From: Bacteroidota bacterium
GTDB lineage: Bacteria; Bacteroidota; Rhodothermia; Rhodothermales; UBA10348
NCBI GenBank assembly: GCA_029262835.1
Contig: JAJCYQ010000099.1
Location: forward strand, 1-64,000
DNA length: 64,000 bases
Direction of reading: 5' to 3'
In this document: positions 1 through 64,000 of the stretch, piece after piece
Position numbering within the stretch: position 1 is the stretch's first letter
Layout: each line of letters begins with the position of its first letter
Translations under genes and position numbers: made by a program
Notes under the pieces: generated by a model
Databases searched by the model: none
What the model was told of the DNA's origin: nothing
What the model saw: the letters and a program-made list of their open reading frames with translations, nothing else

Positions 1-534
1 TTTCCACGCGAACATCAATTCGTCGTCTCCTTCGGATTCCCGCGCCTTCAAATAGGCGAATACCACGATCGCGAAGCGGTTGGAACTGGCCAGTAGCTCG
101 TCGTCTCGACCTCGAAAGTCTAGCAGCTTCGCGACCGGATAGTCCAGCCGAACGCGGCAGCCTCCGAACCGGAATTCGTATTCAGACGGGCGCCACTCCA
201 TGTCCGAGTCTGCCAGGACAGCAAGACTCACGACAGGCCTCATATGCTTGCCGAATATCCGGGCATGATATTCGAACATCCGGCGCGCGAAATCATCCTG
301 CTTCTGCGCCTGGATTTCGACGTGGACCAACACGCGCATGTCTTTTCCATCCCGCCCGTACACGCTCAGCAGCTTGTCGACAATCAACGTCCCCTTGTTT
401 CCGCCCCGACCAGAGCGCGCGCCTCCGCCCCTGCCGGAGCGCGAGCCGCCACCCAACCCTGCCAGCTCCTTGTCGAGTGACCTGAAACCACGGCTCCAAT
501 CCACCGCAGCGAACCATAGAGTATCTCCTTCCAT
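1..534 (-). pseudogene. Rpn-family PD-(D/E)XK nuclease / transposase-like protein, C-terminus beyond window, N-terminus damaged
   Basis: The minus frame from an ATG at 534 stays open to the window edge, giving 178 visible codons. It contains WSRGFRSLDKEL, then a Gly/Arg/Ser-rich insert made of two similar SGRGG-type blocks, then a PD-(D/E)XK core: an Asp in VDKLLSVYGRDG followed by VLVHVEIQAQ (the E-x-Q pair), DDFARRMFEY and PVVSLAVLAD. This matches the Rpn (recombination-promoting nuclease, PDDEXK transposase) family. The family's usual N-terminal SPWKEIL is present at about 510-552, but in a different frame that runs straight into WFAAVDWSRG. This implies a short deletion with a frameshift removing the hydrophobic N-terminal helix. 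Family assignment is strong. Loss of function is inferred, because a shortened protein could still start at 534. Confidence 0.72.
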
Positions 535-776
535 GGGCTGTCGGTCTGCACGGCGTTCGGGTATCAAGTGCTCCAGGAATCTCGCTTCCACACGACATAG
601 ACCCGGCGCGCCTCGATGTATAACCCCCGAATTTGCCAGCAGAGGCGGGAAATACTCGTGGCCCTCGGCAGCAGACGGGCCCCGCCTCTGGGCATTTGAC
701 AGGATGAGCCTACCAGAACGATTGCGCTGCAACCCGGCTTCGCGCCGAAATAGGAGGGCACTGGCGTCTGACCGTC

Positions 777-941
777 CTATCCGGACGATACTCCGCTTCG
801 GCCGTGAACCTTCGTCAACAGATCCTGGCGACTGTGCAGTACAGCAATAATCTCGACCCGGTCCCGCACAAGGTCATGATCAACCTCTGGGACTTTCCGA
901 CCCATTCGAAGATGCGATTCCAGAACTACCACGGATTCGTA
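777..941 (-). pseudogene. ParE/RelE-type toxin remnant
   Basis: Directly after the antitoxin stop, and in the same frame, a start-less open stretch reads like the C-terminal half of a RelE/ParE toxin: MGRKVPEV followed by VRDRVEIIAVLHSRQDL. In intact family members about 15 residues with a YRI/YRL strand separate these two blocks, and 40-50 residues precede them. Both parts are missing here. It is therefore a doubly deleted remnant next to a surviving antitoxin. I infer the identity from the DRVEIIAVLH strand and its position after an antitoxin. Confidence 0.55.
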
Positions 942-1145
942 TTACGTCAGCCACCGGCTTAACCGCTCCTTGGCTTCTTCATGAGAGACCACACGCCCGG
1001 CTTCTGCATCATTCATGCCCCGCTGAATTTTTTCGAGCACATAAAGCTCATAAATGATGTCCTCGAAGGAGACGTCATCGTCAAGACGATCGACAAGTCG
1101 GAGCGTTGCTTCTTTGGCTGACGACAGGACCGATGCAGATGCCAT
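942..1145 (-). CDS. Antitoxin of a ParE-type addiction module (orphaned)
   Basis: A 67-residue protein beginning MASASVLSSAKEATLRLVDRL and ending in HEEAKERLSRWLT. The acidic helix DDVSFEDIIYELYVLEKIQRGMND and the EEAKERLSRWL tail are typical of small addiction-module antitoxins paired with ParE toxins. I chose the ATG at 1145. A longer frame reaches 1205, but its extra 20 residues are unlike the family. The cognate toxin downstream is decayed, so this antitoxin is probably a relic or acts in trans. Confidence 0.65.
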   Translation of the reverse strand: MASASVLSSAKEATLRLVDRLDDDVSFEDIIYELYVLEKIQRGMNDAEAGRVVSHEEAKERLSRWLT

Positions 1146-1315
1146 GATTGCTTTTTCTGGTGCTGAGGACTTGTAACGAATACCCACGAAAATGGGTCCA
1201 CCCACTGTCCGAGACAGCAGATGGACCCATAAAGACCTGATTCATAACCTCCCTGTTTCTGGTAGATGCGCGCCTCTCTGGCCAGCCTCCCGACCCATGA
1301 ATGATGAGTGGGCCA

Positions 1316-1410
1316 AAGACGCAAGCTCAGGTTGCAGACTTTGAAACCTCAGCCTGCTTCCTGGGCGGGCAGGTCTGCACCGCGTATGTCACCTGGTGGA
1401 TTTTTGAAAG
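1316..1410. repeat. Dispersed direct repeat, copy A
   Basis: This 95-bp segment matches 57782-57876 in the same orientation with about 8 mismatches and no gaps (roughly 92% identity by eye). It lies in the 326-bp gene-free stretch 1146-1471, where I see nothing else. One frame encodes PASWAGRSAPRMSPGGFLK, close to the peptide encoded by copy B. A degenerate second unit may follow at about 1411-1440. Confidence 0.85.
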
Positions 1411-1471
1411 CTCACCTTGCGTCGCTGGCATGTGACTGACGCTGAGCGACATCCGCACAGACTACCCCGCG

Positions 1472-2860
1472 TTAAAAATCCCCACCGCCGAGCAGCATAA
1501 TCTTCTCCCTATCGTGCGGCACGCCACCAAACGCGTTGCGGGTGTCCACAATGAGGCGGGCCTTGTCGGCAATCATAGAGTACGGAAACGCGCTGTGATC
1601 GGTGAGCAGCACGACAACGTCCGCTGCCGCTACAACCGCCGAGCTCAGCTCCACCCCCTCCAGCGTCACCTCGCCCGTGCGCGTCCCAAACGTAAACGAC
1701 GCCACATGCGGATCGCTGTACGTCAGGTTCTCGAAGCCTGCCTCTGTCATCAAGGACAGGATTTTCTCGGCCGGCGAGTGGCGCGTGTCATCCACGTCGC
1801 GCTTGAACGCCACTCCGAGCACCAGCACCTTCGCATTCGATACCTTTACGCCCTGCGATGCAACAGCGCGCACCACGGCATCGACCACGTAGAACGGCAT
1901 TTCTTCGTTCGTGCGGGCCGAGAGCGTAATGAAGCTTGTCTCGAAATCATACCGGCGTGCGAGCCAGGAGAGGTAATACGGATCGATCGGAATGCAGTGA
2001 CCGCCGAGCCCCGGCCCGGGATAGAACGGCATGAAGCCAAAGGGCTTCGTAGCGGCCGCTTCCACAACTTCCCACATGGAAATACCGCCCATGCGGTCGC
2101 AGAGCCGGGCAAGCTCATTGACAAGCGCAATGTTGACCGATCGGAATATGTTCTCAAGCAGCTTCTCCATCTCGGCAACCTTTGGGCTCGATACCCGGTG
2201 CACGATGGATACCACCTGCTCCACCGCCAGGCACGCCACGTCGGTACAGGCGGGCGTCACGCCCCCGACGACGACCGGCGTATTGGCGGTCGTAAACTGC
2301 TTGTTGCCGGGATCAATGCGTTCGGGGCTGAACGCCAGAAACCAGTCCTTGCCGAGCACGAGCCCCTTTTTGCGCGCCGCGGCCTCAATAATTGGCTGCA
2401 CAATGCCCTCGGTGGTATCCGGGTACGTCGTGCTCTTGAGTATTACGAGCTGCCCCTCCCGGATGTGCGCCGCAATAGATTCCGCCGCCGAGCGAATGTA
2501 CGTCGTGTCTGGGTCCTTATGCTCCGTAACAGGCGTCGGTACGCAGATGTAGAACACGTCAATGTCACCCGCCCCCTCGTAGTCATCCTGCGCCGAAAAC
2601 AGCCCACTCTGGTGCACCTCCTTAAAATGCTCCTCGGGCACGTCATCAATGTAGTTCTTTCCCGCATTCAGGCGCAGCACGCGCTCGGCGCTTACGTCGT
2701 AGCCCACCGTCTGAAAGCCCTGACGGGCATACTCCACCGCGAGCGGCAGCCCGACGTACCCAAGGCCGATAATGCCAATCTTTGCCGTCTTTGATTCTAT
2801 TCTGGATGCAATGCTCTTCTGCGGGATGCCGCCGCGCGACATGGTCTCAGCCGTACTCAT
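1472..2860 (-). CDS. wbpA: UDP-N-acetylglucosamine 6-dehydrogenase (WbpA/WbpO type)
   Basis: A 462-residue nucleotide-sugar dehydrogenase that oxidises C6 of a UDP-HexNAc to the uronic acid with two NAD+. The Rossmann motif GLGYVG is at residues 32-37. The catalytic Cys is 289 in GPGLGGHCIPIDPYYL, a context typical of the WbpA/WbpO/TviB branch and not the UDP-glucose branch. The C-terminal binding domain carries VLVLGVAFKRDVDDTRHSPA. It is the last gene of a minus-strand run with the YjbH-like protein and the lipoprotein. Its product would feed the WlbA/WlbC/WlbB enzymes encoded at 11.3-12.8 kb and 46.8 kb. Whether it prefers the GlcNAc or GalNAc nucleotide cannot be read from sequence. Confidence 0.9.
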   Translation of the reverse strand: MSTAETMSRGGIPQKSIASRIESKTAKIGIIGLGYVGLPLAVEYARQGFQTVGYDVSAERVLRLNAGKNYIDDVPEEHFKEVHQSGLFSAQDDYEGAGDIDVFYICVPTPVTEHKDPDTTYIRSAAESIAAHIREGQLVILKSTTYPDTTEGIVQPIIEAAARKKGLVLGKDWFLAFSPERIDPGNKQFTTANTPVVVGGVTPACTDVACLAVEQVVSIVHRVSSPKVAEMEKLLENIFRSVNIALVNELARLCDRMGGISMWEVVEAAATKPFGFMPFYPGPGLGGHCIPIDPYYLSWLARRYDFETSFITLSARTNEEMPFYVVDAVVRAVASQGVKVSNAKVLVLGVAFKRDVDDTRHSPAEKILSLMTEAGFENLTYSDPHVASFTFGTRTGEVTLEGVELSSAVVAAADVVVLLTDHSAFPYSMIADKARLIVDTRNAFGGVPHDREKIMLLGGGDF

Positions 2861-2922
2861 GAATAAATGGGTGTAATTGGGTGATGAATGGGTGCAAATG
2901 GGTGCCGAGCGCCCGGCGCTGC

Positions 2923-3684
2923 TCAGCGCGCCACCGGAAGCCGGTAAATACCAGATACAGTAAACGAAAAATAGCGCTCATCGAGGAGTGCGCCGGTCAG
3001 GCGCACCCACCGAACAGGCTGCACCCAGCCCGCCCAGTTCAGGCGGTGCGTGTCGTACTCGGCGCCGAGCCCCACGCGGTCAAACACGCTGACGCCAAGC
3101 GACCCGAACGCCGCGTCGTCAATCTCAAGCCGGTTGGCGTCAAAAAGGTCAAAGCCGTGCCCAAGGCTCGCCTCAACGGCTACGCTACCCGGCGCGCCCG
3201 ACCAGACATCAACGCGCTTTGACGCGACAGCGAACAGCGCATGAAAGTTTCGCGTGCCGCCCACGTCCCGGACGCCAAAAGCCAGAGCGGGCAACACGCG
3301 CTTCTGCCGCAGCGCAACGAACGTTGCGCCAATAGACCGGTCAGCGCCCCGAAAGTCCACGACGTCAAAGCGCCGCACAAGCCGCACGTAGACCTCAAGG
3401 CGCGGCAGCGCAACCATCGAAGCCGCCAGAATCATCTCGTCGCAGCGGGGTAGGCCAGCCGGAGCGCCAACACCGCCAGCACCGCCCCCGTCCGGATTGC
3501 ACAGCCGCGACCTGGGCGCCACCCGTTCATCCACGCGCCCATAGTGCAGCCGCGCCGTGCCGTCCTCCGCGAGCAGCGCTGTTGGCGCAAACGCCCAGCC
3601 AGACGTGCCATAAAGAGATTGGGCGGCTGTGTCCACAACACAGCCGCCCAATACCAGAAGTAAAACCGAGAGGCGAGTTTTCAC
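2923..3684 (-). CDS. YjbH-like outer-membrane exopolysaccharide protein
   Basis: A 253-residue exported protein. The N-terminus MKTRLSVLLLVLGGCVVDTAAQ could be a lipobox signal (LGGC) or a type I signal cleaved after TAA. The mature part opens with LYGTSGWAFAPTALLAEDGTARLHYGR, followed by alternating hydrophobic strands such as VLPALAFGVRDVGGTRNFHALF and FALFAVASKR-like segments. This pattern is typical of the YjbH/YbjH beta-barrel family that accompanies polysaccharide secretion. It is much shorter than canonical YjbH (about 700 residues) and resembles a single-barrel version. It lies 62 bp upstream of the dehydrogenase and 20 bp downstream of the lipoprotein gene, in one transcription unit. 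Confidence 0.6.
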   Translation of the reverse strand: MKTRLSVLLLVLGGCVVDTAAQSLYGTSGWAFAPTALLAEDGTARLHYGRVDERVAPRSRLCNPDGGGAGGVGAPAGLPRCDEMILAASMVALPRLEVYVRLVRRFDVVDFRGADRSIGATFVALRQKRVLPALAFGVRDVGGTRNFHALFAVASKRVDVWSGAPGSVAVEASLGHGFDLFDANRLEIDDAAFGSLGVSVFDRVGLGAEYDTHRLNWAGWVQPVRWVRLTGALLDERYFSFTVSGIYRLPVAR

Positions 3685-3704
3685 TTCCCTGGAGTGTTAA
3701 TGCA

Positions 3705-4442
3705 TCAGCCTGGGCTCTGCGCCTGGTTCTGGATGGTCGGAAGCGATCCCGTAAGCGCTGCCAACGCGCCGGGGCTCAGGAAGGCGCTGGCCGACTTGCC
3801 GGAGGCCAGTCCCTGCTGCACGAGGTTGCGGAACGTCTGCGTAACGCCGTTCTGCGTCACACGGATGTCGTTGATCAGGCTGTTGTCGCGGTTGATTTCT
3901 TCGCGAATGGTCCCAAACCGACCTGCCGTCCAGAAACCGCCACTTCCACCGGCCTGCGTGCGGGCCATGTTCGAAAACGTACCGTTGGCGTTGAAGGTGA
4001 AGGTCACCTTGTTGCCAGCATTGTCCGTGTGGTTGATCTGGCGCGTTGCCGTCACAGGCTGCGAAATGATACTCGCATTCGTGTTGTTGTAGGTCGTGAT
4101 AATGGCGTTTGTAGGGTTGCCATTGGCGTCTGCCAACACGGCCGATACCGACTGGTCCGTGGTCTGACCCTGCGAGTTCACGACAGGAACAATGATGGCA
4201 ACAGCCGTCGGGCTCGTGTCAATCTGAAGGCCCAGCGCAGCCAAGTCGTTGGCGGCATCCGCGACAGATGCGTTACCAAGCGCTGTCTGCACGGTCGGGT
4301 TGCTGGCGGTCGTCTCCTCGACGGTGACTTCTGCCGGGCGCTGCAGATCGTCGTCCGGCTCGTCGTCCGAATCGCACGCCGAGAAGAGCAGTGCGGTCGC
4401 CAAAAGAAGAAGAATAGGAAAGCGGCTGAACTTGAATATCAT
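3705..4442 (-). CDS. Secreted lipoprotein of unknown function in the polysaccharide locus
   Basis: A 245-residue protein from the ATG at 4442 with lipoprotein signal FPILLLLATALLFSAC and acidic residues (DSDDEPDDD) directly after the Cys. An acidic patch there is a surface-export signal in some Bacteroidota, so surface exposure is inferred. The body is rich in Asn/Thr/Ala (DANGNPTNAIITTYNNTNAS, FTFNANGTFSN) and polar, suggesting beta structure. I recognise no enzyme motif. An in-frame upstream Met at 4541 is rejected because it would bury the signal peptide. It heads the unit that continues through the YjbH-like protein to the WbpA-type dehydrogenase. Confidence 0.65.
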   Translation of the reverse strand: MIFKFSRFPILLLLATALLFSACDSDDEPDDDLQRPAEVTVEETTASNPTVQTALGNASVADAANDLAALGLQIDTSPTAVAIIVPVVNSQGQTTDQSVSAVLADANGNPTNAIITTYNNTNASIISQPVTATRQINHTDNAGNKVTFTFNANGTFSNMARTQAGGSGGFWTAGRFGTIREEINRDNSLINDIRVTQNGVTQTFRNLVQQGLASGKSASAFLSPGALAALTGSLPTIQNQAQSPG

Positions 4443-4660
4443 GGGATGCCTCTCAATGAGGTAATTGTGGATGAAGGTCGATCTGCAATATAAGGCGCGC
4501 GAACCAGCCCTGCCGCGAAAGTACACCGTCGTCGCAAACAATAATGTACTCGTTACATGAACAAGTGCCTGCGGAAATTCCGCCGCTGGCGCGAGTGGAT
4601 AAGATAAGGGTTTACGAACGAGTAATGCGACAGTGTCGCGCCAACGCGTATATTAGCCTA
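4443..4660. promoter_or_regulatory. Divergent intergenic region between lipoprotein and dehydratase genes
   Basis: A 218-bp gene-free region from which two divergent transcription units must start: the lipoprotein unit leftwards and the dehydratase rightwards. I see no unambiguous -35/-10 pair or Bacteroidota -7/-33 consensus. The assignment as a shared promoter region rests on gene orientation alone. Confidence 0.4.
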
Positions 4661-6523
4661 ATGAAGTCCACCCTGTCCCACCTGCCCAGGCGCCAGAAGC
4701 AGGCGCTTGCCATCGCTGCAGATGGCCTGCTGCTGGCAACGAGTCTCTACGTGTCGTTGTGCCTTCGCCACGGCTCAGCGAGCCCCGGGCTCTCGCCCGG
4801 CGCCCAGGCGTTCATTCTCGCCGCGCCGCTCCTGGCCATCCCCATCTTTGCGCGGCTCGGGCTCTACCGTGCCGTGTTCCGGTATATCAGCGTGCAGATG
4901 GGCTGGGCCATTGTGAAGGCCATTGCCCTTTACACGGCGCTTCTCGGCCTCTCGCTCTTTCTGCTGAGCACCATTGCCATTCCGCGCTCCGTCATTCTCA
5001 TCAACGCGTTCGTAGCGTTTTTTGCCATTTCTGGGAGCCGCGTCCTTGTGCGCTGGTGGTTTACGGGCGGGAGCCTCCGTGGACTCACGCCCAAACTCGG
5101 CGCCGAACGCGTCCTTATTTACGGAGCAGGCGCTGCCGGTATTCAGCTCGCGAGCGCACTCGACCACAGCGACGAGTTCACCGTAGCTGGATTTCTGGAT
5201 GATGCGCATGACGCGCAGGGCCACGCGATCCGTGGTTTTCCAGTCTTTGACCCAGCGGAACTTGAAGGGCTCACGAAGTCGCTTAACATAAAGGAAGTCC
5301 TCCTCGCCATGCCGTCGGCCAGCAGGCGCCGCAAACGCGAAATCGTTTACCGGCTGGATGCGCTCGGTGTCGGCGTGCGCACGCTTCCCGGCCTCTCCGA
5401 ACTCGCGCAGGGCCGAGTTCGCGTCTCAGACCTCAAGCAGGTTGAAATCTCGGACATTCTGGGGCGGGATGCCGTAGCCCCAAACGAAGCCCTCCTGCAC
5501 CGAAACATTACCGGCAAGGTCGTCATGGTGACGGGCGCAGGCGGCTCCATTGGCTCGGAGCTCTGCCGGCAGATTGCACGCCTTACGCCCAAAGCGCTCA
5601 TTCTGTTCGAGCGCAGCGAGTTTGCGCTCTACCAGATTGACCGCGAACTGGAGGGCTCAGGAATTCCCATCATGGGCTCCGTGCTGGACGAAGCGCTGCT
5701 GGAGAGCGTCATGCGCAACTACGGCGTAGAAACAGTCTACCACGCGGCGGCCTACAAGCATGTACCGCTTGTTGAAGCCAACCCCGCCCAGGGCGTTTAC
5801 AACAATGTATTCGGCACATTGCGCGCCGCGCGCGCCGCTCGTTCAACCGGCGTCACTGCCTTTGTACTGATCTCCACCGACAAGGCAGTCCGGCCCACAA
5901 ATGTCATGGGCGCCTCAAAGCGCCTCGCCGAAATGATTCTTCAGTGCATGGCGCCAACGACCAACATGCTGCTCACCATGGTGCGCTTTGGTAATGTTCT
6001 CGGCTCCTCAGGCTCCGTCGTGCCGCTTTTTCGCGAGCAGATTGCGCAAGGCGGCCCAGTCACGGTCACGCACCCGGACGTGACGCGCTACTTTATGACC
6101 ATTCCCGAGGCGTCGCAGCTCGTCATCCAGGCTGGCGCCATGGGCAGTGGCGGCGACGTATTTGTTCTCGATATGGGCGAGCCTGTCAAAATTGTAGATC
6201 TCGCCCGCCGCATGGTCCGGCTTTCCGGCTTTGACATCAAGGACGAAAACAACCCGGACGGCGAAATTGAAATTATCGTGAGCGGTCTCCGACCAGGCGA
6301 AAAGCTGTACGAAGAGCTACTCATTGGCGACAATACATCTGCCACTTCCCACCCTCTCATCCTTCGCGCCGAAGAGCACCACGCCGACGAGACAACGATT
6401 GAGTGGATCCTGAAGCAACTTGAAGATGCCATAGCCGCCGACGACGCGGCGCGCATCCGCTCCCTCATGCTTGAGGCCGTGGATGAATACGTCCCGGCTA
6501 ATCAGCCAGGTCTCGTGGGCTAA
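4661..6523 (+). CDS. pglF: Membrane UDP-GlcNAc 4,6-dehydratase (PglF/WbpM/CapD type)
   Basis: A 620-residue inner-membrane protein with four hydrophobic segments in residues 15-135. A first Rossmann-like domain (VLIYGAGAAG at about 151-160) precedes a short-chain dehydratase domain with NAD-binding VTGAGGSIGSE at 290-300. The block STDKAVRPTNVMGASKR has Met and Lys where classical SDRs have Tyr and Lys, as in the PglF/WbpM/FlaA1 dehydratases. It would make UDP-4-keto-6-deoxy-GlcNAc, the substrate of the adjacent PglE-like aminotransferase. I chose the ATG at 4661. A longer frame from 4544 adds 39 residues with no family match. Its stop shares the four bases CTAA with the convergent aminotransferase stop. 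Confidence 0.88.
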   Translation: MKSTLSHLPRRQKQALAIAADGLLLATSLYVSLCLRHGSASPGLSPGAQAFILAAPLLAIPIFARLGLYRAVFRYISVQMGWAIVKAIALYTALLGLSLFLLSTIAIPRSVILINAFVAFFAISGSRVLVRWWFTGGSLRGLTPKLGAERVLIYGAGAAGIQLASALDHSDEFTVAGFLDDAHDAQGHAIRGFPVFDPAELEGLTKSLNIKEVLLAMPSASRRRKREIVYRLDALGVGVRTLPGLSELAQGRVRVSDLKQVEISDILGRDAVAPNEALLHRNITGKVVMVTGAGGSIGSELCRQIARLTPKALILFERSEFALYQIDRELEGSGIPIMGSVLDEALLESVMRNYGVETVYHAAAYKHVPLVEANPAQGVYNNVFGTLRAARAARSTGVTAFVLISTDKAVRPTNVMGASKRLAEMILQCMAPTTNMLLTMVRFGNVLGSSGSVVPLFREQIAQGGPVTVTHPDVTRYFMTIPEASQLVIQAGAMGSGGDVFVLDMGEPVKIVDLARRMVRLSGFDIKDENNPDGEIEIIVSGLRPGEKLYEELLIGDNTSATSHPLILRAEEHHADETTIEWILKQLEDAIAADDAARIRSLMLEAVDEYVPANQPGLVG

Positions 6524-7653
6524 TTCTTCGCGTCTAACAGATCTAAGATATGACCAATCACCTCGTCTTGCTGTTCGTTGGTCATGTCGCTTCCAGACGG
6601 CAGGCAAAGTCCCCGGTCGAATAGGCGCTCATCTAGTCCCTGACCGTGATAAGTCGTGCCAGAGAACAGAGGCTGCATGTGCATGGGTTTCCAGAGAGGA
6701 CGCGCTTCGATCTTAAATTCGAGAAGCCGTAGCCGAATATCTTCTCGACTGACTCCCGTAATGGCCGGATCAATTATCAGCGCGGTCAGCCACCTCGATG
6801 AGCGGTAACCATCCGGTTCAGGCATGAAATCAATTCCATCCCTGTAGAAGGCCGTCTTATATCGCTCGAAGATCTCACGTCGTCTCGCGACTCTATCATC
6901 GAGAACCTCCATTTGCCCAAGACCGATGGCGGCACAGATATTGCTTAACCTGTAGTTATACCCATAGGTCGAGTGTTCATAGTGTGGAGCAGCGTCGCGC
7001 GCTTGTGTTGCAAGGAATCGAGCTTCATCGGCCCATTTCTTATGACGCGTTACAAGCATACCGCCACCAGACGTAGTTATGATCTTGTTTCCGTTGAATG
7101 AAAGGATGGACACGTCTCCCCCGGTTCCACACTTTCGTCCCTGTTTGAACGAGGCACCCAGGCTCTCTGCAGAGTCAACCACCAGCCGGGTACCGTACTC
7201 GGATGCCAATGCCTCCAGCCGATCCAACTCGACACTCTGTCCATAGAGATCGGTCGGTATGATGGCCTTGGGAATTCTGTTTACTCGGCGCGCCCGTTTC
7301 AACTCTTCTTCCAGTCGATCGATATGGAGCGTCCATGACGCAGGATCGAGGTCGAAGAAACGAGGCGTCCCCCCCTGATAAATGACGGGGAAGATTCCTC
7401 CAGCAAATGTCATGGATGAGATCCAGACTTCATCACCGCGTTCAATGCCTGCAATGCGAAGGGCAAGGTGCAATGCGGCAGAACCGGATGAGAGGCCTAC
7501 GCAATGCAGGTCTCCTGCCAGATACTCCGAGATCCGCTCTTCAAATGCGTCAAGCTGTGGCCCAAGGGGTGCAACAAATTTGGATGCAAACGCATCGGCC
7601 ACACGTGCTTCTTCGTGACCGGACATGTGAGGCCGGGATAAATAGATTCGCAT
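6520..7653 (-). CDS. pglE: DegT/DnrJ aminotransferase, UDP-4-amino-sugar forming (PglE-like)
   Basis: A 377-residue PLP-dependent sugar aminotransferase. The Schiff-base Lys is about residue 190 in SFNGNKIITTSGGGM, a context typical of the PglE/bacillosamine branch. An aspartate for the PLP ring nitrogen is in VVDSAESLGA, and VGLSSGSAALHLAL binds phosphate. With the PglF-like dehydratase opposite and the PglD and PglC homologues just upstream in the same operon, it should convert the 4-keto sugar to UDP-4-amino-4,6-dideoxy-GlcNAc using glutamate. It is the last gene of the roughly 38-kb minus-strand cassette and has no visible terminator. Confidence 0.87.
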   Translation of the reverse strand: MRIYLSRPHMSGHEEARVADAFASKFVAPLGPQLDAFEERISEYLAGDLHCVGLSSGSAALHLALRIAGIERGDEVWISSMTFAGGIFPVIYQGGTPRFFDLDPASWTLHIDRLEEELKRARRVNRIPKAIIPTDLYGQSVELDRLEALASEYGTRLVVDSAESLGASFKQGRKCGTGGDVSILSFNGNKIITTSGGGMLVTRHKKWADEARFLATQARDAAPHYEHSTYGYNYRLSNICAAIGLGQMEVLDDRVARRREIFERYKTAFYRDGIDFMPEPDGYRSSRWLTALIIDPAITGVSREDIRLRLLEFKIEARPLWKPMHMQPLFSGTTYHGQGLDERLFDRGLCLPSGSDMTNEQQDEVIGHILDLLDAKN

Positions 7654-7657
7654 ACAA

Positions 7658-8293
7658 TTATTTTGTCAGGGGACGGGCTGGGATTCCAACGACGGTAACA
7701 CCATCCGGAACGTCTTTCGTCACTACGGCACCCATGCCCACAATGGCTCCCTTGCCTATGCGAAGAGGAGAGCCCGGCTTGCCTTGACGTATGGTAGCGC
7801 CCGCACCAATGTAGGCATGGTCTTTAATTAAGACGTTTCCGTTGCACCTGGCTCCAGGCGCAAACGTCACGTAGTCTCCAATCAGACAGTCATGCTCCAC
7901 ATAAGAATAGAGGTTTGCATGGAAATGCGATCCTATCCGGATGTTTGAGGTCAGTGTCACAAAAGGAGATAGGATCGCACCTGGGCCCAGGACAACATCG
8001 TCCATTTCGACCACGTTTCCTGCCCGGATTTCCACAAAGCCAACACCGTTTACCGCACACTTCTCCGAAAGCCTCTTTCGGATTCTGCTGTCCGAAATCG
8101 CTATGGCAACCTGCTTAGATTCAGCCGGTGTCGCGAGGAATTCGTCCCAGGAGTGGCACGGATGGCCATTTACCATGGAGGGGTGATCCCCGTCGTCAAT
8201 GAAAACAAGGTAAGCATCGGATATCTGATGTCGTGCGAGTGGCATGACACCTCGTCCGCACCCACTCGCACCATATACACCAACAATCTTCAT
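7658..8293 (-). CDS. pglD: UDP-4-amino-sugar N-acetyltransferase (PglD/NeuD family)
   Basis: A 211-residue protein with an N-terminal Rossmann-like sugar-nucleotide-binding half ([16 protein letters not shown]) and a C-terminal left-handed beta-helix of hexapeptide repeats (IGSHFH, IGDYVTFAPGA, IGAGATI, IGKGAIVGMGAVV). His134 in YVEHDCLIGD matches the PglD catalytic base. It would complete UDP-N,N'-diacetylbacillosamine. The gene lies 4 bp upstream of the aminotransferase and overlaps the sugar-transferase gene by 4 bp, implying translational coupling. Confidence 0.87.
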   Translation of the reverse strand: MKIVGVYGASGCGRGVMPLARHQISDAYLVFIDDGDHPSMVNGHPCHSWDEFLATPAESKQVAIAISDSRIRKRLSEKCAVNGVGFVEIRAGNVVEMDDVVLGPGAILSPFVTLTSNIRIGSHFHANLYSYVEHDCLIGDYVTFAPGARCNGNVLIKDHAYIGAGATIRQGKPGSPLRIGKGAIVGMGAVVTKDVPDGVTVVGIPARPLTK

Positions 8294-8946
8294 TTCTCTG
8301 TCCCCGTGAATCGCGGCATGGTTACGTCCCCCTCCGCCGAGATCCCCTCGCGGGCGAAGACCTTCCGAACGGTCCTGAGCAAGATATGCACGTCCAGAGC
8401 TAATCCGACATGATCAACATACCATTGGTCCAAAAGGAATTTTTCTTCCCAACTGAGGGCATTCCGGCCGTTTACCTGGGCCCAACCTGTAATTCCGGGC
8501 CGCACTTCGTGCCTGCGAGCCTGCTCTCGTGAGTACAGCGGGAGGTATTCCATGAGCAACGGTCGTGGTCCAACGAGACTCATGTTTCCCTTGAATACAT
8601 TCCACAGTTCAGGCAGTTCATCCAGGCTTGTATTCCTCAGGAAGGAACCAATGGCGGTCATTCGCTCAGCGTCAGGAAGGTAATGTCCACGTCCATCGAG
8701 ATCGTTCAACATCGTCCTGAACTTGATTATTTCGAATGGCAGCCCACTCTTACCGGGACGTTGCTGCCGGAACAGGACCGGCGAGCCTATCGATACGCGC
8801 AGGAGAACGGCGATTGCGATCAACACAGGAGCCAACAACACCAGTAATATCCCGGATGCAAGAATATCCAACGCTCTCTTTCCGAACCTTCTGTACGACC
8901 ATATGGGTAGTGGTGTCACCACGTTACGATCCGAAAAGTCGTTCAT
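8290..8946 (-). CDS. pglC: Polyprenyl-phosphate sugar-1-phosphate transferase (PglC type)
   Basis: A 218-residue monotopic phosphoglycosyl transferase. A re-entrant N-terminal membrane helix ([21 protein letters not shown]) is followed by [21 protein letters not shown] and the catalytic Asp-Glu dyad at about 109-110 in [25 protein letters not shown]. The short length matches PglC, without the extra N-terminal membrane domain of WcaJ/WbaP. It should start each glycan unit by moving phospho-diNAcBac onto undecaprenyl phosphate. The start overlaps the end of the upstream glycosyltransferase by 23 bp. Confidence 0.9.
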
Positions 8947-10180
8947 ACTTGTCGGCCAACTTGTCGAACGACCTGTTTTCCAGGATGTAGCGGCGAGCCC
9001 GGCGACCCATTTCTTTGCGCTCAGAACCTGCCAGCGACTTCAACTGAAGCACCTCCGTCGCCAATGCGTCCGGATCGTTGAATGGCACGAACCGACCCGC
9101 ATCGGCCTCATTTATCATACTCCGGTAGCCATCGAACGAACAGATTATGGGTCTTTCAGCCATCATGTAATCAATCCACTTGTTCCGGGAAAGACCATAT
9201 CGCCCCAGTGCCGAGGAAAACGAATCGTAACACACATCCACTTCCTGAAGAAACCGAGCCACCTGGGATTTGGGAATCGGGTCGAAGAAGTGGACGTTAT
9301 CCAGGCCCTGCGCCATCAGTTCCAACTCTTCCCGTTTGGATCCCGATCCAAGGATGATGACGTGAACGTCATGGTCTCGCAATCGTCTCCCACACTCCAC
9401 GAGAGCATCAAGCGGGTTGTTTGCATTGATCGTGCCAGCATATGCGATCCTGAAACTACCTGATTTCCGCACAGCATCCAGGATTTCTGATGGTGGGGAC
9501 GCGCCCGAATTGTATCCCTCCGGGTCAATTCCCTGAGGAATGCAGACAACCTTGTCTCCGTTTCCGGGCGAAACCTGCGACACATGTTCCACCAGGTTTG
9601 GCATGGTACCTACTATGTGGTCGGCCTTCTCGTAACCCAATCGTTCTATCCAACCGAGTACCTGTATGAACGGATGATACCTGCTGTAGCCACCGAGCAC
9701 GATGGCGGACAGGGGCCAGATATCTCGAATTTCAACGATGAATCGTGCCCGGTATCGGCGTGCCACAAGGAAACCCGTAAGCACGGAAAAGAGGGACAAC
9801 GAGGAGGCAATGACAACGGTCGGCCGCTCCGCCAACGTTCTCATTGCCAAGAGTGAACGCCATTCAAACAGTGCCCAGTCCACTATTCGTTTCCAGCCAT
9901 CCGAACGACCGTATCGAAGCCCCTGTATCCAAACAGCCGTTACTCCTCTGATCTGCTCGATCATGTATCGCCCGTTGAACTCCGGGAGTGCATCGGTCAG
10001 ATGTGATGCATTGGACGCAAAGACGGCTACATGGTGGCCGCGTCTGCTCCATTCTGTTCCCAATTCAAAATGGCGCGTTCCGAAAAAATACTCGCGGGGT
10101 GACGCATACTTGGCCAGGTACCAGACAACATGTTTGGTTCTGACTTCCGGCGACACGTTCCGTCCATAATCGTCAGGCAT
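8924..10180 (-). CDS. Glycosyltransferase family 4 (WbuB-like)
   Basis: A 418-residue GT-B glycosyltransferase. The N-terminal half carries REYFFGTRHFELGTEWSRRGHHVAVF, and FIVEIRDIWPLSAIVLG is typical of WbuB/WbnE-like enzymes. The C-terminal half has FRIAYAGTINANNPLDAL and the donor-binding region YDSFSSALGRYGLSRNKWIDYMMAERPIICS, where the usual E-x7-E is less clear. It overlaps both neighbours in the cassette. Its position beside PglC suggests it adds the second sugar, which is inference. Confidence 0.8.
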   Translation of the reverse strand: MPDDYGRNVSPEVRTKHVVWYLAKYASPREYFFGTRHFELGTEWSRRGHHVAVFASNASHLTDALPEFNGRYMIEQIRGVTAVWIQGLRYGRSDGWKRIVDWALFEWRSLLAMRTLAERPTVVIASSLSLFSVLTGFLVARRYRARFIVEIRDIWPLSAIVLGGYSRYHPFIQVLGWIERLGYEKADHIVGTMPNLVEHVSQVSPGNGDKVVCIPQGIDPEGYNSGASPPSEILDAVRKSGSFRIAYAGTINANNPLDALVECGRRLRDHDVHVIILGSGSKREELELMAQGLDNVHFFDPIPKSQVARFLQEVDVCYDSFSSALGRYGLSRNKWIDYMMAERPIICSFDGYRSMINEADAGRFVPFNDPDALATEVLQLKSLAGSERKEMGRRARRYILENRSFDKLADKYERLFGS

Positions 10181-11276
10181 GAAATTCCCTGATCACGTTG
10201 CACACGCGATCAACCTGTTCAAACCCGAGTTCCGGATACATGGGCAGCGACAGACCTGTAGCTGCAAGGTCATGGGCGACCGGGTACGTTCCCCTGTTAC
10301 CCGGATGCTGCGCGTACAACGGCATGCCAGGCAATGCTGTTGGATATTGGATGAGGGTGCCGATTCCGGCATCTTCCAGATGAGCTCGAAGGGCATCCCT
10401 CTGAGACGAACGGACAACGAACAGATGATAGGTGTGCCTGCTGTCAGGCCGCTCTGTTGGAAGGGCCAAGCCATCTATCCCGGACAGACCAGCGCGATAC
10501 CTCTCTGCAATTGAGCGACGACGCTCAATCCAGGACTCCAGATGGGGAAGTTTCGCACTCAGGATGGCGGCCTGGATTCCGTCGAGTCGACTGTTGATTC
10601 CTTCCATCACGTGATCATGCTTCACCGCTTGTCCATGGTTTGCAAATTTACGGATGCGATCTGCCAGTTCATGATCAGACGAAACGACGGCTCCAGCATC
10701 ACCATACGCTCCGAGATTCTTGCTTGGATAAAAACTGAACGTGGCCGCTACGCCCCAGGAACCAACCGTCTTGCCGGCAATCCGAGAAAGGTGTGCTTGA
10801 GCGGTATCCTCAATGACATGGATGTCATGCCTTTCCGCCCACTCGGTAATTGCTGGCATATCTGCTGCCTGGCCATACAGGTGAACAGGAATCATTGCCC
10901 TTGTTCGGGATGTCCGCAATGTTTCGAGTTCGTCGGGATCCATCGTAAGAAACTCGGGATCAATGTCGACGAAGACCGGAGTAGCACCCGTTTGGGAGAC
11001 CGCCTCTGACGTTGCTATCCACGTCATGGCCGGCACGAGAACCTCATCTCCCGGCCCGATTCCCAGCATCCGGAGCACGATATAGATTGCATCTGTACCG
11101 TTACCCACTCCAACGCAATGGGACCGTCCACAAGCGGCGGCAAATTCCCGCTCGAATGTCCGAACCGATTCCCCTCCGATAAACGCCGTATTTCTGATTA
11201 CACGGGCAATTGCCGCATCGATTTCGTCTTTGATGGAGTCGTACTGGGCGCCAAGGTCCACAAATGGGATATTCAT
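10173..11276 (-). CDS. wlbC: UDP-2-acetamido-3-keto-hexuronate aminotransferase (WlbC/WbpE-like)
   Basis: A 367-residue DegT-family PLP aminotransferase. Lys186 in FSFYPSKNLGAYGDAGAVV is the PLP lysine, and VIEDTAQAHLS supplies the ring-nitrogen Asp. The N-terminus IPFVDLGAQYDSIKDEIDAAI is characteristic of the WlbC/WbpE group. It lies 5 bp from an acyltransferase of the WlbB/WbpD group and near a Gfo/Idh/MocA oxidoreductase, the standard set that aminates and acetylates C3 of UDP-GlcNAcA. Confidence 0.85.
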   Translation of the reverse strand: MNIPFVDLGAQYDSIKDEIDAAIARVIRNTAFIGGESVRTFEREFAAACGRSHCVGVGNGTDAIYIVLRMLGIGPGDEVLVPAMTWIATSEAVSQTGATPVFVDIDPEFLTMDPDELETLRTSRTRAMIPVHLYGQAADMPAITEWAERHDIHVIEDTAQAHLSRIAGKTVGSWGVAATFSFYPSKNLGAYGDAGAVVSSDHELADRIRKFANHGQAVKHDHVMEGINSRLDGIQAAILSAKLPHLESWIERRRSIAERYRAGLSGIDGLALPTERPDSRHTYHLFVVRSSQRDALRAHLEDAGIGTLIQYPTALPGMPLYAQHPGNRGTYPVAHDLAATGLSLPMYPELGFEQVDRVCNVIREFHA

Positions 11277-11281
11277 GATGT

Positions 11282-11779
11282 TTACTGGGATGGTTGGTGT
11301 CCCGGATTGGCCAGAGGCCTCAACATCCGGGCCGGATTACCGGCATAGACTCCGGACCGGACGATGTCCTTCGTTACGACGGACCCGGCTCCAATTACGA
11401 CGTGATCGCATACTGAGACCGGAAGGATGGTGGCGTTGCTGCCAATCGACACATCGTTGCCGATGAATGTCCGGGCCCACTTGGATGGGTCTCGACCTGC
11501 TGGACGTCCTTCGGAAAAGAGGTCATTGATGAACATGACGCCGTGTCCGATGAAACAATCATTCCCGATCTCGACCAGGTCACAGATGAACGAATGGGAC
11601 TGGATTTTGCATCGGGATCCAATCTGCGCACCGCGCTGGATTTCCACAAAAGGGCCAATGAAGCAGTTGTTTCCTATTGCACAGCCGTACAAGTTGACCG
11701 GCTCAACAATGGTGACGTCGTTTCCGAAGACGACATCTACGACACCGACGGACTTTCGTACCGTACTCACGATTGCCAT
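11282..11779 (-). CDS. wlbB: UDP-3-amino-sugar-uronate N-acetyltransferase (WlbB/WbpD-like)
   Basis: A 165-residue left-handed beta-helix acyltransferase built almost entirely of hexapeptide repeats (IGNNCFIGPFVEI, IGSRCKIQSHSFI, IGNDCFIGHGVMFINDLF, IGSNATILPVSV, IGAGSVVTKDI). The GHGVMFINDLF loop is a WlbB/WbpD hallmark. It would acetylate the 3-amino group made by the adjacent WlbC to give UDP-2,3-diacetamido-2,3-dideoxyglucuronate. The start overlaps the upstream oxidoreductase by 13 bp. Confidence 0.87.
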   Translation of the reverse strand: MAIVSTVRKSVGVVDVVFGNDVTIVEPVNLYGCAIGNNCFIGPFVEIQRGAQIGSRCKIQSHSFICDLVEIGNDCFIGHGVMFINDLFSEGRPAGRDPSKWARTFIGNDVSIGSNATILPVSVCDHVVIGAGSVVTKDIVRSGVYAGNPARMLRPLANPGHQPSQ

Positions 11780-12813
11780 CTCCGGGCAGCTGCATAGATC
11801 TTGTCAATGATCTCAACTGTTTTCAATCCTTCGAACGCACTGGTGGTGATGACTCCTTCGTTTCGAAGCACATCAACAACATTCTGATAGACTTCCCCGT
11901 GATTGGACATGGATCCCACATACGATCCATAGTTGTTCGGCGTGTTCCCAGCAGGAAGATCTCCGAACGAATAGTCCTTCACGTTCGCGTATTCCAATTC
12001 GTTCAAATATTGACCACCGATCTTGACGGTCCCCTTCTCTCCGAAAACGGTAAGGGAGCCCTCCATATTTTTCCCGAAGCTGTTCACCGTAAAATTGATT
12101 GTGCCAACGGCTCCATTGTGGAACGATATCGCAGCAACACCCGTGTCCTCAAACTCAATAACATCTTCATGCATGAAGTTGCCAGTTATCGCCGCGGCAT
12201 CCCTGACATCTCCAATCAGCCAATACAACAAATCAACGAAATGACTGAACTGTGTAAAGAGTGATCCTCCATCCAACTCCTTTGTACCACGCCAAGCATC
12301 TTTGTAATAATCATTATCACGGTTCCAGAAGCAATTCAATTGAACCGACATTATCCGGCCGAGGGCTCCAGCTTCAATGGCATCCTTTACCGCTCGGACT
12401 GGCGGGTTGAATCGATTCTGCTTAACAACAAACAATCGGCGATTTGCCCGCTCAGCAGTCTTGATCATTTCCCCACAGTCCGCCACGGAAATGGCCATGG
12501 GCTTCTCACACAGAACATGACACCCAGCCTTCAATGCGCTGATCGTATGCTGTGCATGAAGACCGTTCGGGGTGCATATGCTCACGACGTCAATATCAGC
12601 CGCGTTTTCCAGCATTGCCTCAATCGACGAATATGAGACAGCCCCATGCGTGTCGCCGAGTGCCGATGCGCGGTGCGGGACAACATCACAAGTTGCGACG
12701 AGCGTTCCTGCGTTCACAATATGATTGGCGTGTCGATTTCCAATTCGACCACATCCAACCAATGCAAACCGCAATCTATTCTGTTCTTGGGCGTTGACAG
12801 GTACTTGAGCCAA
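11767..12813 (-). CDS. wlbA: Gfo/Idh/MocA oxidoreductase, UDP-GlcNAcA 3-dehydrogenase (WlbA-like)
   Basis: A 348-residue NAD-dependent oxidoreductase. The nucleotide-binding FALVGCGRIGNRHANHI lies near residues 15-31, and the family signature VLCEKPMA is present. The segments FVVKQNRFNPPVRAVKDAI and CFWNRDNDYYKDAWRGTKELDGG match the class of UDP-N-acetylglucosaminuronate 3-dehydrogenases found in wlb clusters. With WlbC and WlbB immediately downstream it forms the three-step C3 amination and acetylation module. A second enzyme of this reaction type, from a different subfamily, is encoded at 46790-47689. Confidence 0.8.
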   Translation of the reverse strand: MAQVPVNAQEQNRLRFALVGCGRIGNRHANHIVNAGTLVATCDVVPHRASALGDTHGAVSYSSIEAMLENAADIDVVSICTPNGLHAQHTISALKAGCHVLCEKPMAISVADCGEMIKTAERANRRLFVVKQNRFNPPVRAVKDAIEAGALGRIMSVQLNCFWNRDNDYYKDAWRGTKELDGGSLFTQFSHFVDLLYWLIGDVRDAAAITGNFMHEDVIEFEDTGVAAISFHNGAVGTINFTVNSFGKNMEGSLTVFGEKGTVKIGGQYLNELEYANVKDYSFGDLPAGNTPNNYGSYVGSMSNHGEVYQNVVDVLRNEGVITTSAFEGLKTVEIIDKIYAAARRWQS

Positions 12814-12860
12814 TGTGTAGGGACCTCTTGATGGTTGGGTTTTTCGTTAACTACCGTGAA

Positions 12861-14018
12861 TCAGCGGGGGTAGAGCCCCATGCCTCGAAGCCGGTTGGCC
12901 ATCTTCTTCAATCGTGAGACATGGTCGAATGAATTCCGATACTCCCGGAAACTTCTGATGGGCGTATCCATGATTTCCTGGAACTGATCCGACGTCAACT
13001 TCAGCTTGCTCGTCACATATTCCAAGTCGCGCATTTGTTCGTCCTCGGCATACGGTGGTTGCTTCATGAGCTCCAGCGCCTCTTCCCTCCTCAGCTGGCC
13101 CGCATTCACAAGATCGGAATAGTGTCCCCAACGTTTGTCGATCCCGAACTTCTTCGGTAATACGTATCCTTGGTAAAAGCGCGTATAGATGGATTCATGG
13201 TGCTTTCCGCCGTAATCGCGCCATCCCAGATCGTCTCGCAAGACACGCATGGCTTCGTCCTTGTCATAATCTGCATAGTTGAGGATGGAAACCGTGCGCA
13301 CACCGCGAATCAAATTCACCCAGGCAAGATAGGACAGGCTGAACGACGGGTAATTATTGAGTTTTGTCTTTCCGAAGCGCTTGTGGACATCCTTGACATA
13401 CCGCCAATCCGAGTGACCATACGACCAATCAGGTACGCTGATGGACTCTGTAGTGAAATTCATTCCCGAAATGATGTACGGTATCCTTCGACGTGCCGCC
13501 TCTCGCCACAGCAATCCGAAAATGGCATGATCCGTTGGTATCTCACCATCAGGTGTTGACGCCTTCAAGAATGCGACCTGAAGATCCCGGAATTCTTCCC
13601 AATCAAGAACGTGCGTATACAAGTCGATTCCCAATCCGGAAAGTACCCGCTCAATGTTCTTGACAGCCAGCTCAGAATTCCAACCGTTGTCAAGATGAAC
13701 AGCGAGTGGACGCAAACCGAGTCGTTTTACCAGATAAGCGACATACGTGCTGTCCACTCCGCCGCTGACCCCGATGATGCAATCATAATCTCTGTTATTC
13801 CCTCGGTACTTGATCGTTTCCACGAGTGTCGCAAGACGCTGTTGACCTTCTTCACCTCGGACCACCCTGGATTCCAACAGTTCGTCATACCGTTGACAAT
13901 GATTGCATAACCCGTCTGCGTTGAACGAAATGGATGGATCTGCGAGCGTGTTCATGATGCATCGTGTGCATATAGACTCATTGGGGCCTACTCGTCTCAT
14001 AGAAGCATTCATTATCAT
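12861..14018 (-). CDS. WbpG/PseA-like N-acetyl sugar amidotransferase (first of three)
   Basis: A 385-residue PP-loop ATP-pyrophosphatase family protein. A zinc-type pair C17-x2-C20 and C38-x2-C41 (ICTRCIMNT, LCNHC) precedes the ATP-binding PP-loop IIGVSGGVDSTY at 81-92. Family members (WbpG, PseA, LfnA) transfer ammonia onto a sugar carboxyl or acetamido group, making an amide or acetamidine, with a HisH/HisF-like pair supplying ammonia from glutamine. Placement directly upstream of the WlbA/B/C genes suggests the diacetamido-uronate as substrate, which is inference. A 103-bp gap upstream, the largest in the cassette, may carry an internal promoter. Confidence 0.85.
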   Translation of the reverse strand: MIMNASMRRVGPNESICTRCIMNTLADPSISFNADGLCNHCQRYDELLESRVVRGEEGQQRLATLVETIKYRGNNRDYDCIIGVSGGVDSTYVAYLVKRLGLRPLAVHLDNGWNSELAVKNIERVLSGLGIDLYTHVLDWEEFRDLQVAFLKASTPDGEIPTDHAIFGLLWREAARRRIPYIISGMNFTTESISVPDWSYGHSDWRYVKDVHKRFGKTKLNNYPSFSLSYLAWVNLIRGVRTVSILNYADYDKDEAMRVLRDDLGWRDYGGKHHESIYTRFYQGYVLPKKFGIDKRWGHYSDLVNAGQLRREEALELMKQPPYAEDEQMRDLEYVTSKLKLTSDQFQEIMDTPIRSFREYRNSFDHVSRLKKMANRLRGMGLYPR

Positions 14019-14121
14019 TCTCTCTTATTGACTAATTGGTCACCACCGTCGTGTGTACTCAATGATTATTCTACGATGGAAGACAAATATTAATCAATAA
14101 TACTCATCGTTTCGTTGGACG
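14019..14121. promoter_or_regulatory. AT-rich gap, possible internal promoter of the cassette
   Basis: A 103-bp strongly AT-rich gap between the kelch protein gene and the first amidotransferase gene, by far the longest gap in the minus-strand run 6520-44252. The downstream part of the operon could be transcribed from here. No consensus promoter is clear enough to place. Confidence 0.3.
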
Positions 14122-15300
14122 CTAATCCAAACTCGAATAAAGTACCCAAACGTCACTCTCCATATTGTTTCCTGCAACAACGTAAAGACTGTCGCCTTTA
14201 ACGAACACGCTAGAAGCGTGCCATTCACGCCATGGACTTCCCTTTAGTTCATTCCATTCAATACCGTTTTCAGAAAACCAGACGTCGTTTCTGTTGCCGC
14301 TGTCTTCATTGTATCCTTCAATAACCCATATGCGGTTATCGAAGACAACGATATTGTGATACTGTCTTGGGTCCCAGGGTGCATTATTTAACACAAGCTC
14401 CCAATAGACCCCGTCCTTTGACCGCCATACATCGTTATAAAATGCTCGTTCCGGTTTAGACGGGGTATCATATGTCCCTCCTCCAATGATCCACATGTAA
14501 CCATCATATACAACACTCCCTCCAATCATTCCACGAGGAGGGAATCCAGCTTCTGTGGATACTTGCACCCAATCTCTTCCATTGCTACTGCTCCATATGT
14601 CAGAATAGAGTGTATCGACTCCTGGTACTAACTGTGACAATGTCTGGCCGCCAATAACCCATATTTTATTATCATATACCATGGTGATATGGAGAGCCCT
14701 TGGTGCCCATGGAACATCAGAATCAATCATTTTCCATGTATCTCCGTCAGCTGAACACCAAACGTCGTTCTGATAATGCCCTTGATTCGGATCGCCTCCG
14801 ACAATGCACATTTCATTCCGAAAAAGCACGTATCCAGCGGTATGTCGGCCTTCCCAATCAACAGTTGCATCAAACGAAGTCGACACAAAGGTATTCTCCT
14901 TAGTCCTTCGCCACCTGAGTCCGTTTAATGATGACCATACTTCATTGTTGGTTATTCTTGGAAAGTTATTCTTGTCATATGGGTTCCATCCTCCTATCAA
15001 CCTCAACGAGTCGTCATACACTAATGCACCTGCTCCATCTCTCGGAGCGAATTCCGCCGCACAAGTAAACTTTTCCCAAGTATATCCATATTCAGTATTT
15101 ACGATTAAGTCTGGCACTTTGTGGCAAGATTCCATTTCTGCACTAGACGTTACAACTTGGTCTAACAAGCGGTTTTTAATAGCCGTGTAAAAGTTCCCTT
15201 TGGCAAACAGTGCCAGACAGAGTATTGTGATACCCACGGCATAGACCAGTAAATAGACAACACGGACATTTTTGTAGGTATCCTTCACAAGTGACATCAT
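14122..15300 (-). CDS. Membrane-anchored kelch-type beta-propeller protein
   Basis: A 392-residue protein from the ATG at 15300, which is preceded by a good ribosome-binding site (AAAGGAAG), unusual in this locus. One N-terminal membrane helix (VVYLLVYAVGITILCLALFA, about residues 14-33) precedes a large extracytoplasmic domain. At least five repeats follow a kelch pattern: a VVYDNKIWVIGG strand, then NDVWSSxDGxxW (IWVIGGQTL, MWIIGGGTY, IWVIEGYNE, LYVVAGNN with WCSADGDTW, WRSKDGVYW, WFSENGIEW). Kelch propellers bind carbohydrate or protein ligands, and no catalytic residues can be assigned. The gene is visibly more AT-rich than its neighbours, suggesting recent acquisition. Confidence 0.8.
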   Translation of the reverse strand: MMSLVKDTYKNVRVVYLLVYAVGITILCLALFAKGNFYTAIKNRLLDQVVTSSAEMESCHKVPDLIVNTEYGYTWEKFTCAAEFAPRDGAGALVYDDSLRLIGGWNPYDKNNFPRITNNEVWSSLNGLRWRRTKENTFVSTSFDATVDWEGRHTAGYVLFRNEMCIVGGDPNQGHYQNDVWCSADGDTWKMIDSDVPWAPRALHITMVYDNKIWVIGGQTLSQLVPGVDTLYSDIWSSSNGRDWVQVSTEAGFPPRGMIGGSVVYDGYMWIIGGGTYDTPSKPERAFYNDVWRSKDGVYWELVLNNAPWDPRQYHNIVVFDNRIWVIEGYNEDSGNRNDVWFSENGIEWNELKGSPWREWHASSVFVKGDSLYVVAGNNMESDVWVLYSSLD

Positions 15301-15348
15301 TCTTCCTTTAGATATTGTTAATACGAGATATGATGATACCCACAACGT

Positions 15349-16107
15349 TCATTTGAATAACCGGACGAGTTCCCGATATTCGGGGTAGGTGATAAGAACC
15401 GCTCGATGTTTCCCATAGAACACGAACATGCTCCCTGCCGAGACAGCCGTCGCACCACTGTCTACGGCGTCACGGAAGTGGGAAAGAACGCCGGCTCCTC
15501 CTGCTGCAACGACCGGTACACTCACGGCAGAACTCACCGATTCTATCAACTTCAAGTCATATCCACCCATGACGCCATCCCTGTCAATACTGTTCAGGTA
15601 GACTTCACCCGCGCCTGCATCCTCCGCACGCTTCGCGTATTCCACAGGATCTGCCTTTATGTCCTTTGCTCCACTTTCGACCATGACAGTGTATCGACCA
15701 TTCCACTTTCGTTTCACATCCATGGAAACCACAACAGACTGACTCCCTGCCTCATCTGCGGCTGAACGAATGAGTTCTGGCGAGTCTGCCGCCGATGTAT
15801 TCAGGACGACCTTTTCGAAACCTATCGTCAACAGCTTCAGAATCTGGGACATACTCGACACACCACCACCATAGGCCAGCGGCATGAATGCTTGACTTGC
15901 AATACGGGTCAACAACTCAAAATTGGGTTCCTTTCCTGCGGGGGTAGCGCCAATGTCCAGGAAGCACAATTCATCGACCTCCTTCTCATTGAAGATCTTG
16001 ACCGCGTTGATCGGGTCACCGACGTATTTCGGAGCTTTGAACTGGACCGTCTTGACAAGGCCGTCTCCTCGCAGCAGCAGTGTCGGGATTACGCGCGTAC
16101 TAAGCAT
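15349..16107 (-). CDS. HisF-like ammonia-channel subunit of a sugar amidotransferase
   Basis: A 252-residue (beta/alpha)8 barrel of the HisF/HisA fold, starting MLSTRVIPTLLLRGDGLVKT. True HisF has CLDV at this first strand. Here it is TLLL, so the catalytic first Asp is lost, while the second (VVVSMDVKRKW) is kept. Barrel landmarks FMPLAYGGG and VVAAGGAG bind phosphate. The substitution and the setting show it belongs to the WbpG-HisH2-HisF2 type of system and not to histidine biosynthesis. I start at 16107, where the ATG overlaps the upstream stop. A longer frame to 16209 adds 34 residues outside the fold. Confidence 0.85.
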   Translation of the reverse strand: MLSTRVIPTLLLRGDGLVKTVQFKAPKYVGDPINAVKIFNEKEVDELCFLDIGATPAGKEPNFELLTRIASQAFMPLAYGGGVSSMSQILKLLTIGFEKVVLNTSAADSPELIRSAADEAGSQSVVVSMDVKRKWNGRYTVMVESGAKDIKADPVEYAKRAEDAGAGEVYLNSIDRDGVMGGYDLKLIESVSSAVSVPVVAAGGAGVLSHFRDAVDSGATAVSAGSMFVFYGKHRAVLITYPEYRELVRLFK

Positions 16108-17272
16108 GAGCATGTCCGTTTGAGTGGCTGAAAGCCATCGCCTCCCGACCCGGCAAAAACGAGTAGATGACCTGCATGGTGTGCTCTTGTTGTTCCCAGG
16201 AATACTCACGACGACACATGTTGATCGCCTCGTCCATGCGTGATCGATCCATGGCCAACAAGCGCTCTACGGCTCGTTGAATTCCACTCCTGTCGAATGA
16301 CTCAACACTTACGCCAACACCGTAGCGGGCCACGAACTCGGATTGCTCCTTGGTCAAGGATGTCAGTACTGCATTACCGGCCATCAAGTATTGGAACAGC
16401 TTGTTGGGAAGGGCGAATTCATGACTCAGACATGAAGGTTCCGTAAGCGAGATCCCGAAGTCAGCCGAGGCCGTCAATACAATCAGCTCTTGCTCTGACA
16501 CGGCAGGGTGAACGTGAATATTCGGGTATCTGGACGCCATGTCTTTCAGCCATGCTTCCAATGGGCCAAATCCAATGAATATCAACGATGCCCTGTCATC
16601 TAGGTCCAGAAATGACGATACCAGGATTTCCAGGCCACGGCTCGGACCCAATACTCCCTGGTAAACAAAAACAGCGGATTGTGGCGCAATGGAGAAACGA
16701 TCGCGCAATATGCTGCTTTTTCCCGGGTTGGAATAAGAAGGACAGTTGAAAACAACCGATGTGTTACCTAGCCGATAGGTCTCTTCGTACCACTCTCGAA
16801 TGGATTCACTGACCAGGACGACGCGTTCCGCCTTTCCTATAAGCCTGCGCTCCACCCATCTGGAAAGTACTTTCCGGGGTCCATGTTGGCCGTGCGTCTC
16901 TGTTTCCAACTCGTGGGGTTCGTAGACAAGGTGGGCACCGTGAAACCATTTCAAACAGCAGGACAGCGGAAGGGATGCCAGCGAGTGGCAATTGACCAGC
17001 GATATCTGCTCTTTCCGCAAGCGAAAAAATACGCGTAGACTCCACTCCAGAAAACTGATTGTACGAATCACGAGACCTCGACCGTCGACGAGCGTGCGTA
17101 CTCGTTGCAGCGAGCGTTGCTCCCCGATTGATTCAGTCGGCGGAAGACCCGGTGCCCATCGACCAATCATCAGGATCGAATCCGCTATTCCCAGTTTGAT
17201 CAGGCTGGATGTCATCTTCATCGTTCGGGACTCGAAACGGAACGGAGACGAGTATACATGAACGTTGAGCAC
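16100..17272 (-). CDS. Glycosyltransferase (GT4-like)
   Basis: A 390-residue GT-B enzyme. HLVYEPHELETETHGQ is the acceptor-domain motif, RVVLVSESIREWYEETY leads into the hinge, and FVYQGVLGPSRGLEILV is followed by HEFALPNKLFQYLMAGNAVLTS, the donor-binding region. It is closely related in architecture to the enzyme at 20272-21426 (the YDAHELETE and CLPNKLFEYWMAGLPVI motifs correspond), suggesting an old duplication inside the cassette. It overlaps the HisF-like gene by 8 bp and abuts the asparagine-synthase gene. Confidence 0.82.
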   Translation of the reverse strand: MLNVHVYSSPFRFESRTMKMTSSLIKLGIADSILMIGRWAPGLPPTESIGEQRSLQRVRTLVDGRGLVIRTISFLEWSLRVFFRLRKEQISLVNCHSLASLPLSCCLKWFHGAHLVYEPHELETETHGQHGPRKVLSRWVERRLIGKAERVVLVSESIREWYEETYRLGNTSVVFNCPSYSNPGKSSILRDRFSIAPQSAVFVYQGVLGPSRGLEILVSSFLDLDDRASLIFIGFGPLEAWLKDMASRYPNIHVHPAVSEQELIVLTASADFGISLTEPSCLSHEFALPNKLFQYLMAGNAVLTSLTKEQSEFVARYGVGVSVESFDRSGIQRAVERLLAMDRSRMDEAINMCRREYSWEQQEHTMQVIYSFLPGREAMAFSHSNGHAHA

Positions 17273-19104
17273 TAGGACACCTCAAATGATTTAGCCCACG
17301 CTGCGACCGAGTAGAGTCGCCATCGATCGTCTGTGCGCATCTGCTCGAAGTGTTTTTCCAAATACGCGCTGTGGGTCAACTCCTCCAACAACCTGCATTC
17401 CAGGACGAGTTTCTTCATCTCCGGTGTGAACAACGAAACCCATTGTTTGTCAGGGGCTTCGAAACCGAACTTGTTTCGACGCCATGCTATACTCTTCGGC
17501 AGGATTTTGTCGGTAATCCTACGAAGTGGATATTTAGTCCAACCATCCCGGATTTTCCAGCTCGAGTCCAATGAGAGTGCCTTCTGCAGAGTGCGATAGT
17601 CAAGAAACGGAAGACGTGTTTCTACGGCATGCCACATGGAGTTCTTGTCTTCAAACCTCAGAAGTGCAGGCAGGTTATGCCGTTGCAGTTCCTCCCGTTG
17701 CATCCCATGAACATCCCAGATCGGCTGTTCGAACTGTCTGATCCCAGAAGGGAATGGTGGGATACGTTTCAGGAAACGGGCCCGACTTCGGTATATGACG
17801 TATCTCGGCCAGAGAAACGTGAAGTAGAACAGGTAGGATGCCAGTTTGCCAACTGACAGGTTCGCGTTTTCCCTGCAACTCGCCACGTAAAACTTGACGG
17901 CAGCCGCTAAACCCTTGGTCTTCCATTCCCTCGCCACAAGCGCGGCATAATATCTCTCGTATCCAAGGAGCGTCTCATCCCCACCTTGCCCATCAAGCAG
18001 AACGGGGAGCCCGTGGGATCTAGCCGTCTGCATCACCAGGAACTGGAAAATGATCGAGCACGTCGGAAACGGCTCTTCCTGCGCTCGAATGACGTCGGGA
18101 AGCACGCTCCGGAAATCAGTATAGTCGGGTGTCACGGTGAACCACTCCAATCCGTGACGCTCAACAACGCTTGCCGCATAGGGTGACTCATCTCGTGAAG
18201 CATCTTCGCTGATCGCCGTGATAGCCGCAAACGAACCACCATTGCTCTGACTCCTGTACACGGGTGCGGCGATGGCAGCAATGGTCGAACTGTCCAGTCC
18301 GCCACTCAGGCATGTTCCAACACGAACGTCCGATCGTAGACGAAGTCGAACAGAATCACGCAGAAGCTGCTCATATTCGACAAGACTTGAATCATCGTCG
18401 TGGGATGAATCGGAAGAAGCAGGCTCCTCCAGGAAAAAGTATTGCCACGTACGAATCGTATTGGTATCGAGGTCTATCTCCAGATTGTGACCTCCCGGCA
18501 ATTTCTTTACGCCCTCATAGAACGTGTCCTCGAACGGTTCCGATATTCCACCATACAAGAATTCCTGGACAACAGATCTGTTCGCCCGGACGGTCTCCAT
18601 CAGCGGTAACAATTGCCTGATCTCAGATCCGAAATAGAACGCATCCGTTGACGAATGGTAATAGAACGGTTTGATACCGAATCTGTCTCGGGAGCAGAAT
18701 ATTTTGTTGGCTTTTCGATCAAATATGGTAAATGCCCACATTCCATTGAATCTGTCGACACAATCTGCCCCCCATGTTTCGTACGCGGCCAGGATGACCT
18801 CCGAATCCGTGTTGGAATGGAATATGAGTCCACTCGATTCCAGTTCGGAACGGATCTCAACATAATTATATACCTCCCCATTGTAGACCAGGACGTAGTC
18901 GCTATTACGGCCAAGCATGGGTTGACGCCCCTTCGGGGAGAGATCAAGAATAGATAGCCGACGATGCCCGAGCCCGACCGAACCCGACACGTAGACTCCT
19001 TCGTCATCCGGACCTCGGTGACGGACGGAGTCCGTCATACGCTGGATAACAGACCTGGAAACCTCCTGTCCATCCATTCGGACAATACCCGCAATACCGC
19101 ACAT
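17272..19104 (-). CDS. asnB: Glutamine-hydrolysing asparagine synthase-like amidotransferase (first)
   Basis: A 610-residue AsnB homologue. After Met removal the N-terminal Cys of MCGIAGIVRMDG is the class II glutaminase nucleophile. The C-terminal synthetase domain carries the PP-loop CLSGGLDSSTIAAI and LLDGQGGDETLLGYERYY. AsnB-like proteins in O-antigen loci (such as WbpS) amidate sugar uronic acids, and others supply asparagine. Its place between a glycosyltransferase and a WbpG-like gene favours a glycan role. A second, divergent copy is at 35533-37419. Confidence 0.88.
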   Translation of the reverse strand: MCGIAGIVRMDGQEVSRSVIQRMTDSVRHRGPDDEGVYVSGSVGLGHRRLSILDLSPKGRQPMLGRNSDYVLVYNGEVYNYVEIRSELESSGLIFHSNTDSEVILAAYETWGADCVDRFNGMWAFTIFDRKANKIFCSRDRFGIKPFYYHSSTDAFYFGSEIRQLLPLMETVRANRSVVQEFLYGGISEPFEDTFYEGVKKLPGGHNLEIDLDTNTIRTWQYFFLEEPASSDSSHDDDSSLVEYEQLLRDSVRLRLRSDVRVGTCLSGGLDSSTIAAIAAPVYRSQSNGGSFAAITAISEDASRDESPYAASVVERHGLEWFTVTPDYTDFRSVLPDVIRAQEEPFPTCSIIFQFLVMQTARSHGLPVLLDGQGGDETLLGYERYYAALVAREWKTKGLAAAVKFYVASCRENANLSVGKLASYLFYFTFLWPRYVIYRSRARFLKRIPPFPSGIRQFEQPIWDVHGMQREELQRHNLPALLRFEDKNSMWHAVETRLPFLDYRTLQKALSLDSSWKIRDGWTKYPLRRITDKILPKSIAWRRNKFGFEAPDKQWVSLFTPEMKKLVLECRLLEELTHSAYLEKHFEQMRTDDRWRLYSVAAWAKSFEVS

Positions 19105-19117
19105 ACCTGGCTTGCCG

Positions 19118-20263
19118 CTATTTGGATTTGAACTGAATATCCAAGCGGTTCACAATTCGCTTCAACCGTATCCGGAAAAGCAGGAATGCGTACTGGGACG
19201 GATAGTCACGAAAGGTCTTGGTGGGGCTGGCCATGATGTCATCCATTTCCTTCCGGGAGAGCCCCAATTTATCACAGACGTATGCGGTCTCTCTCTCCAA
19301 CTCCCCGGATTGGAATCCACTCCGCGATATCTCATCCAACGCCTCATCCCTTGTCATCTGCCCAGACAGAACGAGTGTCGCCAAGTACGCACGGCGCTCG
19401 TCGTATCCAAACCGTGTCGGCCGATAATGGAGTTGTTGCCACTTGGTAAACCTGGACTCGAAATGCTTTCCTCCGTAGTAACGGAAACCGAGTTCGTCTT
19501 CAAGTGTGCGGATGGCCTGCGCTTTGTTGTATTCGACATAATTCAGTAGCCGAACCACCTCCATCCTCTTCACATACGGGTAAACGAGGTAGTACATAAT
19601 GGGATTTACCTGCGGATAGGACGACAACTTCCGCGCGCCAAAGCGCTTGTGAATGGCCCGCAGGTGAGTAAGATCCATCGCATCGTATGCCCACTCGAAT
19701 GGCATGATAGCTTCTGTGACGAAGTTTCCCCCACTGATCACGAATCGAAGCTTTTGTCGGGTTGCCTCGCGATATAGCGCTGCAAAGAAGGCATGGTCTT
19801 GAGGGACGTCTTGATTTGCTACACCGGATTTCAGGAATGCAACCTGAAGATCCTTCATCTCTTCCCAGTCAATTACCTCGGTATACAGGTCTATCCCCAG
19901 TTTGGAAACAATATTCTCGATATTCTTCACGGCCAGTTCAGAGTTCCATCCACCGTCTACATGTACAGCAAGTGGCCTGAGCCCGAACTCCTTGACTGCT
20001 ATATACGCAGCGTACGACGAGTCGACGCCTCCGCTCAACCCGATTGCACAATCATAATCCTTGCCCTCGCCTTCCTTTTTCATCAGGGCTACTATTCTTT
20101 CAACCTCTTTACGTCCGGAGGCATCCGTACGTAAAAATGTTGACACCCGATCATCATAGGCTGCACAATGATTACACACTCCGTCTGCATCGAACTGAAT
20201 ATCAGGATCCGACGTGTCCATGATGCATCGGCTACAAATACGATACTCCAACAATTGATTCAT
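19118..20263 (-). CDS. WbpG/PseA-like N-acetyl sugar amidotransferase (second of three)
   Basis: A 381-residue paralogue of the gene at 12861-14018. The Cys pairs are C10-x2-C13 (RICSRCIMDT) and C30-x2-C33 (VCNHC), and the PP-loop IGLSGGVDSSY is at 74-84. The following block LRPLAVHVDGGWNSELAVKNIE is nearly the same in the first copy. In the second half YYGGKHFESRFTKW aligns with DYGGKHHESIYTRF. It lies between AsnB and a glycosyltransferase with 8-13 bp gaps. Which sugar it modifies is unknown. Confidence 0.85.
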   Translation of the reverse strand: MNQLLEYRICSRCIMDTSDPDIQFDADGVCNHCAAYDDRVSTFLRTDASGRKEVERIVALMKKEGEGKDYDCAIGLSGGVDSSYAAYIAVKEFGLRPLAVHVDGGWNSELAVKNIENIVSKLGIDLYTEVIDWEEMKDLQVAFLKSGVANQDVPQDHAFFAALYREATRQKLRFVISGGNFVTEAIMPFEWAYDAMDLTHLRAIHKRFGARKLSSYPQVNPIMYYLVYPYVKRMEVVRLLNYVEYNKAQAIRTLEDELGFRYYGGKHFESRFTKWQQLHYRPTRFGYDERRAYLATLVLSGQMTRDEALDEISRSGFQSGELERETAYVCDKLGLSRKEMDDIMASPTKTFRDYPSQYAFLLFRIRLKRIVNRLDIQFKSK

Positions 20264-20271
20264 CTCAGATT

Positions 20272-21426
20272 TTATTTCAATAAAAGACAGGAACGAAGAG
20301 CCTCTATCAGTTTCGTTGCTTCATTGTCCCACTGGTACGTACTGGACGCAAGCCGCGCTTGTTTACGAAGATGTCCAAGTGGACCTGATTCTACTTGCTC
20401 CATTGCTGAAATAAGTCCTTCAGCTGAGTTCACGGAGGCAACAACGCCAGCACCGGTTTCGGAAACGACCCGGGACATTTCCGGAAGGTTGGAGACTATG
20501 ACCGGAAGCCCGGCCATCCAGTACTCGAACAACTTGTTCGGCAGACAGAATCGGTGATTCAGGCACGTGTCGTACGTCAACGTTACTCCAACATCGGCAG
20601 AACTCGCTATACCGACAACGTCGTCCGGTTTGACAGGTGGAAGGAGGCGTATTGAAGGCGAATGCGCCGCAGCATCCTGAATCAGCCCCTCCAATTCCCC
20701 GAATCCGAGGAAAGCGACGACCCTTTCTTGCGCATCCGCATTCTTGAAGGCTTCTACAATTGTTTCTATTCCCCGACCGACACACAATCCTCCAAGGTGC
20801 AGGTACAACGTCGCTCCATCGGCGAGTTCCAGTTCAGATCGCAGGTCACGAAGCTCTCCCACTTGAGGGTCGGCCGTTCGAGGGCAATTCATGACGGTAA
20901 CCGTGGGCAGGGAAGGATAGCGACCCTTGTAGTGCAGCTCTATCGGCGGGCTGACGAAAACGCCCAAATCCACGAACGGGATACACATGCCCTCAACAAT
21001 CCGTGCCAGTATCTGACGGAATCCTGTCAATCCATCGATTTCCGTCTCCAATTCATGTGCATCGTATACCAATGTTGCCCCAGTCCAGATCTTGATTGCG
21101 ACGCCTATGGGCAAGAGAGCGAGCGTGTGCACATTCACCATGTCTGTTCGTACGGCACTCGAGTACCGCACTGCCCTGACGGCCAACTCAATGAACGTAA
21201 TGAGCTGCGTCATGAAATTCCGTGGCAGTTGACGCGTTCTCAATCGAAGTCTCCGAACATGTCGCCGTTCATCCAGCTGTTCTGACTCCGACAACCCGTT
21301 CTCATGAAGCGCAAGAATCCACACGCATTGCACGAGACCCGAATGAATGGATGCATGTGTTTCCTTCAGAATCCGTGATTCATGTCGGAAAGGCGTCAAC
21401 GTCAGGTGAAGGTTGTTCGCGCTCAT
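20272..21426 (-). CDS. Glycosyltransferase (GT4-like)
   Basis: A 384-residue GT-B enzyme with LVYDAHELETEIDGL in the acceptor half, ATLYLHLGGLCVGRGIETIVEA at the start of the donor half, and HRFCLPNKLFEYWMAGLPVIVS near residue 300 as the nucleotide-sugar site. It resembles the enzyme at 16100-17272. The start overlaps the end of the next upstream glycosyltransferase by 4 bp. Confidence 0.82.
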   Translation of the reverse strand: MSANNLHLTLTPFRHESRILKETHASIHSGLVQCVWILALHENGLSESEQLDERRHVRRLRLRTRQLPRNFMTQLITFIELAVRAVRYSSAVRTDMVNVHTLALLPIGVAIKIWTGATLVYDAHELETEIDGLTGFRQILARIVEGMCIPFVDLGVFVSPPIELHYKGRYPSLPTVTVMNCPRTADPQVGELRDLRSELELADGATLYLHLGGLCVGRGIETIVEAFKNADAQERVVAFLGFGELEGLIQDAAAHSPSIRLLPPVKPDDVVGIASSADVGVTLTYDTCLNHRFCLPNKLFEYWMAGLPVIVSNLPEMSRVVSETGAGVVASVNSAEGLISAMEQVESGPLGHLRKQARLASSTYQWDNEATKLIEALRSCLLLK

Positions 21427-22697
21427 TGACGGCTCTTCAGGGGAAGCACGCGTCCCGTTGCTCCGGTAGCCTCAGCATGCACGGACTCGAATATGTCCAA
21501 CATACGCTTCGCGTCGTGTGTCCAGGAAAAGGGTCCAAGAGCTGCCCGTCGGCCGCGTGCGCCATATTCCGGAAACGCTGACCGGCTCTCGTACATCTGT
21601 ATCACAGTCCGTGCGAAATCCTCAGGGTCACTGGCGCGAAATACAAAACCGGCATCCGCGCTTTCCACTATTCGTTTGAGTGGACGACAATCACTTACCA
21701 GTACCGGCTTGGCACAGATCATGTATTGAAAGAGCTTGTGCGGGACCGTGGTCTGTGTATGTTCGAAGTCATTGTGCGGTACAAGACACACGTCGGATGC
21801 CTTAATATAGCTTTGTACTCTGCTGTACGGCTGCCAACCAAGTGCATCAATATGCGACTCCACCCCGTTTTCTGCTCTGAATTGATTGATCCAATCAAGC
21901 GTAGCAGGGTCTGCGCCGACAATTATCAGCTTGAAGGACGGTAGACGGGAAGCAATCCGGGGCACAGCCGAGACAACCGTGTCCAGACCGCGATGGATAC
22001 CTCCCCCGCCAACATAGCTGACAGAATACCAGTCCTTGTAGCGGCTCATCAGTTCGGGATCTGCCGAGTCAGGATCGACATCGAAGGTGCGCTCGTTTTC
22101 CGTATTGGAAACGACGGAAATCCGATCCGACTCCAGGCCATACTCATGAAGACGCTCCGCCGCCTCCTCAACGACAACCATGGTGTGATGGCAGCGCTTC
22201 AACATCTGTGCCTCCTGCCATCGCATGAGACGATAATTCCACAGGATGGACGAAACCCAGCGGCGTGTCATCCCGGACTCGGCACGTGCCGCAACCATCG
22301 CTGCCGGCATGTTCTCATGGAGGTCGGCAACGACGGGAATACCCAACGGCTCCGCGACATGCAATGTAGTCTTCAGCAACCAGATATCATGGACGTGAAG
22401 TACATCCAATCGATTGTCTGATACGAATTGAGCAATCGGCGCAACCATGCGGTGATCAAACAGCGAGAGTGCGCGAATGGCATTGCGCACGTACGTCCCG
22501 CTCGAACCAGGTATGTCTACACGATGAACGGTCGCTTTTGCAGACTCAATAAATTCGGTTGCTGCCAACTCCTTATTGTAGCGAGGCGAAAGCACGTGTA
22601 CTTCATGGCCAGCTTCATGAAAAACGTTGGATTGTTTTTCAGCTCGGATGCCCGGTGGCCAATCCCGGACATAATCGAGAATCATTCCTATTCGCAT
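21423..22697 (-). CDS. Glycosyltransferase family 4
   Basis: A 424-residue GT-B enzyme. The N-terminus MRIGMILDYVRDWPPGIRAEKQSNVFHEAGHEVHVLS has the glycine-rich loop region, VLHVHDIWLLKTTLHVAEPLGIPVVADLHENMPAA is the acceptor-domain core, and HTQTTVPHKLFQYMICAKPVLVSDCRPLKRIVE is the donor-binding helix. It lies 12 bp downstream of the polysaccharide-deacetylase-like gene. Acceptor and donor sugars cannot be assigned. Confidence 0.83.
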   Translation of the reverse strand: MRIGMILDYVRDWPPGIRAEKQSNVFHEAGHEVHVLSPRYNKELAATEFIESAKATVHRVDIPGSSGTYVRNAIRALSLFDHRMVAPIAQFVSDNRLDVLHVHDIWLLKTTLHVAEPLGIPVVADLHENMPAAMVAARAESGMTRRWVSSILWNYRLMRWQEAQMLKRCHHTMVVVEEAAERLHEYGLESDRISVVSNTENERTFDVDPDSADPELMSRYKDWYSVSYVGGGGIHRGLDTVVSAVPRIASRLPSFKLIIVGADPATLDWINQFRAENGVESHIDALGWQPYSRVQSYIKASDVCLVPHNDFEHTQTTVPHKLFQYMICAKPVLVSDCRPLKRIVESADAGFVFRASDPEDFARTVIQMYESRSAFPEYGARGRRAALGPFSWTHDAKRMLDIFESVHAEATGATGRVLPLKSRQ

Positions 22698-22709
22698 GCG
22701 TACAGGTAC

Positions 22710-24104
22710 TTATGCATTTGTATCGAGAATTGACAAGAACAGTGATCGTTCATCCCGTTCTACCAGACGGGAATTGTGCCAGAGAAGAGAGAATACTCCT
22801 CCCACCTTTTCACATGTGCTCTTCAGTGTCTTCATGACATTGAATGCTGCCTCTCCCGATCCGAGGTTCATATAGCACGGATCAATTACAGTACATTCCA
22901 TTACAATGAGAGGCCTGACCTCTATTCTGAGTGGACGTCGTTCAACCGTACTGAAAGCCTGGTATCGAAAGCACGTTCCACATCGGAATCCTGCGACGTC
23001 CGCATATCCCAGGGTTGCGTCATGAGTGATGCCCAATTGCTCCATCAGCACCCAGGTCTCCGGCCCGTTCCATCTCAGGTAGTGCATGCGACACCCGAGC
23101 GATTCCAGCACGGAAGCGTCTGCGTTGCTGCTTTCACGGAACGCCTGTACTTCCCTCTTGAACAGCGCATCATCGTCCAGGGCCCGGTAGGACGGATGGA
23201 GCCCAACCGCGTGTCCCCGCTCCTGGATTCGGGTCATCAAATTCCGAATGGGAGCTGAGTCAATTCGATAGTTGGAGTCAAACGCGGTTTCACCCAGTCC
23301 TGTCATGAAATAAAAATCACTCGACAATCCACGCCACTCCACCGCTTCCATCAGCCAGTCGAACGTGTTGTGAGGATCCAGATGTGAAATACTCCGCCGC
23401 GATTGCATTCTGGCTCGCAGACGTCTGGTTGCCAGTCGCGGGCTGTTCCGCTTGAACAGGTCGGCACCCATACTCTTGAATGTCGATGGGAGACTGCTGA
23501 ACGCATACTGCCCCGGGCTATCGACATCATGGGATATCTCCATCCTGTCGTATTTCTGTCGGCGACCTATTTGAGGCCAAACGCGATGCATTGCTGACAG
23601 AAGCCATTCCGCATATTCATCCGCCAAAGGACGATGAAGGAACCCGCCAGCGTACGCAAGTGATCGATGGGCCATGAATCGGCCGTGCTCATCGCGGACG
23701 GTGCTTCGGGATTCTTCAATCCGACTGAGCAAGAGGTAACAGGATCCGAATATATCGACATCCAATCCGAATCGAGTTGGCCCCGATTGCTGCCAGGCGC
23801 CCGTACCCGACAGGACCGGGATCGATGGAGCGTGTAAACGCGCCTCCAAATCTGGCCAACCGGGAACAACGATTGGAAAAGGTGGCTGAGGCAGCCATCG
23901 GACACCCCCTTCGGCAGCGACCACCATTCGTGGAAGCAGGGTATTCGGCAATTCCAGGGAACGGGCCTCGTGCGACAGAACGATGCGATCCAGAGACCCA
24001 TCGTCACAGACCTCCCACTCGAGATCCGGACATCGATTGAACAAGAAGCCCGCTATCCACTCGATCTCGGGCTTCCAGGGTGCAGGAGCATGAATCGTCA
24101 CCAT
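22710..24104 (-). CDS. Polysaccharide deacetylase-like protein with N-terminal extension
   Basis: A 464-residue protein. An uncharacterised N-terminal domain of about 180 residues precedes a NodB-like barrel with MEISHDVDSPG (metal-binding His-Asp), GHAVGLHPSYRAL (motif 2) and a late LLWHNSRL. Proteins of this build occur in O-antigen and capsule loci. The HDVD and GLHPS blocks support a metal-dependent deacetylase or related carbohydrate hydrolase, but no substrate is implied. Neighbouring genes are 10-12 bp away on both sides. Confidence 0.7.
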   Translation of the reverse strand: MVTIHAPAPWKPEIEWIAGFLFNRCPDLEWEVCDDGSLDRIVLSHEARSLELPNTLLPRMVVAAEGGVRWLPQPPFPIVVPGWPDLEARLHAPSIPVLSGTGAWQQSGPTRFGLDVDIFGSCYLLLSRIEESRSTVRDEHGRFMAHRSLAYAGGFLHRPLADEYAEWLLSAMHRVWPQIGRRQKYDRMEISHDVDSPGQYAFSSLPSTFKSMGADLFKRNSPRLATRRLRARMQSRRSISHLDPHNTFDWLMEAVEWRGLSSDFYFMTGLGETAFDSNYRIDSAPIRNLMTRIQERGHAVGLHPSYRALDDDALFKREVQAFRESSNADASVLESLGCRMHYLRWNGPETWVLMEQLGITHDATLGYADVAGFRCGTCFRYQAFSTVERRPLRIEVRPLIVMECTVIDPCYMNLGSGEAAFNVMKTLKSTCEKVGGVFSLLWHNSRLVERDERSLFLSILDTNA

Positions 24105-24114
24105 TCGCTCGTCA

Positions 24115-24942
24115 TCAACTCAATCCGGCACGGTCAGATCGAAGAGCTCGCAAGCGACGCTCTGCCTTTTTCTGGATGGCAAGTGAACAATCTTTCCAAT
24201 AATTCAGTGGACCGGAGTTTTCCAGAACAGGAGGCGAAATCCCGTTGGCAAGGAGGCGTACGACGTCGGCAAGCTCTTCGGCACAAACCATGCTTGAGCG
24301 CAAGGAAAGACTCGCCATCGTCTCATCCTCATGGATGGGAATCGGTGTCACACGATATATCGGGCCGGCATCGATATCTGCGGTTGCGATGTGGACAGAC
24401 ACGGCGGGGGTGAATCCTCCGGCGAGCGTAAACTGGATTGCACCCGCACCACGACACTCCGGAAGAGGTGCAGGATGCGCATTGATACAACCGGACGTGA
24501 ACGTCGAGATGATTTCACCAGCCACAATGCCCACGCCCGCAAACACACCGAAGTCATATGCATGTTGGCTGAGATGCAAATAGGTCCTGACATGATTGAC
24601 CGAAGGCGTATACCACGGTTCGTATTGGTCGAGCTGGATATCCGAGTAGGAGGAGCGGAGTTGCCTGCCTTTCCGGGATCGTGTGAAGACGGCGTCCCGG
24701 ATGACCATCTTCCACACAAACGGCGACCACTTGGATAGGGCCTTGTATTTGCCCTGATGCAATGCAGCCCACAATGCACAAACCTTCGAAGCCACTCCGC
24801 TTCCTGCTGCACTACGCTGTGATCCAACGAGAAGAAGGTCAAATTCAATGTCAGCATCACAGAGGTGATGAACGACCATTTTAGTATACAGGTCGTCCGC
24901 ACTGCCCAGTACACAAATTCGTTTGTCCTGGGATCTGCTCAT
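24115..24942 (-). CDS. Formyltransferase family protein (sugar N-formyltransferase candidate, first of three)
   Basis: A 275-residue protein with the formyltransferase active-site block INAHPAPLPECRGAGAIQF, giving the Asn and His of the Asn-His-Asp triad, and the Asp in IATADIDAGPIYR. The N-terminus KRICVLGSADDLYTKMVVHHL fits the Rossmann-like half. In glycan loci such enzymes use N10-formyl-THF to make formamido sugars from the amino sugars that DegT enzymes produce. It overlaps the Wzy-like gene by 4 bp. Confidence 0.75.
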   Translation of the reverse strand: MSRSQDKRICVLGSADDLYTKMVVHHLCDADIEFDLLLVGSQRSAAGSGVASKVCALWAALHQGKYKALSKWSPFVWKMVIRDAVFTRSRKGRQLRSSYSDIQLDQYEPWYTPSVNHVRTYLHLSQHAYDFGVFAGVGIVAGEIISTFTSGCINAHPAPLPECRGAGAIQFTLAGGFTPAVSVHIATADIDAGPIYRVTPIPIHEDETMASLSLRSSMVCAEELADVVRLLANGISPPVLENSGPLNYWKDCSLAIQKKAERRLRALRSDRAGLS

Positions 24943-26258
24943 GGCGTGTTCGTCGGACGAACCGCCGTTCTCTCAGCCGATATTCCCGGATTCCGAATCG
25001 TCATAAGAACCCCTACGGCAAACCACAACGGCATCCAGTAGAATACCGAACTGATAACTGATACCGCTATGATAGGCGGAACGATGGCTTTCTGAGCCGT
25101 GTTGCCCGGTCCGGAATACAGACGCTTCAATTTGGCCAGGATGAAACCCCAGAAAAGGACTGAGCCCACGAATCCAAGATGGGTCTGCACCGAGATCAAG
25201 CTGGAGTGCATGTAGTCGACAATGGACAGATCTCCCAGAAAGGGAGACCGGTCCATTTGCGACAAGGCTTGCATTCGTATCTGTTCAATCCGGATCCCCA
25301 AACCGCTTCCTTCCACCACTCCGGTATCAACCGATCGCCCCAATCGGAAATTGATGAGGTTGATATCGGTCCAGAGAAACAGGAAAACAAGTGTACATGA
25401 AATTGCGAAAAGCAGGATCAAGCTTATCCCTCCCAGCGTCATTCGGGGACGTCCACGCGATGTGCGAGGCCAGACAAAGTAGATCGCCATGGCAGCCAAG
25501 CCTGCCATCCAGACAGCACCTTTGTTCGACCCCACGAATTGCACGCAGATGAGAGCGAGTCCCAATTGCAGCAGGAGGGCGATTGCCAAAACACTGTACG
25601 GCAGACCGTGGTCTCGCAAACGTTCGTGATAGTACAATTGGGCACCGACCAGGCAGGACATGGCGATCCCAAGGAAATCGCTGAAATCCTGGTAATACTC
25701 ATTATTCACGAACAACCACTGGATGCGCCCCAACACGTTGGACCACAGCCCGATTTGAGAAGCCAACAGGACCAACCCAAGAATGGACATCGCGACAATG
25801 GCCCAGGCATGCCATTGGGACTGCCGAGTGCCGATGTAGGAGTACACGCGGGATATGGGGAACACCCGGGACTTCAACGGAACGAAAGCCAAGTACCCCA
25901 CGACCAATCCAACGCCGATCTGCGTGACCAGATAGACAAAGTACTGGCCCTGGAAGGAGGCATCCAGCGACACCAACCTTGCCATGAAGTAGAGCAGGAA
26001 TCCTATCATGAGCCACTCCGACCGCGGTCGTGACACAATCCTGACCAGGCGCATGCTCAGGTTGGTTCCGGCAAGGAGGGCCACGAATCCGAGTGCGAGG
26101 ACGAACTCTGCCGACCGCAGTGAACCCTTGGATCCTTGCAGGATATTCAGGCTTTCCAGGTAACTCCCGTAAAACCCGTACGCCACGACAAGCAAGAGTC
26201 CGATAATATGGGACTCACGGAGGCGGTCCGAACCGACTGTGTTCCGGACGTATCTCAT
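24939..26258 (-). CDS. wzy: Wzy-like oligosaccharide repeat polymerase
   Basis: A 439-residue polytopic membrane protein with roughly ten to twelve hydrophobic segments spread over its length (for example IIGLLLVVAYGFYGSYL, FVLALGFVALLAGTNL, VLFWGFILAKL). One larger loop of about 60 residues (INFRLGRSVDTGVVEGSG to VDYMHSS) sits between late segments, as in Wzy polymerases. Sequence families of Wzy are weakly conserved, so the call rests on topology, length and its place among glycosyltransferases. No other Wzy or WaaL candidate is present in the window. Confidence 0.65.
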   Translation of the reverse strand: MRYVRNTVGSDRLRESHIIGLLLVVAYGFYGSYLESLNILQGSKGSLRSAEFVLALGFVALLAGTNLSMRLVRIVSRPRSEWLMIGFLLYFMARLVSLDASFQGQYFVYLVTQIGVGLVVGYLAFVPLKSRVFPISRVYSYIGTRQSQWHAWAIVAMSILGLVLLASQIGLWSNVLGRIQWLFVNNEYYQDFSDFLGIAMSCLVGAQLYYHERLRDHGLPYSVLAIALLLQLGLALICVQFVGSNKGAVWMAGLAAMAIYFVWPRTSRGRPRMTLGGISLILLFAISCTLVFLFLWTDINLINFRLGRSVDTGVVEGSGLGIRIEQIRMQALSQMDRSPFLGDLSIVDYMHSSLISVQTHLGFVGSVLFWGFILAKLKRLYSGPGNTAQKAIVPPIIAVSVISSVFYWMPLWFAVGVLMTIRNPGISAERTAVRPTNTP

Positions 26259-27430
26259 TTCTCCGTCAACCCGGCCACGGTTTCTACGATTACGCTTGCC
26301 TGTGTCGAAAACAACAACCGGGTTTGCACATATTCACGGGCCCGCTGACCGAGCCGTCGACGTTCTTCTGGCCGGTCCATGAGGTTCCTGACCGCCGAAA
26401 CGGCATGCTCAAGGTAGTTGTCGGGCGGAACGAGCACCGTGGCGTCACTTGGCATGAACCACCGCTGGGTGCCCGATTCTCCGTCCACGCTCAGCGCAAC
26501 ACGCCCCGCCGCCATCGCTTCGCGTACGATGCTTCCCCCTTGTGGGTCGCTTTCAAGCAGGGGAACGACGTCCATGCAATTGATGAATCCGTTGACCTCG
26601 GCATATGGACGCCATCCTGTAATCAAGACGTGTGCTTCCAATCCGTACTGTGCTATTCGTCTCCGTAACTCGGCTACATCGTCACCTCCGCCAAGAACAA
26701 GGAATTTGACATTGGCACGGCCGGACGCATGCAGAATTCGGACCAACTCCAGCGTGTCCCACAATTGCATGTTCAATGCAATTCGACCAACCCAACCGAT
26801 AACCAGGTCATCATCAGAAAACCCCATTTCTTTACGCTTGGCACGGCGGTCCCCGTCGTCGAGAGGAAAGAACCTGCGTGCATCAACGGCAAACGGGAGT
26901 TCTCGGAATTTATGTTCCGGCACATTCGCCGTACGCAATTCCTCGAACGTTAGGGGCCAGCCCAGATAGGCATGAACATTGCGATCCACGCCCAACTCCT
27001 CGTATCGCTCCAGGAAATGGGACTCTGTCTGCCGGAGGCTCCCGCCGACGAAGCGGAGATGGCAAATCCCCGTCCGTTCCACGACGCGATTGCAGGCAAT
27101 TGAATCGGGTGTCGTCGCAGAAATAACGGCATCAATCTGTTCTGCTCGACAATACTGACCTATTTGCCGAGCTGCCATCTCGTAATACAACGCCCTGTTT
27201 GCGACCCGGCCGAAACCGGTTTTCCACTGGTTGTACCGAGGCAGCATCAATTTCCTGGTGCCGCCGAACAGGCGTGCCTGCGCAAGCAGTGCGTCCCCAT
27301 GCTGGTACAACCAGTGTGCCTGATGACCTGCGTGCTGGAGCGCCTCCATGATCTGCAATGTGGCTGTTTGTTGACCACCCAGATCCATGCTCCGGTATAA
27401 GAACGCGATATTCACGTTGTCAACAACCAC
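26255..27430 (-). CDS. Glycosyltransferase family 4
   Basis: A 391-residue GT-B enzyme. NIAFLYRSMDLGGQQTATLQIMEAL is the N-terminal glycine loop, VIGWVGRIALNMQLWDTLEL opens the donor half, and ESDPQGGSIVREAMAAGRVALSV carries the E-x7-E donor motif typical of GT4. It overlaps the WbqC-like gene upstream by 19 bp and the Wzy-like gene downstream by 4 bp. Confidence 0.87.
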   Translation of the reverse strand: MVVDNVNIAFLYRSMDLGGQQTATLQIMEALQHAGHQAHWLYQHGDALLAQARLFGGTRKLMLPRYNQWKTGFGRVANRALYYEMAARQIGQYCRAEQIDAVISATTPDSIACNRVVERTGICHLRFVGGSLRQTESHFLERYEELGVDRNVHAYLGWPLTFEELRTANVPEHKFRELPFAVDARRFFPLDDGDRRAKRKEMGFSDDDLVIGWVGRIALNMQLWDTLELVRILHASGRANVKFLVLGGGDDVAELRRRIAQYGLEAHVLITGWRPYAEVNGFINCMDVVPLLESDPQGGSIVREAMAAGRVALSVDGESGTQRWFMPSDATVLVPPDNYLEHAVSAVRNLMDRPEERRRLGQRAREYVQTRLLFSTQASVIVETVAGLTEK

Positions 27431-28122
27431 GTTCGGATGACTCCGGAATCCACCCTGAACAGGGCATCCATCATGGAGAGACCGGGAATGAAGGGACCAA
27501 CCACACCTTGATCATATTCAGGGTGCTCAAAGGCATTGTAGACGACCCGGATTCCAGAGTCAGCCAACATGGCATCGTCCTGGTATCCACCGGCTCCTGT
27601 ACCGCAGAGATAGGTATCCGCGCCCACCTTCAGCAGCAACTCGACAAGCAGTTCCGTGCCAGCATGGACCGGATCCAACGAGCTGGAAGAAACAACTTCC
27701 GTTTGCAAGTCCAAACGTTCCAGCACACGTCTGATGAATTGCATATTACGATCCATCAACAGTGTATTATCGGCATCGAAATACTCCTCAACGACCGGAA
27801 ACCACTCATCGAAGAATGGCGTGTTGGCATAGGCAAGCTCTATGCTTCGTTTGGACTTCTCAAATGATCGAGCATCCGCGGTATTGAGTCGGATCTCGTT
27901 TACGGGCACGCCTCTTCCCGAATTGCTGTCCTTGACCAGTGGCAGGGAAACCCAGTGGGGCTTGCCCCCAATAAGGAAGCGAACCCGCCGTCCCCAAAAA
28001 GAGGCGTCTCGCGGGTTGTTCCGCGTGTGATCAAGCAGGATCCATGTCTGGGATCTAGCAATCTTACGGAAGAACCCGAACCATGGCATGAAGTCGGGTT
28101 GATGGATTGTGGCAATCATCAA
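27412..28122 (-). CDS. WbqC-like family protein
   Basis: A 236-residue protein with the WbqC N-terminus MIATIHQPDFMPWFGFFRKIARSQTWILLDH and a C-terminal YDQGVVGPFIPGLSMMDALF, both diagnostic of the family. WbqC proteins recur in O-antigen loci, often beside DegT aminotransferases and formyl- or acyltransferases, and are thought to acylate amino sugars, but their chemistry is not settled. Here it is followed upstream by a formyltransferase and a DegT enzyme, the usual company. Confidence 0.83.
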   Translation of the reverse strand: MMIATIHQPDFMPWFGFFRKIARSQTWILLDHTRNNPRDASFWGRRVRFLIGGKPHWVSLPLVKDSNSGRGVPVNEIRLNTADARSFEKSKRSIELAYANTPFFDEWFPVVEEYFDADNTLLMDRNMQFIRRVLERLDLQTEVVSSSSLDPVHAGTELLVELLLKVGADTYLCGTGAGGYQDDAMLADSGIRVVYNAFEHPEYDQGVVGPFIPGLSMMDALFRVDSGVIRTWLLTT

Positions 28123-28168
28123 ATGCGATTTATCGAATCAAGTTGGATACTGCAAGGCATGGATGGTT

Positions 28169-29038
28169 TCAATGAAGTACCATACCGGCCTTCATGGTGC
28201 CTTCGCATGCGTACTCATCCAACCTGACAAGTTTGGAATCACCACAAACCACGAACAGTCCTTTGGATGTCTCGATGACTGTACCAGGAAGTTCATCGGA
28301 TTCATCATCCACCGCTGTAACAGCCTTGACAACAATCTTCAGTCCGGCGTAGTACGTGTACGCATAGATAGGGTCACGCGAGAGTGCACGAACGAAAAGG
28401 AATATATTCCTTGAGGACAGCCTCCAGTTCAGAAGGCTGTCATTCAACGTCCGGACCCTCCAGTAGATAGAAGGTATTTCGGCGTGATGCGCAGCTGAAT
28501 CCAAGCGCTCCTCGCACACCATCCTGACAACGCGATCTACAGCGGCCATCACATTCGAATAGATGGCCCTGTTGCTCATTGTATCATCGATATCCACGTA
28601 CTCGATATGAAGTACGTCTCCGCCATCGAACTCGGGGCTCAGTTTGTGGACGGTTACACCCAAATGATTCTCACCATTCAACAACGCCCACACGTCCGAG
28701 TGCTTGCCTTTGTACTTGGGAAGTTCAGAAGCGTGGATATTCACGGCATATATCTTCGCAGAACTGAACTCAGAGTCGTCAATCTTATGTTGATATTGAC
28801 TGCTGATCAATACATCTACATCATAGGAGGCAAGATCTATCGGTTCTCCCTTTCGCCTCACTATCAATGGGATTCCAGCCTTCTTGCATAGATTGGCAAT
28901 CTCTACGTTGTCGTACCCGAATGGTACCACCACAAGAATTACGGAGGTCAACGCTATTGCAATATTCAGCGTTCTCAATCCTTGTTCACCTTCAATGAAC
29001 AGAACGGTTCGCCTACTTGACTTATGAACAGGATTCAC
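28169..29038 (-). CDS. Formyltransferase family protein (second of three)
   Basis: A 289-residue protein with an intact formyltransferase site: VNIHASELPKYKGKHSDVWALLNG gives Asn and His, and LSPEFDGGDVLHIEY the Asp. The last about 90 residues form a small C-terminal domain like that of methionyl-tRNA formyltransferase and ArnA. It lies 31 bp below the DegT gene and 46 bp above the WbqC-like gene, suggesting the three act on one 4-amino or 3-amino sugar. The donor sugar is unknown. Confidence 0.75.
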   Translation of the reverse strand: MNPVHKSSRRTVLFIEGEQGLRTLNIAIALTSVILVVVPFGYDNVEIANLCKKAGIPLIVRRKGEPIDLASYDVDVLISSQYQHKIDDSEFSSAKIYAVNIHASELPKYKGKHSDVWALLNGENHLGVTVHKLSPEFDGGDVLHIEYVDIDDTMSNRAIYSNVMAAVDRVVRMVCEERLDSAAHHAEIPSIYWRVRTLNDSLLNWRLSSRNIFLFVRALSRDPIYAYTYYAGLKIVVKAVTAVDDESDELPGTVIETSKGLFVVCGDSKLVRLDEYACEGTMKAGMVLH

Positions 29039-29069
29039 GATACTTATCTCCGGATCGAAAGCGTGTTTC

Positions 29070-30116
29070 TTACTTCAATATTTCCAGCATGGCCTGCTCA
29101 ATCACGTCGACTTCATCCTCCCGTATGTCCGCGTGCAACGGCAACGAAAAGGATTGATCGACCCATTGGCGACCAACTGGATAATCACCTTGAGTGGTAT
29201 CGTCGGCCAGCCAGAGATACTCCACCGCCGCAGCTATGCCGCGGCGGTTCAATTCTGCAACGAGGTCGTCCCTGAGTCCTTTTGAGCGACAGTTGGCGAC
29301 AAATCGAGACGGGATATCGGCAACGCCTGGAACTGCTGAATGGAGATCAAGCGCTGAACACAACTTCGAAAGCCTGGCATGGGCGTTCACAACAGTCGAC
29401 TTGATCTCCTCGCTGTGTGCCAGCGTTCCCAACAGGAATGCCGCATGGATGTTCGGCATTTTCAGATTCCAGCGGGATCGCCCATCAGGCTTGGACTGCG
29501 CGTCGTAGGACGTCAGGTCGGACAGGCTTTCGTAGATGTCAGGGTCATCGGTCAGGATCCCTCCTCCATCTATCCCGTTGGCCATCTTCGTCGGAAAAAA
29601 GGACAACGTAGTAATACGTGCCCCAAGCGAATTTTTGTTTATGCTGAAGAAGGACTGGGCTGCATCCTCTATGAACGTCCCGGATTCCGCTCCTGTACGA
29701 CAGAAGCCTGGACGTATGCCGAAAAAGGATGGAACGATCGCGGACGCTATCCCTTCCGTGTTGAATACCGAGGCTGGAAGTGTCCCGGTCTCTACCTCGA
29801 CATCCGCGTGACTCGGCACCATACCCGATGTTCTTACAGCCTGGTCTATTGCGAAGCACGTCCCTATGCAAGGAATGGCAATCCGGCTTTCCGGGCGGAA
29901 CGTCGCCATCAAGGATGCAAATAGTGCACTGAATCCACTTGACGTCAAGACGACATATCGAGCACCCGTTGTGGCCTGTAGGTAGGCCGTCAACTCTTCG
30001 AGATGCGGTCCTGTGGAGAGGTGGCCGTGCTGAAACGCTTCATTGAGTCGCTCTTGTTGCGACGCAAACCGAGGAATCCGGATACGGTCAATCATCCCAA
30101 CCAAGTCAAATGACAT
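29070..30116 (-). CDS. DegT/DnrJ-type PLP aminotransferase, divergent
   Basis: A 348-residue fold-type I aminotransferase with VVLTSSGFSALFASLMA (phosphate loop), TFIEDAAQSFFS (ring-nitrogen Asp) and TLSFFPTKMANGIDGGGIL with the PLP Lys. It lacks several residues conserved in the PglE and WlbC homologues nearby, so its sugar is different or it has drifted. The start overlaps the end of the HisH-like gene by 11 bp. Confidence 0.75.
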   Translation of the reverse strand: MSFDLVGMIDRIRIPRFASQQERLNEAFQHGHLSTGPHLEELTAYLQATTGARYVVLTSSGFSALFASLMATFRPESRIAIPCIGTCFAIDQAVRTSGMVPSHADVEVETGTLPASVFNTEGIASAIVPSFFGIRPGFCRTGAESGTFIEDAAQSFFSINKNSLGARITTLSFFPTKMANGIDGGGILTDDPDIYESLSDLTSYDAQSKPDGRSRWNLKMPNIHAAFLLGTLAHSEEIKSTVVNAHARLSKLCSALDLHSAVPGVADIPSRFVANCRSKGLRDDLVAELNRRGIAAAVEYLWLADDTTQGDYPVGRQWVDQSFSLPLHADIREDEVDVIEQAMLEILK

Positions 30117-30714
30117 GTGCGAAATTTGACAGTAGTTTCATCCCGAATCGATGACTCTTTTCAGGGTGGAACTGCACGCCATATACATTCCGATCCACGA
30201 TCCCAGCGTCAAACTCCACATCATGCTTTGCGGTCAATAGTCGATTCGATGCGTCCGCGACGGTGACGTAGTACGAGTGGACGAAGTAGAATCTGCTCTC
30301 ATCCGGAAGTTTCTGCAAGAGAGCACTCTCCACGTATGGTGTGACAACATTCCATCCCATGTGCGGCACCCTGAGGCCGGGTTTCTTGGCAAATCGTTGT
30401 GCCTTTCCGCGTATCAATCCCAAACCCGGAAGTTGACCTTCCTCGGACCCGTCAACCAGGAGTTGCATCCCCAGGCATATTCCGAGTGTCGGAATCTTGT
30501 CTTCCAGCGCACGTTTCATGATAACGGCATCCATCCCGAACTCATTCAATCGACGCATGGCATTGTCGAATGCGCCGACTCCAGGAAGGATGATCTTTTC
30601 CGCACTCCCGATCTCTTCCAGGTCGGAAGAGATCCTCGCCGGGGCATCTATCCTCTTGCACATATTGAGGACAGAACCAAGGTTCCCCATTCCGTAGTCA
30701 ACTATCGTTATCAT
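30106..30714 (-). CDS. HisH-like glutamine amidotransferase subunit
   Basis: A 202-residue class I glutamine amidotransferase. MITIVDYGMGNLGSVLNMC starts the fold, Cys80 in LGICLGMQLL is the nucleophile, and YGVQFHPEKSH near the C-terminus supplies His and Glu. It is the only HisH homologue in the window but must serve three WbpG-like synthetases and two HisF-like channels. I chose the ATG at 30714. The 11 extra upstream residues have no family match. No other histidine gene is near, so a sugar-amidation role is inferred. Confidence 0.87.
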   Translation of the reverse strand: MITIVDYGMGNLGSVLNMCKRIDAPARISSDLEEIGSAEKIILPGVGAFDNAMRRLNEFGMDAVIMKRALEDKIPTLGICLGMQLLVDGSEEGQLPGLGLIRGKAQRFAKKPGLRVPHMGWNVVTPYVESALLQKLPDESRFYFVHSYYVTVADASNRLLTAKHDVEFDAGIVDRNVYGVQFHPEKSHRFGMKLLSNFAHVI

Positions 30715-30759
30715 TCTCGTGTGCTGTTGCTTGCATTGATGACACATTCACATGTGAAC

Positions 30760-31488
30760 TCATTCCGCGTCATAGAAGTGGACATCGAAGTATGAATCCG
30801 GATGAATCAACAGGTAAATCAATACATGTCCATCGACCGCATGTTCGGCAGGAGACCTCCTGTCCCCTGCAATCAGCTTTCCGCAGTCGTAGCATTTCCA
30901 CTGTGTCCATTCAGAGTCACTCACGTAGAAGGACCGATGGAACAAGTCGAAAAAAGGCTCCCTGTCATAGGCCTCGTAGAGAAGACCGAACTCTTCAGCT
31001 TTACGGTCCGTCCAGAAATCAAGATTGTTCAGGCCGGTCATCCCGCCATGACTGGCCACACCCCTCACTTTGACTCCGAACATTGACTCAAGAATATCAA
31101 CATCACGGGTCAAGCATGACGAGGCATCCTCATTCCAAATTGCAGACTGATCCACGATTTCAGAATGAAGACCCAACTCATGTCCACTGCCAACGATTGA
31201 TTTGATGACCCGGTAGTTCTCGAAGGAAAATGGATTGTACTCAGGCGCGTGCAATCGCAAGAAATACGTGGCCTTGATTCCCAGTTCATCCATGATAGCC
31301 CGCAAGCGCCCGGCTTTTACCACGGAATAATCGATATCTACCCGGTTGACGACTACCTTTGAAGGTATAGTTCCAGCTCTTCTTGCTGACCAATAGTCAG
31401 CACATGTCATTATTGTATAGCCGCTCTCAAGAAGTTGAGCATATTGCTTGCGAAGATTGTCGTACGAAAAGACAAATCGATCATTCAT
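30760..31488 (-). CDS. Polysaccharide deacetylase-like protein with altered metal site
   Basis: A 242-residue protein with the alternating fold of the NodB-like family seen in O-antigen loci: KVVVNRVDIDYSVVKAGRLRAIMDELGIKATYFLR, then FSFENYRVIKSIVGSGHELGLHSEIVD, then ASHGGMTG. In relatives the first motif is usually RHDVDYS. Here it reads NRVDIDYS, so the metal-binding His is replaced by Arg. It overlaps the HisF-like gene by 4 bp and precedes HisH by 45 bp. Its constant pairing with the amidation genes suggests a shared pathway. Confidence 0.65.
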   Translation of the reverse strand: MNDRFVFSYDNLRKQYAQLLESGYTIMTCADYWSARRAGTIPSKVVVNRVDIDYSVVKAGRLRAIMDELGIKATYFLRLHAPEYNPFSFENYRVIKSIVGSGHELGLHSEIVDQSAIWNEDASSCLTRDVDILESMFGVKVRGVASHGGMTGLNNLDFWTDRKAEEFGLLYEAYDREPFFDLFHRSFYVSDSEWTQWKCYDCGKLIAGDRRSPAEHAVDGHVLIYLLIHPDSYFDVHFYDAE

Positions 31489-32279
31489 GACTCTGTCAGA
31501 CTGTCAGGTGTCCACCGCGCCGAGGAGATGGCTTGCTCAATGCTTTCCGGATCCGGGTAGTTGACCAGTACCCCCATTCCCTTCTTCTGGTACACAACCA
31601 TGCTTCCCAAGGCAACGGCAGAGGCGCCAACCGACAATGCCGACTTCACATCCTGCATGGAGCCTGCGCCCCCATGCGCCACAACGGGCACATTGACGGA
31701 CGCACTCACCCGCTGAATGAGATCAAGGTCCAAGCCGGACCACGTTCCCTCGCGATCGATGGATGTCAACAGAATCTCGCCCGCCCCCCTGTCCTCCAGT
31801 TCAATAGCCCATTCAACCGGATCCCGCCCTGTTCGATGACGACCAGACAGCGTCCTGACTGTTTCTTTACCCGTCAAACCCGATTTGACATCCATGGATG
31901 CAATAACGGCCTGATTTCCGTAGTACGCTGCTATTTCGCTGATCAAGGCTGGACTATTGGACGCATGTGTATTAATGGACACCTTCTCGTATCCGATGTC
32001 AAAGATGGCCTTTGCCTCATCCAGACTGCGTAGTCCACCACCATATCCGAGCGGCATGAAGCACTCGTTGGCAATCTCTGACAGGACTTTGAGGTTGGGT
32101 CCACGCTGTTCCCGGGAAGCCATGATATCCAGAAACAGAAGCTCATCTACTTCCAACTCATTGAAGATCCGGACTGTGTTTGCCGGATCACCTACGTACG
32201 TGAATTTGCCAAACCGTATCGTCTTGACGAGGCTCTCATTGCGCAACAGCAATACCGGTATGATTCGGGATCGCAACAT
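31485..32279 (-). CDS. HisF-like ammonia-channel subunit (second)
   Basis: A 264-residue HisF-fold barrel beginning [20 protein letters not shown]. As in the first HisF-like protein, the CLDV strand of true HisF is replaced (VLLL), removing the catalytic first Asp, while [11 protein letters not shown] keeps the second. FMPLGYGGG and PVVAHGGAG bind phosphate. It lies 33 bp downstream of the third WbpG-like gene, with HisH two genes further down, the typical ammonia-delivery arrangement. Confidence 0.86.
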
Positions 32280-32312
32280 TAGTTTTCCGGATAGTGGATG
32301 ATCAGCAATACT

Positions 32313-33491
32313 TCACGCTGGTGCTTTTGTGGGAAAACAATACTTGAGATAGAACGACATCGGTACCATATTTGCTTTCGCAAGGACATGGAAGAGAGGT
32401 CTGAAACGCTCGAATCTCTTTTTGTAAGTAGGAAACTCGGTCCAGTTCCTTCCGGGAGCACTCATGACTTGTTCATATAGTTCATCTGTCAACCCGAGCC
32501 GCTTCTTGAAATAATTCACCAATTCGTCCTCCATGAAAGGAGGGGTGTTATACTCCCTCCACGCGTCTTCGCGGGACATGGCTCCGTTTCGAACGCGGGC
32601 TGCCAACGTATTATTCCGCATATCACTGCCATACTTCTGGGGCAGATATACACTGTGTACGAATGCCGTCATTCGGTTTTCCAGGTGGTGGCCGCCATAA
32701 TATTGCCAGTCATACCTTGAGGCAAGGAACTCCTTGGCTTCATCCTTCGCGTAATCTATGTACCATAGTGGGCGAATAAACTTCACACGATGGAACAGGG
32801 CTGACACAAGGAATCTGGTGAAAGTCATCAATGGATACGTACGCATGGCCATGCTTCCAAACTGGCGATGAATGGACCTGATATACTTTCCATCAAAATA
32901 ATTGCGCCCAAGGGGAGTTATACCCTCCTCAATGAACGAATGACCTTCCAGAATGTACTCGATCGAATACTTCGCAGCAACACGTCGCAACAAGTAGGCA
33001 TATCCGAGATCCGTGGAAGCTTCCAACTCAGCAACGCCGGACAGGAAGAAAGAACGGAATATATCATCTGCCTCCTTGTTAGCCACGACATGCGTATACA
33101 GATCAATGCCCAATCCGTCCAGGACTTTACGGATATTCATGGTGGCGATGGCAGAATTCCACGTATTGTCGTAATGAACCGCCAGCGGCCTCAAACCCCA
33201 AACTTCCTTCGCCAGATAGACAAGGTACGACGAGTCCGTCCCGCCACTTACGCCTATTACGCAATCATACTTCCTTCCCTTTCCAGACTGTTTTATTCGA
33301 TCTATGATTTCCTTCAGGGATTGCTCACCTTTCGGCAACCCTGTTCCATATTGTGCCACCAGGGAGTCCACCTGATGACAATAATTGCAAACACCCTCTT
33401 CGTCGAATTCAATCGACGCGACACGCTCGTCGTATATGCACCTGCTGCAAACGGTCAGGCCCTTCCTATCCATTGATTCGCCAATGTTCAT
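32313..33491 (-). CDS. WbpG/PseA-like N-acetyl sugar amidotransferase (third)
   Basis: A 392-residue PP-loop protein and the most divergent of the three paralogues. Cys pairs lie at 15/18 (VCSRCIYDE) and 35/38 (VCNYC), and the PP-loop VIGVSGGTDSSY is at 78-89, with Thr where the other copies have Val. VHYDNTWNSAIATMNIRKVL and YYGGHHLENRMTAF correspond to blocks in the other two. The ATG at 33491 overlaps the methyltransferase stop in an ATGA arrangement, and I prefer it over the frame reaching 33533. Confidence 0.85.
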   Translation of the reverse strand: MNIGESMDRKGLTVCSRCIYDERVASIEFDEEGVCNYCHQVDSLVAQYGTGLPKGEQSLKEIIDRIKQSGKGRKYDCVIGVSGGTDSSYLVYLAKEVWGLRPLAVHYDNTWNSAIATMNIRKVLDGLGIDLYTHVVANKEADDIFRSFFLSGVAELEASTDLGYAYLLRRVAAKYSIEYILEGHSFIEEGITPLGRNYFDGKYIRSIHRQFGSMAMRTYPLMTFTRFLVSALFHRVKFIRPLWYIDYAKDEAKEFLASRYDWQYYGGHHLENRMTAFVHSVYLPQKYGSDMRNNTLAARVRNGAMSREDAWREYNTPPFMEDELVNYFKKRLGLTDELYEQVMSAPGRNWTEFPTYKKRFERFRPLFHVLAKANMVPMSFYLKYCFPTKAPA

Positions 33492-34486
33492 TGTCCAGTG
33501 GCGTCCATGTGAACGAACCGACCGGAATAGCATGCCTCTTCCGAATGGAAGGAAACCTCTCTCATTCCGCAGTCAGACACGAGATCCCTTACTTCCTGCT
33601 CACTGAAACGTCGTGCATTGCTGGGACTGTACCAATCGTAGTTCGTGGCAATCGAAGTCTCTGCTCCAAGCTCTGCATTCCAGAAACACTTCAGGAAATT
33701 CCAGTAGATGAACCGCTGAATGTCTACACGCCCCTCCTTGATACCAAGCGCCGGTATTTCCGGGCAATCTAATGATACATCCAGTTCACTCAATCGTTTT
33801 CCGAGTTCCGTTACCTGCTCGGACATCGCCCATAGTTCCTCAGCGCTCATGGTAATGCAGTGCGTCCGGAAATAGTCGTCAAGCAGTTCTCTGGGCAAGG
33901 CCTTCTTTGCGTAAAAATAGCAGGCTAGTTGACCCTCCTTCTGTGTAATCCGGGCCAACTCAGCAAACGTGGCTACAGGATCCTCCGTATGCATGATTAC
34001 CTGGTCGCAACTCGTATAGTCCACCAGTCCGTCACGGAATCCCGTCCGAGCAATATCGCCACGAATGAAGAAGAGGTTTTCCACACTCTTGTATGATTCC
34101 GCTGCCTGCAACGCCGCTTCGGAAAAGTCCATTCCGACAACCAGGGAGTCAGGGGCCAGTTCAGCAAACCAGGCCGCTTTGTAGCCGAGGCCGCATCCTG
34201 CATCGAATATCACCTCCTTGGACTGCAGAAAGGTTGCCAACGCCTTCTCACTCTCAAACCCGTAGAGGCTCAAGTACCACGATCGCTGGAACTCATACAG
34301 CCGCTCTTTTTCGTCACTCCTGCCATATTTCTCCCACTTGTCAGAGAACGCATCATTGGTATGCTGTTGATTCGAGTGATTCGATTCACCCGATCCAAGG
34401 ATATAGTTGTCTTGAATGATCGCATCCGGATCCGACAACAGTTCGAACAGCCGGTCCCGGTATCCTTTTCTGCTCATTGAGTTCAT
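33488..34486 (-). CDS. Class I SAM-dependent methyltransferase
   Basis: A 332-residue protein with motif I VIFDAGCGLGYKAAW at about residues 93-107, VVGMDFSEAALQAAES (acidic residue of motif II), and VDYTSCDQVIMHTEDP (motif IV). Flanking N- and C-terminal regions have no clear match. It probably O- or N-methylates a sugar of the repeat. It is translationally coupled to the third WbpG-like gene, with a 70-bp gap to the formyltransferase upstream. Confidence 0.75.
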   Translation of the reverse strand: MNSMSRKGYRDRLFELLSDPDAIIQDNYILGSGESNHSNQQHTNDAFSDKWEKYGRSDEKERLYEFQRSWYLSLYGFESEKALATFLQSKEVIFDAGCGLGYKAAWFAELAPDSLVVGMDFSEAALQAAESYKSVENLFFIRGDIARTGFRDGLVDYTSCDQVIMHTEDPVATFAELARITQKEGQLACYFYAKKALPRELLDDYFRTHCITMSAEELWAMSEQVTELGKRLSELDVSLDCPEIPALGIKEGRVDIQRFIYWNFLKCFWNAELGAETSIATNYDWYSPSNARRFSEQEVRDLVSDCGMREVSFHSEEACYSGRFVHMDATGQ

Positions 34487-34556
34487 GGTCTATGGGGTAA
34501 TAATTGACGTACCAAACTGCATTCATGCCTGCCCGCCAATCCTATTGTCTTAGTAA

Positions 34557-35531
34557 TCAGCTGTCAGCGTCTACCGCTCGCCTGAACCACGCCCGTAGGT
34601 CGGACCCAGTCATGTCCAAGCCCGATACCGAAACGGATTCGAGTTTCATCCATCCATTCGCGCAGCGAATCAACACGTCCTCCTTGTCCGTGAACAGCGG
34701 CGTACCAGGAACGTCAACACGCCGCTTGGAACGGGCCCCGGAAATCGATAGTGCATCATCCGCAACAGGTGATGCTGTCCAGACGGTGACTTTACTCTCA
34801 ACCAAATGAAAGAATGCCCCTGGATATGGCTTCGTCTGCGCTCTGATGAAGCGATCTACTTGATCCACCGTACATGACCAATCAATGGCTCCATCTTCGG
34901 GACCTCGTTGTGGAAATATTCGTCTCTTACTCTCGTCTTGGAAAATGAGGTCCGCCTCTCCAGATGCCAGCCGTGGAACATGCGTTCCAAGGAGTTCCAG
35001 ACCGGCTTCCTCGATTCGGTCATACAGTGAGCGGATTGTGTCTGCTTCATGTATGGCCACCTCACTCTGACCGACCAAGGGACCAGAGTCAACACCGTCG
35101 TCCATCTGGAAAAACGAGATTCCGGTTCGGCTTTCTCCATTGATCATTGCCCATACCAACGGAGCACCGCCGGAATAGTCGGGTAGGAGAGACGCATGCA
35201 ATCCGTAACACGGTGCCATTTGACGCCAAGCAGAAGGTATCATATGGTACCACCCCACGACGATAAAGATGTCGGGCATCCATTCCCGAACCCGGTCGAA
35301 GAGATTTTCATCCTTCATGGAAGTGGACAATTCTACGCAAGGAATCGATGCTTCCGAGCAATAGGAAGCCATATCCGCATGAAGTACGTTTGTAACCCCT
35401 TCTGGCCTGTAGGATATCTTGAATTTTTGCGGTGCCGTGACTACCCCGACTAATTCAATAGATTCCAAGGTCTTCAGCAGTCTGAGTGCTCGGAGACCAA
35501 ACAAACTGGCACCGATGAAAACCGTCTTCAC
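34557..35531 (-). CDS. Formyltransferase family protein with altered catalytic triad (third)
   Basis: A 324-residue protein resembling methionyl-tRNA formyltransferase and sugar formyltransferases: MKTVFIGASLFGLRALRLL, then YGLHASLLPDYSGGAPLVWAMING, then FFQMDDGVDSGPLVG. The His and Asp of the triad are present, but the Asn two residues before His is Gly. The C-terminal domain (IDWSCTVDQVDRFIRAQTKPYPGAFF) is the Fmt/ArnA OB-like domain. It starts 1 bp from the AsnB stop. It may use another route to orient formyl-THF or may be inactive. Confidence 0.75.
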   Translation of the reverse strand: MKTVFIGASLFGLRALRLLKTLESIELVGVVTAPQKFKISYRPEGVTNVLHADMASYCSEASIPCVELSTSMKDENLFDRVREWMPDIFIVVGWYHMIPSAWRQMAPCYGLHASLLPDYSGGAPLVWAMINGESRTGISFFQMDDGVDSGPLVGQSEVAIHEADTIRSLYDRIEEAGLELLGTHVPRLASGEADLIFQDESKRRIFPQRGPEDGAIDWSCTVDQVDRFIRAQTKPYPGAFFHLVESKVTVWTASPVADDALSISGARSKRRVDVPGTPLFTDKEDVLIRCANGWMKLESVSVSGLDMTGSDLRAWFRRAVDADS

Positions 35532-35532
35532 C

Positions 35533-37419
35533 TCAGCTACTACTCATGAAATCGTCCATAAAAGCCTCAGCGCTGAGCAATGACCATATCAACAAACGTC
35601 GATTCGTCTTACCCGAGAGATGATCCATGACCAGGCTTTCAACTGTAGTCCTATCGAACACGTCGTATATTGCGGCATTCCCATTGAACAATACTCTTTT
35701 TACGAAGTCAATGCTATCGCCCTTGAACCAGCTGGCATCCGGGGAGGAAAAACCTTGTTTCATTCGCTCCGTAACATTGTCAGGAATGTAGTTCCGCATC
35801 ATGGAGCGCAGTATCTGTTTCCCATCGTTGGACCTCTGGAAGTACGCATTCACCTTGTCTGAAGTATTGTTTTCGTTAACTCGTACAACCTCCTTCAAGT
35901 TATTCAATTTCAGATCCACTGGACATGCCATAGCAAAGTCTACAAGATCATTGTCCATGAACGGAACCCGACTCTCAAGACTGTGTGCCATACTCAACTT
36001 GTCGTCCACTACAAACAAGCCGTGCAAGAACGTCTTGGCTTCGAAATAAAGTGAGTGATTGATAAAATCCTCGGGACGCTCCAATGCATTGTCATGTGTC
36101 TCATATACATCCCTGAAGATATCCCGCGTCCATACGTGGGAAACGTCTGACCAAATCGGAGCGAACATTTTCTTGATCTGCGTATTGTCGACCAAGCGTT
36201 GCCAGTAAAGATAGTAGTTATCTATATATTCCTCGAAATCCTGACTGTTGGCCCCCCGATAATACCGCCATGGATATCCCCCGAACAATTCGTCGCCACC
36301 CGTTCCAGACAACACGACCTTGACAAATTTGCTTGCGAGCTGAGCGGCATAATAATTGGGGTAACTCTGACCGACGCGTGGTTCCTCCAGGTGCCACGCC
36401 AACTTCGGAAGACAGCGTTCCATGTCACCCGCCTTTAGCACCATCTCATAGTGTTCCGTCCTAAACAAGGCGGACATGGCTTCGGCCTTCGTGCGCTCAT
36501 CAAATGCCAATTCAATCCCTGAAGCCGAACTGAGATCAAATCCGCACGTGAATGTTTTCAGATAGGGGTTCGACCGGGCTGCAATGGCCGTGATGGAACC
36601 GGAGTCCATTCCTCCGCTGAGGAAGCTGCCAAGCTCGACATCACTGACCAGTTGCCTGTTCACCGCTTGGTTGAACAGCCTGTCCAATTCCTCGACATAC
36701 TCCCTCTCATCTGCGGAATGAGAGGGTTCCTTGAAATGGTAGTCCCAGTACCGGTGTTGATTGACAGCCCCCGGCAATTCGCTGAGTTCGATCTTCACGA
36801 AGTGACCCGCAGGAATCAGGCGGATGTCCTTCAGAAGTGTCCGGTCCGTAAAGATATTCTGGAACGTGAAATACTCCAGAAGCGCTTCCTTATCCAATTC
36901 TATCCTGAGTCCAGGAATCGTCTGAATCGCTTTCTGCTCGGACGCAAATGCAAGTACGGTGCCTTGTTGACACATGTACAATGGCTTGATCCCATACCGG
37001 TCCCTGGCCAGCAGCATGGACTTTTCCTTCCGGTCCCAAAGTGCCAAGGCAAACATGCCATTGAATCGAAGAAGCGCATCCGTCCCCCACTCTGCCAGTG
37101 CATTGAGCACCACCTCACTGTCCGATTGTGAACGGAACCAGTATCCAAGCCCTTCCAACTCGGTACGGAGATCCATGAAATTGTAGATCTCGCCATTGAA
37201 CGACAGTACGTACCTGTGCTCGATACTGATCATGGGCTGACGGGCAGCATCCGACAGGTCGATGATCGCCAGACGGCGATGCCCGACGCCTACATTATTC
37301 TCAACCCATTGTCCTTCACCGTCAGGACCACGGTGTGCAATGGCATCGGTCATCCGCTTGATCGTCTCTTTCACGACCGGACGACCATCAAGATGTAAGA
37401 CGCCTGCTATTCCACACAT
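35533..37419 (-). CDS. asnB: Glutamine-hydrolysing asparagine synthase-like amidotransferase (second)
   Basis: A 628-residue AsnB homologue from the ATG at 37419, which exposes Cys2 in MCGIAGVLHLDG. A 10-residue upstream extension would block the nucleophile and is rejected. SFLSGGMDSGSITAIA is the PP-loop, and VVLSGTGGDELFGGYPWRYY follows. It is clearly diverged from the copy at 17272-19104, so this is not a recent duplication. Both neighbours lie within 2 bp. Confidence 0.88.
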   Translation of the reverse strand: MCGIAGVLHLDGRPVVKETIKRMTDAIAHRGPDGEGQWVENNVGVGHRRLAIIDLSDAARQPMISIEHRYVLSFNGEIYNFMDLRTELEGLGYWFRSQSDSEVVLNALAEWGTDALLRFNGMFALALWDRKEKSMLLARDRYGIKPLYMCQQGTVLAFASEQKAIQTIPGLRIELDKEALLEYFTFQNIFTDRTLLKDIRLIPAGHFVKIELSELPGAVNQHRYWDYHFKEPSHSADEREYVEELDRLFNQAVNRQLVSDVELGSFLSGGMDSGSITAIAARSNPYLKTFTCGFDLSSASGIELAFDERTKAEAMSALFRTEHYEMVLKAGDMERCLPKLAWHLEEPRVGQSYPNYYAAQLASKFVKVVLSGTGGDELFGGYPWRYYRGANSQDFEEYIDNYYLYWQRLVDNTQIKKMFAPIWSDVSHVWTRDIFRDVYETHDNALERPEDFINHSLYFEAKTFLHGLFVVDDKLSMAHSLESRVPFMDNDLVDFAMACPVDLKLNNLKEVVRVNENNTSDKVNAYFQRSNDGKQILRSMMRNYIPDNVTERMKQGFSSPDASWFKGDSIDFVKRVLFNGNAAIYDVFDRTTVESLVMDHLSGKTNRRLLIWSLLSAEAFMDDFMSSS

Positions 37420-37420
37420 A

Positions 37421-38569
37421 TCAACGTATTGAATGAAGTGCGTCGACAATGTAGGCGTAGTCTTCCGCCGTCATCCTGTTGTGGAGAGGTATAGCCATTG
37501 AGCAATCGTTGGCAAGACGGGCTCCAGGAAAGTCATCCGGCTTCAGATCGTACTTGTCCCGGTAATACCCCAGCATATGTACTGCATGTGTTCCCGGGCG
37601 TGTGGATATGCCGACATCCTGGAGTTTTTGCATTATGGCATTCCTTGGCATGGGCGACCGTGATTCATCGACCTTGGTCACATAACTCTGCCATCCATGA
37701 TCCTGGTACTCGGGATGCTCTGGGCAATTCAGCCACGACAGTCCGGACAGCGATTCCGTATAGTATGCGGCCCAACGCTTCCGTTCCTGGATAAACTCAT
37801 CGAGCTTGCCCAGCTGTACGGTTCCGACAGCTCCTTGCAAATCCGTCATACGATAGTTGAAACCCATCATGTTGAACTCAGCCAACAGATACGGCTTCGG
37901 TCCGTGATGCCTCTGCTCCTCGGACACGCTGGCACCATGATTCCTCAGCATTTCCAAACGGGCTGCCAACTCCGGATCCCGGGTTGTCAGCATTCCCCCT
38001 TCGCCCGTGGTAACTGATTTCCTCGGGTGGAAGGAAAAGCAACCCATCGTGCCCAGTCCTCCGGCCGGCGTTCCCTTGTATGCCGCTCCGCTTGCGCATG
38101 CACCATCCTCAATCAACGGAGTATCGCCTGCAATCCGCTTTATAGCGTCCATTTCAGCACAAAGGCCAAACAGATGAACGGGAATTATGGCGCGGGTCCG
38201 TGCCGAGATTGCCTGGGATAATCGCGTCACATCCAGATTGAACGTAGTGGGATCGATGTCGACGAACACGGGCGTTGCACCACACATTTCCACGACATTT
38301 GCGGTAGATACCCACGTAAAGGCAGGCACCACGACCTCATCCCCAGGGCCAATGCCCAGACTGTGGACCGCCAAATGCAATGCCGTTGTCGCGCTGGTGA
38401 CCGCGACAGCATGGGGTACCTCATGACGGCGGGCAAACATGGTTTCGAATTCCCTGACCTTCGGACCGGAGGTCAGCCAGCCCGTTGTCAACGATTCACG
38501 GACGGCATGCCATTCCGCGTCGCCCGTTACCGGCTCCGAAATCTGGATCCGTCTCAGCGGGTTACTCAT
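37421..38569 (-). CDS. DegT/DnrJ/EryC1-type sugar aminotransferase
   Basis: A 382-residue PLP aminotransferase. ISEPVTGDAEWHAVRESLTTGWLTSGP opens the fold, AVTSATTALHLAVHSLG holds the phosphate loop, LIEDGACASGA gives the ring-nitrogen Asp, and GCFSFHPRKSVTTGEGGML carries the PLP Lys. It overlaps the epimerase/dehydratase gene by 4 bp, suggesting the pair forms one amino-sugar branch. Confidence 0.85.
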   Translation of the reverse strand: MSNPLRRIQISEPVTGDAEWHAVRESLTTGWLTSGPKVREFETMFARRHEVPHAVAVTSATTALHLAVHSLGIGPGDEVVVPAFTWVSTANVVEMCGATPVFVDIDPTTFNLDVTRLSQAISARTRAIIPVHLFGLCAEMDAIKRIAGDTPLIEDGACASGAAYKGTPAGGLGTMGCFSFHPRKSVTTGEGGMLTTRDPELAARLEMLRNHGASVSEEQRHHGPKPYLLAEFNMMGFNYRMTDLQGAVGTVQLGKLDEFIQERKRWAAYYTESLSGLSWLNCPEHPEYQDHGWQSYVTKVDESRSPMPRNAIMQKLQDVGISTRPGTHAVHMLGYYRDKYDLKPDDFPGARLANDCSMAIPLHNRMTAEDYAYIVDALHSIR

Positions 38570-39546
38570 GATTTATCTACTCCGGTGGCAATCCGCCAGT
38601 CAATTAGTTTCTGAAGTCCTTCACGAACGGAATACGAATGTGAAAATCCGATTTCTGCCGTCGCTTTTTCCGTCGAGCCGATTCTGTTCTGCACGAATTG
38701 CCTTGCATCATCGGCCGCGTACGGTTTGTAGGTCACGGAAAGGTCGGACTTCTTGAGATCCAGAATTGTATCACACAATTCACGGATGGTCGTCTGGATG
38801 CCTGTACCAACGTTGTAGTAGCCAAGGTGCTGATTGGAAATCATGGCCTGGATATTGGATCGCGCAACGTCCTCAACATAGATGAAGTCATATGCCTGGG
38901 ACCCGTCTCCGTTGATGGTCGGTGCCTCGCCGGCTGCAATCTTGTTCAACATGATCGGCACAACGCCTGAATAAACGGCATGTTGATCCTGTCCCGGTCC
39001 GTAGACATTCATATATCGGAGACCTATCACGGGCAAGTCGTACCGGTCATTGAACGCCGTACACATGGCCTCTCCCGCAATCTTTGTCGAACCGTAGAAG
39101 TTCCTGTTGTTGAACGGATGATCTTCCGTCATCGGTACCTGCACCGCATCGCCATAGACGGAGGCAGAACTGGAATAGACCAGTTTCTTCACACGATTCC
39201 GAGCACAGGCCTCCAGTACATTGAATGTGCCTGCAATATTGACATCAAAGGCTGTACGAGGAAACTCCTTGCAATGCAGGAGCCACATGGCGGCAAGTTG
39301 AAACACACCGTCGACGCCCTTCATGGCGGCGTCAAGTACATCCGTGTCGCGGATATCACCACCGAGTGGAAACACGGAACAGCGTTCATCCTTCAGTGCG
39401 TCCTCGATATTGCCCATTTTACCACGCGCGAAGTTGTCATAAATGACAACCTCTCGAACCGGGTGCTTCAGCAGTTCTGACACGACAAAGCCGCCGATGA
39501 ACCCGGCGCCTCCTATGACCAGTATTTTCGAATCTTTGAGATCCAT
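38566..39546 (-). CDS. NAD-dependent epimerase/dehydratase (extended SDR)
   Basis: A 326-residue extended SDR. KILVIGGAGFIGG (about residues 8-20) binds NAD, and the Ser of LVYSSSASVYGD with Tyr and Lys of NFYGSTKIAGE completes the catalytic triad. RYMNVYGPGQD and DFIYVEDVARS are typical. It probably epimerises or dehydrates the sugar that the adjacent DegT enzyme aminates. A UDP-glucose 4-epimerase label would be too specific. Confidence 0.83.
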   Translation of the reverse strand: MDLKDSKILVIGGAGFIGGFVVSELLKHPVREVVIYDNFARGKMGNIEDALKDERCSVFPLGGDIRDTDVLDAAMKGVDGVFQLAAMWLLHCKEFPRTAFDVNIAGTFNVLEACARNRVKKLVYSSSASVYGDAVQVPMTEDHPFNNRNFYGSTKIAGEAMCTAFNDRYDLPVIGLRYMNVYGPGQDQHAVYSGVVPIMLNKIAAGEAPTINGDGSQAYDFIYVEDVARSNIQAMISNQHLGYYNVGTGIQTTIRELCDTILDLKKSDLSVTYKPYAADDARQFVQNRIGSTEKATAEIGFSHSYSVREGLQKLIDWRIATGVDKS

Positions 39547-39563
39547 TTGTGTCGGGAAATTTG

Positions 39564-41333
39564 TTATGAGTTACCAACGGTACCAACGACCGTTTCGAAT
39601 GGACCCTGCGCCACCAACCGGCCTGTTTCGAGACGAAACAGCCAGTCACAATTCCGGACCGTACTGAGTCGATGGGCAATTACAAGGATGGTCTTCGAGC
39701 CATGGAGTCGATCAATAGCCTTCATGACCTCCGCTTCCGTGGCCTCATCCAATGCACTCGTTGCTTCATCGAGAACGAGGACAGCAGGATCGTGATACAG
39801 GGCACGGGCGATTCCAATACGTTGTCGCTGCCCCCCGGACAGCCTGACGCCACGCTCACCCACTTCCGTGTCCAGACCACTGGGAAGGCTGGCGAACAAT
39901 TCCTTCAATTGAGCTGACTCCACGGCCTTCTGAATCCGCTCCTCATCGATCTCGTCATCTGCCAAACCAAACGCAATATTCCGGCGCATTGAATCATCGG
40001 TCAGGTAGATGGTCTGGGGTACATAGCCAACCTGTCGCTGCCAGCCTCCCATGTCCGTTCGGACAGGTATGTCGTCGCAGCGCACTTCACCATCCTGCGG
40101 AGCAAGAAGACCGAGAATGACGTCGACCAATGTGCTTTTCCCTGACCCGCTCGGCCCGACGATACCAACCGTACTGCCGGCCTCTATCCTCAATGTGATC
40201 CCATTCAGTGCCTTCTCAACGGTGTCGTCGTATGAAAAGCCGACCGAATCCACGACGATGGAGTGCATTCCGTCCGAGATCAATCCAGTCGTTTCCGCCT
40301 CGGATGCCTTGGTCAATTGCTTGAACTCATCGTACAATAAATCCACGACCGGAGCAGAGTAGCGGATGACCTGGGCCGACGCAACCATGCGATTCAATGA
40401 CGGGATCATGCGGAATGCTGCTGCCACGAAAACACCCAGTGTGGGAAGAAGAGCATTCAGATCCGATCCCCTTCCCACCATGACCACTACCAGAATGGCC
40501 AAACCCATGACGGCCACGACTTCCAGGAACAGCCGAGGTGCCTGTTGAAGTGTCTGATAGCGGATGCCGACCTCGAACGACGCGCGGTTATGGACGGAAT
40601 ACTGGGCAGCGAAATGGCGAACACGTCCACCGAGAAGTATGTCCTTCACGCCACCCAGGCCCTGCAGAAGATGCTGTGACCGGAATCCATCATGATACTG
40701 TCGCTTCTGTCCCCAGACAGCCAGTCGGCTCCGCAACGATCGCTGGAAAAGCATGGCGGTCGATCCAAGGAAAACTATCACGGAAAGCGCGCCTATCGGT
40801 TCAAGCCACAGCAGGATTATTCCGATTCCGAAAAGAGTTGACCCTTCCGTCATGAGAGCAAGCAGATTGGTCGTCGCACCGGTCAACATGCTGACCTCTC
40901 CCGTAACATTCCGGATGAGTTCGGACGAATTCCTTTGCAGATGGAACGTGTACGGCTGCAACAGATACTGCCGAAACAACTCAGAGGAGATGTTTTCAGA
41001 CAGATTGTAAGAGAACTTGGCCTGTCTCCACGCAAGGAACATCAGGAATACACCTTTGACCACATAGGTGGATACCAGAAGGCCAAGTGCGCCATAGACC
41101 AGCGTGAGGGTGTCAGGATTGCCGAGATAGGCTATCCAAGGGGCTACACGTGGATTATCTACGACGAGGTCTGCTTGGGTAATCAACGTAAGGAGCGGCA
41201 TGACCAACCCCAGGCCCAACGTCTCGAGGATCGCTCCAAGAAGAAGCAATACCCCCAGAACTCCCGCCTCCTTCTTGAAAGAAGCGGGAATGATGAATAA
41301 AACCTTCTTCAGCAGGGAGGGTCCGTTGGTCAC
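39564..41333 (-). CDS. pglK: ABC-type lipid-linked oligosaccharide flippase (PglK-like)
   Basis: A 589-residue half-transporter. Six hydrophobic segments lie in residues 22-330, including LLLLGAILETLGLGLVMPLL. QGLGGVKDILLGGR is the PglK-type coupling segment. The nucleotide-binding domain has Walker A GPSGSGKST at about 393-401, signature RLSGGQRQRIGIARAL near 494, and VLVLDEATSALDEATE. No Wzx-type flippase is encoded in the window, so this enzyme would flip the diNAcBac-started lipid-linked repeat unit. The gene lies between the SLBB protein and the epimerase genes. Confidence 0.85.
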   Translation of the reverse strand: MTNGPSLLKKVLFIIPASFKKEAGVLGVLLLLGAILETLGLGLVMPLLTLITQADLVVDNPRVAPWIAYLGNPDTLTLVYGALGLLVSTYVVKGVFLMFLAWRQAKFSYNLSENISSELFRQYLLQPYTFHLQRNSSELIRNVTGEVSMLTGATTNLLALMTEGSTLFGIGIILLWLEPIGALSVIVFLGSTAMLFQRSLRSRLAVWGQKRQYHDGFRSQHLLQGLGGVKDILLGGRVRHFAAQYSVHNRASFEVGIRYQTLQQAPRLFLEVVAVMGLAILVVVMVGRGSDLNALLPTLGVFVAAAFRMIPSLNRMVASAQVIRYSAPVVDLLYDEFKQLTKASEAETTGLISDGMHSIVVDSVGFSYDDTVEKALNGITLRIEAGSTVGIVGPSGSGKSTLVDVILGLLAPQDGEVRCDDIPVRTDMGGWQRQVGYVPQTIYLTDDSMRRNIAFGLADDEIDEERIQKAVESAQLKELFASLPSGLDTEVGERGVRLSGGQRQRIGIARALYHDPAVLVLDEATSALDEATEAEVMKAIDRLHGSKTILVIAHRLSTVRNCDWLFRLETGRLVAQGPFETVVGTVGNS

Positions 41334-41377
41334 GTCAATCCGTGAACCTGAATCCGTATTGGTGTCCAGAGGATCGC

Positions 41378-41878
41378 TCAGTTCGTTGAAACCCTGTCCA
41401 ATAGAATGGCCAGGGTCGCAGCAGCGGAAATGATCGGAAACAGGTCTCGAATACTAAACGTTTGGCGAACTACAGATTCAGCACTGAGCACATCGCCAGC
41501 TTGGAGAACGGGGTCTGCAGACGAGACGATAATCTGGTTCTCCATCTCAAGGTCCATGACGACTTCTCGAGATGACTCTGTCAACCTATATAATTGCAAT
41601 TGAAAATTCCGGATCGAGCGTCGGGCCCGCTCCGGTACTTGCGGGCCTCCAGCTAATGAAATTAATTCGCTGAGACGTGTATCTCGAGGTACCTCATACA
41701 ATCCAGGAAATCGCATTGCCCCCCATACATGGACTTGGATCGTTACGTCACCCGATTCAGAATAATTATAATATGCTGCCGTATTTAGTCGCGACCGGTC
41801 AAGATCTGTGTCCTGTCCTTTTGCCAAAAAAGGTGCAGACGTGAATGCGGCGAGCACTACCAGGGCTTTTATTGTCAT
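41378..41878 (-). CDS. SLBB-domain periplasmic polysaccharide export protein
   Basis: A 166-residue protein from the ATG at 41878, with signal peptide MTIKALVVLAAFTSAPFLAKGQ. An SLBB-type domain follows (VTIQVHVWGAMRFPGLYEVPRDTRLSELISLAGGPQ), and a C-terminal hydrophobic helix (LFPIISAAATLAILL). It lacks the Poly_export domain of a full Wza, so it may be an accessory to an outer-membrane protein encoded elsewhere. The frame continues upstream to 42022, but only by reading the Gly-Tyr repeat of the kinase gene in another frame. It starts 4 bp after the kinase stop. Confidence 0.75.
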   Translation of the reverse strand: MTIKALVVLAAFTSAPFLAKGQDTDLDRSRLNTAAYYNYSESGDVTIQVHVWGAMRFPGLYEVPRDTRLSELISLAGGPQVPERARRSIRNFQLQLYRLTESSREVVMDLEMENQIIVSSADPVLQAGDVLSAESVVRQTFSIRDLFPIISAAATLAILLDRVSTN

Positions 41879-41882
41879 GAAT

Positions 41883-44252
41883 CTACTTCTTGAAGGGTTG
41901 ATAGACGATTTCTTCCATCTCCTTGTCAGCATACGTACCGTATCCATAGCCGTACCCATAGCCATATCCGTACCCGTTTCCGTACCCTGCGCCATAGCCA
42001 CCATAAGCACGCTTGGCATCAAATCGGTTGAGAATAATGCCGCTCGGCTTGACGCCGGCGTCCCGCATCATGTCGGTCGCGGCATCAAGTGCTTTCCAGT
42101 GGGTTTCGCCGCTCGATGCGACCATGATGATCATGTCAATGGCGGAGCCAATAATAAGCGCGTCCGACACGCTGAGTAGTGGCGGCGTATCGAGAATAAT
42201 GAGATCATAATGATCCTTCAGCTCGATGAGCAGATCATGCATGCGCCGGGATCCCAATATTTCACTTGGATTGGGAACGGTCTTTCCGACGGGAAGGAGG
42301 GACAAGTCTTCGACGTGCGTCTGTAGCAGCTTCGGGTTGCGAATTGTGGGGTCGAAGAGCCAGTCCACGAGTCCTGGTTCGCGCTTGAGGCCCAGGTAGC
42401 GATGACTGCGAGGCCTTCTCATATCGGCATCAATGAAGAGCGTCCTGCGACCAAGCTGCGCGTTGGTAATGGCAAGGTTCAGCGACGTGGAGGTCTTTCC
42501 CTCTCCCGCCTCAGGGCTGGTAAAGGCAATAACCTTTTCCGTGCCGTCTGGTCGCGCAAAATCCACATTCGTACGGAAGCGCCTGTAAGCTTCTGCCACC
42601 GGCGACATGGGGCTTAGGAGGGTAGCAAGAGACGTATTCAGTTCGCGTCCGTCAATGTCTACTAGTTCATCCCCCCCGAACTCGCTTTCAATCGTACGCT
42701 GCATGTCGGGGATGATGCCCAGGACGGCATAGCCTCGGTGGCGCAAATCTTCTGGCCGCGCCACCTTGTTGTCCATAGCATCACGAACGAAAGCGCCCAA
42801 AACACCCAATATTCCGCCTAAAATCGCACCTAGCAATAGGTTGAGAGATATCCGTGGTCCTACAGGGTCATTGGGCACTACCGCCTTATCGATAATATCC
42901 ACATAACCGAGTTCCGATTCTTCGGCAATCCGCGCTTCCTGCAGATTTTGGAATATGGTCGTGTAGAGCTGCGCACTCGTATCCATGTCGCGCTGGAAAC
43001 GCGCCAGAAGCACTGACTTGTTAGGGATTTTGTTGATTTCCTGTCGATATACGGCGAGCTGGTGATCAAGAACATCCATCCGGGCCTGGGAGCCCGTCAG
43101 TTCAATTCGCTTTTCAATCAGCGTCGTCTGCAAGTCGCCAATGCGCTCGAAGGCCGTCTCAGCATCGCGCCCCAGGACGACGGTGCCGCTGTCTACGAGC
43201 TGATCCGTGTACGCGAGGCTCAGCTCTGCCAGCTGCGCTTTAAAATCCTCAAGCTTCGTCAGATTGTCCGCATATGTCTTATCTATTGCCGCATTCTGAA
43301 CGAGATCAGGATTGAGCGATACCTTCTCCGCGTTTTCAAGCTGAAGCTGCGTAATCCGCTGGCGGATGGCCACAAGTTGTTCGTCCTCATTCGACCCCAT
43401 CATGCGAGAGAGCCCGGGCAGGATTTTATTCAGTTCGGCTTCCAGCGTTTGAAGCTCGGATTCAGATGCACGAATAGAAAATTCAGTACGATATCGCTCT
43501 GCCTCTAGCTCCATAACCTGCGTAAGTAGCGCCTGCGCTTCAATCTGCGGGTCCACCACGCCCTGTTCTTCGGCGTATCCGAGTATATTTGTTTCTGCCG
43601 AGGCAAGCACACTGTCAAACCGTGTCGCTTGTTCTTCCAAGAAGCTGACACCGGCCGAGGCTCTTCGTCTACTCTGTTGCCGGTTGTAGCTTGTGAACTC
43701 ATCAGCATACATATCCGCTATCAGTGCCGCCTCGCGAGGAATCGTGCTGCGGCTCGTGATACGTATTAAGTCAACTTCACGGCTAACGGGTTCAACGATT
43801 ACATAGCGGGACTGAATACGTTGGGCGACGTCCAAGTGAGTAGGCAACTCACCGGCAGAGTTTTCACCAAGAACTGTCAACGACTCATTTGTCCCGGGAA
43901 TCGTGCGCCAATCCATGAGGGCATCGGCGACACGCAGCGCAATCGTTCGTGACTTGATGATTTCAATCTCATTTGCCACATTTTTATTGCCCATTTGCAC
44001 ACCAATGAGTTCCCCAAGCTGCGGTGATGATGATTCATCATTTATCAGCAATAGACTAGATGCTTGGTAAGTGGGAGGCTGAAGATACGTGTACCACGTA
44101 ACAGCAATTAGGACAATACTGTATCCTACGAGCACATACCACTTGCGAGGGAGTATCCGACCGAATACCTCTGAGATGGAAACCTCATCCTCTGGGTATC
44201 GGACCTCAGAGCCAGATACGGACGGCGATGCCGGCTGGTTGTTCAGTGTCAT
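41883..44252 (-). CDS. wzc: Wzc-type polysaccharide co-polymerase and BY-kinase
   Basis: A 789-residue protein. A first membrane helix (YVLVGYSIVLIAVTWYTYL) is followed by a Wzz-type periplasmic domain with long coiled coils, then a second membrane helix (LNLLLGAILGGILGVLGAFV). The cytoplasmic kinase domain has Walker A AFTSPEAGEGKTSTSLNLA, Walker A' LFIDADMRRPRSHRY and Walker B LIILDTPP. The C-terminus is a Gly-Tyr tail, the autophosphorylation cluster. It controls chain length and export. I chose the ATG at 44252, and a GTG at 44288 is an alternative. It is the first gene of the minus-strand cassette. Confidence 0.92.
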   Translation of the reverse strand: MTLNNQPASPSVSGSEVRYPEDEVSISEVFGRILPRKWYVLVGYSIVLIAVTWYTYLQPPTYQASSLLLINDESSSPQLGELIGVQMGNKNVANEIEIIKSRTIALRVADALMDWRTIPGTNESLTVLGENSAGELPTHLDVAQRIQSRYVIVEPVSREVDLIRITSRSTIPREAALIADMYADEFTSYNRQQSRRRASAGVSFLEEQATRFDSVLASAETNILGYAEEQGVVDPQIEAQALLTQVMELEAERYRTEFSIRASESELQTLEAELNKILPGLSRMMGSNEDEQLVAIRQRITQLQLENAEKVSLNPDLVQNAAIDKTYADNLTKLEDFKAQLAELSLAYTDQLVDSGTVVLGRDAETAFERIGDLQTTLIEKRIELTGSQARMDVLDHQLAVYRQEINKIPNKSVLLARFQRDMDTSAQLYTTIFQNLQEARIAEESELGYVDIIDKAVVPNDPVGPRISLNLLLGAILGGILGVLGAFVRDAMDNKVARPEDLRHRGYAVLGIIPDMQRTIESEFGGDELVDIDGRELNTSLATLLSPMSPVAEAYRRFRTNVDFARPDGTEKVIAFTSPEAGEGKTSTSLNLAITNAQLGRRTLFIDADMRRPRSHRYLGLKREPGLVDWLFDPTIRNPKLLQTHVEDLSLLPVGKTVPNPSEILGSRRMHDLLIELKDHYDLIILDTPPLLSVSDALIIGSAIDMIIMVASSGETHWKALDAATDMMRDAGVKPSGIILNRFDAKRAYGGYGAGYGNGYGYGYGYGYGYGTYADKEMEEIVYQPFKK
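41935..42010. repeat. Short tandem repeat coding the Gly-Tyr tail of the kinase
   Basis: About twelve degenerate 6-bp units of the type CCRTAN on the plus strand encode alternating Gly-Tyr in the minus-strand kinase, with a few Asn, Ala and Thr. Slippage here would change the number of phosphorylatable tyrosines in 2-residue steps without a frameshift. Confidence 0.8.
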
Positions 44253-44402
44253 AACTCGGGAAAGAGGGGGCTTCGCCCCGTGGATCACAATGAAAGTGAA
44301 GCCTGAAAGTTAATACATTCTCCGTCGGCGTTCTACCTGGTAATGCAGGATTAATCGTCTCCGGCTACGTAACTTGCTGACAGCATTTACGAGCCTCTCA
44401 CC
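44253..44402. promoter_or_regulatory. Divergent promoter region between wzc and gmd
   Basis: A gap of 114-150 bp, depending on the kinase start, between divergent genes. It must contain the main promoter of the long minus-strand cassette and the promoter of gmd. No confident core promoter motif or operator could be picked out. Confidence 0.45.
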
Positions 44403-45440
44403 ATGAAAAAAGCCCTCATTACCGGCGTAACCGGCCAGGATGGCGCCTATTTGGCCGAGTTCCTCCTTGATAAGGGCTATGAGGTCCACGGCATCAAGCG
44501 CCGCTCAAGTTCCTTCAACACGGGACGTATTGACCACCTGTATCAGGACCCGCACCACCCGGACCCGCAGTTCATTCTGCATTATGGGGACCTGACGGAC
44601 GCCACCAACCTCATCCGGATTGTGCAGGAAGTGCGACCAGATGAAATCTACAACCTCGGCGCGCAGAGCCACGTGCAGGTAAGCTTTGAGACGCCGGAGT
44701 ACACGGCGAACTCGGACGCATTGGGTGTTCTGAGGCTTTTGGAAGCTGTTCGGATTCTGGGGCTCGAGGGTTCGACGCGCTTCTACCAGGCATCTACCTC
44801 CGAGCTCTTTGGTCTCGTGCAGGAAGTGCCGCAGCGCGAAACGACCCCCTTCTACCCGCGCAGCCCTTACGGCGTCGCCAAGCTCTACGGCTACTGGATT
44901 ACGGTCAACTACCGCGAGGCCTACGGCATGTATGCCTGCAATGGCATTCTATTCAACCATGAGAGCCCCATTCGCGGGGAGACATTCGTGACGCGCAAGA
45001 TCACGCGGGCGGCCGCGAGCATAGCGAGCGGCCGCCAGGAAAAGCTCTACCTCGGCAATCTTGACGCCAAGCGCGACTGGGGGCACGCCCGCGACTACGT
45101 ACGCGGCATGTGGCTCATGCTGCAGCAGGACGCGCCGAAAGACTATGTTTTGGCGACGGGCGACACCCACACCGTGCGGCATTTCTGCGAGTTGGCGTTC
45201 GCGGCGGCCGGCATTAGACTCGCGTGGGAGGGTTCAGGGACGGAAGAAATCGGCGTAGACACCGAGTCAGGAGCCGTCCGCGTGGCCGTCGACCCCCGCT
45301 ATTTCCGCCCAACGGAAGTCGATCTCCTTGTGGGCGATGCTTCGCTCGCCGAGCGCGACCTCGGCTGGAGTCCGGAGTACACGTTCGCTGCTATGATAGA
45401 GGAAATGGTGGCAGCAGACATCAAGGACTTTTCCAAGTAA
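44403..45440 (+). CDS. gmd: GDP-mannose 4,6-dehydratase
   Basis: A 345-residue extended SDR matching Gmd almost from end to end. [21 protein letters not shown] binds [23 protein letters not shown] is the Gmd-specific loop, [10 protein letters not shown] and [14 protein letters not shown] carry the catalytic Thr/Ser, Tyr and Lys, and [19 protein letters not shown] completes the site. It makes GDP-4-keto-6-deoxymannose, precursor of GDP-fucose, rhamnose or perosamine. No GDP-fucose synthase or reductase follows it here. Confidence 0.95.
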
Positions 45441-45467
45441 ATATTTCTCACCCACATTTAAGAAAAA

Positions 45468-46793
45468 ATGAAAGTAGGAGTCGTTGGCACAGGCTACGTA
45501 GGCCTCGTAACCGGAACGTGTTTTGCCGAAATGGGCTACGATGTCACGTGTGTGGACATTGATGAGGCGAAGGTCGAAAAGCTCTCGCGGGGCGAAGCGA
45601 CAATCTTTGAAACGGGCCTTGAGCTGCTCCTGGAGCGGAATATCAAGGAGGGGCGGCTGTCTTTTACGACGAAGCTGGAGGATGCCGCGACCACCTGCCG
45701 CGTCCTTTTCTTTGCGCTTCCAACGCCGCCGGGCGGGGATGGCGAAGCCGACCTTTCGTTCGTCGAGGGAGCGGCGCGGGACTTGGCCCGCATCTGGACG
45801 GAATCCGGCCGCACGGACTACTGCGTGGTGGTCAATAAATCTACCGTCCCCGTTGGCACGGCCGACCGCGTCCGCGGAATCATTGAAGCCGAGGGCCACA
45901 AGGCGGGCGTGCTGTTTGATGTCGTATCAAACCCCGAGTTTTTGCGCGAGGGCGTCGCTGTAAGCGACTTCATGAAGCCCGAGCGCATTGTGGTGGGCAC
46001 ATCGAGCGCGCAGGCGGAAGACATCATGCGCTCTATTTATGAGCCCTTTGTGCGGCAGGGTAACCCGATTCTCATCATGGATGAGCGCTCCTCTGAAATG
46101 ACGAAGTACGCCGCGAACTCGTTTCTGGCGACCAAGATCTCGTTCATCAATGAGGTCGCGAACCTCTGCGAGCGTGTTGGGGCAAACGTCGACCACGTGC
46201 GGCAGGGCATGGGGACCGACAGCCGCATAGGTAATCTTTTTCTTTACCCCGGCGTCGGTTTTGGTGGCTCCTGCTTCCCGAAGGACGTGCAGGCGCTGCT
46301 CCGTGCGTCCCATGAGAACGACTACGATTTCAAAATACTGGATGCCGTTTTGACGGTCAACGACCGGCAACGTCACAGCCTCGGAAAGAAAATCGTGGAC
46401 CACTTTGGCGGCTCGCTCGCGGGCAAGACCATTGCCGTCTGGGGCCTGGCCTTCAAGGCGAGAACGGACGACGTGCGCGAGTCGCCCGCGCATTTTGTGG
46501 TGCGGGATTTGCTCGGTGCGGGCGCGCGGGTACAGGCGTTCGACCCTGAAGCCATGGCCACCACGCGCGCCGTATTCGGCGACGAAATCACCTACGGCAA
46601 GCAGCCCTACGAAGTGCTCGAAGGAGCCGATGCCCTCGCCATCTGCACCGAGTGGCACGAATTTCGTCGCCCCGAATACGAGAAGGTCAAAAGCCTGCTT
46701 CGCCAGCCCCTCGTCTTCGACGGCCGCAACCTCTACAAGCCCGAGCGCATGCGGGACATGGGCTTTGAGTACTACTCCATCGGGCGGCCCTAA
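45468..46793 (+). CDS. ugd: UDP-glucose 6-dehydrogenase
   Basis: A 441-residue dehydrogenase. MKVGVVGTGYVGLVTGTCFAEMGY binds NAD, PTPPGGDGEADLSFVE is the UDP-glucose-type loop, and Cys269 in GVGFGGSCFPKDVQAL is the thio-ester nucleophile. VWGLAFKARTDDVRESPA starts the UDP-binding domain. It produces UDP-glucuronate. It follows gmd by 27 bp. Its TAA stop shares the four bases CTAA with the convergent oxidoreductase stop. Confidence 0.94.
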   Translation: MKVGVVGTGYVGLVTGTCFAEMGYDVTCVDIDEAKVEKLSRGEATIFETGLELLLERNIKEGRLSFTTKLEDAATTCRVLFFALPTPPGGDGEADLSFVEGAARDLARIWTESGRTDYCVVVNKSTVPVGTADRVRGIIEAEGHKAGVLFDVVSNPEFLREGVAVSDFMKPERIVVGTSSAQAEDIMRSIYEPFVRQGNPILIMDERSSEMTKYAANSFLATKISFINEVANLCERVGANVDHVRQGMGTDSRIGNLFLYPGVGFGGSCFPKDVQALLRASHENDYDFKILDAVLTVNDRQRHSLGKKIVDHFGGSLAGKTIAVWGLAFKARTDDVRESPAHFVVRDLLGAGARVQAFDPEAMATTRAVFGDEITYGKQPYEVLEGADALAICTEWHEFRRPEYEKVKSLLRQPLVFDGRNLYKPERMRDMGFEYYSIGRP

Positions 46794-47689
46794 CGCAGAC
46801 TCTCGGCCAGTTCGATCGCCGGGCGGGTGTCAGCAAGTCCAAAGCCGCCTCCCGCCAGAATGTCTTCGTATACGCGCGTGTGCAGATCAGTGAACCCACC
46901 GCTGAACTCAAAGGTCTCGCCATCAAATTCCAGGCAGCGCCACGTCGGTTGCCCGGCTGTCATAGCCTCGTCAGGCAGATCATGGGCGTCGACTGAGAGA
47001 AACCACTCGACATCAGCATGCTCGAGCTCAAGTACGCCTCCCATGTGACGATCGCTCCGCCTGGTGATCCGGCTGCCCGAAACAGCTCCGAATATCCAGA
47101 TGAGCATGTCAAAAAAGTGGATACCAATGTTGGTGGCCACTCCTCCAGACTTGTGGATATCACCTTTCCACGAATGGTGGTACCAGGTGCCACGGGAGGT
47201 GATATAGGTAAGCTTTACATGGTGCCTCCCGCCGTTCGTCTTCCGCTCCGCCTGCATGCGCTCGCGGAGTGAAATAATGGCAGGGTGCAATCGTAGCTGC
47301 AGCACATTGTAGATTTTCTGACCTGTCTCCTCTTCCAATTCCATGAGAGCGTCGACATTCCAGGGGTTCAGTACCAGAGGCTTCTCGCAGATGGCATCTG
47401 CACCTACCCGAAGCGCGAAGCGCATGTGGGCGTCATGCAGGTAATTGGGCGAAGCAATACTCACGTAGTGTAAGCGCTCGTCGGACCCTGCATGCCGCAG
47501 CTTTTCGATGTGCCTGTCAAACCTCTCGAACTCTGTAAAAAAGGCCACATCCCGGCTGTAGGAGTCGAGTATACCCACGGAATCGTGAGGGTCAAGAGCT
47601 GCCACCAGGCGGTTGCCAGTGTCCTTGACGGCTTTCATGTGGCGCGGAGCAATATAGCCAGCTGCGCCAATCAGGGCGAAGTTTTTCAC
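46790..47689 (-). CDS. wbpB: UDP-GlcNAcA 3-dehydrogenase (WbpB/WlbA-like Gfo/Idh/MocA)
   Basis: A 299-residue oxidoreductase starting at a GTG (VKNFALIGAAGYIAPRHMKAVKDTGN), the signature N-terminus of WbpB/WlbA enzymes. SIASPNYLHDAHMRFALRVGADAICEKPLVLNPWN, QLRLHPAIISLRE and YITSRGTWYHHSWKGDIHKSGGVATNIGIHFFDML fit that family throughout. An in-frame extension to 47749 is unlike the family. It provides the same reaction as the oxidoreductase at 11767-12813 but from a distinct subfamily. It stands alone on the minus strand, converging on ugd. Confidence 0.83.
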   Translation of the reverse strand: MKNFALIGAAGYIAPRHMKAVKDTGNRLVAALDPHDSVGILDSYSRDVAFFTEFERFDRHIEKLRHAGSDERLHYVSIASPNYLHDAHMRFALRVGADAICEKPLVLNPWNVDALMELEEETGQKIYNVLQLRLHPAIISLRERMQAERKTNGGRHHVKLTYITSRGTWYHHSWKGDIHKSGGVATNIGIHFFDMLIWIFGAVSGSRITRRSDRHMGGVLELEHADVEWFLSVDAHDLPDEAMTAGQPTWRCLEFDGETFEFSGGFTDLHTRVYEDILAGGGFGLADTRPAIELAESLR

Positions 47690-47716
47690 GGAGAAGGGTT
47701 TACTTTTGGGTGAACG

Positions 47717-47731
47717 GTGGGCGTAGCCCAC
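47717..47731. other. Perfect short inverted repeat upstream of wbpB
   Basis: GTGGGC-GTA-GCCCAC, a 6-bp perfect stem with a 3-base spacer, lies 28 bp before the GTG start of the oxidoreductase and 37 bp after the cysNC stop. No T-run follows, so an operator or mRNA hairpin is more likely than a terminator. Confidence 0.35.
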
Positions 47732-47767
47732 TAAGGTACGACAGAACAATCCTCGCGCCCTGAGCCC

Positions 47768-49678
47768 TCAGCGTAAAATAAGCTCCAGCACCCTCTCGGC
47801 CGCCTCCTCGGGCGTCATTGCGGCGCCGTCTATTCTAAGCTCAGGGCCTTCAGGCGCCTCGTAGGGCGAGTCAATGCCGGTGAAGTTGGGGAGCTCGCCC
47901 GCTCGGGCGCGGCGGTAGAGGCCCTTTGGGTCGCGGGCCTCGCAGACGGAAAGCGGCGTATCGACAAAGACCTCCAGGAACTCGCCGTCTTCCATCAGGC
48001 TTCGAGCCAGCTTGCGCTCGGCGCGGAAAGGCGAAATAAACGAGCAGATGACAATCAGTCCGGCATCTACCATGAGGCGGGCGGCCTCCGCAATCCGGCG
48101 GATGTTCTCCACCCGGTCGGCATCCGTAAACCCAAGGTCCCTGCAGAGCCCGTGCCGCACGTTGTCGCCGTCCAGGAGGTAGGTCTTTCGGCCCATGGCA
48201 TGCAGCCGCTTCTCCACAATGTCGGCAATCGTCGACTTGCCGGACCCCGAAAGCCCCGTAAACCACACGCAGCGCGGACGCTGCGCCATGTTCTGGGCGC
48301 GGGCCGCCTTGTTGACGGTCACCGCCTGCCAGTGGATGTTTGTCGCGCGCCGCAGCGCGTGCTGGATCATGCCGGCCGCGACGGTGGCGTTCGTTTCGCG
48401 GTCAATCAGGATGAAATTCCCGGTCGCGGCGTTTTCTGAAAACGGATCGAACGCAATGTCCTTGCCGAGCGCAAGGTTCGCAAGGCCCACCTCGTTCATT
48501 TCGAGCGTCTTTGCGGCCTCCTCGGCGAGCGTGTTGATGTTGACGCGCGCCTTGAGCTCCGTCACCTGCGCGGGCGCCGTGTCCGTGCCAGATTTCAGCG
48601 GGTACATGCGGCCGGGAAGAAGCGGCTCGGCGTGCAGCCAGACGAGGTGCGCCTTGAACTGGTCGGCGATCGATGGGCGCGCCTGGGGCGCCGCGAGCAC
48701 GTCCCCGCGGCTCACGTCGATTTCGCGGCTGAGCGTAAGCGTTACGGCGTCGCCCGCAACGGCGACGTCGAGGTCGCCACTCATGGTCACAATCCGGTCA
48801 ATGTTGGCCTTCTCGCCGCTTGCCGCGACCGCGACCTCATCGCCCGGGCGGACCGCGCCGCTTGCAACGGTCCCCGCGAAGCCGCGAAACGCGCTGTCGG
48901 GGCGCTGAACGAGCTGCACCGGAAAGCGGAAGGGTAGCTGCGCGCGGGCGTCTTCCACGTCGACGGTCTCGAGGTAGTCAAGGAGCGTAGGCCCCTTGTA
49001 CCAGGGCATGTTGGCGCTCCGCTCCATGACGTTGTCGCCGCGAAGCGCAGACACGGGAATGGCCCGGATGTCCGGAAAGCCGAGCGGGGCGCTGAACGCG
49101 CGGTAGGCATCTGTTATTTCGCGAAAGAGGGCTTCGTCGTAGCCCACAAGGTCCATCTTGTTGACGGCGAGCACGACGTGCCGAATACCGACGAGGCTCA
49201 CGAGGTAGCTGTGCCGCTTGGTCTGCGCGAGCAGGCCGCCCTCGCGGCTGACGGCCGCCGCATCTACCAGAATAACCGCGGCCTCGGCGTTCGATGCGCC
49301 GGTTACCATGTTCCGCGTATACTGCTCGTGGCCGGGCGTATCGGCGACAATGAACTTGCGCCGGTCGGTGGAAAAAAAGCGGTAGGCGACATCGATCGTA
49401 ATCCCCTGCTCGCGCTCGGCCTCGAGGCCATCGAGCAGCAGCGCGTAGTCAATGCCCCCCTGCTGGGTGCCGACGCGCTTCGAGTCCGCCGTAAGCGCCG
49501 CCAGCTGATCCTCATAGATCAGCTTCGAGTCCCAGAGCAGGCGGCCAATCAGCGTCGACTTGCCGTCGTCCACGCTTCCGCACGTTATGAAGCGAAGCAG
49601 GCCCGTCTCGTGCTGGTGCCTGAGGTACGCTGCGATGTCCGTGTTACCGCTCTCCGCCGGGTCGTTTGGTGTGCTCAT
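47768..49678 (-). CDS. cysNC: Bifunctional sulfate adenylyltransferase GTPase subunit / APS kinase
   Basis: A 636-residue fusion. The N-terminal CysN half is an EF-Tu-like GTPase: [19 protein letters not shown] (G1), [12 protein letters not shown] (G3), [11 protein letters not shown] (G4). After a short linker the C-terminal 180 residues are APS kinase: [14 protein letters not shown] (Walker A), [18 protein letters not shown], and [15 protein letters not shown]. Together with CysD it makes PAPS, the sulfate donor for sulfotransferases. I chose the ATG at 49678, which overlaps the cysD stop region. A longer frame to 49729 is rejected. Confidence 0.93.
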
Positions 49679-49679
49679 C

Positions 49680-50627
49680 CTAGAAATACCCCTCCTGCTT
49701 CTTTTTTTCCATCGATCCCGACTGGTCAAAGTCTATAATGCGGCCTTCGCGCTCGCTGGTTTTGGCAAGGAGCATTTCCTGCACGATTTCGGGGAGCGTC
49801 GTCGCGGTCGATTCGACGGCCGCCGTGAGCGGGTAGCACCCGAGCGTGCGGAAGCGCACCATTTTCATTTCGGGCTCTTCGCCGGGCCGGAGCGGAATGC
49901 GGTCGTCGTCCACCAGAATCCACTGGTCGAAGCGCCTCACGACGGGGCGACGGGCGGCGAAGTAAAGCGGCACGATTTCGATCTCTTCCTGGTAGAGATA
50001 CTGCCAGATGTCAAGCTCCGTCCAGTTCGAAATCGGAAAGACGCGGATGCTCTCGCCCGGGCGCACGCGCGTATTGTAGAGGTTCCAGAGCTCCGGGCGC
50101 TGGTTCTTGGGGTCCCAGCGGTGCTGCGCGGTGCGGAAGCTGAAGACGCGCTCCTTGGCGCGGGACTTCTCCTCATCGCGCCGCGCGCCCCCGAACGCCG
50201 CGTCAAACTTGTACTTGTCGAGCGCCTGCTTGAGCGCTGCCGTCTTCATGACGTCCGTGTGGTAGGCCGATCCGTGGTCGAACGGGTTTACGTTTTGCCT
50301 CACGCCCTCCTCGTTCGTGTGCACCAGCAGGTCCAGATCGTACTCCTTCGCCACCCGGTCCCGAAACGCAATCATCTCGCGAAATTTCCAGGTCGTATCT
50401 ACGTGCAGCAGCGGAAAAGGAATGCGCCCTGGGTAGAACGCCTTCCGCGCCAAATGCAGCATGACGCTCGAATCCTTACCAATCGAGTACATCATGACCG
50501 GGTTCTCAAAGCTCGCCGCCACTTCGCGCATGATGTGGATGGCCTCCGCTTCCAGGCGCTCGAGGTGGGTGCGGCTGGGGAGAGCGGGCTGCCCGGCGTC
50601 CGTTCTACTTGATTCCGAAGGAGACAT
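49680..50627 (-). CDS. cysD: Sulfate adenylyltransferase subunit 2
   Basis: A 315-residue ATP-sulfurylase PP-loop subunit: [21 protein letters not shown] (PP-loop), [35 protein letters not shown], and the CysD tail ERQGRxxD-like [25 protein letters not shown]. It starts at 50627, where GGAG precedes the ATG, and its first 23 bp overlap the end of the broken DUF2061 reading frame. It forms one transcription unit with cysNC. Confidence 0.93.
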
Positions 50628-50811
50628 GCGTCCAGATGCGTTCGTGGATGTAATAGAGCAGGAACTTGGCGACGACCTCGATGCCGCCAACCGCGGCCGC
50701 CGTCTATAGATTGCCCGTCATGGCGTATACAATGACCGCGGTTGCGAGCGTTGCCAACACCCGCCACGAGATGGCCTTGACGAGGCTTCGCGCTTTCGTT
50801 TCGTGGATCAT
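50605..50811 (-). pseudogene. DUF2061 membrane protein interrupted by an amber codon
   Basis: From the ATG at 50811 the frame reads [35 protein letters not shown], then TAG at 50706-50704, then continues in frame [24 protein letters not shown] to a TAG at 50607-50605. Both halves match DUF2061 (two hydrophobic helices, [17 protein letters not shown]), a small membrane protein often encoded next to sulfate-activation genes. Codon 36 is normally a sense codon in the family. This is a single-base nonsense mutation, or less likely a readthrough site. The tail overlaps the cysD start. Confidence 0.82.
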
Positions 50812-51022
50812 TTTGGAGCGATAGGTGGTGCAGAACACGCAAAATACGGCCTCCGGCTGTCTGAGCCTACGCCTCACGCCGCCATCCCTTCCCTTGCTAC
50901 CTCAGTAGCACGTCTCCAGCCCCGGAGTGGCGCGATTCCCTCCCCCTGCCTTCCACAAACAGCCTTTTCAGCCCGTTTGGGCTACTTTTACGGCTTACAG
51001 GCCGTGCCGCATTCCATTTTTC

Positions 51023-51139
51023 CGGCGCAGTACCTCCCCTTTTTGGCGCCATTCCGCCCTGATTTGGCGCCATCTCATCTCCGTGTGGCGCACATCCACA
51101 GGACTCCGGCGCGCGCCACCCCAAGTATGGCGCGCGCCG
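51023..51139. repeat. Six-unit 21-bp phased array ending in a 12-bp hairpin
   Basis: YGGCGC starts at 51023, 51044, 51065, 51086, 51107 and 51128, exactly 21 bp apart. The units differ outside this core. The last two form a perfect inverted repeat: CGGCGCGCGCCA at 51107-51118 and TGGCGCGCGCCG at 51128-51139, with a 9-base loop. The array fills part of the 395-bp gene-free stretch 50812-51206 upstream of the DUF2061-cysD-cysNC unit. A related array in the other orientation lies at 57994-58192. Confidence 0.75.
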
Positions 51140-51206
51140 AGCAGGCGCTTCCACCACCTGGAGGCACGATTGTCGTGTTATGCGTCGTCACTCATATTTT
51201 TCCAGC

Positions 51207-51434
51207 TCACGCGTTCAGCTCTGTCTCAATGTTTTCCTTGGTATCTACCAGTATCGAGAAGCCGTAGCGCGGCAACATCTCCTCGAATGTGCGGCGCGTC
51301 ATCCCTAATATTTCCCGGGCTTCGCGCCCAGAGACCTTTCCGTTGCTGTAGAGGGTAGCAACCAAGGCCTCCCGAGCGTACCGCTCGTCAACGTGGAGAT
51401 CAGAGCGATCTGGAAGAGTGATGGTGACTTTCAT
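51207..51434 (-). CDS. UPF0175 family protein (antitoxin-like)
   Basis: A 75-residue protein from the ATG at 51434. MKVTITLPDRSDLHVDERYAREALVATLYSNGKVSGREAREILGMTRRTFEEMLPRYGF matches UPF0175, small helix-turn-helix proteins that often act as antitoxins to PIN-type toxins. No PIN gene follows directly downstream on this strand. The nearest toxin-like genes are on the other strand at 52.2 kb. The frame extends upstream to 51551, but those residues fall outside the family. Confidence 0.75.
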   Translation of the reverse strand: MKVTITLPDRSDLHVDERYAREALVATLYSNGKVSGREAREILGMTRRTFEEMLPRYGFSILVDTKENIETELNA

Positions 51435-51576
51435 AACCTTACTACCCGCTGAATTGAGCGATCCTACCGGCCTTCTAACGCCCCCTGTGTTTCTGAGTTC
51501 AGTGCCATGGGTGCCCGAGAGTGGACAGAAGAGTATCCCCCCGCTATGCACGCACTCCTCCCTCCGGCGCGCGCCG

Positions 51577-51780
51577 AAAACACTGACATGTCATGACGTA
51601 CTCCGGGGTGAACCCCGCATATCAGGGACGCGTATCCCGGTGAGCTTGATTTTAGGGTATCTTTCGGCTGGTCTATCAGCCGACGAAGTCACTACGGAGT
51701 TCCCAGACATCACCCGACTGCACATCGCGGCCACTCTCAACTACGCGCGGGATCTGGCCGAATCTGAAGTCGCCGCCTGA
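51577..51780 (+). pseudogene. DUF433 antitoxin-like protein lacking a clear start
   Basis: The segment HDVLRGEPRISGTRIPVSLILGYLSAGLSADEVTTEFPDITRLHIAATLNYARDL is a near-complete DUF433 domain. The in-frame ATG is 150 bp upstream, over unrelated sequence, and the ATG expected just before the domain (at about 51589) is out of frame and hits TGA after one codon. Either a non-ATG start is used or a 1-base change has broken the gene. A complete DUF433 gene follows at 51935. Confidence 0.5.
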
Positions 51781-51889
51781 TGGCCTTGCAATAATGAAGC
51801 TCTAATTCGACTTCGGCATCTTTCAGAGACTCAGGGAGCCCCATGAATTCAGGCGTGGATCTCGCCGATGCAACCACTTCGCGTTTCAT
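51737..51889 (-). CDS. Possible small antitoxin, 50 residues
   Basis: MKREVVASARSTPEFMGLPESLKDAEVELELHYCKAIRRRL has the shape of VapB/AbrB-like antitoxin N-terminal strands (LPESLKDAEVELEL). The gene runs antisense to the tail of the DUF433 fragment and lacks a toxin partner. The call is weak and rests on composition and context. Confidence 0.3.
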   Translation of the reverse strand: MKREVVASARSTPEFMGLPESLKDAEVELELHYCKAIRRRLQIRPDPARS

Positions 51890-51934
51890 CGGTTCACCAA
51901 ATACACGAGCATATACTCGCACGTATTTAGCCTC

Positions 51935-52249
51935 ATGCCTACAAAAACCCTCAATCAGCATATCGAATCCCGACCTGATGTGCTGGGTGGTAAGCCCTGT
52001 GTCGCGGGGCGACGGATCGCGGTCGAACACATTGTCGTCTGGCATGAACGACTTGGACTCAGTGCGGACGAGATCGCGAGCCAATACGATCTGGAGCTTG
52101 CGGAAGTATATGCGGCGCTGGCCTACTATTTCGCCCATCGAGCGGAAATCAATCAGTCAATGCACGAAGGAGAAGCCTTCGTTCACAGCCAACGGGAACA
52201 GACCCCCTCCTTGCTGAATGAGAATTTCAGGCGTCGAACTGGGGCCTGA
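51935..52249 (+). CDS. DUF433 antitoxin
   Basis: A 104-residue protein. After HIESRPDVLGGKPCVAGRRIAVEHIVVWHERLGLSADEIASQYDLELAEVYAALAYYFAHRAEI comes a charged tail. The GGKPxxxGxRI and helix-turn-helix-like pattern is DUF433. It overlaps the DUF5615 gene by 1 bp, the standard arrangement of DUF433-DUF5615 pairs, which behave as toxin-antitoxin modules of the PIN/VapC class. Confidence 0.85.
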   Translation: MPTKTLNQHIESRPDVLGGKPCVAGRRIAVEHIVVWHERLGLSADEIASQYDLELAEVYAALAYYFAHRAEINQSMHEGEAFVHSQREQTPSLLNENFRRRTGA

Positions 52250-52581
52250 TGAGCACCGCGATTCGTTATTTCACAGACGAGCAAGTCGCAAAAGCGGTAG
52301 CCGATGGACTCCGCAAACGGGGCATAGATGTCCTTACCGTCGCACAGGCCAAATTGCTCGGAGCAACAGACGAAGAGTTACTGTCGTTCGTTCGTTCGGA
52401 ACAACGAGTGCTCATTACTCAGGACCAGGATTTTTTGCGGTTGGCAGCCAATGCGTCCAATCACCCAGGCATTGTTTATGCACCGCAGGGATCCTCCATC
52501 GGCGAACTCGTAAGAATGTTGGATCTATTATATCAGATAAGCAACATGGAGCAATTGAGTGGGCGCGTCGAGTCTATTTGA
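52249..52581 (+). CDS. DUF5615 PIN-like toxin
   Basis: A 110-residue protein with RYFTDEQVAKAVADGLRKRGIDVLTVAQAKLLGATDEELLSFVRSEQRVLITQDQDFL, the DUF5615 pattern. The acidic residues DE (first strand), TDEE and DQDF form the PIN-like metal site. It should be an RNase restrained by the upstream DUF433 protein. Start and stop of the two genes overlap, indicating coupled translation. Confidence 0.85.
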   Translation: MSTAIRYFTDEQVAKAVADGLRKRGIDVLTVAQAKLLGATDEELLSFVRSEQRVLITQDQDFLRLAANASNHPGIVYAPQGSSIGELVRMLDLLYQISNMEQLSGRVESI

Positions 52582-52637
52582 GAATCGGAGGCTGCAGCAG
52601 TCGAGCGTATCTGGCGGAATCAAACCGGAGCAGAGAC

Positions 52638-52856
52638 ATGGAAATCAAAGAACTTGACACGGTCGTTCTGAACAGGGCGATACCAGCGCACAACCTGAAG
52701 CAAGGAGACATGGGAGCGGTCGTCGCCACCTATCCCCCCGATGGTATTGAGGTTGAATTCGTTGCCGGCGCGGGGCTCACGCAGGCTCTGGTGACGTTAA
52801 ACATCCATGATGTGCGCCCCGTCGCGCCCCGAGATCCAGAATCCGGTCCAGTCTGA
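52638..52856 (+). CDS. DUF4926 domain protein
   Basis: A 72-residue protein starting MEIKELDTVVLNRAIPAHNLKQGDMGAVVATYPPDGIEVEFVAGAGLTQALVTLNIHDVRPV, a full DUF4926 domain (small SH3-like barrel). Such proteins recur in toxin-antitoxin islands beside RNase-like toxins, usually as a proposed antitoxin. Here it ends 43 bp before the first HEPN gene. Confidence 0.78.
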   Translation: MEIKELDTVVLNRAIPAHNLKQGDMGAVVATYPPDGIEVEFVAGAGLTQALVTLNIHDVRPVAPRDPESGPV

Positions 52857-52899
52857 CGGCCGGAAAAAACTGCGCTGCTGCGGTTATGTTGAGCCGAAC

Positions 52900-53295
52900 A
52901 TGATTTCAGTCGAATCCTTGGAGGAGGTCGCAGCCGCGCGGCTGGCAGACGGAAGAGTGTTGTCCCGTGAAGGCCGGTACGTGGCAGCGTTGTACCTGAG
53001 CGGCTACGCCATCGAGATCAAGCTGAAGGCCCAGATTTGCAAAAACCTTGGGTGGACCGGGTTTCCAGAAACGGCGAAGGAGTTCGAGAATTACCGAAGC
53101 TTCCGAACCCACAACCTGGACGTCCTCCTGTCCATGACCGGTATGGCGGCGCACATTCTTGCTGAACACTGGGTGGAGTGGTCGGAGGTCGAAGCCTGGA
53201 ACCCGGCGCAGCGGTACCAATTAGACGCAACTGTAAGCCGCGAGCACGTACATCGCACACTGGAGGCAGCAACGACACTGCTGAATGCCCTATGA
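52900..53295 (+). CDS. HEPN-domain protein, copy 1
   Basis: A 131-residue all-helical protein. RYVAALYLSGYAIEIKLKAQICKNLGW is the first long helix pair typical of HEPN proteins, and RSFRTHNLDVLL at 66-77 carries the R-x4-H ribonuclease motif (Arg66, His71) in its usual context before an L-x2-LL helix. HEPN proteins in such islands are RNase toxins or their scaffolds. No MNT nucleotidyltransferase, the common partner, is present. Its stop overlaps the start of the partner gene (ATGA). The second copy at 54535 is about 94% identical. Confidence 0.75.
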   Translation: MISVESLEEVAAARLADGRVLSREGRYVAALYLSGYAIEIKLKAQICKNLGWTGFPETAKEFENYRSFRTHNLDVLLSMTGMAAHILAEHWVEWSEVEAWNPAQRYQLDATVSREHVHRTLEAATTLLNAL

Positions 53296-53690
53296 ACAAG
53301 GAAATTCTCAACAAGTGGATCGAAATCGAAAAGAAATTGGCCTCTGAACGCGGCCGGTTCCGCCTATTTGGTCTCTTCATGAAGGAAGAGGTCTGGGATA
53401 AGTGGTTCATCCTGGCTTCAGCTCCCTGGATTGACGAACTTGGGCTGGATGGCCGCTTGGTAATTGGGCAGGAGTATGCCAATAATTTCTCCGGCCATGA
53501 CCTGCTGCATTTTTCCGGCATTCAGTTGTTCGACGAAGATCACCCGTCGGTGCAGGAGGTGCTCGAGGAAGTCAACGTTGAGCACGGAAAGGTGCTGCTC
53601 AAGGACTTCGAGTTCGACGGATACACCATTGGGCGCGCATATATCATTACGGCGCAGGTACTGGAGCCGAAAGCGGAGGCTGCGAGGTGA
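53292..53690 (+). CDS. Unknown partner protein of the HEPN module, copy 1
   Basis: A 132-residue acidic protein coupled to the HEPN gene by a 4-bp ATGA overlap. The N-terminal helix MNKEILNKWIEIEKKLASE is followed by RFRLFGLFMKEEVWDKWFILASAPWIDELGLDG, a strand-rich middle, FSGHDLLHFSGIQLFDEDHPSVQEVLEE, and a C-terminal strand pair ending YTIGRAYIITAQVLEP. I recognise no named domain. Strict coupling to a HEPN gene and co-duplication make it the candidate antitoxin or co-effector. Confidence 0.7.
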   Translation: MNKEILNKWIEIEKKLASERGRFRLFGLFMKEEVWDKWFILASAPWIDELGLDGRLVIGQEYANNFSGHDLLHFSGIQLFDEDHPSVQEVLEEVNVEHGKVLLKDFEFDGYTIGRAYIITAQVLEPKAEAAR

Positions 53691-53705
53691 GTTTCGCCCC
53701 CGGCG

Positions 53706-54110
53706 TCAGGGAATAACGAGTTTGAGCGAACGCGCTCCGTGCTTCCGGTAGATTCGAAAATCAGCATCCAGCGTGAAAATGGTCCCGTCTGTCTGCTCTG
53801 CCATACAGACAAGACAGGCGTCGGCGAAAGCCATCGGGACATTTGAGTACGTGTGCATCAGCTTACCGACCCGATCCAGATTTTCCAGGACGAGGGTGGT
53901 CAATTCAATTTTCCCCGTGGCAAGCATATCTGTCAATCGGGCGCGCCCATTTGGCGCGCGACCGAGCAGGAAATGAGCCTCGGTCAGAACGGCTTCGCAC
54001 GTATAGAATGGCGGTGGCATTTCACCAGCCCTATTGACGCTCCATTCATGATGGAAATCACGCTGGTTCAGAAGAGCGACCAATGGGCCCGTAGCGAGTA
54101 ACGTCCTCAT
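53706..54110 (-). CDS. PIN-domain (VapC-like) protein lacking the first catalytic Asp
   Basis: A 134-residue PIN-domain protein: MRTLLATGPLVALLNQRDFHHEWSV, CEAVLTEAHFLLGR, VPMAFADACLVCMAEQ and IFTLDADFRIYRKHG. The first motif is normally LLDTGPLVALL. Here codon 6 is GCT (Ala), so the first metal-binding Asp is missing, while the Glu of LTEAH and the Asp residues of FADA and LDADF remain. The protein is probably impaired as an RNase. It lies 7 bp downstream of its antitoxin gene. Confidence 0.82.
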   Translation of the reverse strand: MRTLLATGPLVALLNQRDFHHEWSVNRAGEMPPPFYTCEAVLTEAHFLLGRAPNGRARLTDMLATGKIELTTLVLENLDRVGKLMHTYSNVPMAFADACLVCMAEQTDGTIFTLDADFRIYRKHGARSLKLVIP

Positions 54111-54117
54111 ATCCGGC

Positions 54118-54375
54118 CTACTCTCCGAAGCCTTCCATGTACCTGGAATTCGTCGACAGGTCCGCCGGTCCCTTCACAGATCCGATCAGATCTTCGATGC
54201 CAGACAGGAAGGACTCGCCTGGGTCGCCACTACTCGACGACATCAGGGCCTCCTCGACGAGACGAAGCACGGCCTCCTTGGCCGATGTACCTTCCCGCTC
54301 TGCCAAGGTTCTTATTTTCCGCCTCTGTTCGGGCGTCACCTTCATCCCGAACCAGACGGGTTTGGTCTTTCCCAT
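54118..54375 (-). CDS. Ribbon-helix-helix-type VapB-like antitoxin
   Basis: An 85-residue protein from the ATG at 54375. MGKTKPVWFGMKVTPEQRRKIRTLAEREGTSAKEAVLRLVEEALM is a ribbon-helix-helix fold, followed by an acidic, toxin-binding tail ending in RYMEGFGE. Its C-terminal coding end (54112-54139) is also preserved in the scar at 55355-55382, showing that another copy once existed. A frame extending to 54522 covers the repeat boundary and is rejected. Confidence 0.75.
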   Translation of the reverse strand: MGKTKPVWFGMKVTPEQRRKIRTLAEREGTSAKEAVLRLVEEALMSSSSGDPGESFLSGIEDLIGSVKGPADLSTNSRYMEGFGE

Positions 54376-54534
54376 GGTCGTCACCAATTGGTTTACCTGG
54401 TCCCAAACGTTGAACCAATCCGAAGGTTGCAACATGTGACATGGTGTTGCAACCGGAAAAAACTGCGCTGCTGCGGTTATGTAGCGCTGGCCGGTGGGTC
54501 TATGAGGTAGACGCATCACCAATATCAGCTGAAC

Positions 54535-54930
54535 ATGATTTCAGTCGAAACACTCGAGGAGGTCGCAGCTGCGCGGCTGGCAGACGGAACAGTCTTATGC
54601 CGTGAAGACCGCTACGTGGCAGCATTGTACTTGAGCGGGTATGCCATCGAGATCAAGCTGAAGGCACAGATTTGCAAAAACCTCGGGTGGACCGGGTTTC
54701 CAGAAACGGCGAAGGAATTCGAAAACTACCGAAGCTTCCGGACGCACAATCTGGACGTGCTCCTGTCCATGACCGGGATCGCGGCACACATTCTGGCTGA
54801 ATATTGGGTGGAATGGTCACGAGTCGAGCCCTGGAACCCGGCGCAGCGGTATCAATTAGACGCAACTGTAAGCCGCGAGCACGTACATCGCACTCTGGAG
54901 GCAGCAACGACACTGCTGAATGCCCTATGA
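54535..54930 (+). CDS. HEPN-domain protein, copy 2
   Basis: A 131-residue paralogue of the protein at 52900, differing at 8 positions by my alignment and keeping the R-x4-H motif RSFRTHN and all flanking residues. Most changes (R19T, S22C, G25D, E96R-type) lie outside the motif. The intact frame argues both copies are under selection. It overlaps the next gene by ATGA. Confidence 0.75.
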   Translation: MISVETLEEVAAARLADGTVLCREDRYVAALYLSGYAIEIKLKAQICKNLGWTGFPETAKEFENYRSFRTHNLDVLLSMTGIAAHILAEYWVEWSRVEPWNPAQRYQLDATVSREHVHRTLEAATTLLNAL

Positions 54931-55325
54931 ACAAGGAGATTCTCAACAAGTGGATCGAAATTGAAAAGAAATTGGCCTCTGAACACGGCCGGTTCCGCCT
55001 ATTTGGTCTCTTCATGAAGGAAGAGGTCTGGGACAAGTGGTTTGTCCTGGCTTCGGCTCCGTGGATTGATGAACTGGGTCTGGATTCCCGCGAGGTTATT
55101 GGGCAGGAGTATGCCGATAATTTCTCTGGCCACGATCTGCTGCATTTTTCCGGCATTCAGTTGTTCGATGAAGACCATCCGTCGGTCCAGGAGGTGCTCG
55201 AGGAAGTCCATATTGAGCACGGAAAGGTGCTGCTGAAGGACTTCGAGTTCGACGGATACACCATTGGGCGCGCGTATATCATTTCGGCGCAGGTGCTGGA
55301 GCCGAACGCGGAGGCAGCGAGGTGA
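54927..55325 (+). CDS. Unknown partner protein of the HEPN module, copy 2
   Basis: A 132-residue paralogue of the protein at 53292, with about 9 substitutions. FGLFMKEEVWDKWF, SAPWIDELGLD, SGHDLLHFSGIQLFDEDHPSVQEVLEE and YTIGRAYII are unchanged. Differences cluster around residues 54-63 and 94-96, possible specificity positions if partner binding has diverged between the two pairs. Confidence 0.7.
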   Translation: MNKEILNKWIEIEKKLASEHGRFRLFGLFMKEEVWDKWFVLASAPWIDELGLDSREVIGQEYADNFSGHDLLHFSGIQLFDEDHPSVQEVLEEVHIEHGKVLLKDFEFDGYTIGRAYIISAQVLEPNAEAAR

Positions 55326-55398
55326 CCGTCGCCTCCGGCGTCAGGGAATAACGATCCGGCCTATTCTCCGAAGCCTTCCATGGTCTGGTGTTGCAACG
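55326..55398. pseudogene. Deletion scar of a second VapBC pair
   Basis: Three short segments follow each other: TCAGGGAATAACGA (55341-55354, also at 53706-53719, the 3' end of the PIN gene), a 28-bp piece (55355-55382, also at 54112-54139 with one mismatch, the PIN/antitoxin junction), and TGGTGTTGCAAC (55386-55397, also at 54442-54453, upstream of the antitoxin). The coding bodies between them are gone, so two deletions removed vapC and vapB. Confidence 0.78.
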
Positions 55399-55399
55399 G

Positions 55400-56554
55400 T
55401 CACGCCCCTGCATCCAGAATCCGGTTCATCCCGAGGGCGCTGATCGTCGCACTGAGCGGGAATACGTCATCTCCCGGGTACACGATGTGGGCGTTGTCCA
55501 GTTTCAGGTCCTTGCAGGCGGTCCGGAGTGATGGCGTAATGTGCGGCGAATCTGTGTGTTTGATCTCAAATCCGATGCGCCGTCCCCCCGCTATCAACAT
55601 CAGGTCGAGTTCGGCGCGGCCGTAGACGGACCAGAAATAGCAGTCGCCCGGATCGGCCCGGTACTGCCGGATGATGCTCTCCAGCGCGAAACCTTCCCAT
55701 GACGGGCCGAGTTTCGGGTGGAACTGTAGGGCATCCTGACTGTCCAGGCCGAGAAGCGTGTGCAGGATGCCAGAATCGCGAATGTAGATCTTCGGCGATT
55801 TTACCTGCCGCTTTTTGATGTTTTCGTGCCACGGAGCGAGCTGCCGGACCATGAATGTGGACGACAACAGGTCAAGATAGCGCCTGATCGTGTTGTCAGA
55901 CGCGCCGAACGATCGGCCCATCTCGGAATAGTTCATGGTCTGCCCGTGATAATGGGCGAGCATCATCCAGAATCGGCGTAGCGCCTCAGGTGCGATATTG
56001 ATTCCCAGCGCGGGAATATCGCGCTCCAGGAACGTGGCAACGTACGCTTTTCGCCAGGCCGCCCCGGCCCGCTCGGATGCCGCCAGAAATGACGGAGGGT
56101 ATCCGCCAGCATGCCACAGGTGACGCATGTGCCCGGGACCAACTTCGGCCAGCGACAGCGGGGTCAATTCGATATGGCCAATTCGACCGGCCAGCGATTC
56201 GGATGACTGAGGGATCAGGTCGCGGGAGGCGCTCCCCAGAATCAGGAATCGGACGGGGCTGTAGGGTCGGTCCACGAGCACCCGCAGCACCTCGAAGAGG
56301 TCAGGCGCCCGCTGCACCTCATCGATCACCACGAGTCCCCGCAGATCCTGGAGCGCAAGTTTGGGCGATTCGAGACGCGCCCGATGAAGCGGATCCTCCA
56401 GGTCGAAACGCGTTACGCTTCCCGTAGCGTACCTGTCCGCGTACATGCGGGCCAGCGTCGTCTTGCCGCATTGCCGCGGCCCAAGGATGGCCACCACCGG
56501 ATGCACGTCAAACTGAAACCGTATTTCCTCAAGGTATGCGGGGCGTTCGATCAT
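55400..56554 (-). CDS. AAA+ ATPase with DUF4143 (first)
   Basis: A 384-residue protein. VVAILGPRQCGKTTLARMYA is Walker A, LVVIDEVQRAPDLFEVLRVLVD Walker B, and RFLILGSASRDLI sensor 1. DUF4143 follows from about residue 200, with RFWMMLAHYHGQTMNYSEMGRSFGASDNTIRRYLDLL (winged helix) and FWSVYGRAELDLMLIAGGRRIGFEIKHTD, a PD-(D/E)XK-like segment. The family is widespread in accessory islands and its cellular role is unsettled. Four 10-bp-phased GTGAA-type repeats lie 34-68 bp upstream of its start. Confidence 0.85.
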   Translation of the reverse strand: MIERPAYLEEIRFQFDVHPVVAILGPRQCGKTTLARMYADRYATGSVTRFDLEDPLHRARLESPKLALQDLRGLVVIDEVQRAPDLFEVLRVLVDRPYSPVRFLILGSASRDLIPQSSESLAGRIGHIELTPLSLAEVGPGHMRHLWHAGGYPPSFLAASERAGAAWRKAYVATFLERDIPALGINIAPEALRRFWMMLAHYHGQTMNYSEMGRSFGASDNTIRRYLDLLSSTFMVRQLAPWHENIKKRQVKSPKIYIRDSGILHTLLGLDSQDALQFHPKLGPSWEGFALESIIRQYRADPGDCYFWSVYGRAELDLMLIAGGRRIGFEIKHTDSPHITPSLRTACKDLKLDNAHIVYPGDDVFPLSATISALGMNRILDAGA

Positions 56555-56587
56555 GAGTACACGTCAGTAGCTGGCGGCGTTGTGGGC

Positions 56588-56622
56588 GTCAACGGGCGTG
56601 AAGAAGTGTGAAGGGTCGTGAA
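56588..56622. repeat. Four 10-bp-phased GTSAA direct repeats upstream of the first DUF4143 gene
   Basis: GTCAA at 56588 and GTGAA at 56598, 56608 and 56618 are spaced exactly 10 bp, one helical turn, on the plus strand, 34-68 bp upstream of the minus-strand start at 56554. They look like an operator for cooperative binding on one DNA face. Confidence 0.5.
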
Positions 56623-56705
56623 TATTCGACACGTGATGTCGAGATTTCACAAGATACTGAATTTCTGGACGTCAGGGTTTCCCCTCATCCCGAACCACAC
56701 GAATT

Positions 56706-56738
56706 TGGCCCAAATGGCATAATGTGGCACTAAGTGGC
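56706..56738. repeat. TGGC repeats at about 10-bp spacing
   Basis: TGGC begins at 56706, 56715, 56725 and 56735 in the 207-bp gap between the HTH protein and the first DUF4143 gene. The spacing is 9, 10 and 10 bp. The core resembles the GGCGC core of the 21-bp arrays at 51.0 and 58.0 kb, but no hairpin follows. Confidence 0.35.
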
Positions 56739-56761
56739 GCATTCTCGCCGGAACGAGGCTT

Positions 56762-57244
56762 TCAAAGGCTGACAGGCGGTTCCGCGGAGTCCGTAATGGT
56801 TACGTCCACGGACTTGTTGGCCAGGCGGAGGAGCGTGAGGAGCTGTCCAAGTGACTTCGAAGGGCTGTTCCGGTCGAAGAGGCGGTAGATCTGGGCGGGC
56901 GAGGTGCCGAGTATTCGGGCCACCTGTCGTTTTCCGAGCCCGCTCTCCGCAAGTCCCCTTTCGGCTGCCGTCGCCAGTCGGTGCAGGAGCAGCTCCTCCA
57001 GATACTCTGGATCCAGGTTCACTTCCCTCACCGCATCCATATGGATGGTATCCTCCTCTCCCGACGCCAACGCATACGTGAACGCCTCGCACCCCAATTC
57101 CGGATCAGGGTACACCCGAGCCACCGGATTCTCCTGCGTCGGCTGCAGCCTCAGCTTGACGTATGGAAACAGATACGTTCGGCCACCGGCACGGACACTG
57201 AACTCCCGGCTGCGGCGATTCGGTTTGACGTCAGATATTTTCAT
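56762..57244 (-). CDS. Helix-turn-helix protein paired with DUF4160
   Basis: A 160-residue protein. The N-terminal half (RTYLFPYVKLRLQPTQENPVARVYPDPELGCEAFTYALASGEEDTIHMDAV) is strand-rich. The C-terminal half has a helix-turn-helix, GLGKRQVARILGTSPAQIYRLFDRNSPSKSLGQLLTLLRLA. The ATG at 57244 overlaps the DUF4160 stop (ATGA), as in toxin-antitoxin pairs, where this would be the DNA-binding partner. Confidence 0.65.
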   Translation of the reverse strand: MKISDVKPNRRSREFSVRAGGRTYLFPYVKLRLQPTQENPVARVYPDPELGCEAFTYALASGEEDTIHMDAVREVNLDPEYLEELLLHRLATAAERGLAESGLGKRQVARILGTSPAQIYRLFDRNSPSKSLGQLLTLLRLANKSVDVTITDSAEPPVSL

Positions 57245-57435
57245 ATTGCACCGTTTTCTCGAAGCTCATCAATAAGCTTCCGAACCTTTGCCGTTGCACA
57301 TCCTTTCATGGCAATGTTGTTTTCAAGATCCCACTTCACAATGAGCCGCCCATCTTTGTAGACATGAACATGGTACGGATCGTGATCGCCCACCCACGTC
57401 AAGAATACGTAGCCACCCCGCCTTATCTTCCCCAT
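57241..57435 (-). CDS. DUF4160 domain protein
   Basis: A 64-residue protein with YVFLTWVGDHDPYHVHVYKDGRLIVKWDLENN, the DUF4160 signature (GDHxPxHVHV) with Tyr in place of the second Pro. DUF4160 genes usually pair with DUF2442 or small HTH proteins and are proposed toxin-antitoxin components. The gene is upstream of, and coupled to, the HTH protein. Confidence 0.72.
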   Translation of the reverse strand: MGKIRRGGYVFLTWVGDHDPYHVHVYKDGRLIVKWDLENNIAMKGCATAKVRKLIDELRENGAI

Positions 57436-57781
57436 CGGAGTTAATGTTATCAGTTTTGGTAACGTCTTATTCCAGAATGCGTTCCGGTCCTGACTGGATA
57501 GACCCGATGCCAGTCATAACGTAACTGCACAGACTCAGTCTGACCGCTAATAACGCCTTCCAGGGTCTGCCCGAGTGCATCCCGAACGCTATTGGATTCT
57601 GGATATGTCCAGGATCCCGCTTCAGTCCGGCTTCTTCAAGACGCGCTGCCGCCTCATTTCCACAAAATATCGCGATCCGCTCAGCGGGTTGTACCTCTCG
57701 GCGGACCGCACCGGCCAGTGTTTGAAAGCTGAGCTTGTCGAAATCGAAAGAGTAACATGTTGCGATGGCGAGGGTAGACCG

Positions 57782-57876
57782 AAGACGCAGGCTCAGCCTT
57801 CAGACTTTGAAACATGAGCCTGCTTCCTGGGCTGGCAGGTCTGCACCGCGTATGTCACTTGGTGGATTTTTGAAAG
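57782..57876. repeat. Dispersed direct repeat, copy B
   Basis: It matches 1316-1410 over 95 bp with about 8 mismatches, same orientation. It is part of a gene-free stretch (57436-58256) that otherwise holds a degenerate minus-strand reading frame and the phased array at its right end. One frame reads KHEPASWAGRSAPRMSLGGF. Confidence 0.85.
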
Positions 57877-57930
57877 ATGAGCCTGCTTCTTTAGCGGGGC
57901 GTGTCTACACCGCATATGTCACCTGCGGAC
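57816..57930. repeat. Two-unit 63-bp tandem repeat overlapping copy B
   Basis: A 63-bp unit (57816-57878) beginning GAGCCTGCTTCCTGGG is followed by a diverged second unit (from 57879, GAGCCTGCTTCTTTAG) that stays alignable to about 57930 (CCGCATATGTCACCTG). In one frame the units read EPASWAGRSAPRMSLGGFL and EPASLAGRVYTAYVTCGL, so the period is a whole number of codons. Confidence 0.65.
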
Positions 57931-57993
57931 TGGCCGGTTTCCCGGCCCATGAAGACTCGGCCTGCGCCCTCGCAGACAGGTGATTGCTCGTGA

Positions 57994-58192
57994 GTCGCGC
58001 GCCATGTTGAATGTGGCGCGCGACACGAACGGCCGTGAGCCCGCCACTGGCAGTGGGATGTGGGCCGTCTTGGCCTTCTACCGCGCCATTTGAGGTGCCT
58101 CTCACGCCATGAAATCAGACGGGCAAGGTCCAAATACCTCGTTTTCAGCATTATTTGAGGGGTTTTTCCGGTTTTGGCCGCGATTCGCGCCA
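57994..58192. repeat. 21-bp phased array with 11-bp hairpin, opposite orientation
   Basis: CGCCA ends at 58004, 58046, 58088 and 58109 (multiples of 21 bp), with a further GCGCCA ending at 58192, one base out of phase. At the left end GTCGCGCGCCA (57994-58004) and TGGCGCGCGAC (58014-58024) form a perfect 11-bp stem with a 9-base loop, the same geometry as the hairpin at 51107-51139. Some positions in the series are degenerate. Confidence 0.55.
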
Positions 58193-58256
58193 TTGGAGGG
58201 CCCAGAGCACCACAAGCGCGGGCAGGGCCGGAGCCGCGACCGCAGCCCCCCAAACC

Positions 58257-59195
58257 CTACAACCGGTACGCGTCCTGGAAGCCGCGGACGGCGGCAACGA
58301 GGTCGGCTTCGGCCTGGTCGGGGCCGCCCGCGAGGTTGCTCACCAGGCTGCCGTAGTTCAAATCGCGCGAGACGTGGATCCGGTCGAGCGGGCGGCCCAG
58401 TGCCTGCTCCACGACGTCGACCACTTCGCGGACAGAGAGTTCGTGTTGGAAGAGGTTGAGGGGGGCGGCGGACACGTCCAACGGCCGCAGCGCCGCCTCC
58501 ACAATACGTTCCACCACAAAGGGAAGCGCCACAAAGAGTTTGCGCTGCCCGCCCTGGCCGTAGATGTGCACCTGACCCGACTGCAGCGCGCTCACGATCA
58601 GCGAGTTCACGACCGTATCGGTGCGCACGCACGCATTGTATCCAAACACCTGTCCAAGCCGCAGAATGACCGGCTCCACCGCACCAGGCTCGCTGGCCGC
58701 GCCCTGCGATCCGCCGAGGGCCGCCACGTAGCGCTCCCCTTCGAACTTGCTGATGGCATACGGATCGGACGGCGCCGGAACCGAGCCCTCCTCGATCACG
58801 GCATCCTTTCCGTACACCGATGTCGTGCTGAGGTAGACGACGCGCCGCACCGTCGCATCCGGCGTGCGCAGCAGATTGCAGAGCGATGCCGTTCCCCAGC
58901 GGTTGACCTGCTCGTAGACCACATCCTCGTAGTAGAACTGCGTGTGGCGCGTCACGCCCGCCGCGTGCACGACCACATCAATGCCGCGCAGCAGGCTCGC
59001 CATTTCGTGCGCATCCAGAATATTCGCCTCCCGGAACCGCGTTTTCGTAAGGCGCCCTGCCCCGAAGAGGAACTGTGTCCGACTCCCGGCGAGATTGTCG
59101 ACCACGACGACGGACGATACGCGCGCGTCGGCATCGAGCCGTTCCACAACCGCCGAGCCGATGTACCCCGCCCCGCCCGTTACAAGAATGTTCAT
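58257..59195 (-). CDS. NAD-dependent epimerase/dehydratase (extended SDR)
   Basis: A 312-residue extended SDR from the ATG at 59195. MNILVTGGAGYIGSAVVERL binds NAD, VVYLSTTSVYGKDAV with YAISKFEGE gives the Ser-Tyr-Lys triad, and LRLGQVFGYNACVRTDTVVN follows. The substrate is probably a nucleotide sugar. The frame continues upstream to 59546 through cysH in another frame, which is rejected. It overlaps the cysH stop by 4 bp, so it is co-transcribed with a sulfur-assimilation gene. Confidence 0.8.
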   Translation of the reverse strand: MNILVTGGAGYIGSAVVERLDADARVSSVVVVDNLAGSRTQFLFGAGRLTKTRFREANILDAHEMASLLRGIDVVVHAAGVTRHTQFYYEDVVYEQVNRWGTASLCNLLRTPDATVRRVVYLSTTSVYGKDAVIEEGSVPAPSDPYAISKFEGERYVAALGGSQGAASEPGAVEPVILRLGQVFGYNACVRTDTVVNSLIVSALQSGQVHIYGQGGQRKLFVALPFVVERIVEAALRPLDVSAAPLNLFQHELSVREVVDVVEQALGRPLDRIHVSRDLNYGSLVSNLAGGPDQAEADLVAAVRGFQDAYRL

Positions 59196-59881
59196 GTGTG
59201 CAGCCCGCATTCCGATTTCTGCATGCCCGCCCAGCGCGCCCCCCGCGCCGCCGATCCCGAACCCGCCGCCACCTCCGGCCGCGCCGTACACGGCGCGCAT
59301 CCAATGCTCGTGTAGCCCTTCTCGCCGAGCGGATGCGCGGGCAGTTCGAACGCCGCCGCATACGCCGCCACATCGCCAGCCGTCCACGCCAGCATGGGCC
59401 GCACGTGCCGCACCCCCTGGCCGTCGACCATAACCGGATCCATCGCCGAGCGGTGGCTCGTCTGGTCGCGCCGAACCCCCGTCACCCACATATCGCCCGG
59501 CCGCAGCACTTCGCGCAGCGGCATCACCTTGTTGCGGCGGCAGCACGCATCGGGCGAGCGGTAGTACTCGGGCAGCGCCCGCGCACCCCCATCCGGCAGC
59601 GCCGCGTGCTGCGCCGAGCTGCCAATCCAGCGGACATCGATCCCGAACCGGCGCGAAAGCGCATCGACAAATCCGTACGTCTCCGCAAAATGATACCCGG
59701 TGTCGATGAAAAGCACCTCCACATCAAGTCCGTTCGATGCCACGACATGCAGCAGCGGCACGCTCTGCGTCTGGAACGACGACGTCATATAGACCTGCCC
59801 GCCGGCCGCCCGCGTCGCCTCCGCCTCGCGCCGAATGAGACGCACCGCCTCTGCCGCTTTGTTCTGAAATGTCATTGCCAC
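59192..59881 (-). CDS. cysH: Adenylyl-/phosphoadenylyl-sulfate reductase
   Basis: A 229-residue CysH. VLFIDTGYHFAETYGFVDAL is the PP-loop-family sugar pocket, Cys113-Cys114 in SPDACCRRNKV and Cys195-x2-Cys198 in IGCAPCTARP are the 4Fe-4S ligands of the APS-reductase subgroup, and the C-terminal ECGLHT carries the catalytic Cys. The gene therefore reduces APS (or PAPS) to sulfite with thioredoxin. It lies near cysD/cysNC but is not in their operon. Confidence 0.9.
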   Translation of the reverse strand: MAMTFQNKAAEAVRLIRREAEATRAAGGQVYMTSSFQTQSVPLLHVVASNGLDVEVLFIDTGYHFAETYGFVDALSRRFGIDVRWIGSSAQHAALPDGGARALPEYYRSPDACCRRNKVMPLREVLRPGDMWVTGVRRDQTSHRSAMDPVMVDGQGVRHVRPMLAWTAGDVAAYAAAFELPAHPLGEKGYTSIGCAPCTARPEVAAGSGSAARGARWAGMQKSECGLHT

Positions 59882-61098
59882 AGGCAGGAAAGAGGAACAA
59901 TGGAAAGCTTGTCCGATCGGGGGATGATCCGATCGCCGTCGTAAAGTACCGCGCCATAGGCAAACCGGTCGCCTGTGGCATCGGCCAATTTCTGCAGACC
60001 CTTGACATCCGACAGGCCCACCGTCGCCGAGGCCTTCGTTTCAATTCCAACGAGCATTCCGTCGGCCCGCTCAAGCACGATATCTACCTCACTCTTCGCG
60101 TAATCACGAAAATGATTGATGCTCGCCTCGAGGTCATTCGCCGCAATCTGCTTTCTGACTTCGCCGTAGACAAAGCTCTCCAGCATGGGGCCGAATGCCG
60201 TCCGATCCGTACGCACCTTGTCCGCCGTCAATCCTTTGGCCGCAGCCAGCAGGGCGGAATCTACAAAATGCAATTTTGGCGTCTTGACCATCTGTTTCAG
60301 CACGTTTGAATGCCATGGTGCGGCCACAGAAACAAGAAATATCTGCTCAAGCAGGCCGATATACCTCCGCGCTGTCTTGTGATCAATGCCTATTTTCCCG
60401 CCGATTTCCGAGTAGTTGATGAGCTCGGCGGAGTAGTGCGCCAGGAGCCGCACGAAGCGGGGCAGCTCGGTAAGCCGCTCGATCTGCGCGATGTCCTGGA
60501 GATCCTTAAGTAAAATGGAATCCAGGTAGGACCGCGCCCAGGCCTGCCGCCTCGCTTCCGACTGGCGGGCAATGACCTCCGGAAATCCACCCCGCAGAAC
60601 GAGATCGACCAGGTCATCTCCCAGTACTGGATGATCGGGGGCCGCTACGCGTCCCTCAAAGAGCCCCTCCAGGAACGTGGACCGCCGCCCGAACTGCTCA
60701 CTGGCAGAGAGTGGATACATCCGGATTGTTTCCATGCGCCCCGCCAGACTGTCTGCAACACGCGGCAGCGTGAGTATGTTTGCCGATCCGGTCAGCAGAA
60801 AGCGTCCAGGCCCATTCGTCTCATCAACCTCCTTCTTGATGGCCAGCAGCAGCTCGGGTACACGCTGGATTTCGTCGATGACGGCGCACCCGAGGCCCCG
60901 GATGAACCCGACCGGATCGGCCTTCGCGGCATCGAGCGTCGTCTGGTCATCCAGTGTCACATACGTGCGCTCGTTCGTCTCCATGCTTCGCACCAGCGTC
61001 GTCTTTCCAGACCGCCTCGGTCCTATGACGAGCACAACCGGAGTGTCTCCGAGCGCATCCAGTACGCGAGATTCGATGTGTCGATCAATCATGTGCAC
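59872..61098 (-). CDS. AAA+ ATPase with DUF4143 (second)
   Basis: A 408-residue protein. VVLVIGPRRSGKTTLVRSM is Walker A (about 22-40), CAVIDEIQRVPELLLAIKKEVD Walker B, and RFLLTGSANILTLP sensor 1. The DUF4143 part holds LPRFVRLLAHYSAELINYSEIGGKIGIDHKTARRYIGLLEQIF and the PD-(D/E)XK-like KSEVDIVLERADGMLVGIETKAS. It is clearly diverged from the first DUF4143 protein. It overlaps cysH by 10 bp. A 22-bp iteron array sits just upstream of its start. Confidence 0.86.
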   Translation of the reverse strand: MHMIDRHIESRVLDALGDTPVVLVIGPRRSGKTTLVRSMETNERTYVTLDDQTTLDAAKADPVGFIRGLGCAVIDEIQRVPELLLAIKKEVDETNGPGRFLLTGSANILTLPRVADSLAGRMETIRMYPLSASEQFGRRSTFLEGLFEGRVAAPDHPVLGDDLVDLVLRGGFPEVIARQSEARRQAWARSYLDSILLKDLQDIAQIERLTELPRFVRLLAHYSAELINYSEIGGKIGIDHKTARRYIGLLEQIFLVSVAAPWHSNVLKQMVKTPKLHFVDSALLAAAKGLTADKVRTDRTAFGPMLESFVYGEVRKQIAANDLEASINHFRDYAKSEVDIVLERADGMLVGIETKASATVGLSDVKGLQKLADATGDRFAYGAVLYDGDRIIPRSDKLSIVPLSCLWQ

Positions 61099-61117
61099 GC
61101 CACCCCTATTCTTGAAG

Positions 61118-61216
61118 ATTGGGAATCAAGTATACGAAATTTGGGAATCAACTCCCTGAAATTTGGGAACTGACCTCCCTAAATTTGGGAACCATCCTTC
61201 CGAAATCTGGGAATCC
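61118..61216. repeat. 22-bp iteron array upstream of the second DUF4143 gene
   Basis: Five units start at 61118, 61140, 61162, 61184 and 61206, each 22 bp. The conserved core is TTTGGGAA at the left and GAAA or TAAA at the right end, and the centre varies. The array fills nearly the whole gap between the ATPase start (61098) and the RES toxin stop (61219), covering the ATPase promoter region. The 22-bp period puts each site on nearly the same DNA face. Spacers are too short for CRISPR. Confidence 0.85.
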
Positions 61217-61218
61217 AA

Positions 61219-61683
61219 TCACCGGAGCCGCGCATCCACATCGAGCGGAAACGGTCCGCGGATGGCGATTCTGTTCATATCTGGATGTGACGGATTGAGC
61301 AGATAATTGTGGTGCCCCGGCACGACGACGCTCGGCACGCGAAGAACCGCACTCTGCGCAGCCGCCACCCACATATCGCCAATATGCTGGGTAGACGTGG
61401 GCGCCGGGACATCGCGACAATCGCCCGGCAGATGCTCGCCTGGCAGTTCGTCGATCATATCGCAGTCTATGTCCGCTTCAAAGACCACGCGATCCCTGAG
61501 ACCCCGAAAAGAAACCATATGTACGCGCAGTTCGAGAACCGCCAGCGCATACGAGTCCGACGTGTAGACGAGTGCCGTGCCGTGGCTGTTAAGCCGACCG
61601 CCGAGCCGCGCCTGCCGCGCCCCGTCTCCACTGAAGGCCGAGCCCGCGTGCTTACTTCGTACGATGCGCCAGACGGTAACCAT
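61219..61683 (-). CDS. RES-domain toxin
   Basis: A 154-residue protein from the ATG at 61683: MVTVWRIVRSKHAGSAFSGDGA, RLGGRLNSHGTALVYTSDSYALAVLELRVH and RVPSVVVPGHHNYLLNPSHPD. These are the conserved Arg, Glu and Ser blocks of RES toxins, which degrade NAD+ or ADP-ribosylate metabolic enzymes. It lies 11 bp after the Xre-type antitoxin, the standard order for this type II system. The upstream frame to 61818 falls inside the antitoxin gene and is rejected. Confidence 0.88.
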   Translation of the reverse strand: MVTVWRIVRSKHAGSAFSGDGARQARLGGRLNSHGTALVYTSDSYALAVLELRVHMVSFRGLRDRVVFEADIDCDMIDELPGEHLPGDCRDVPAPTSTQHIGDMWVAAAQSAVLRVPSVVVPGHHNYLLNPSHPDMNRIAIRGPFPLDVDARLR

Positions 61684-61694
61684 AGAGCTTCCCG

Positions 61695-62150
61695 TCAGGC
61701 CAGAACGCCATAATCCATCCGGTCGAGCAGCGCATCGACCTCGATCGTTCCTGTTTCGGTCTGCAGATAGGATAGCGGCGTTTCGCCGCCAAGTGCCCAT
61801 AGCGGCGTGTGAATCCACTGGCGGGCCTCGTCCGCCGCGAGCCGATCACCGCCAAAGACATCGACGGCGCGTTCGAATACGCGGGCCACACGGTACAACC
61901 GATCGGATTCCTCCTGGTCGAGGCGCCCCGCCTTGCGGCGCCTTGCCAACGTCCGGGTAGACGTGCCCATGATGAGAGCCAACTCCTCCTCGTCGAGGTC
62001 CGCATTCGCGCCGAGCCTTTCGAGCGCCGCAGGCGAGAACCCATCCTTGACGCGCCCAAGTATGTCGGCCGTGGAACGCGCGCGCAGGCCAAGCGACCAG
62101 CCGAGTACGCCGCGTGCCGGATTCGGTGTCTGTCGTAATGGGATGGTCAT
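61695..62150 (-). CDS. Xre/MbcA/ParS-type antitoxin of the RES module
   Basis: A 151-residue protein. GFSPAALERLGANADLDEEELALIMGTSTRTLARRRKAGRL is the Xre-like helix-turn-helix, and the C-terminal ARQWIHTPLWALGGETPLSYLQTETGTIEVDALLDRMDYGV is the toxin-binding domain that inserts into the RES active site. The ATG at 62150 is preferred over the frame reaching 62801, which reads through the neighbouring glycosyltransferase gene. An imperfect palindrome lies 13-49 bp upstream of the start. Confidence 0.88.
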   Translation of the reverse strand: MTIPLRQTPNPARGVLGWSLGLRARSTADILGRVKDGFSPAALERLGANADLDEEELALIMGTSTRTLARRRKAGRLDQEESDRLYRVARVFERAVDVFGGDRLAADEARQWIHTPLWALGGETPLSYLQTETGTIEVDALLDRMDYGVLA

Positions 62151-62162
62151 GGTGTGAATGTT

Positions 62163-62199
62163 TTTGCCATTTGGCTGTTTATTACAGCCACGTGGCAAA
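62163..62199. promoter_or_regulatory. Imperfect palindrome, candidate operator of the RES/Xre operon
   Basis: TTTGCCATTTGGCTG (62163-62177) and CAGCCACGTGGCAAA (62185-62199) pair over 13 of 15 positions around a 7-base centre, just upstream of the antitoxin start. Autoregulation by the antitoxin at such a site is typical. No T-run follows on either strand, which argues against a terminator. Confidence 0.45.
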
Positions 62200-62262
62200 C
62201 GCCGGTTGGTTCCCCGTCGCGGAGCACCTCGCTCCACGGGTGGCCGCTGGGCACTTGAAGGC

Positions 62263-63534
62263 TCAGCGTGCACTGGCCGCCTCGCGGTAGATTTCGAGGA
62301 GGCGCGCCGCCACGACGTCGTCGCTGAAACGCGCCCGGCAGCCGGCGCGCAGGGCGTGCGCGTCGTACCGCGCCGCCTCCCGGCGCATGGCCACGAGCGC
62401 CGTCGCCATCGCTTCGGCGTCGCCCACCGGCACGAGCACGCCCTCCTCCGGCCGTAATATCCACTCCGGCCCGCCGCATGCCGTAGCCACGACCGGCCTG
62501 CCCAGCGCCAGCGCCTCCACCACCACCATCCCGAACGTCTCGTACCGGCTCGGCAGCACATACGCCTGGCACGCCGCCATGGCCCGCGCCACCTCCTCGC
62601 GCGAGAGCCGCCCCACGAAACGGATTCGCTCGCCCGCCCCGCTCGCCGCCGCCTGCCGCTCGAGCCGCGCCCGCAGCGGCCCATCGCCCGCAATCGTGAG
62701 CACTGGCGCTTCTCCGCCCGGCCCGTCTTCGCCCGGAAACGCCCGCGCAAACGCCTCCACCAGCACCTCCACCCCTTTGTTTTCCTGTAGATGCGACACA
62801 CTCAGGAATTCGAACGCGCCCGCGCCCGGCTCTTCTTCCTCAAGCGGATACTCCAGGAACCGGGCCGATACGCTGTTCGCTATCGGCGCCCAGCCGCCCC
62901 CCGTGCGCTCCCCCATGCTTTCCCCCGCGCCTCCAAACAGCGCCTCCAGTCGGGCGCAGAGCGCTGGGCTCACCGCAAGACGCGCCGCCGCGCCTGCCGC
63001 CACGCGCCCGTAGGCGCGCCGATCTGCCGCGCCCAGTCGCCCCAGCGCATACATGCTGTGATGCTCCGTAATCACGTACGGCACGCCGTAGCGCCGCTTT
63101 ATGGCACGCGCCAGGTGCCCGGCGCGGTACATGGCCTGCACGTGGAGGACGTCGGGCATGCCGTGCGCATCCACATATATTTTGAACAAATGCAGGCCTC
63201 GTTGCACCAGAATCCACCGGTTCAGCCTCGGAAACATGGGCAGCCACGACATCCCCTCCGAGCGCACGGTCGGGATGGGCGCTGCGGCCCCGCCTTCGGC
63301 CGCCGATCCTGTGCGGCGCCGGCTACCGCGCCACAGGCGCGCCACCCGGCGCCGCCACGCCGTCAGCTTATACACATGCGCATATACGATGCCCACGCAA
63401 ACGCCCCGCTCCGCGAGCGCCTCGGCCTGCTCTCGGAACAGCACGCCCTCTACACTGCCAGCACCACCCGTGGCGCCCGCATCCCCATCATCCAGCGGAT
63501 ACCAGGAAGGCAGTATGAGCACATGCGGCATCAA
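62263..63534 (-). CDS. Glycosyltransferase family 4
   Basis: A 423-residue GT-B enzyme. HVLILPSWYPLDDG opens the fold, VLHVQAMYRAGHLARAIKRRYGVPYVITEHHSMYALG is the acceptor core, FEFLSVSHLQENKGVEVLVEAF starts the donor half, and LPSRYETFGMVVVEALALGRPVVATACGGPEWIL carries the E-x7-E motif. It overlaps the sulfotransferase gene by 4 bp and is rich in Ala, Arg and Gly, more GC-biased than the enzymes of the central cassette, so it looks native to the backbone. Confidence 0.9.
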   Translation of the reverse strand: MMPHVLILPSWYPLDDGDAGATGGAGSVEGVLFREQAEALAERGVCVGIVYAHVYKLTAWRRRVARLWRGSRRRTGSAAEGGAAAPIPTVRSEGMSWLPMFPRLNRWILVQRGLHLFKIYVDAHGMPDVLHVQAMYRAGHLARAIKRRYGVPYVITEHHSMYALGRLGAADRRAYGRVAAGAAARLAVSPALCARLEALFGGAGESMGERTGGGWAPIANSVSARFLEYPLEEEEPGAGAFEFLSVSHLQENKGVEVLVEAFARAFPGEDGPGGEAPVLTIAGDGPLRARLERQAAASGAGERIRFVGRLSREEVARAMAACQAYVLPSRYETFGMVVVEALALGRPVVATACGGPEWILRPEEGVLVPVGDAEAMATALVAMRREAARYDAHALRAGCRARFSDDVVAARLLEIYREAASAR

Positions 63535-64000
63535 AACGTGTAGCCAAACGCCCGCACGTCCTCCCGGTAGATCTCCGCCACGATATCCACCGCCGCCGGA
63601 TCCTGGTACGCCGCGCGATACGCGGGCTCCGACGTCGCCGCCCGGTCCGCCCCCGAGCCTGGCTCCGCCGCGCCGTCCGTCCGCCCGGCATCTCCCACAT
63701 TCTCGCGCGGAAGCTCCGCCAGCAGCCCCAGCCGCGCCGCCACCTCGGCAAAATCCTGATCAATCTGCTCGAATCGCCCCACAAAATCCACGGCCGGCTC
63801 GCCATTCGCGCCAAGCACAAAAAACGACTGCGGCAAAAACATCAAATGGCTGCGGAAGTGCCCCTCCGCCAAGCCGCGCCGCACAAAATCCGTAAAGGAA
63901 GTATAGGACCGCACGTCCGCCGCGATGGTCTCCGGCTGCTCATCCGCCGCGCCGCCCCCAGCCTGACCATCCACTCGGCCGCCCCCGGGCACCTTCCCCG
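63531..64000 (-). CDS. Sulfotransferase (Sulfotransfer_2-like), C-terminal part
   Basis: The frame is open to the window edge, so the N-terminus with the PAPS-binding loop is missing. SFTDFVRRGL, FLPQSFFVLGANGEPAVDFVGRFEQIDQDFAEVAARLGL and VDIVAEIYREDVRAFGYTF are typical of the C-terminal half of family 2 carbohydrate sulfotransferases. With cysD/cysNC providing PAPS it implies sulfation of a glycan. A low-complexity Gly/Ala/Asp segment interrupts the domain near the middle. It is coupled to the glycosyltransferase downstream. Confidence 0.72.
   Translation of the reverse strand, partial: GKVPGGGRVDGQAGGGAADEQPETIAADVRSYTSFTDFVRRGLAEGHFRSHLMFLPQSFFVLGANGEPAVDFVGRFEQIDQDFAEVAARLGLLAELPRENVGDAGRTDGAAEPGSGADRAATSEPAYRAAYQDPAAVDIVAEIYREDVRAFGYTF

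Follow-up and report, generated by a model that had tools for sequence, protein, structure and literature searches.

A 64-kb stretch of DNA (the window) was found to carry an element of ~7.3 kb, which runs from terminal site to terminal site between positions 50928 and 58192 and has two converging arms. It is one of ~25 paired-arm elements found in seven genomes from two genera (g1, to which the window belongs, and g5) of one bacterial family. The elements suggest a family of transposon-like DNA that has not been described before, and literature searches turned up no account of one. With moderate confidence, we take the arms in the window to be the ends of a non-autonomous transposon-like element with a Tn7/Mu-like layout, moved or bound by a protein acting in trans. 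The parts of the element are as follows:

50928–50937, plus strand: left terminal site, TGGCGCGATT, lying 95 bp (9 turns) outward from the first core; the same position class is seen in 48 other arms
50938–51022, plus strand: left subterminal spacer, of a 95-bp length class common to elements E and F (same contig) and to arms of genome G001
51023–51133, plus strand: left array, six YGGCGC cores with a pitch of exactly 21 bp
51107–51139, unstranded: left inner palindrome, an inverted repeat of 12 bp with a 9-base loop
51140–57993, unstranded: center with small genes (Pfam), 6.9 kb
57994–58024, unstranded: right inner palindrome, an inverted repeat of 11 bp with a 9-base loop
57999–58109, minus strand: right array, six positions at 21-bp steps, partly decayed
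58183–58192, minus strand: right terminal site, reading TGGCGCGAAT, lying 83 bp (8 turns) outward from the first core

The left cores start at 51023, 51044, 51065, 51086, 51107, and 51128 (CGGCGC, TGGCGC three times, CGGCGC, TGGCGC). Both the six exactly spaced cores and the left palindrome with its loop were correctly described in the first-pass annotation of this DNA. The reverse-orientation series reported there is also present, with its palindrome and loop, but is decayed: TGGCGC is exact at 2 of the 6 positions, and one core has two changes. The outer terminal sites were absent from that account, and the 117-bp array that it treated as the unit is really one of two arms. A search of the 3.45-Mb genome for GCGCGCCA-N9-TGGCGCGC with up to one mismatch returned the left inner palindrome and position 57997 only. 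Since the inner palindrome is unique in the genome to the two window arms, both arms belong to one element of 7.3 kb. The hairpin was seen in 2 of the 23 arms tested, both of them in the window; it is not general, and the idea that it is part of the design is not supported.

In the window, the longest chain of GGCGC at 21-bp spacing has six members and occurs once, while none of 500 dinucleotide shuffles gave a chain longer than two. In the whole assembly (G000; 3.45 Mb, 103 contigs), a pattern of three TGGCGC words spaced 21 bp apart, in which two mismatches were allowed, matched 50 times, against none for a backwards control pattern. The phased series is thus beyond chance frequency, as the earlier proposal supposed. 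A position-weight-matrix scan of the window recovered two arms, at 51023–51133 and 57999–58109, and no others. The window arrays are neither an ordinary repeat nor an artifact. That arms in general are tandem repeats of 21 bp that have decayed, or heptad repeats in coding sequence, with TGGCGC recurring by chance, is highly improbable: the matches in viral contigs, and several at the order and phylum levels, are mostly of this kind, and spacer identity within arms is slightly raised (0.31 vs. 0.28 under shuffling), but within-arm spacers are nearly random, the arms are paired in opposite orientation and have phased terminal sites, nearly all lie between genes, and for the g1 and g5 arms the explanation is already contradicted.

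In each arm, a gap separates the terminal site, which is TGGCGCGATT (in G002, TGGCGCGAAA), from five to six TGGCGC cores, whose pitch is exactly 21 bp in g1 and 20–21 bp in g5. Among 49 arms, the gap between the terminal site and the first core ranged from 62 to 158 bp and almost always corresponded to whole 10.5-bp turns (R = 0.92 overall, and 0.95 and 0.94 when each genus is taken separately), with a best period of about 10.6 and a residual scatter of ~0.6 bp. In g5, the gap is typically 62 bp on one arm and 115 bp on the other, and therefore the left and right ends differ. Phasing of the arm-to-arm distance was at most weak (R = 0.48, p about 0.016). The geometry of the sites argues for one protein or complex bound on one face of the helix. 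Across dozens of copies in two genera, site distances change almost only by whole turns, a series that comes from natural variation and not from an experiment; these gaps may be read as the evolutionary record of a DNA–protein complex constraining its own geometry.

Besides the window pair, the same genome contains copies at contigs C20/C80, C46, and C96, and four arms forming two tandem elements at C99:65831–66944. Arms were also found in G001 and G002 of the same genus and in G007, G013, G017, and G020 of the other genus. Nearly all are intergenic. Most copies are about 400–700 bp long, have TGGCGCGAT...ATCGCGCCA ends, and contain no gene; the "non-coding" label of the first-pass annotation fits these but not the window copy, an exception that encloses about ten small genes. 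In G007, dispersed copies of a subfamily lie at different loci and are 78–85% identical. A sequence model (R1) was trained on 24 arms, all of them from g1, and gave E = 3.9e-18 for the best arm. The two window arms, themselves part of the model, scored E = 5.0e-11 over 51022–51114 and E = 5.5e-11 over 58018–58112, and g5 arms, which were outside the training set, were recovered at E values down to 3.5e-9. This recovery is an independent check on the family.

No convincing paired arms were found outside g1 and g5 among 394 phylum and 245 class genomes, where the strongest matches were tandem repeats. Convincing arms were likewise not found in G022 and G024 of the other genus or in G003, a 94% complete genome of the window's own genus and its closest relative by the one gene compared (89% identity, a flanking protein). 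An in-gene match in G007 contig C18 (~31 bits) turned out to be ordinary coding sequence, and single arms scoring near 31 bits were therefore not trusted. A viral origin was set aside, the 45 viral-contig matches inspected all being single-orientation arrays, mostly tandem repeats with conserved spacers; tRNA-linked insertion was set aside too, as the window contains no tRNA. Nothing in the window matched Rfam.

Several side observations concern these searches. In another family of the same order, TGGCGCG(ATT/TTT) is repeated in 4–9 tandem copies of a single orientation, with a pitch of one helical turn (10–11 bp), at L330:1500–1600 (G110), L174:1500–1590 (G113), and L176:1505–1545 (G037); these arrays possibly bind the same protein as the arms. 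Tandem repeats of 21 bp, in which both a TGGCRC core and the spacers are conserved, were seen in distant phylum members (L175 and L182 in G342, L180 in G266). Contigs often end inside an arm or next to one (C20/C80 of G000, C22 and C62 of G001, C10 and C237 of G013), perhaps because the centers of the elements are variable in the sampled population.

Several elements occupy the same place in different species, as judged by synteny of flanking genes. At these loci the cores are about 86% identical and the spacers 40%, in agreement with the earlier proposal that the core and its spacing, and not the intervening sequence, are under selection. The case for long-term selection is strong but not final, since related copies may have inserted independently at the same spot. 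These data bear on the suggestion that the arms are fossils, relics of an old transposon family that nothing binds now. A resident transposase was not found, the copies have diverged, and one window arm has decayed, as would be expected of relics; the cores and their helical phase, however, have been kept amid spacers of near-random identity, which implies selection until recently. We therefore consider fossils quite unlikely.

Comparison of insertion sites in relatives, put forward in the first-pass annotation as a check, gave clean empty sites for two elements, with both flanking genes syntenic and the comparisons being between species only. The genes that flank the C46 element are 712 bp apart in G000 vs. 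78, 29, and 62 bp in G003, G001, and G002, respectively; for the element on C14 of G002, the distance is 695 bp vs. 88, 92, and 143 bp in G001, G000, and G003. A six-core arm on C102 of G000, with neither terminal site nor partner, adds 147 bp (7 × 21) in frame to a long gene; the insertion is absent from the ortholog in G003. In G017 and G020, the ribulokinase gene has a long in-frame insertion containing such arrays, whose relation to the family is less sure because the spacers there are partly repetitive. No matching bases that would indicate a target-site duplication were seen beside the terminal sites in elements compared by eye, the boundaries being uncertain since homology between copies can run on past the terminal sites. 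In G007 copies, the left flanks of L086, L195, L196, and L200 share ~75 bp followed by a run of 7–9 G just outside the terminal site; read by eye as protein, the shared part resembles a piece of an IS3-type transposase.

The main rival to transposon ends is a host function: the arms would be chromosomal arrays to which a nucleoid, partition, or looping protein binds, spread through the genome by copying and retained for the benefit of the host. Cores far better conserved than spacers at syntenic loci across species, strict helical phasing, and the mostly intergenic location of the arms fit such a role, and cores that stay intact at syntenic places in several species, unlike dead insertions, count against transposon ends. 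On the other hand, there is no convincing arm in G003, G022, or G024, individual sites have been gained or lost between species, and the terminal site and the asymmetric 62/115-bp ends look transposon-like. We regard arrays kept for the host as possible but doubtful. Of the options offered earlier, two fit and do not conflict with each other, namely a protein-binding array and a mobile element; a partition or nucleoid site, which would be expected at fixed positions in every member of the lineage, is less likely, since G003 has no convincing arm and the loci differ between species.

The reading of the arms as transposon ends moved in trans draws on the set-apart terminal site, the phased inner group, the opposed orientation of the ends, and the 5'-TG termini, as in Tn7-like elements and Mu. 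Each end would present one terminal site and, whole turns away, an array of cores two turns apart, along which copies of one protein would bind on a single face of the DNA. This protein, assumed to be the same for all sites, would be a transposase or recombinase supplied in trans that pairs the two ends. Most copies would be short non-autonomous versions, while the window copy would have gained a toxin–antitoxin-like cargo, which may move with the ends.

The ends of phage Mu are also multi-site, with the outermost site apart from the inner group. The arms share with Mu and with Tn7-like elements (arrays of TnsB sites) several direct sites per end at a ~20–22-bp pitch, opposed orientation of these transposase-type sites at the two ends, a set-apart outermost site, 5'-TG ends, dependence on helical spacing, and defense-rich cargo. 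They differ in that no TnsA/B/C or MuA-like gene was found with them, no 5-bp duplication was seen, each end has 5–6 inner sites in which only a 6-bp core is conserved, and most copies are gene-free. The layout of the arms is a new variant of multi-site transposon ends, membership in a named family being unproven. Tn7-like ends are arrays of sites around defense-rich cargo (PMC8649781), and the activity of a Tn7-like CRISPR-associated transposon varies with a periodicity of about 10 bp in the spacing of binding sites (PMC10201428).

Resemblance to other known systems is partial. Like MITEs, the elements are short, mostly non-coding, and dispersed between genes, with inverted terminal repeats, occasional in-frame insertion into a gene, and clean empty sites (between species only); unlike MITEs, they have phased arrays in place of a single terminal repeat, some copies carry kilobases of cargo, no duplication was seen, and at the loci read no parent or resident autonomous transposon with matching ends was found. 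Plasmid iterons form tandem sets of about five binding sites with a pitch of roughly two turns. The arms likewise have about five tandem sites at two turns, but are multi-copy in chromosomes, occur as opposed pairs with no Rep gene seen nearby, and conserve 6 bp. Rickettsia palindromic elements are about 150 bp long and lie in-frame within protein genes (PMC10969869), similar in size and position to the 147-bp in-gene arm; they carry conserved peptide-coding sequence, whereas the arms conserve core and spacing only.

The search for a mobilizing protein covered both the window and the related genomes. Pfam detected no transposase-like domain among the window frames scanned between the arms and no tyrosine integrase-type domain, as in integrons, among the window proteins scanned. 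At the loci read, no transposase was found inside or beside any element inspected, and no arm encloses one. The rve domain (integrase core) is absent from G001 and G013, both of which bear elements, draft genomes being liable to miss genes. The rve transposases of G000, G002, and G007 were rejected as movers, having no arms nearby and, where scanned, being IS-like; so was a 623-aa rve frame on C8 of G002, Tn7-like by size, whose neighbors are glycosyltransferases and similar genes. A search for Mu-transpos_C picked up nothing even in its controls and is uninformative. Taken as transposon ends, the arms would delineate a family that lacks its mobilizing protein and so offers a target for further searches.

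Between the arms of the window element, Pfam identified the following:

51207–51551, minus strand: UPF0175
51935–52249, plus strand: DUF433
52249–52581, plus strand: DUF5615/PIN-like
52218–52856, plus strand: DUF4926
52900–53295, plus strand: HEPN, weak
53706–54110, minus strand: PIN
55400–56554, minus strand: AAA_14/DUF4143
56762–57244, minus strand: HTH, weak
57247–57435, minus strand: DUF4160, weak

The families from UPF0175 to HTH in this list, the weak matches among them included, are typical toxin–antitoxin partners. In G001, arms enclose a DoxX gene on C22, and on C87 AAA_21 and DUF4276 adjoin an arm, with HsdM further on. Were the arms transposon ends, they would offer a sequence-only way to delimit cargo such as defense genes. 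A more speculative and rather unlikely view is that the arms were built for one protein polymerizing along one DNA face in two-turn steps; dispersed yet kept at fixed places, they would represent a mobile element turned chromosomal scaffold, or a landing site collecting toxin–antitoxin and defense genes.

The cargo contains an 828-bp duplication (52892–53719 vs. 54527–55354, 90.7% identical), which holds the weak HEPN-like gene and a partner. Short palindromes like AGGCTCAGCCT, perhaps terminators, occur at 57790–57802 and at L083, L084, and L085, near several elements. Finally, for the CysN/C-like protein encoded at 47768–49729, the best named matches (56–68%) are in Proteobacteria and scattered phyla, near relatives possibly having been outside the search, which suggests horizontal transfer of this gene.
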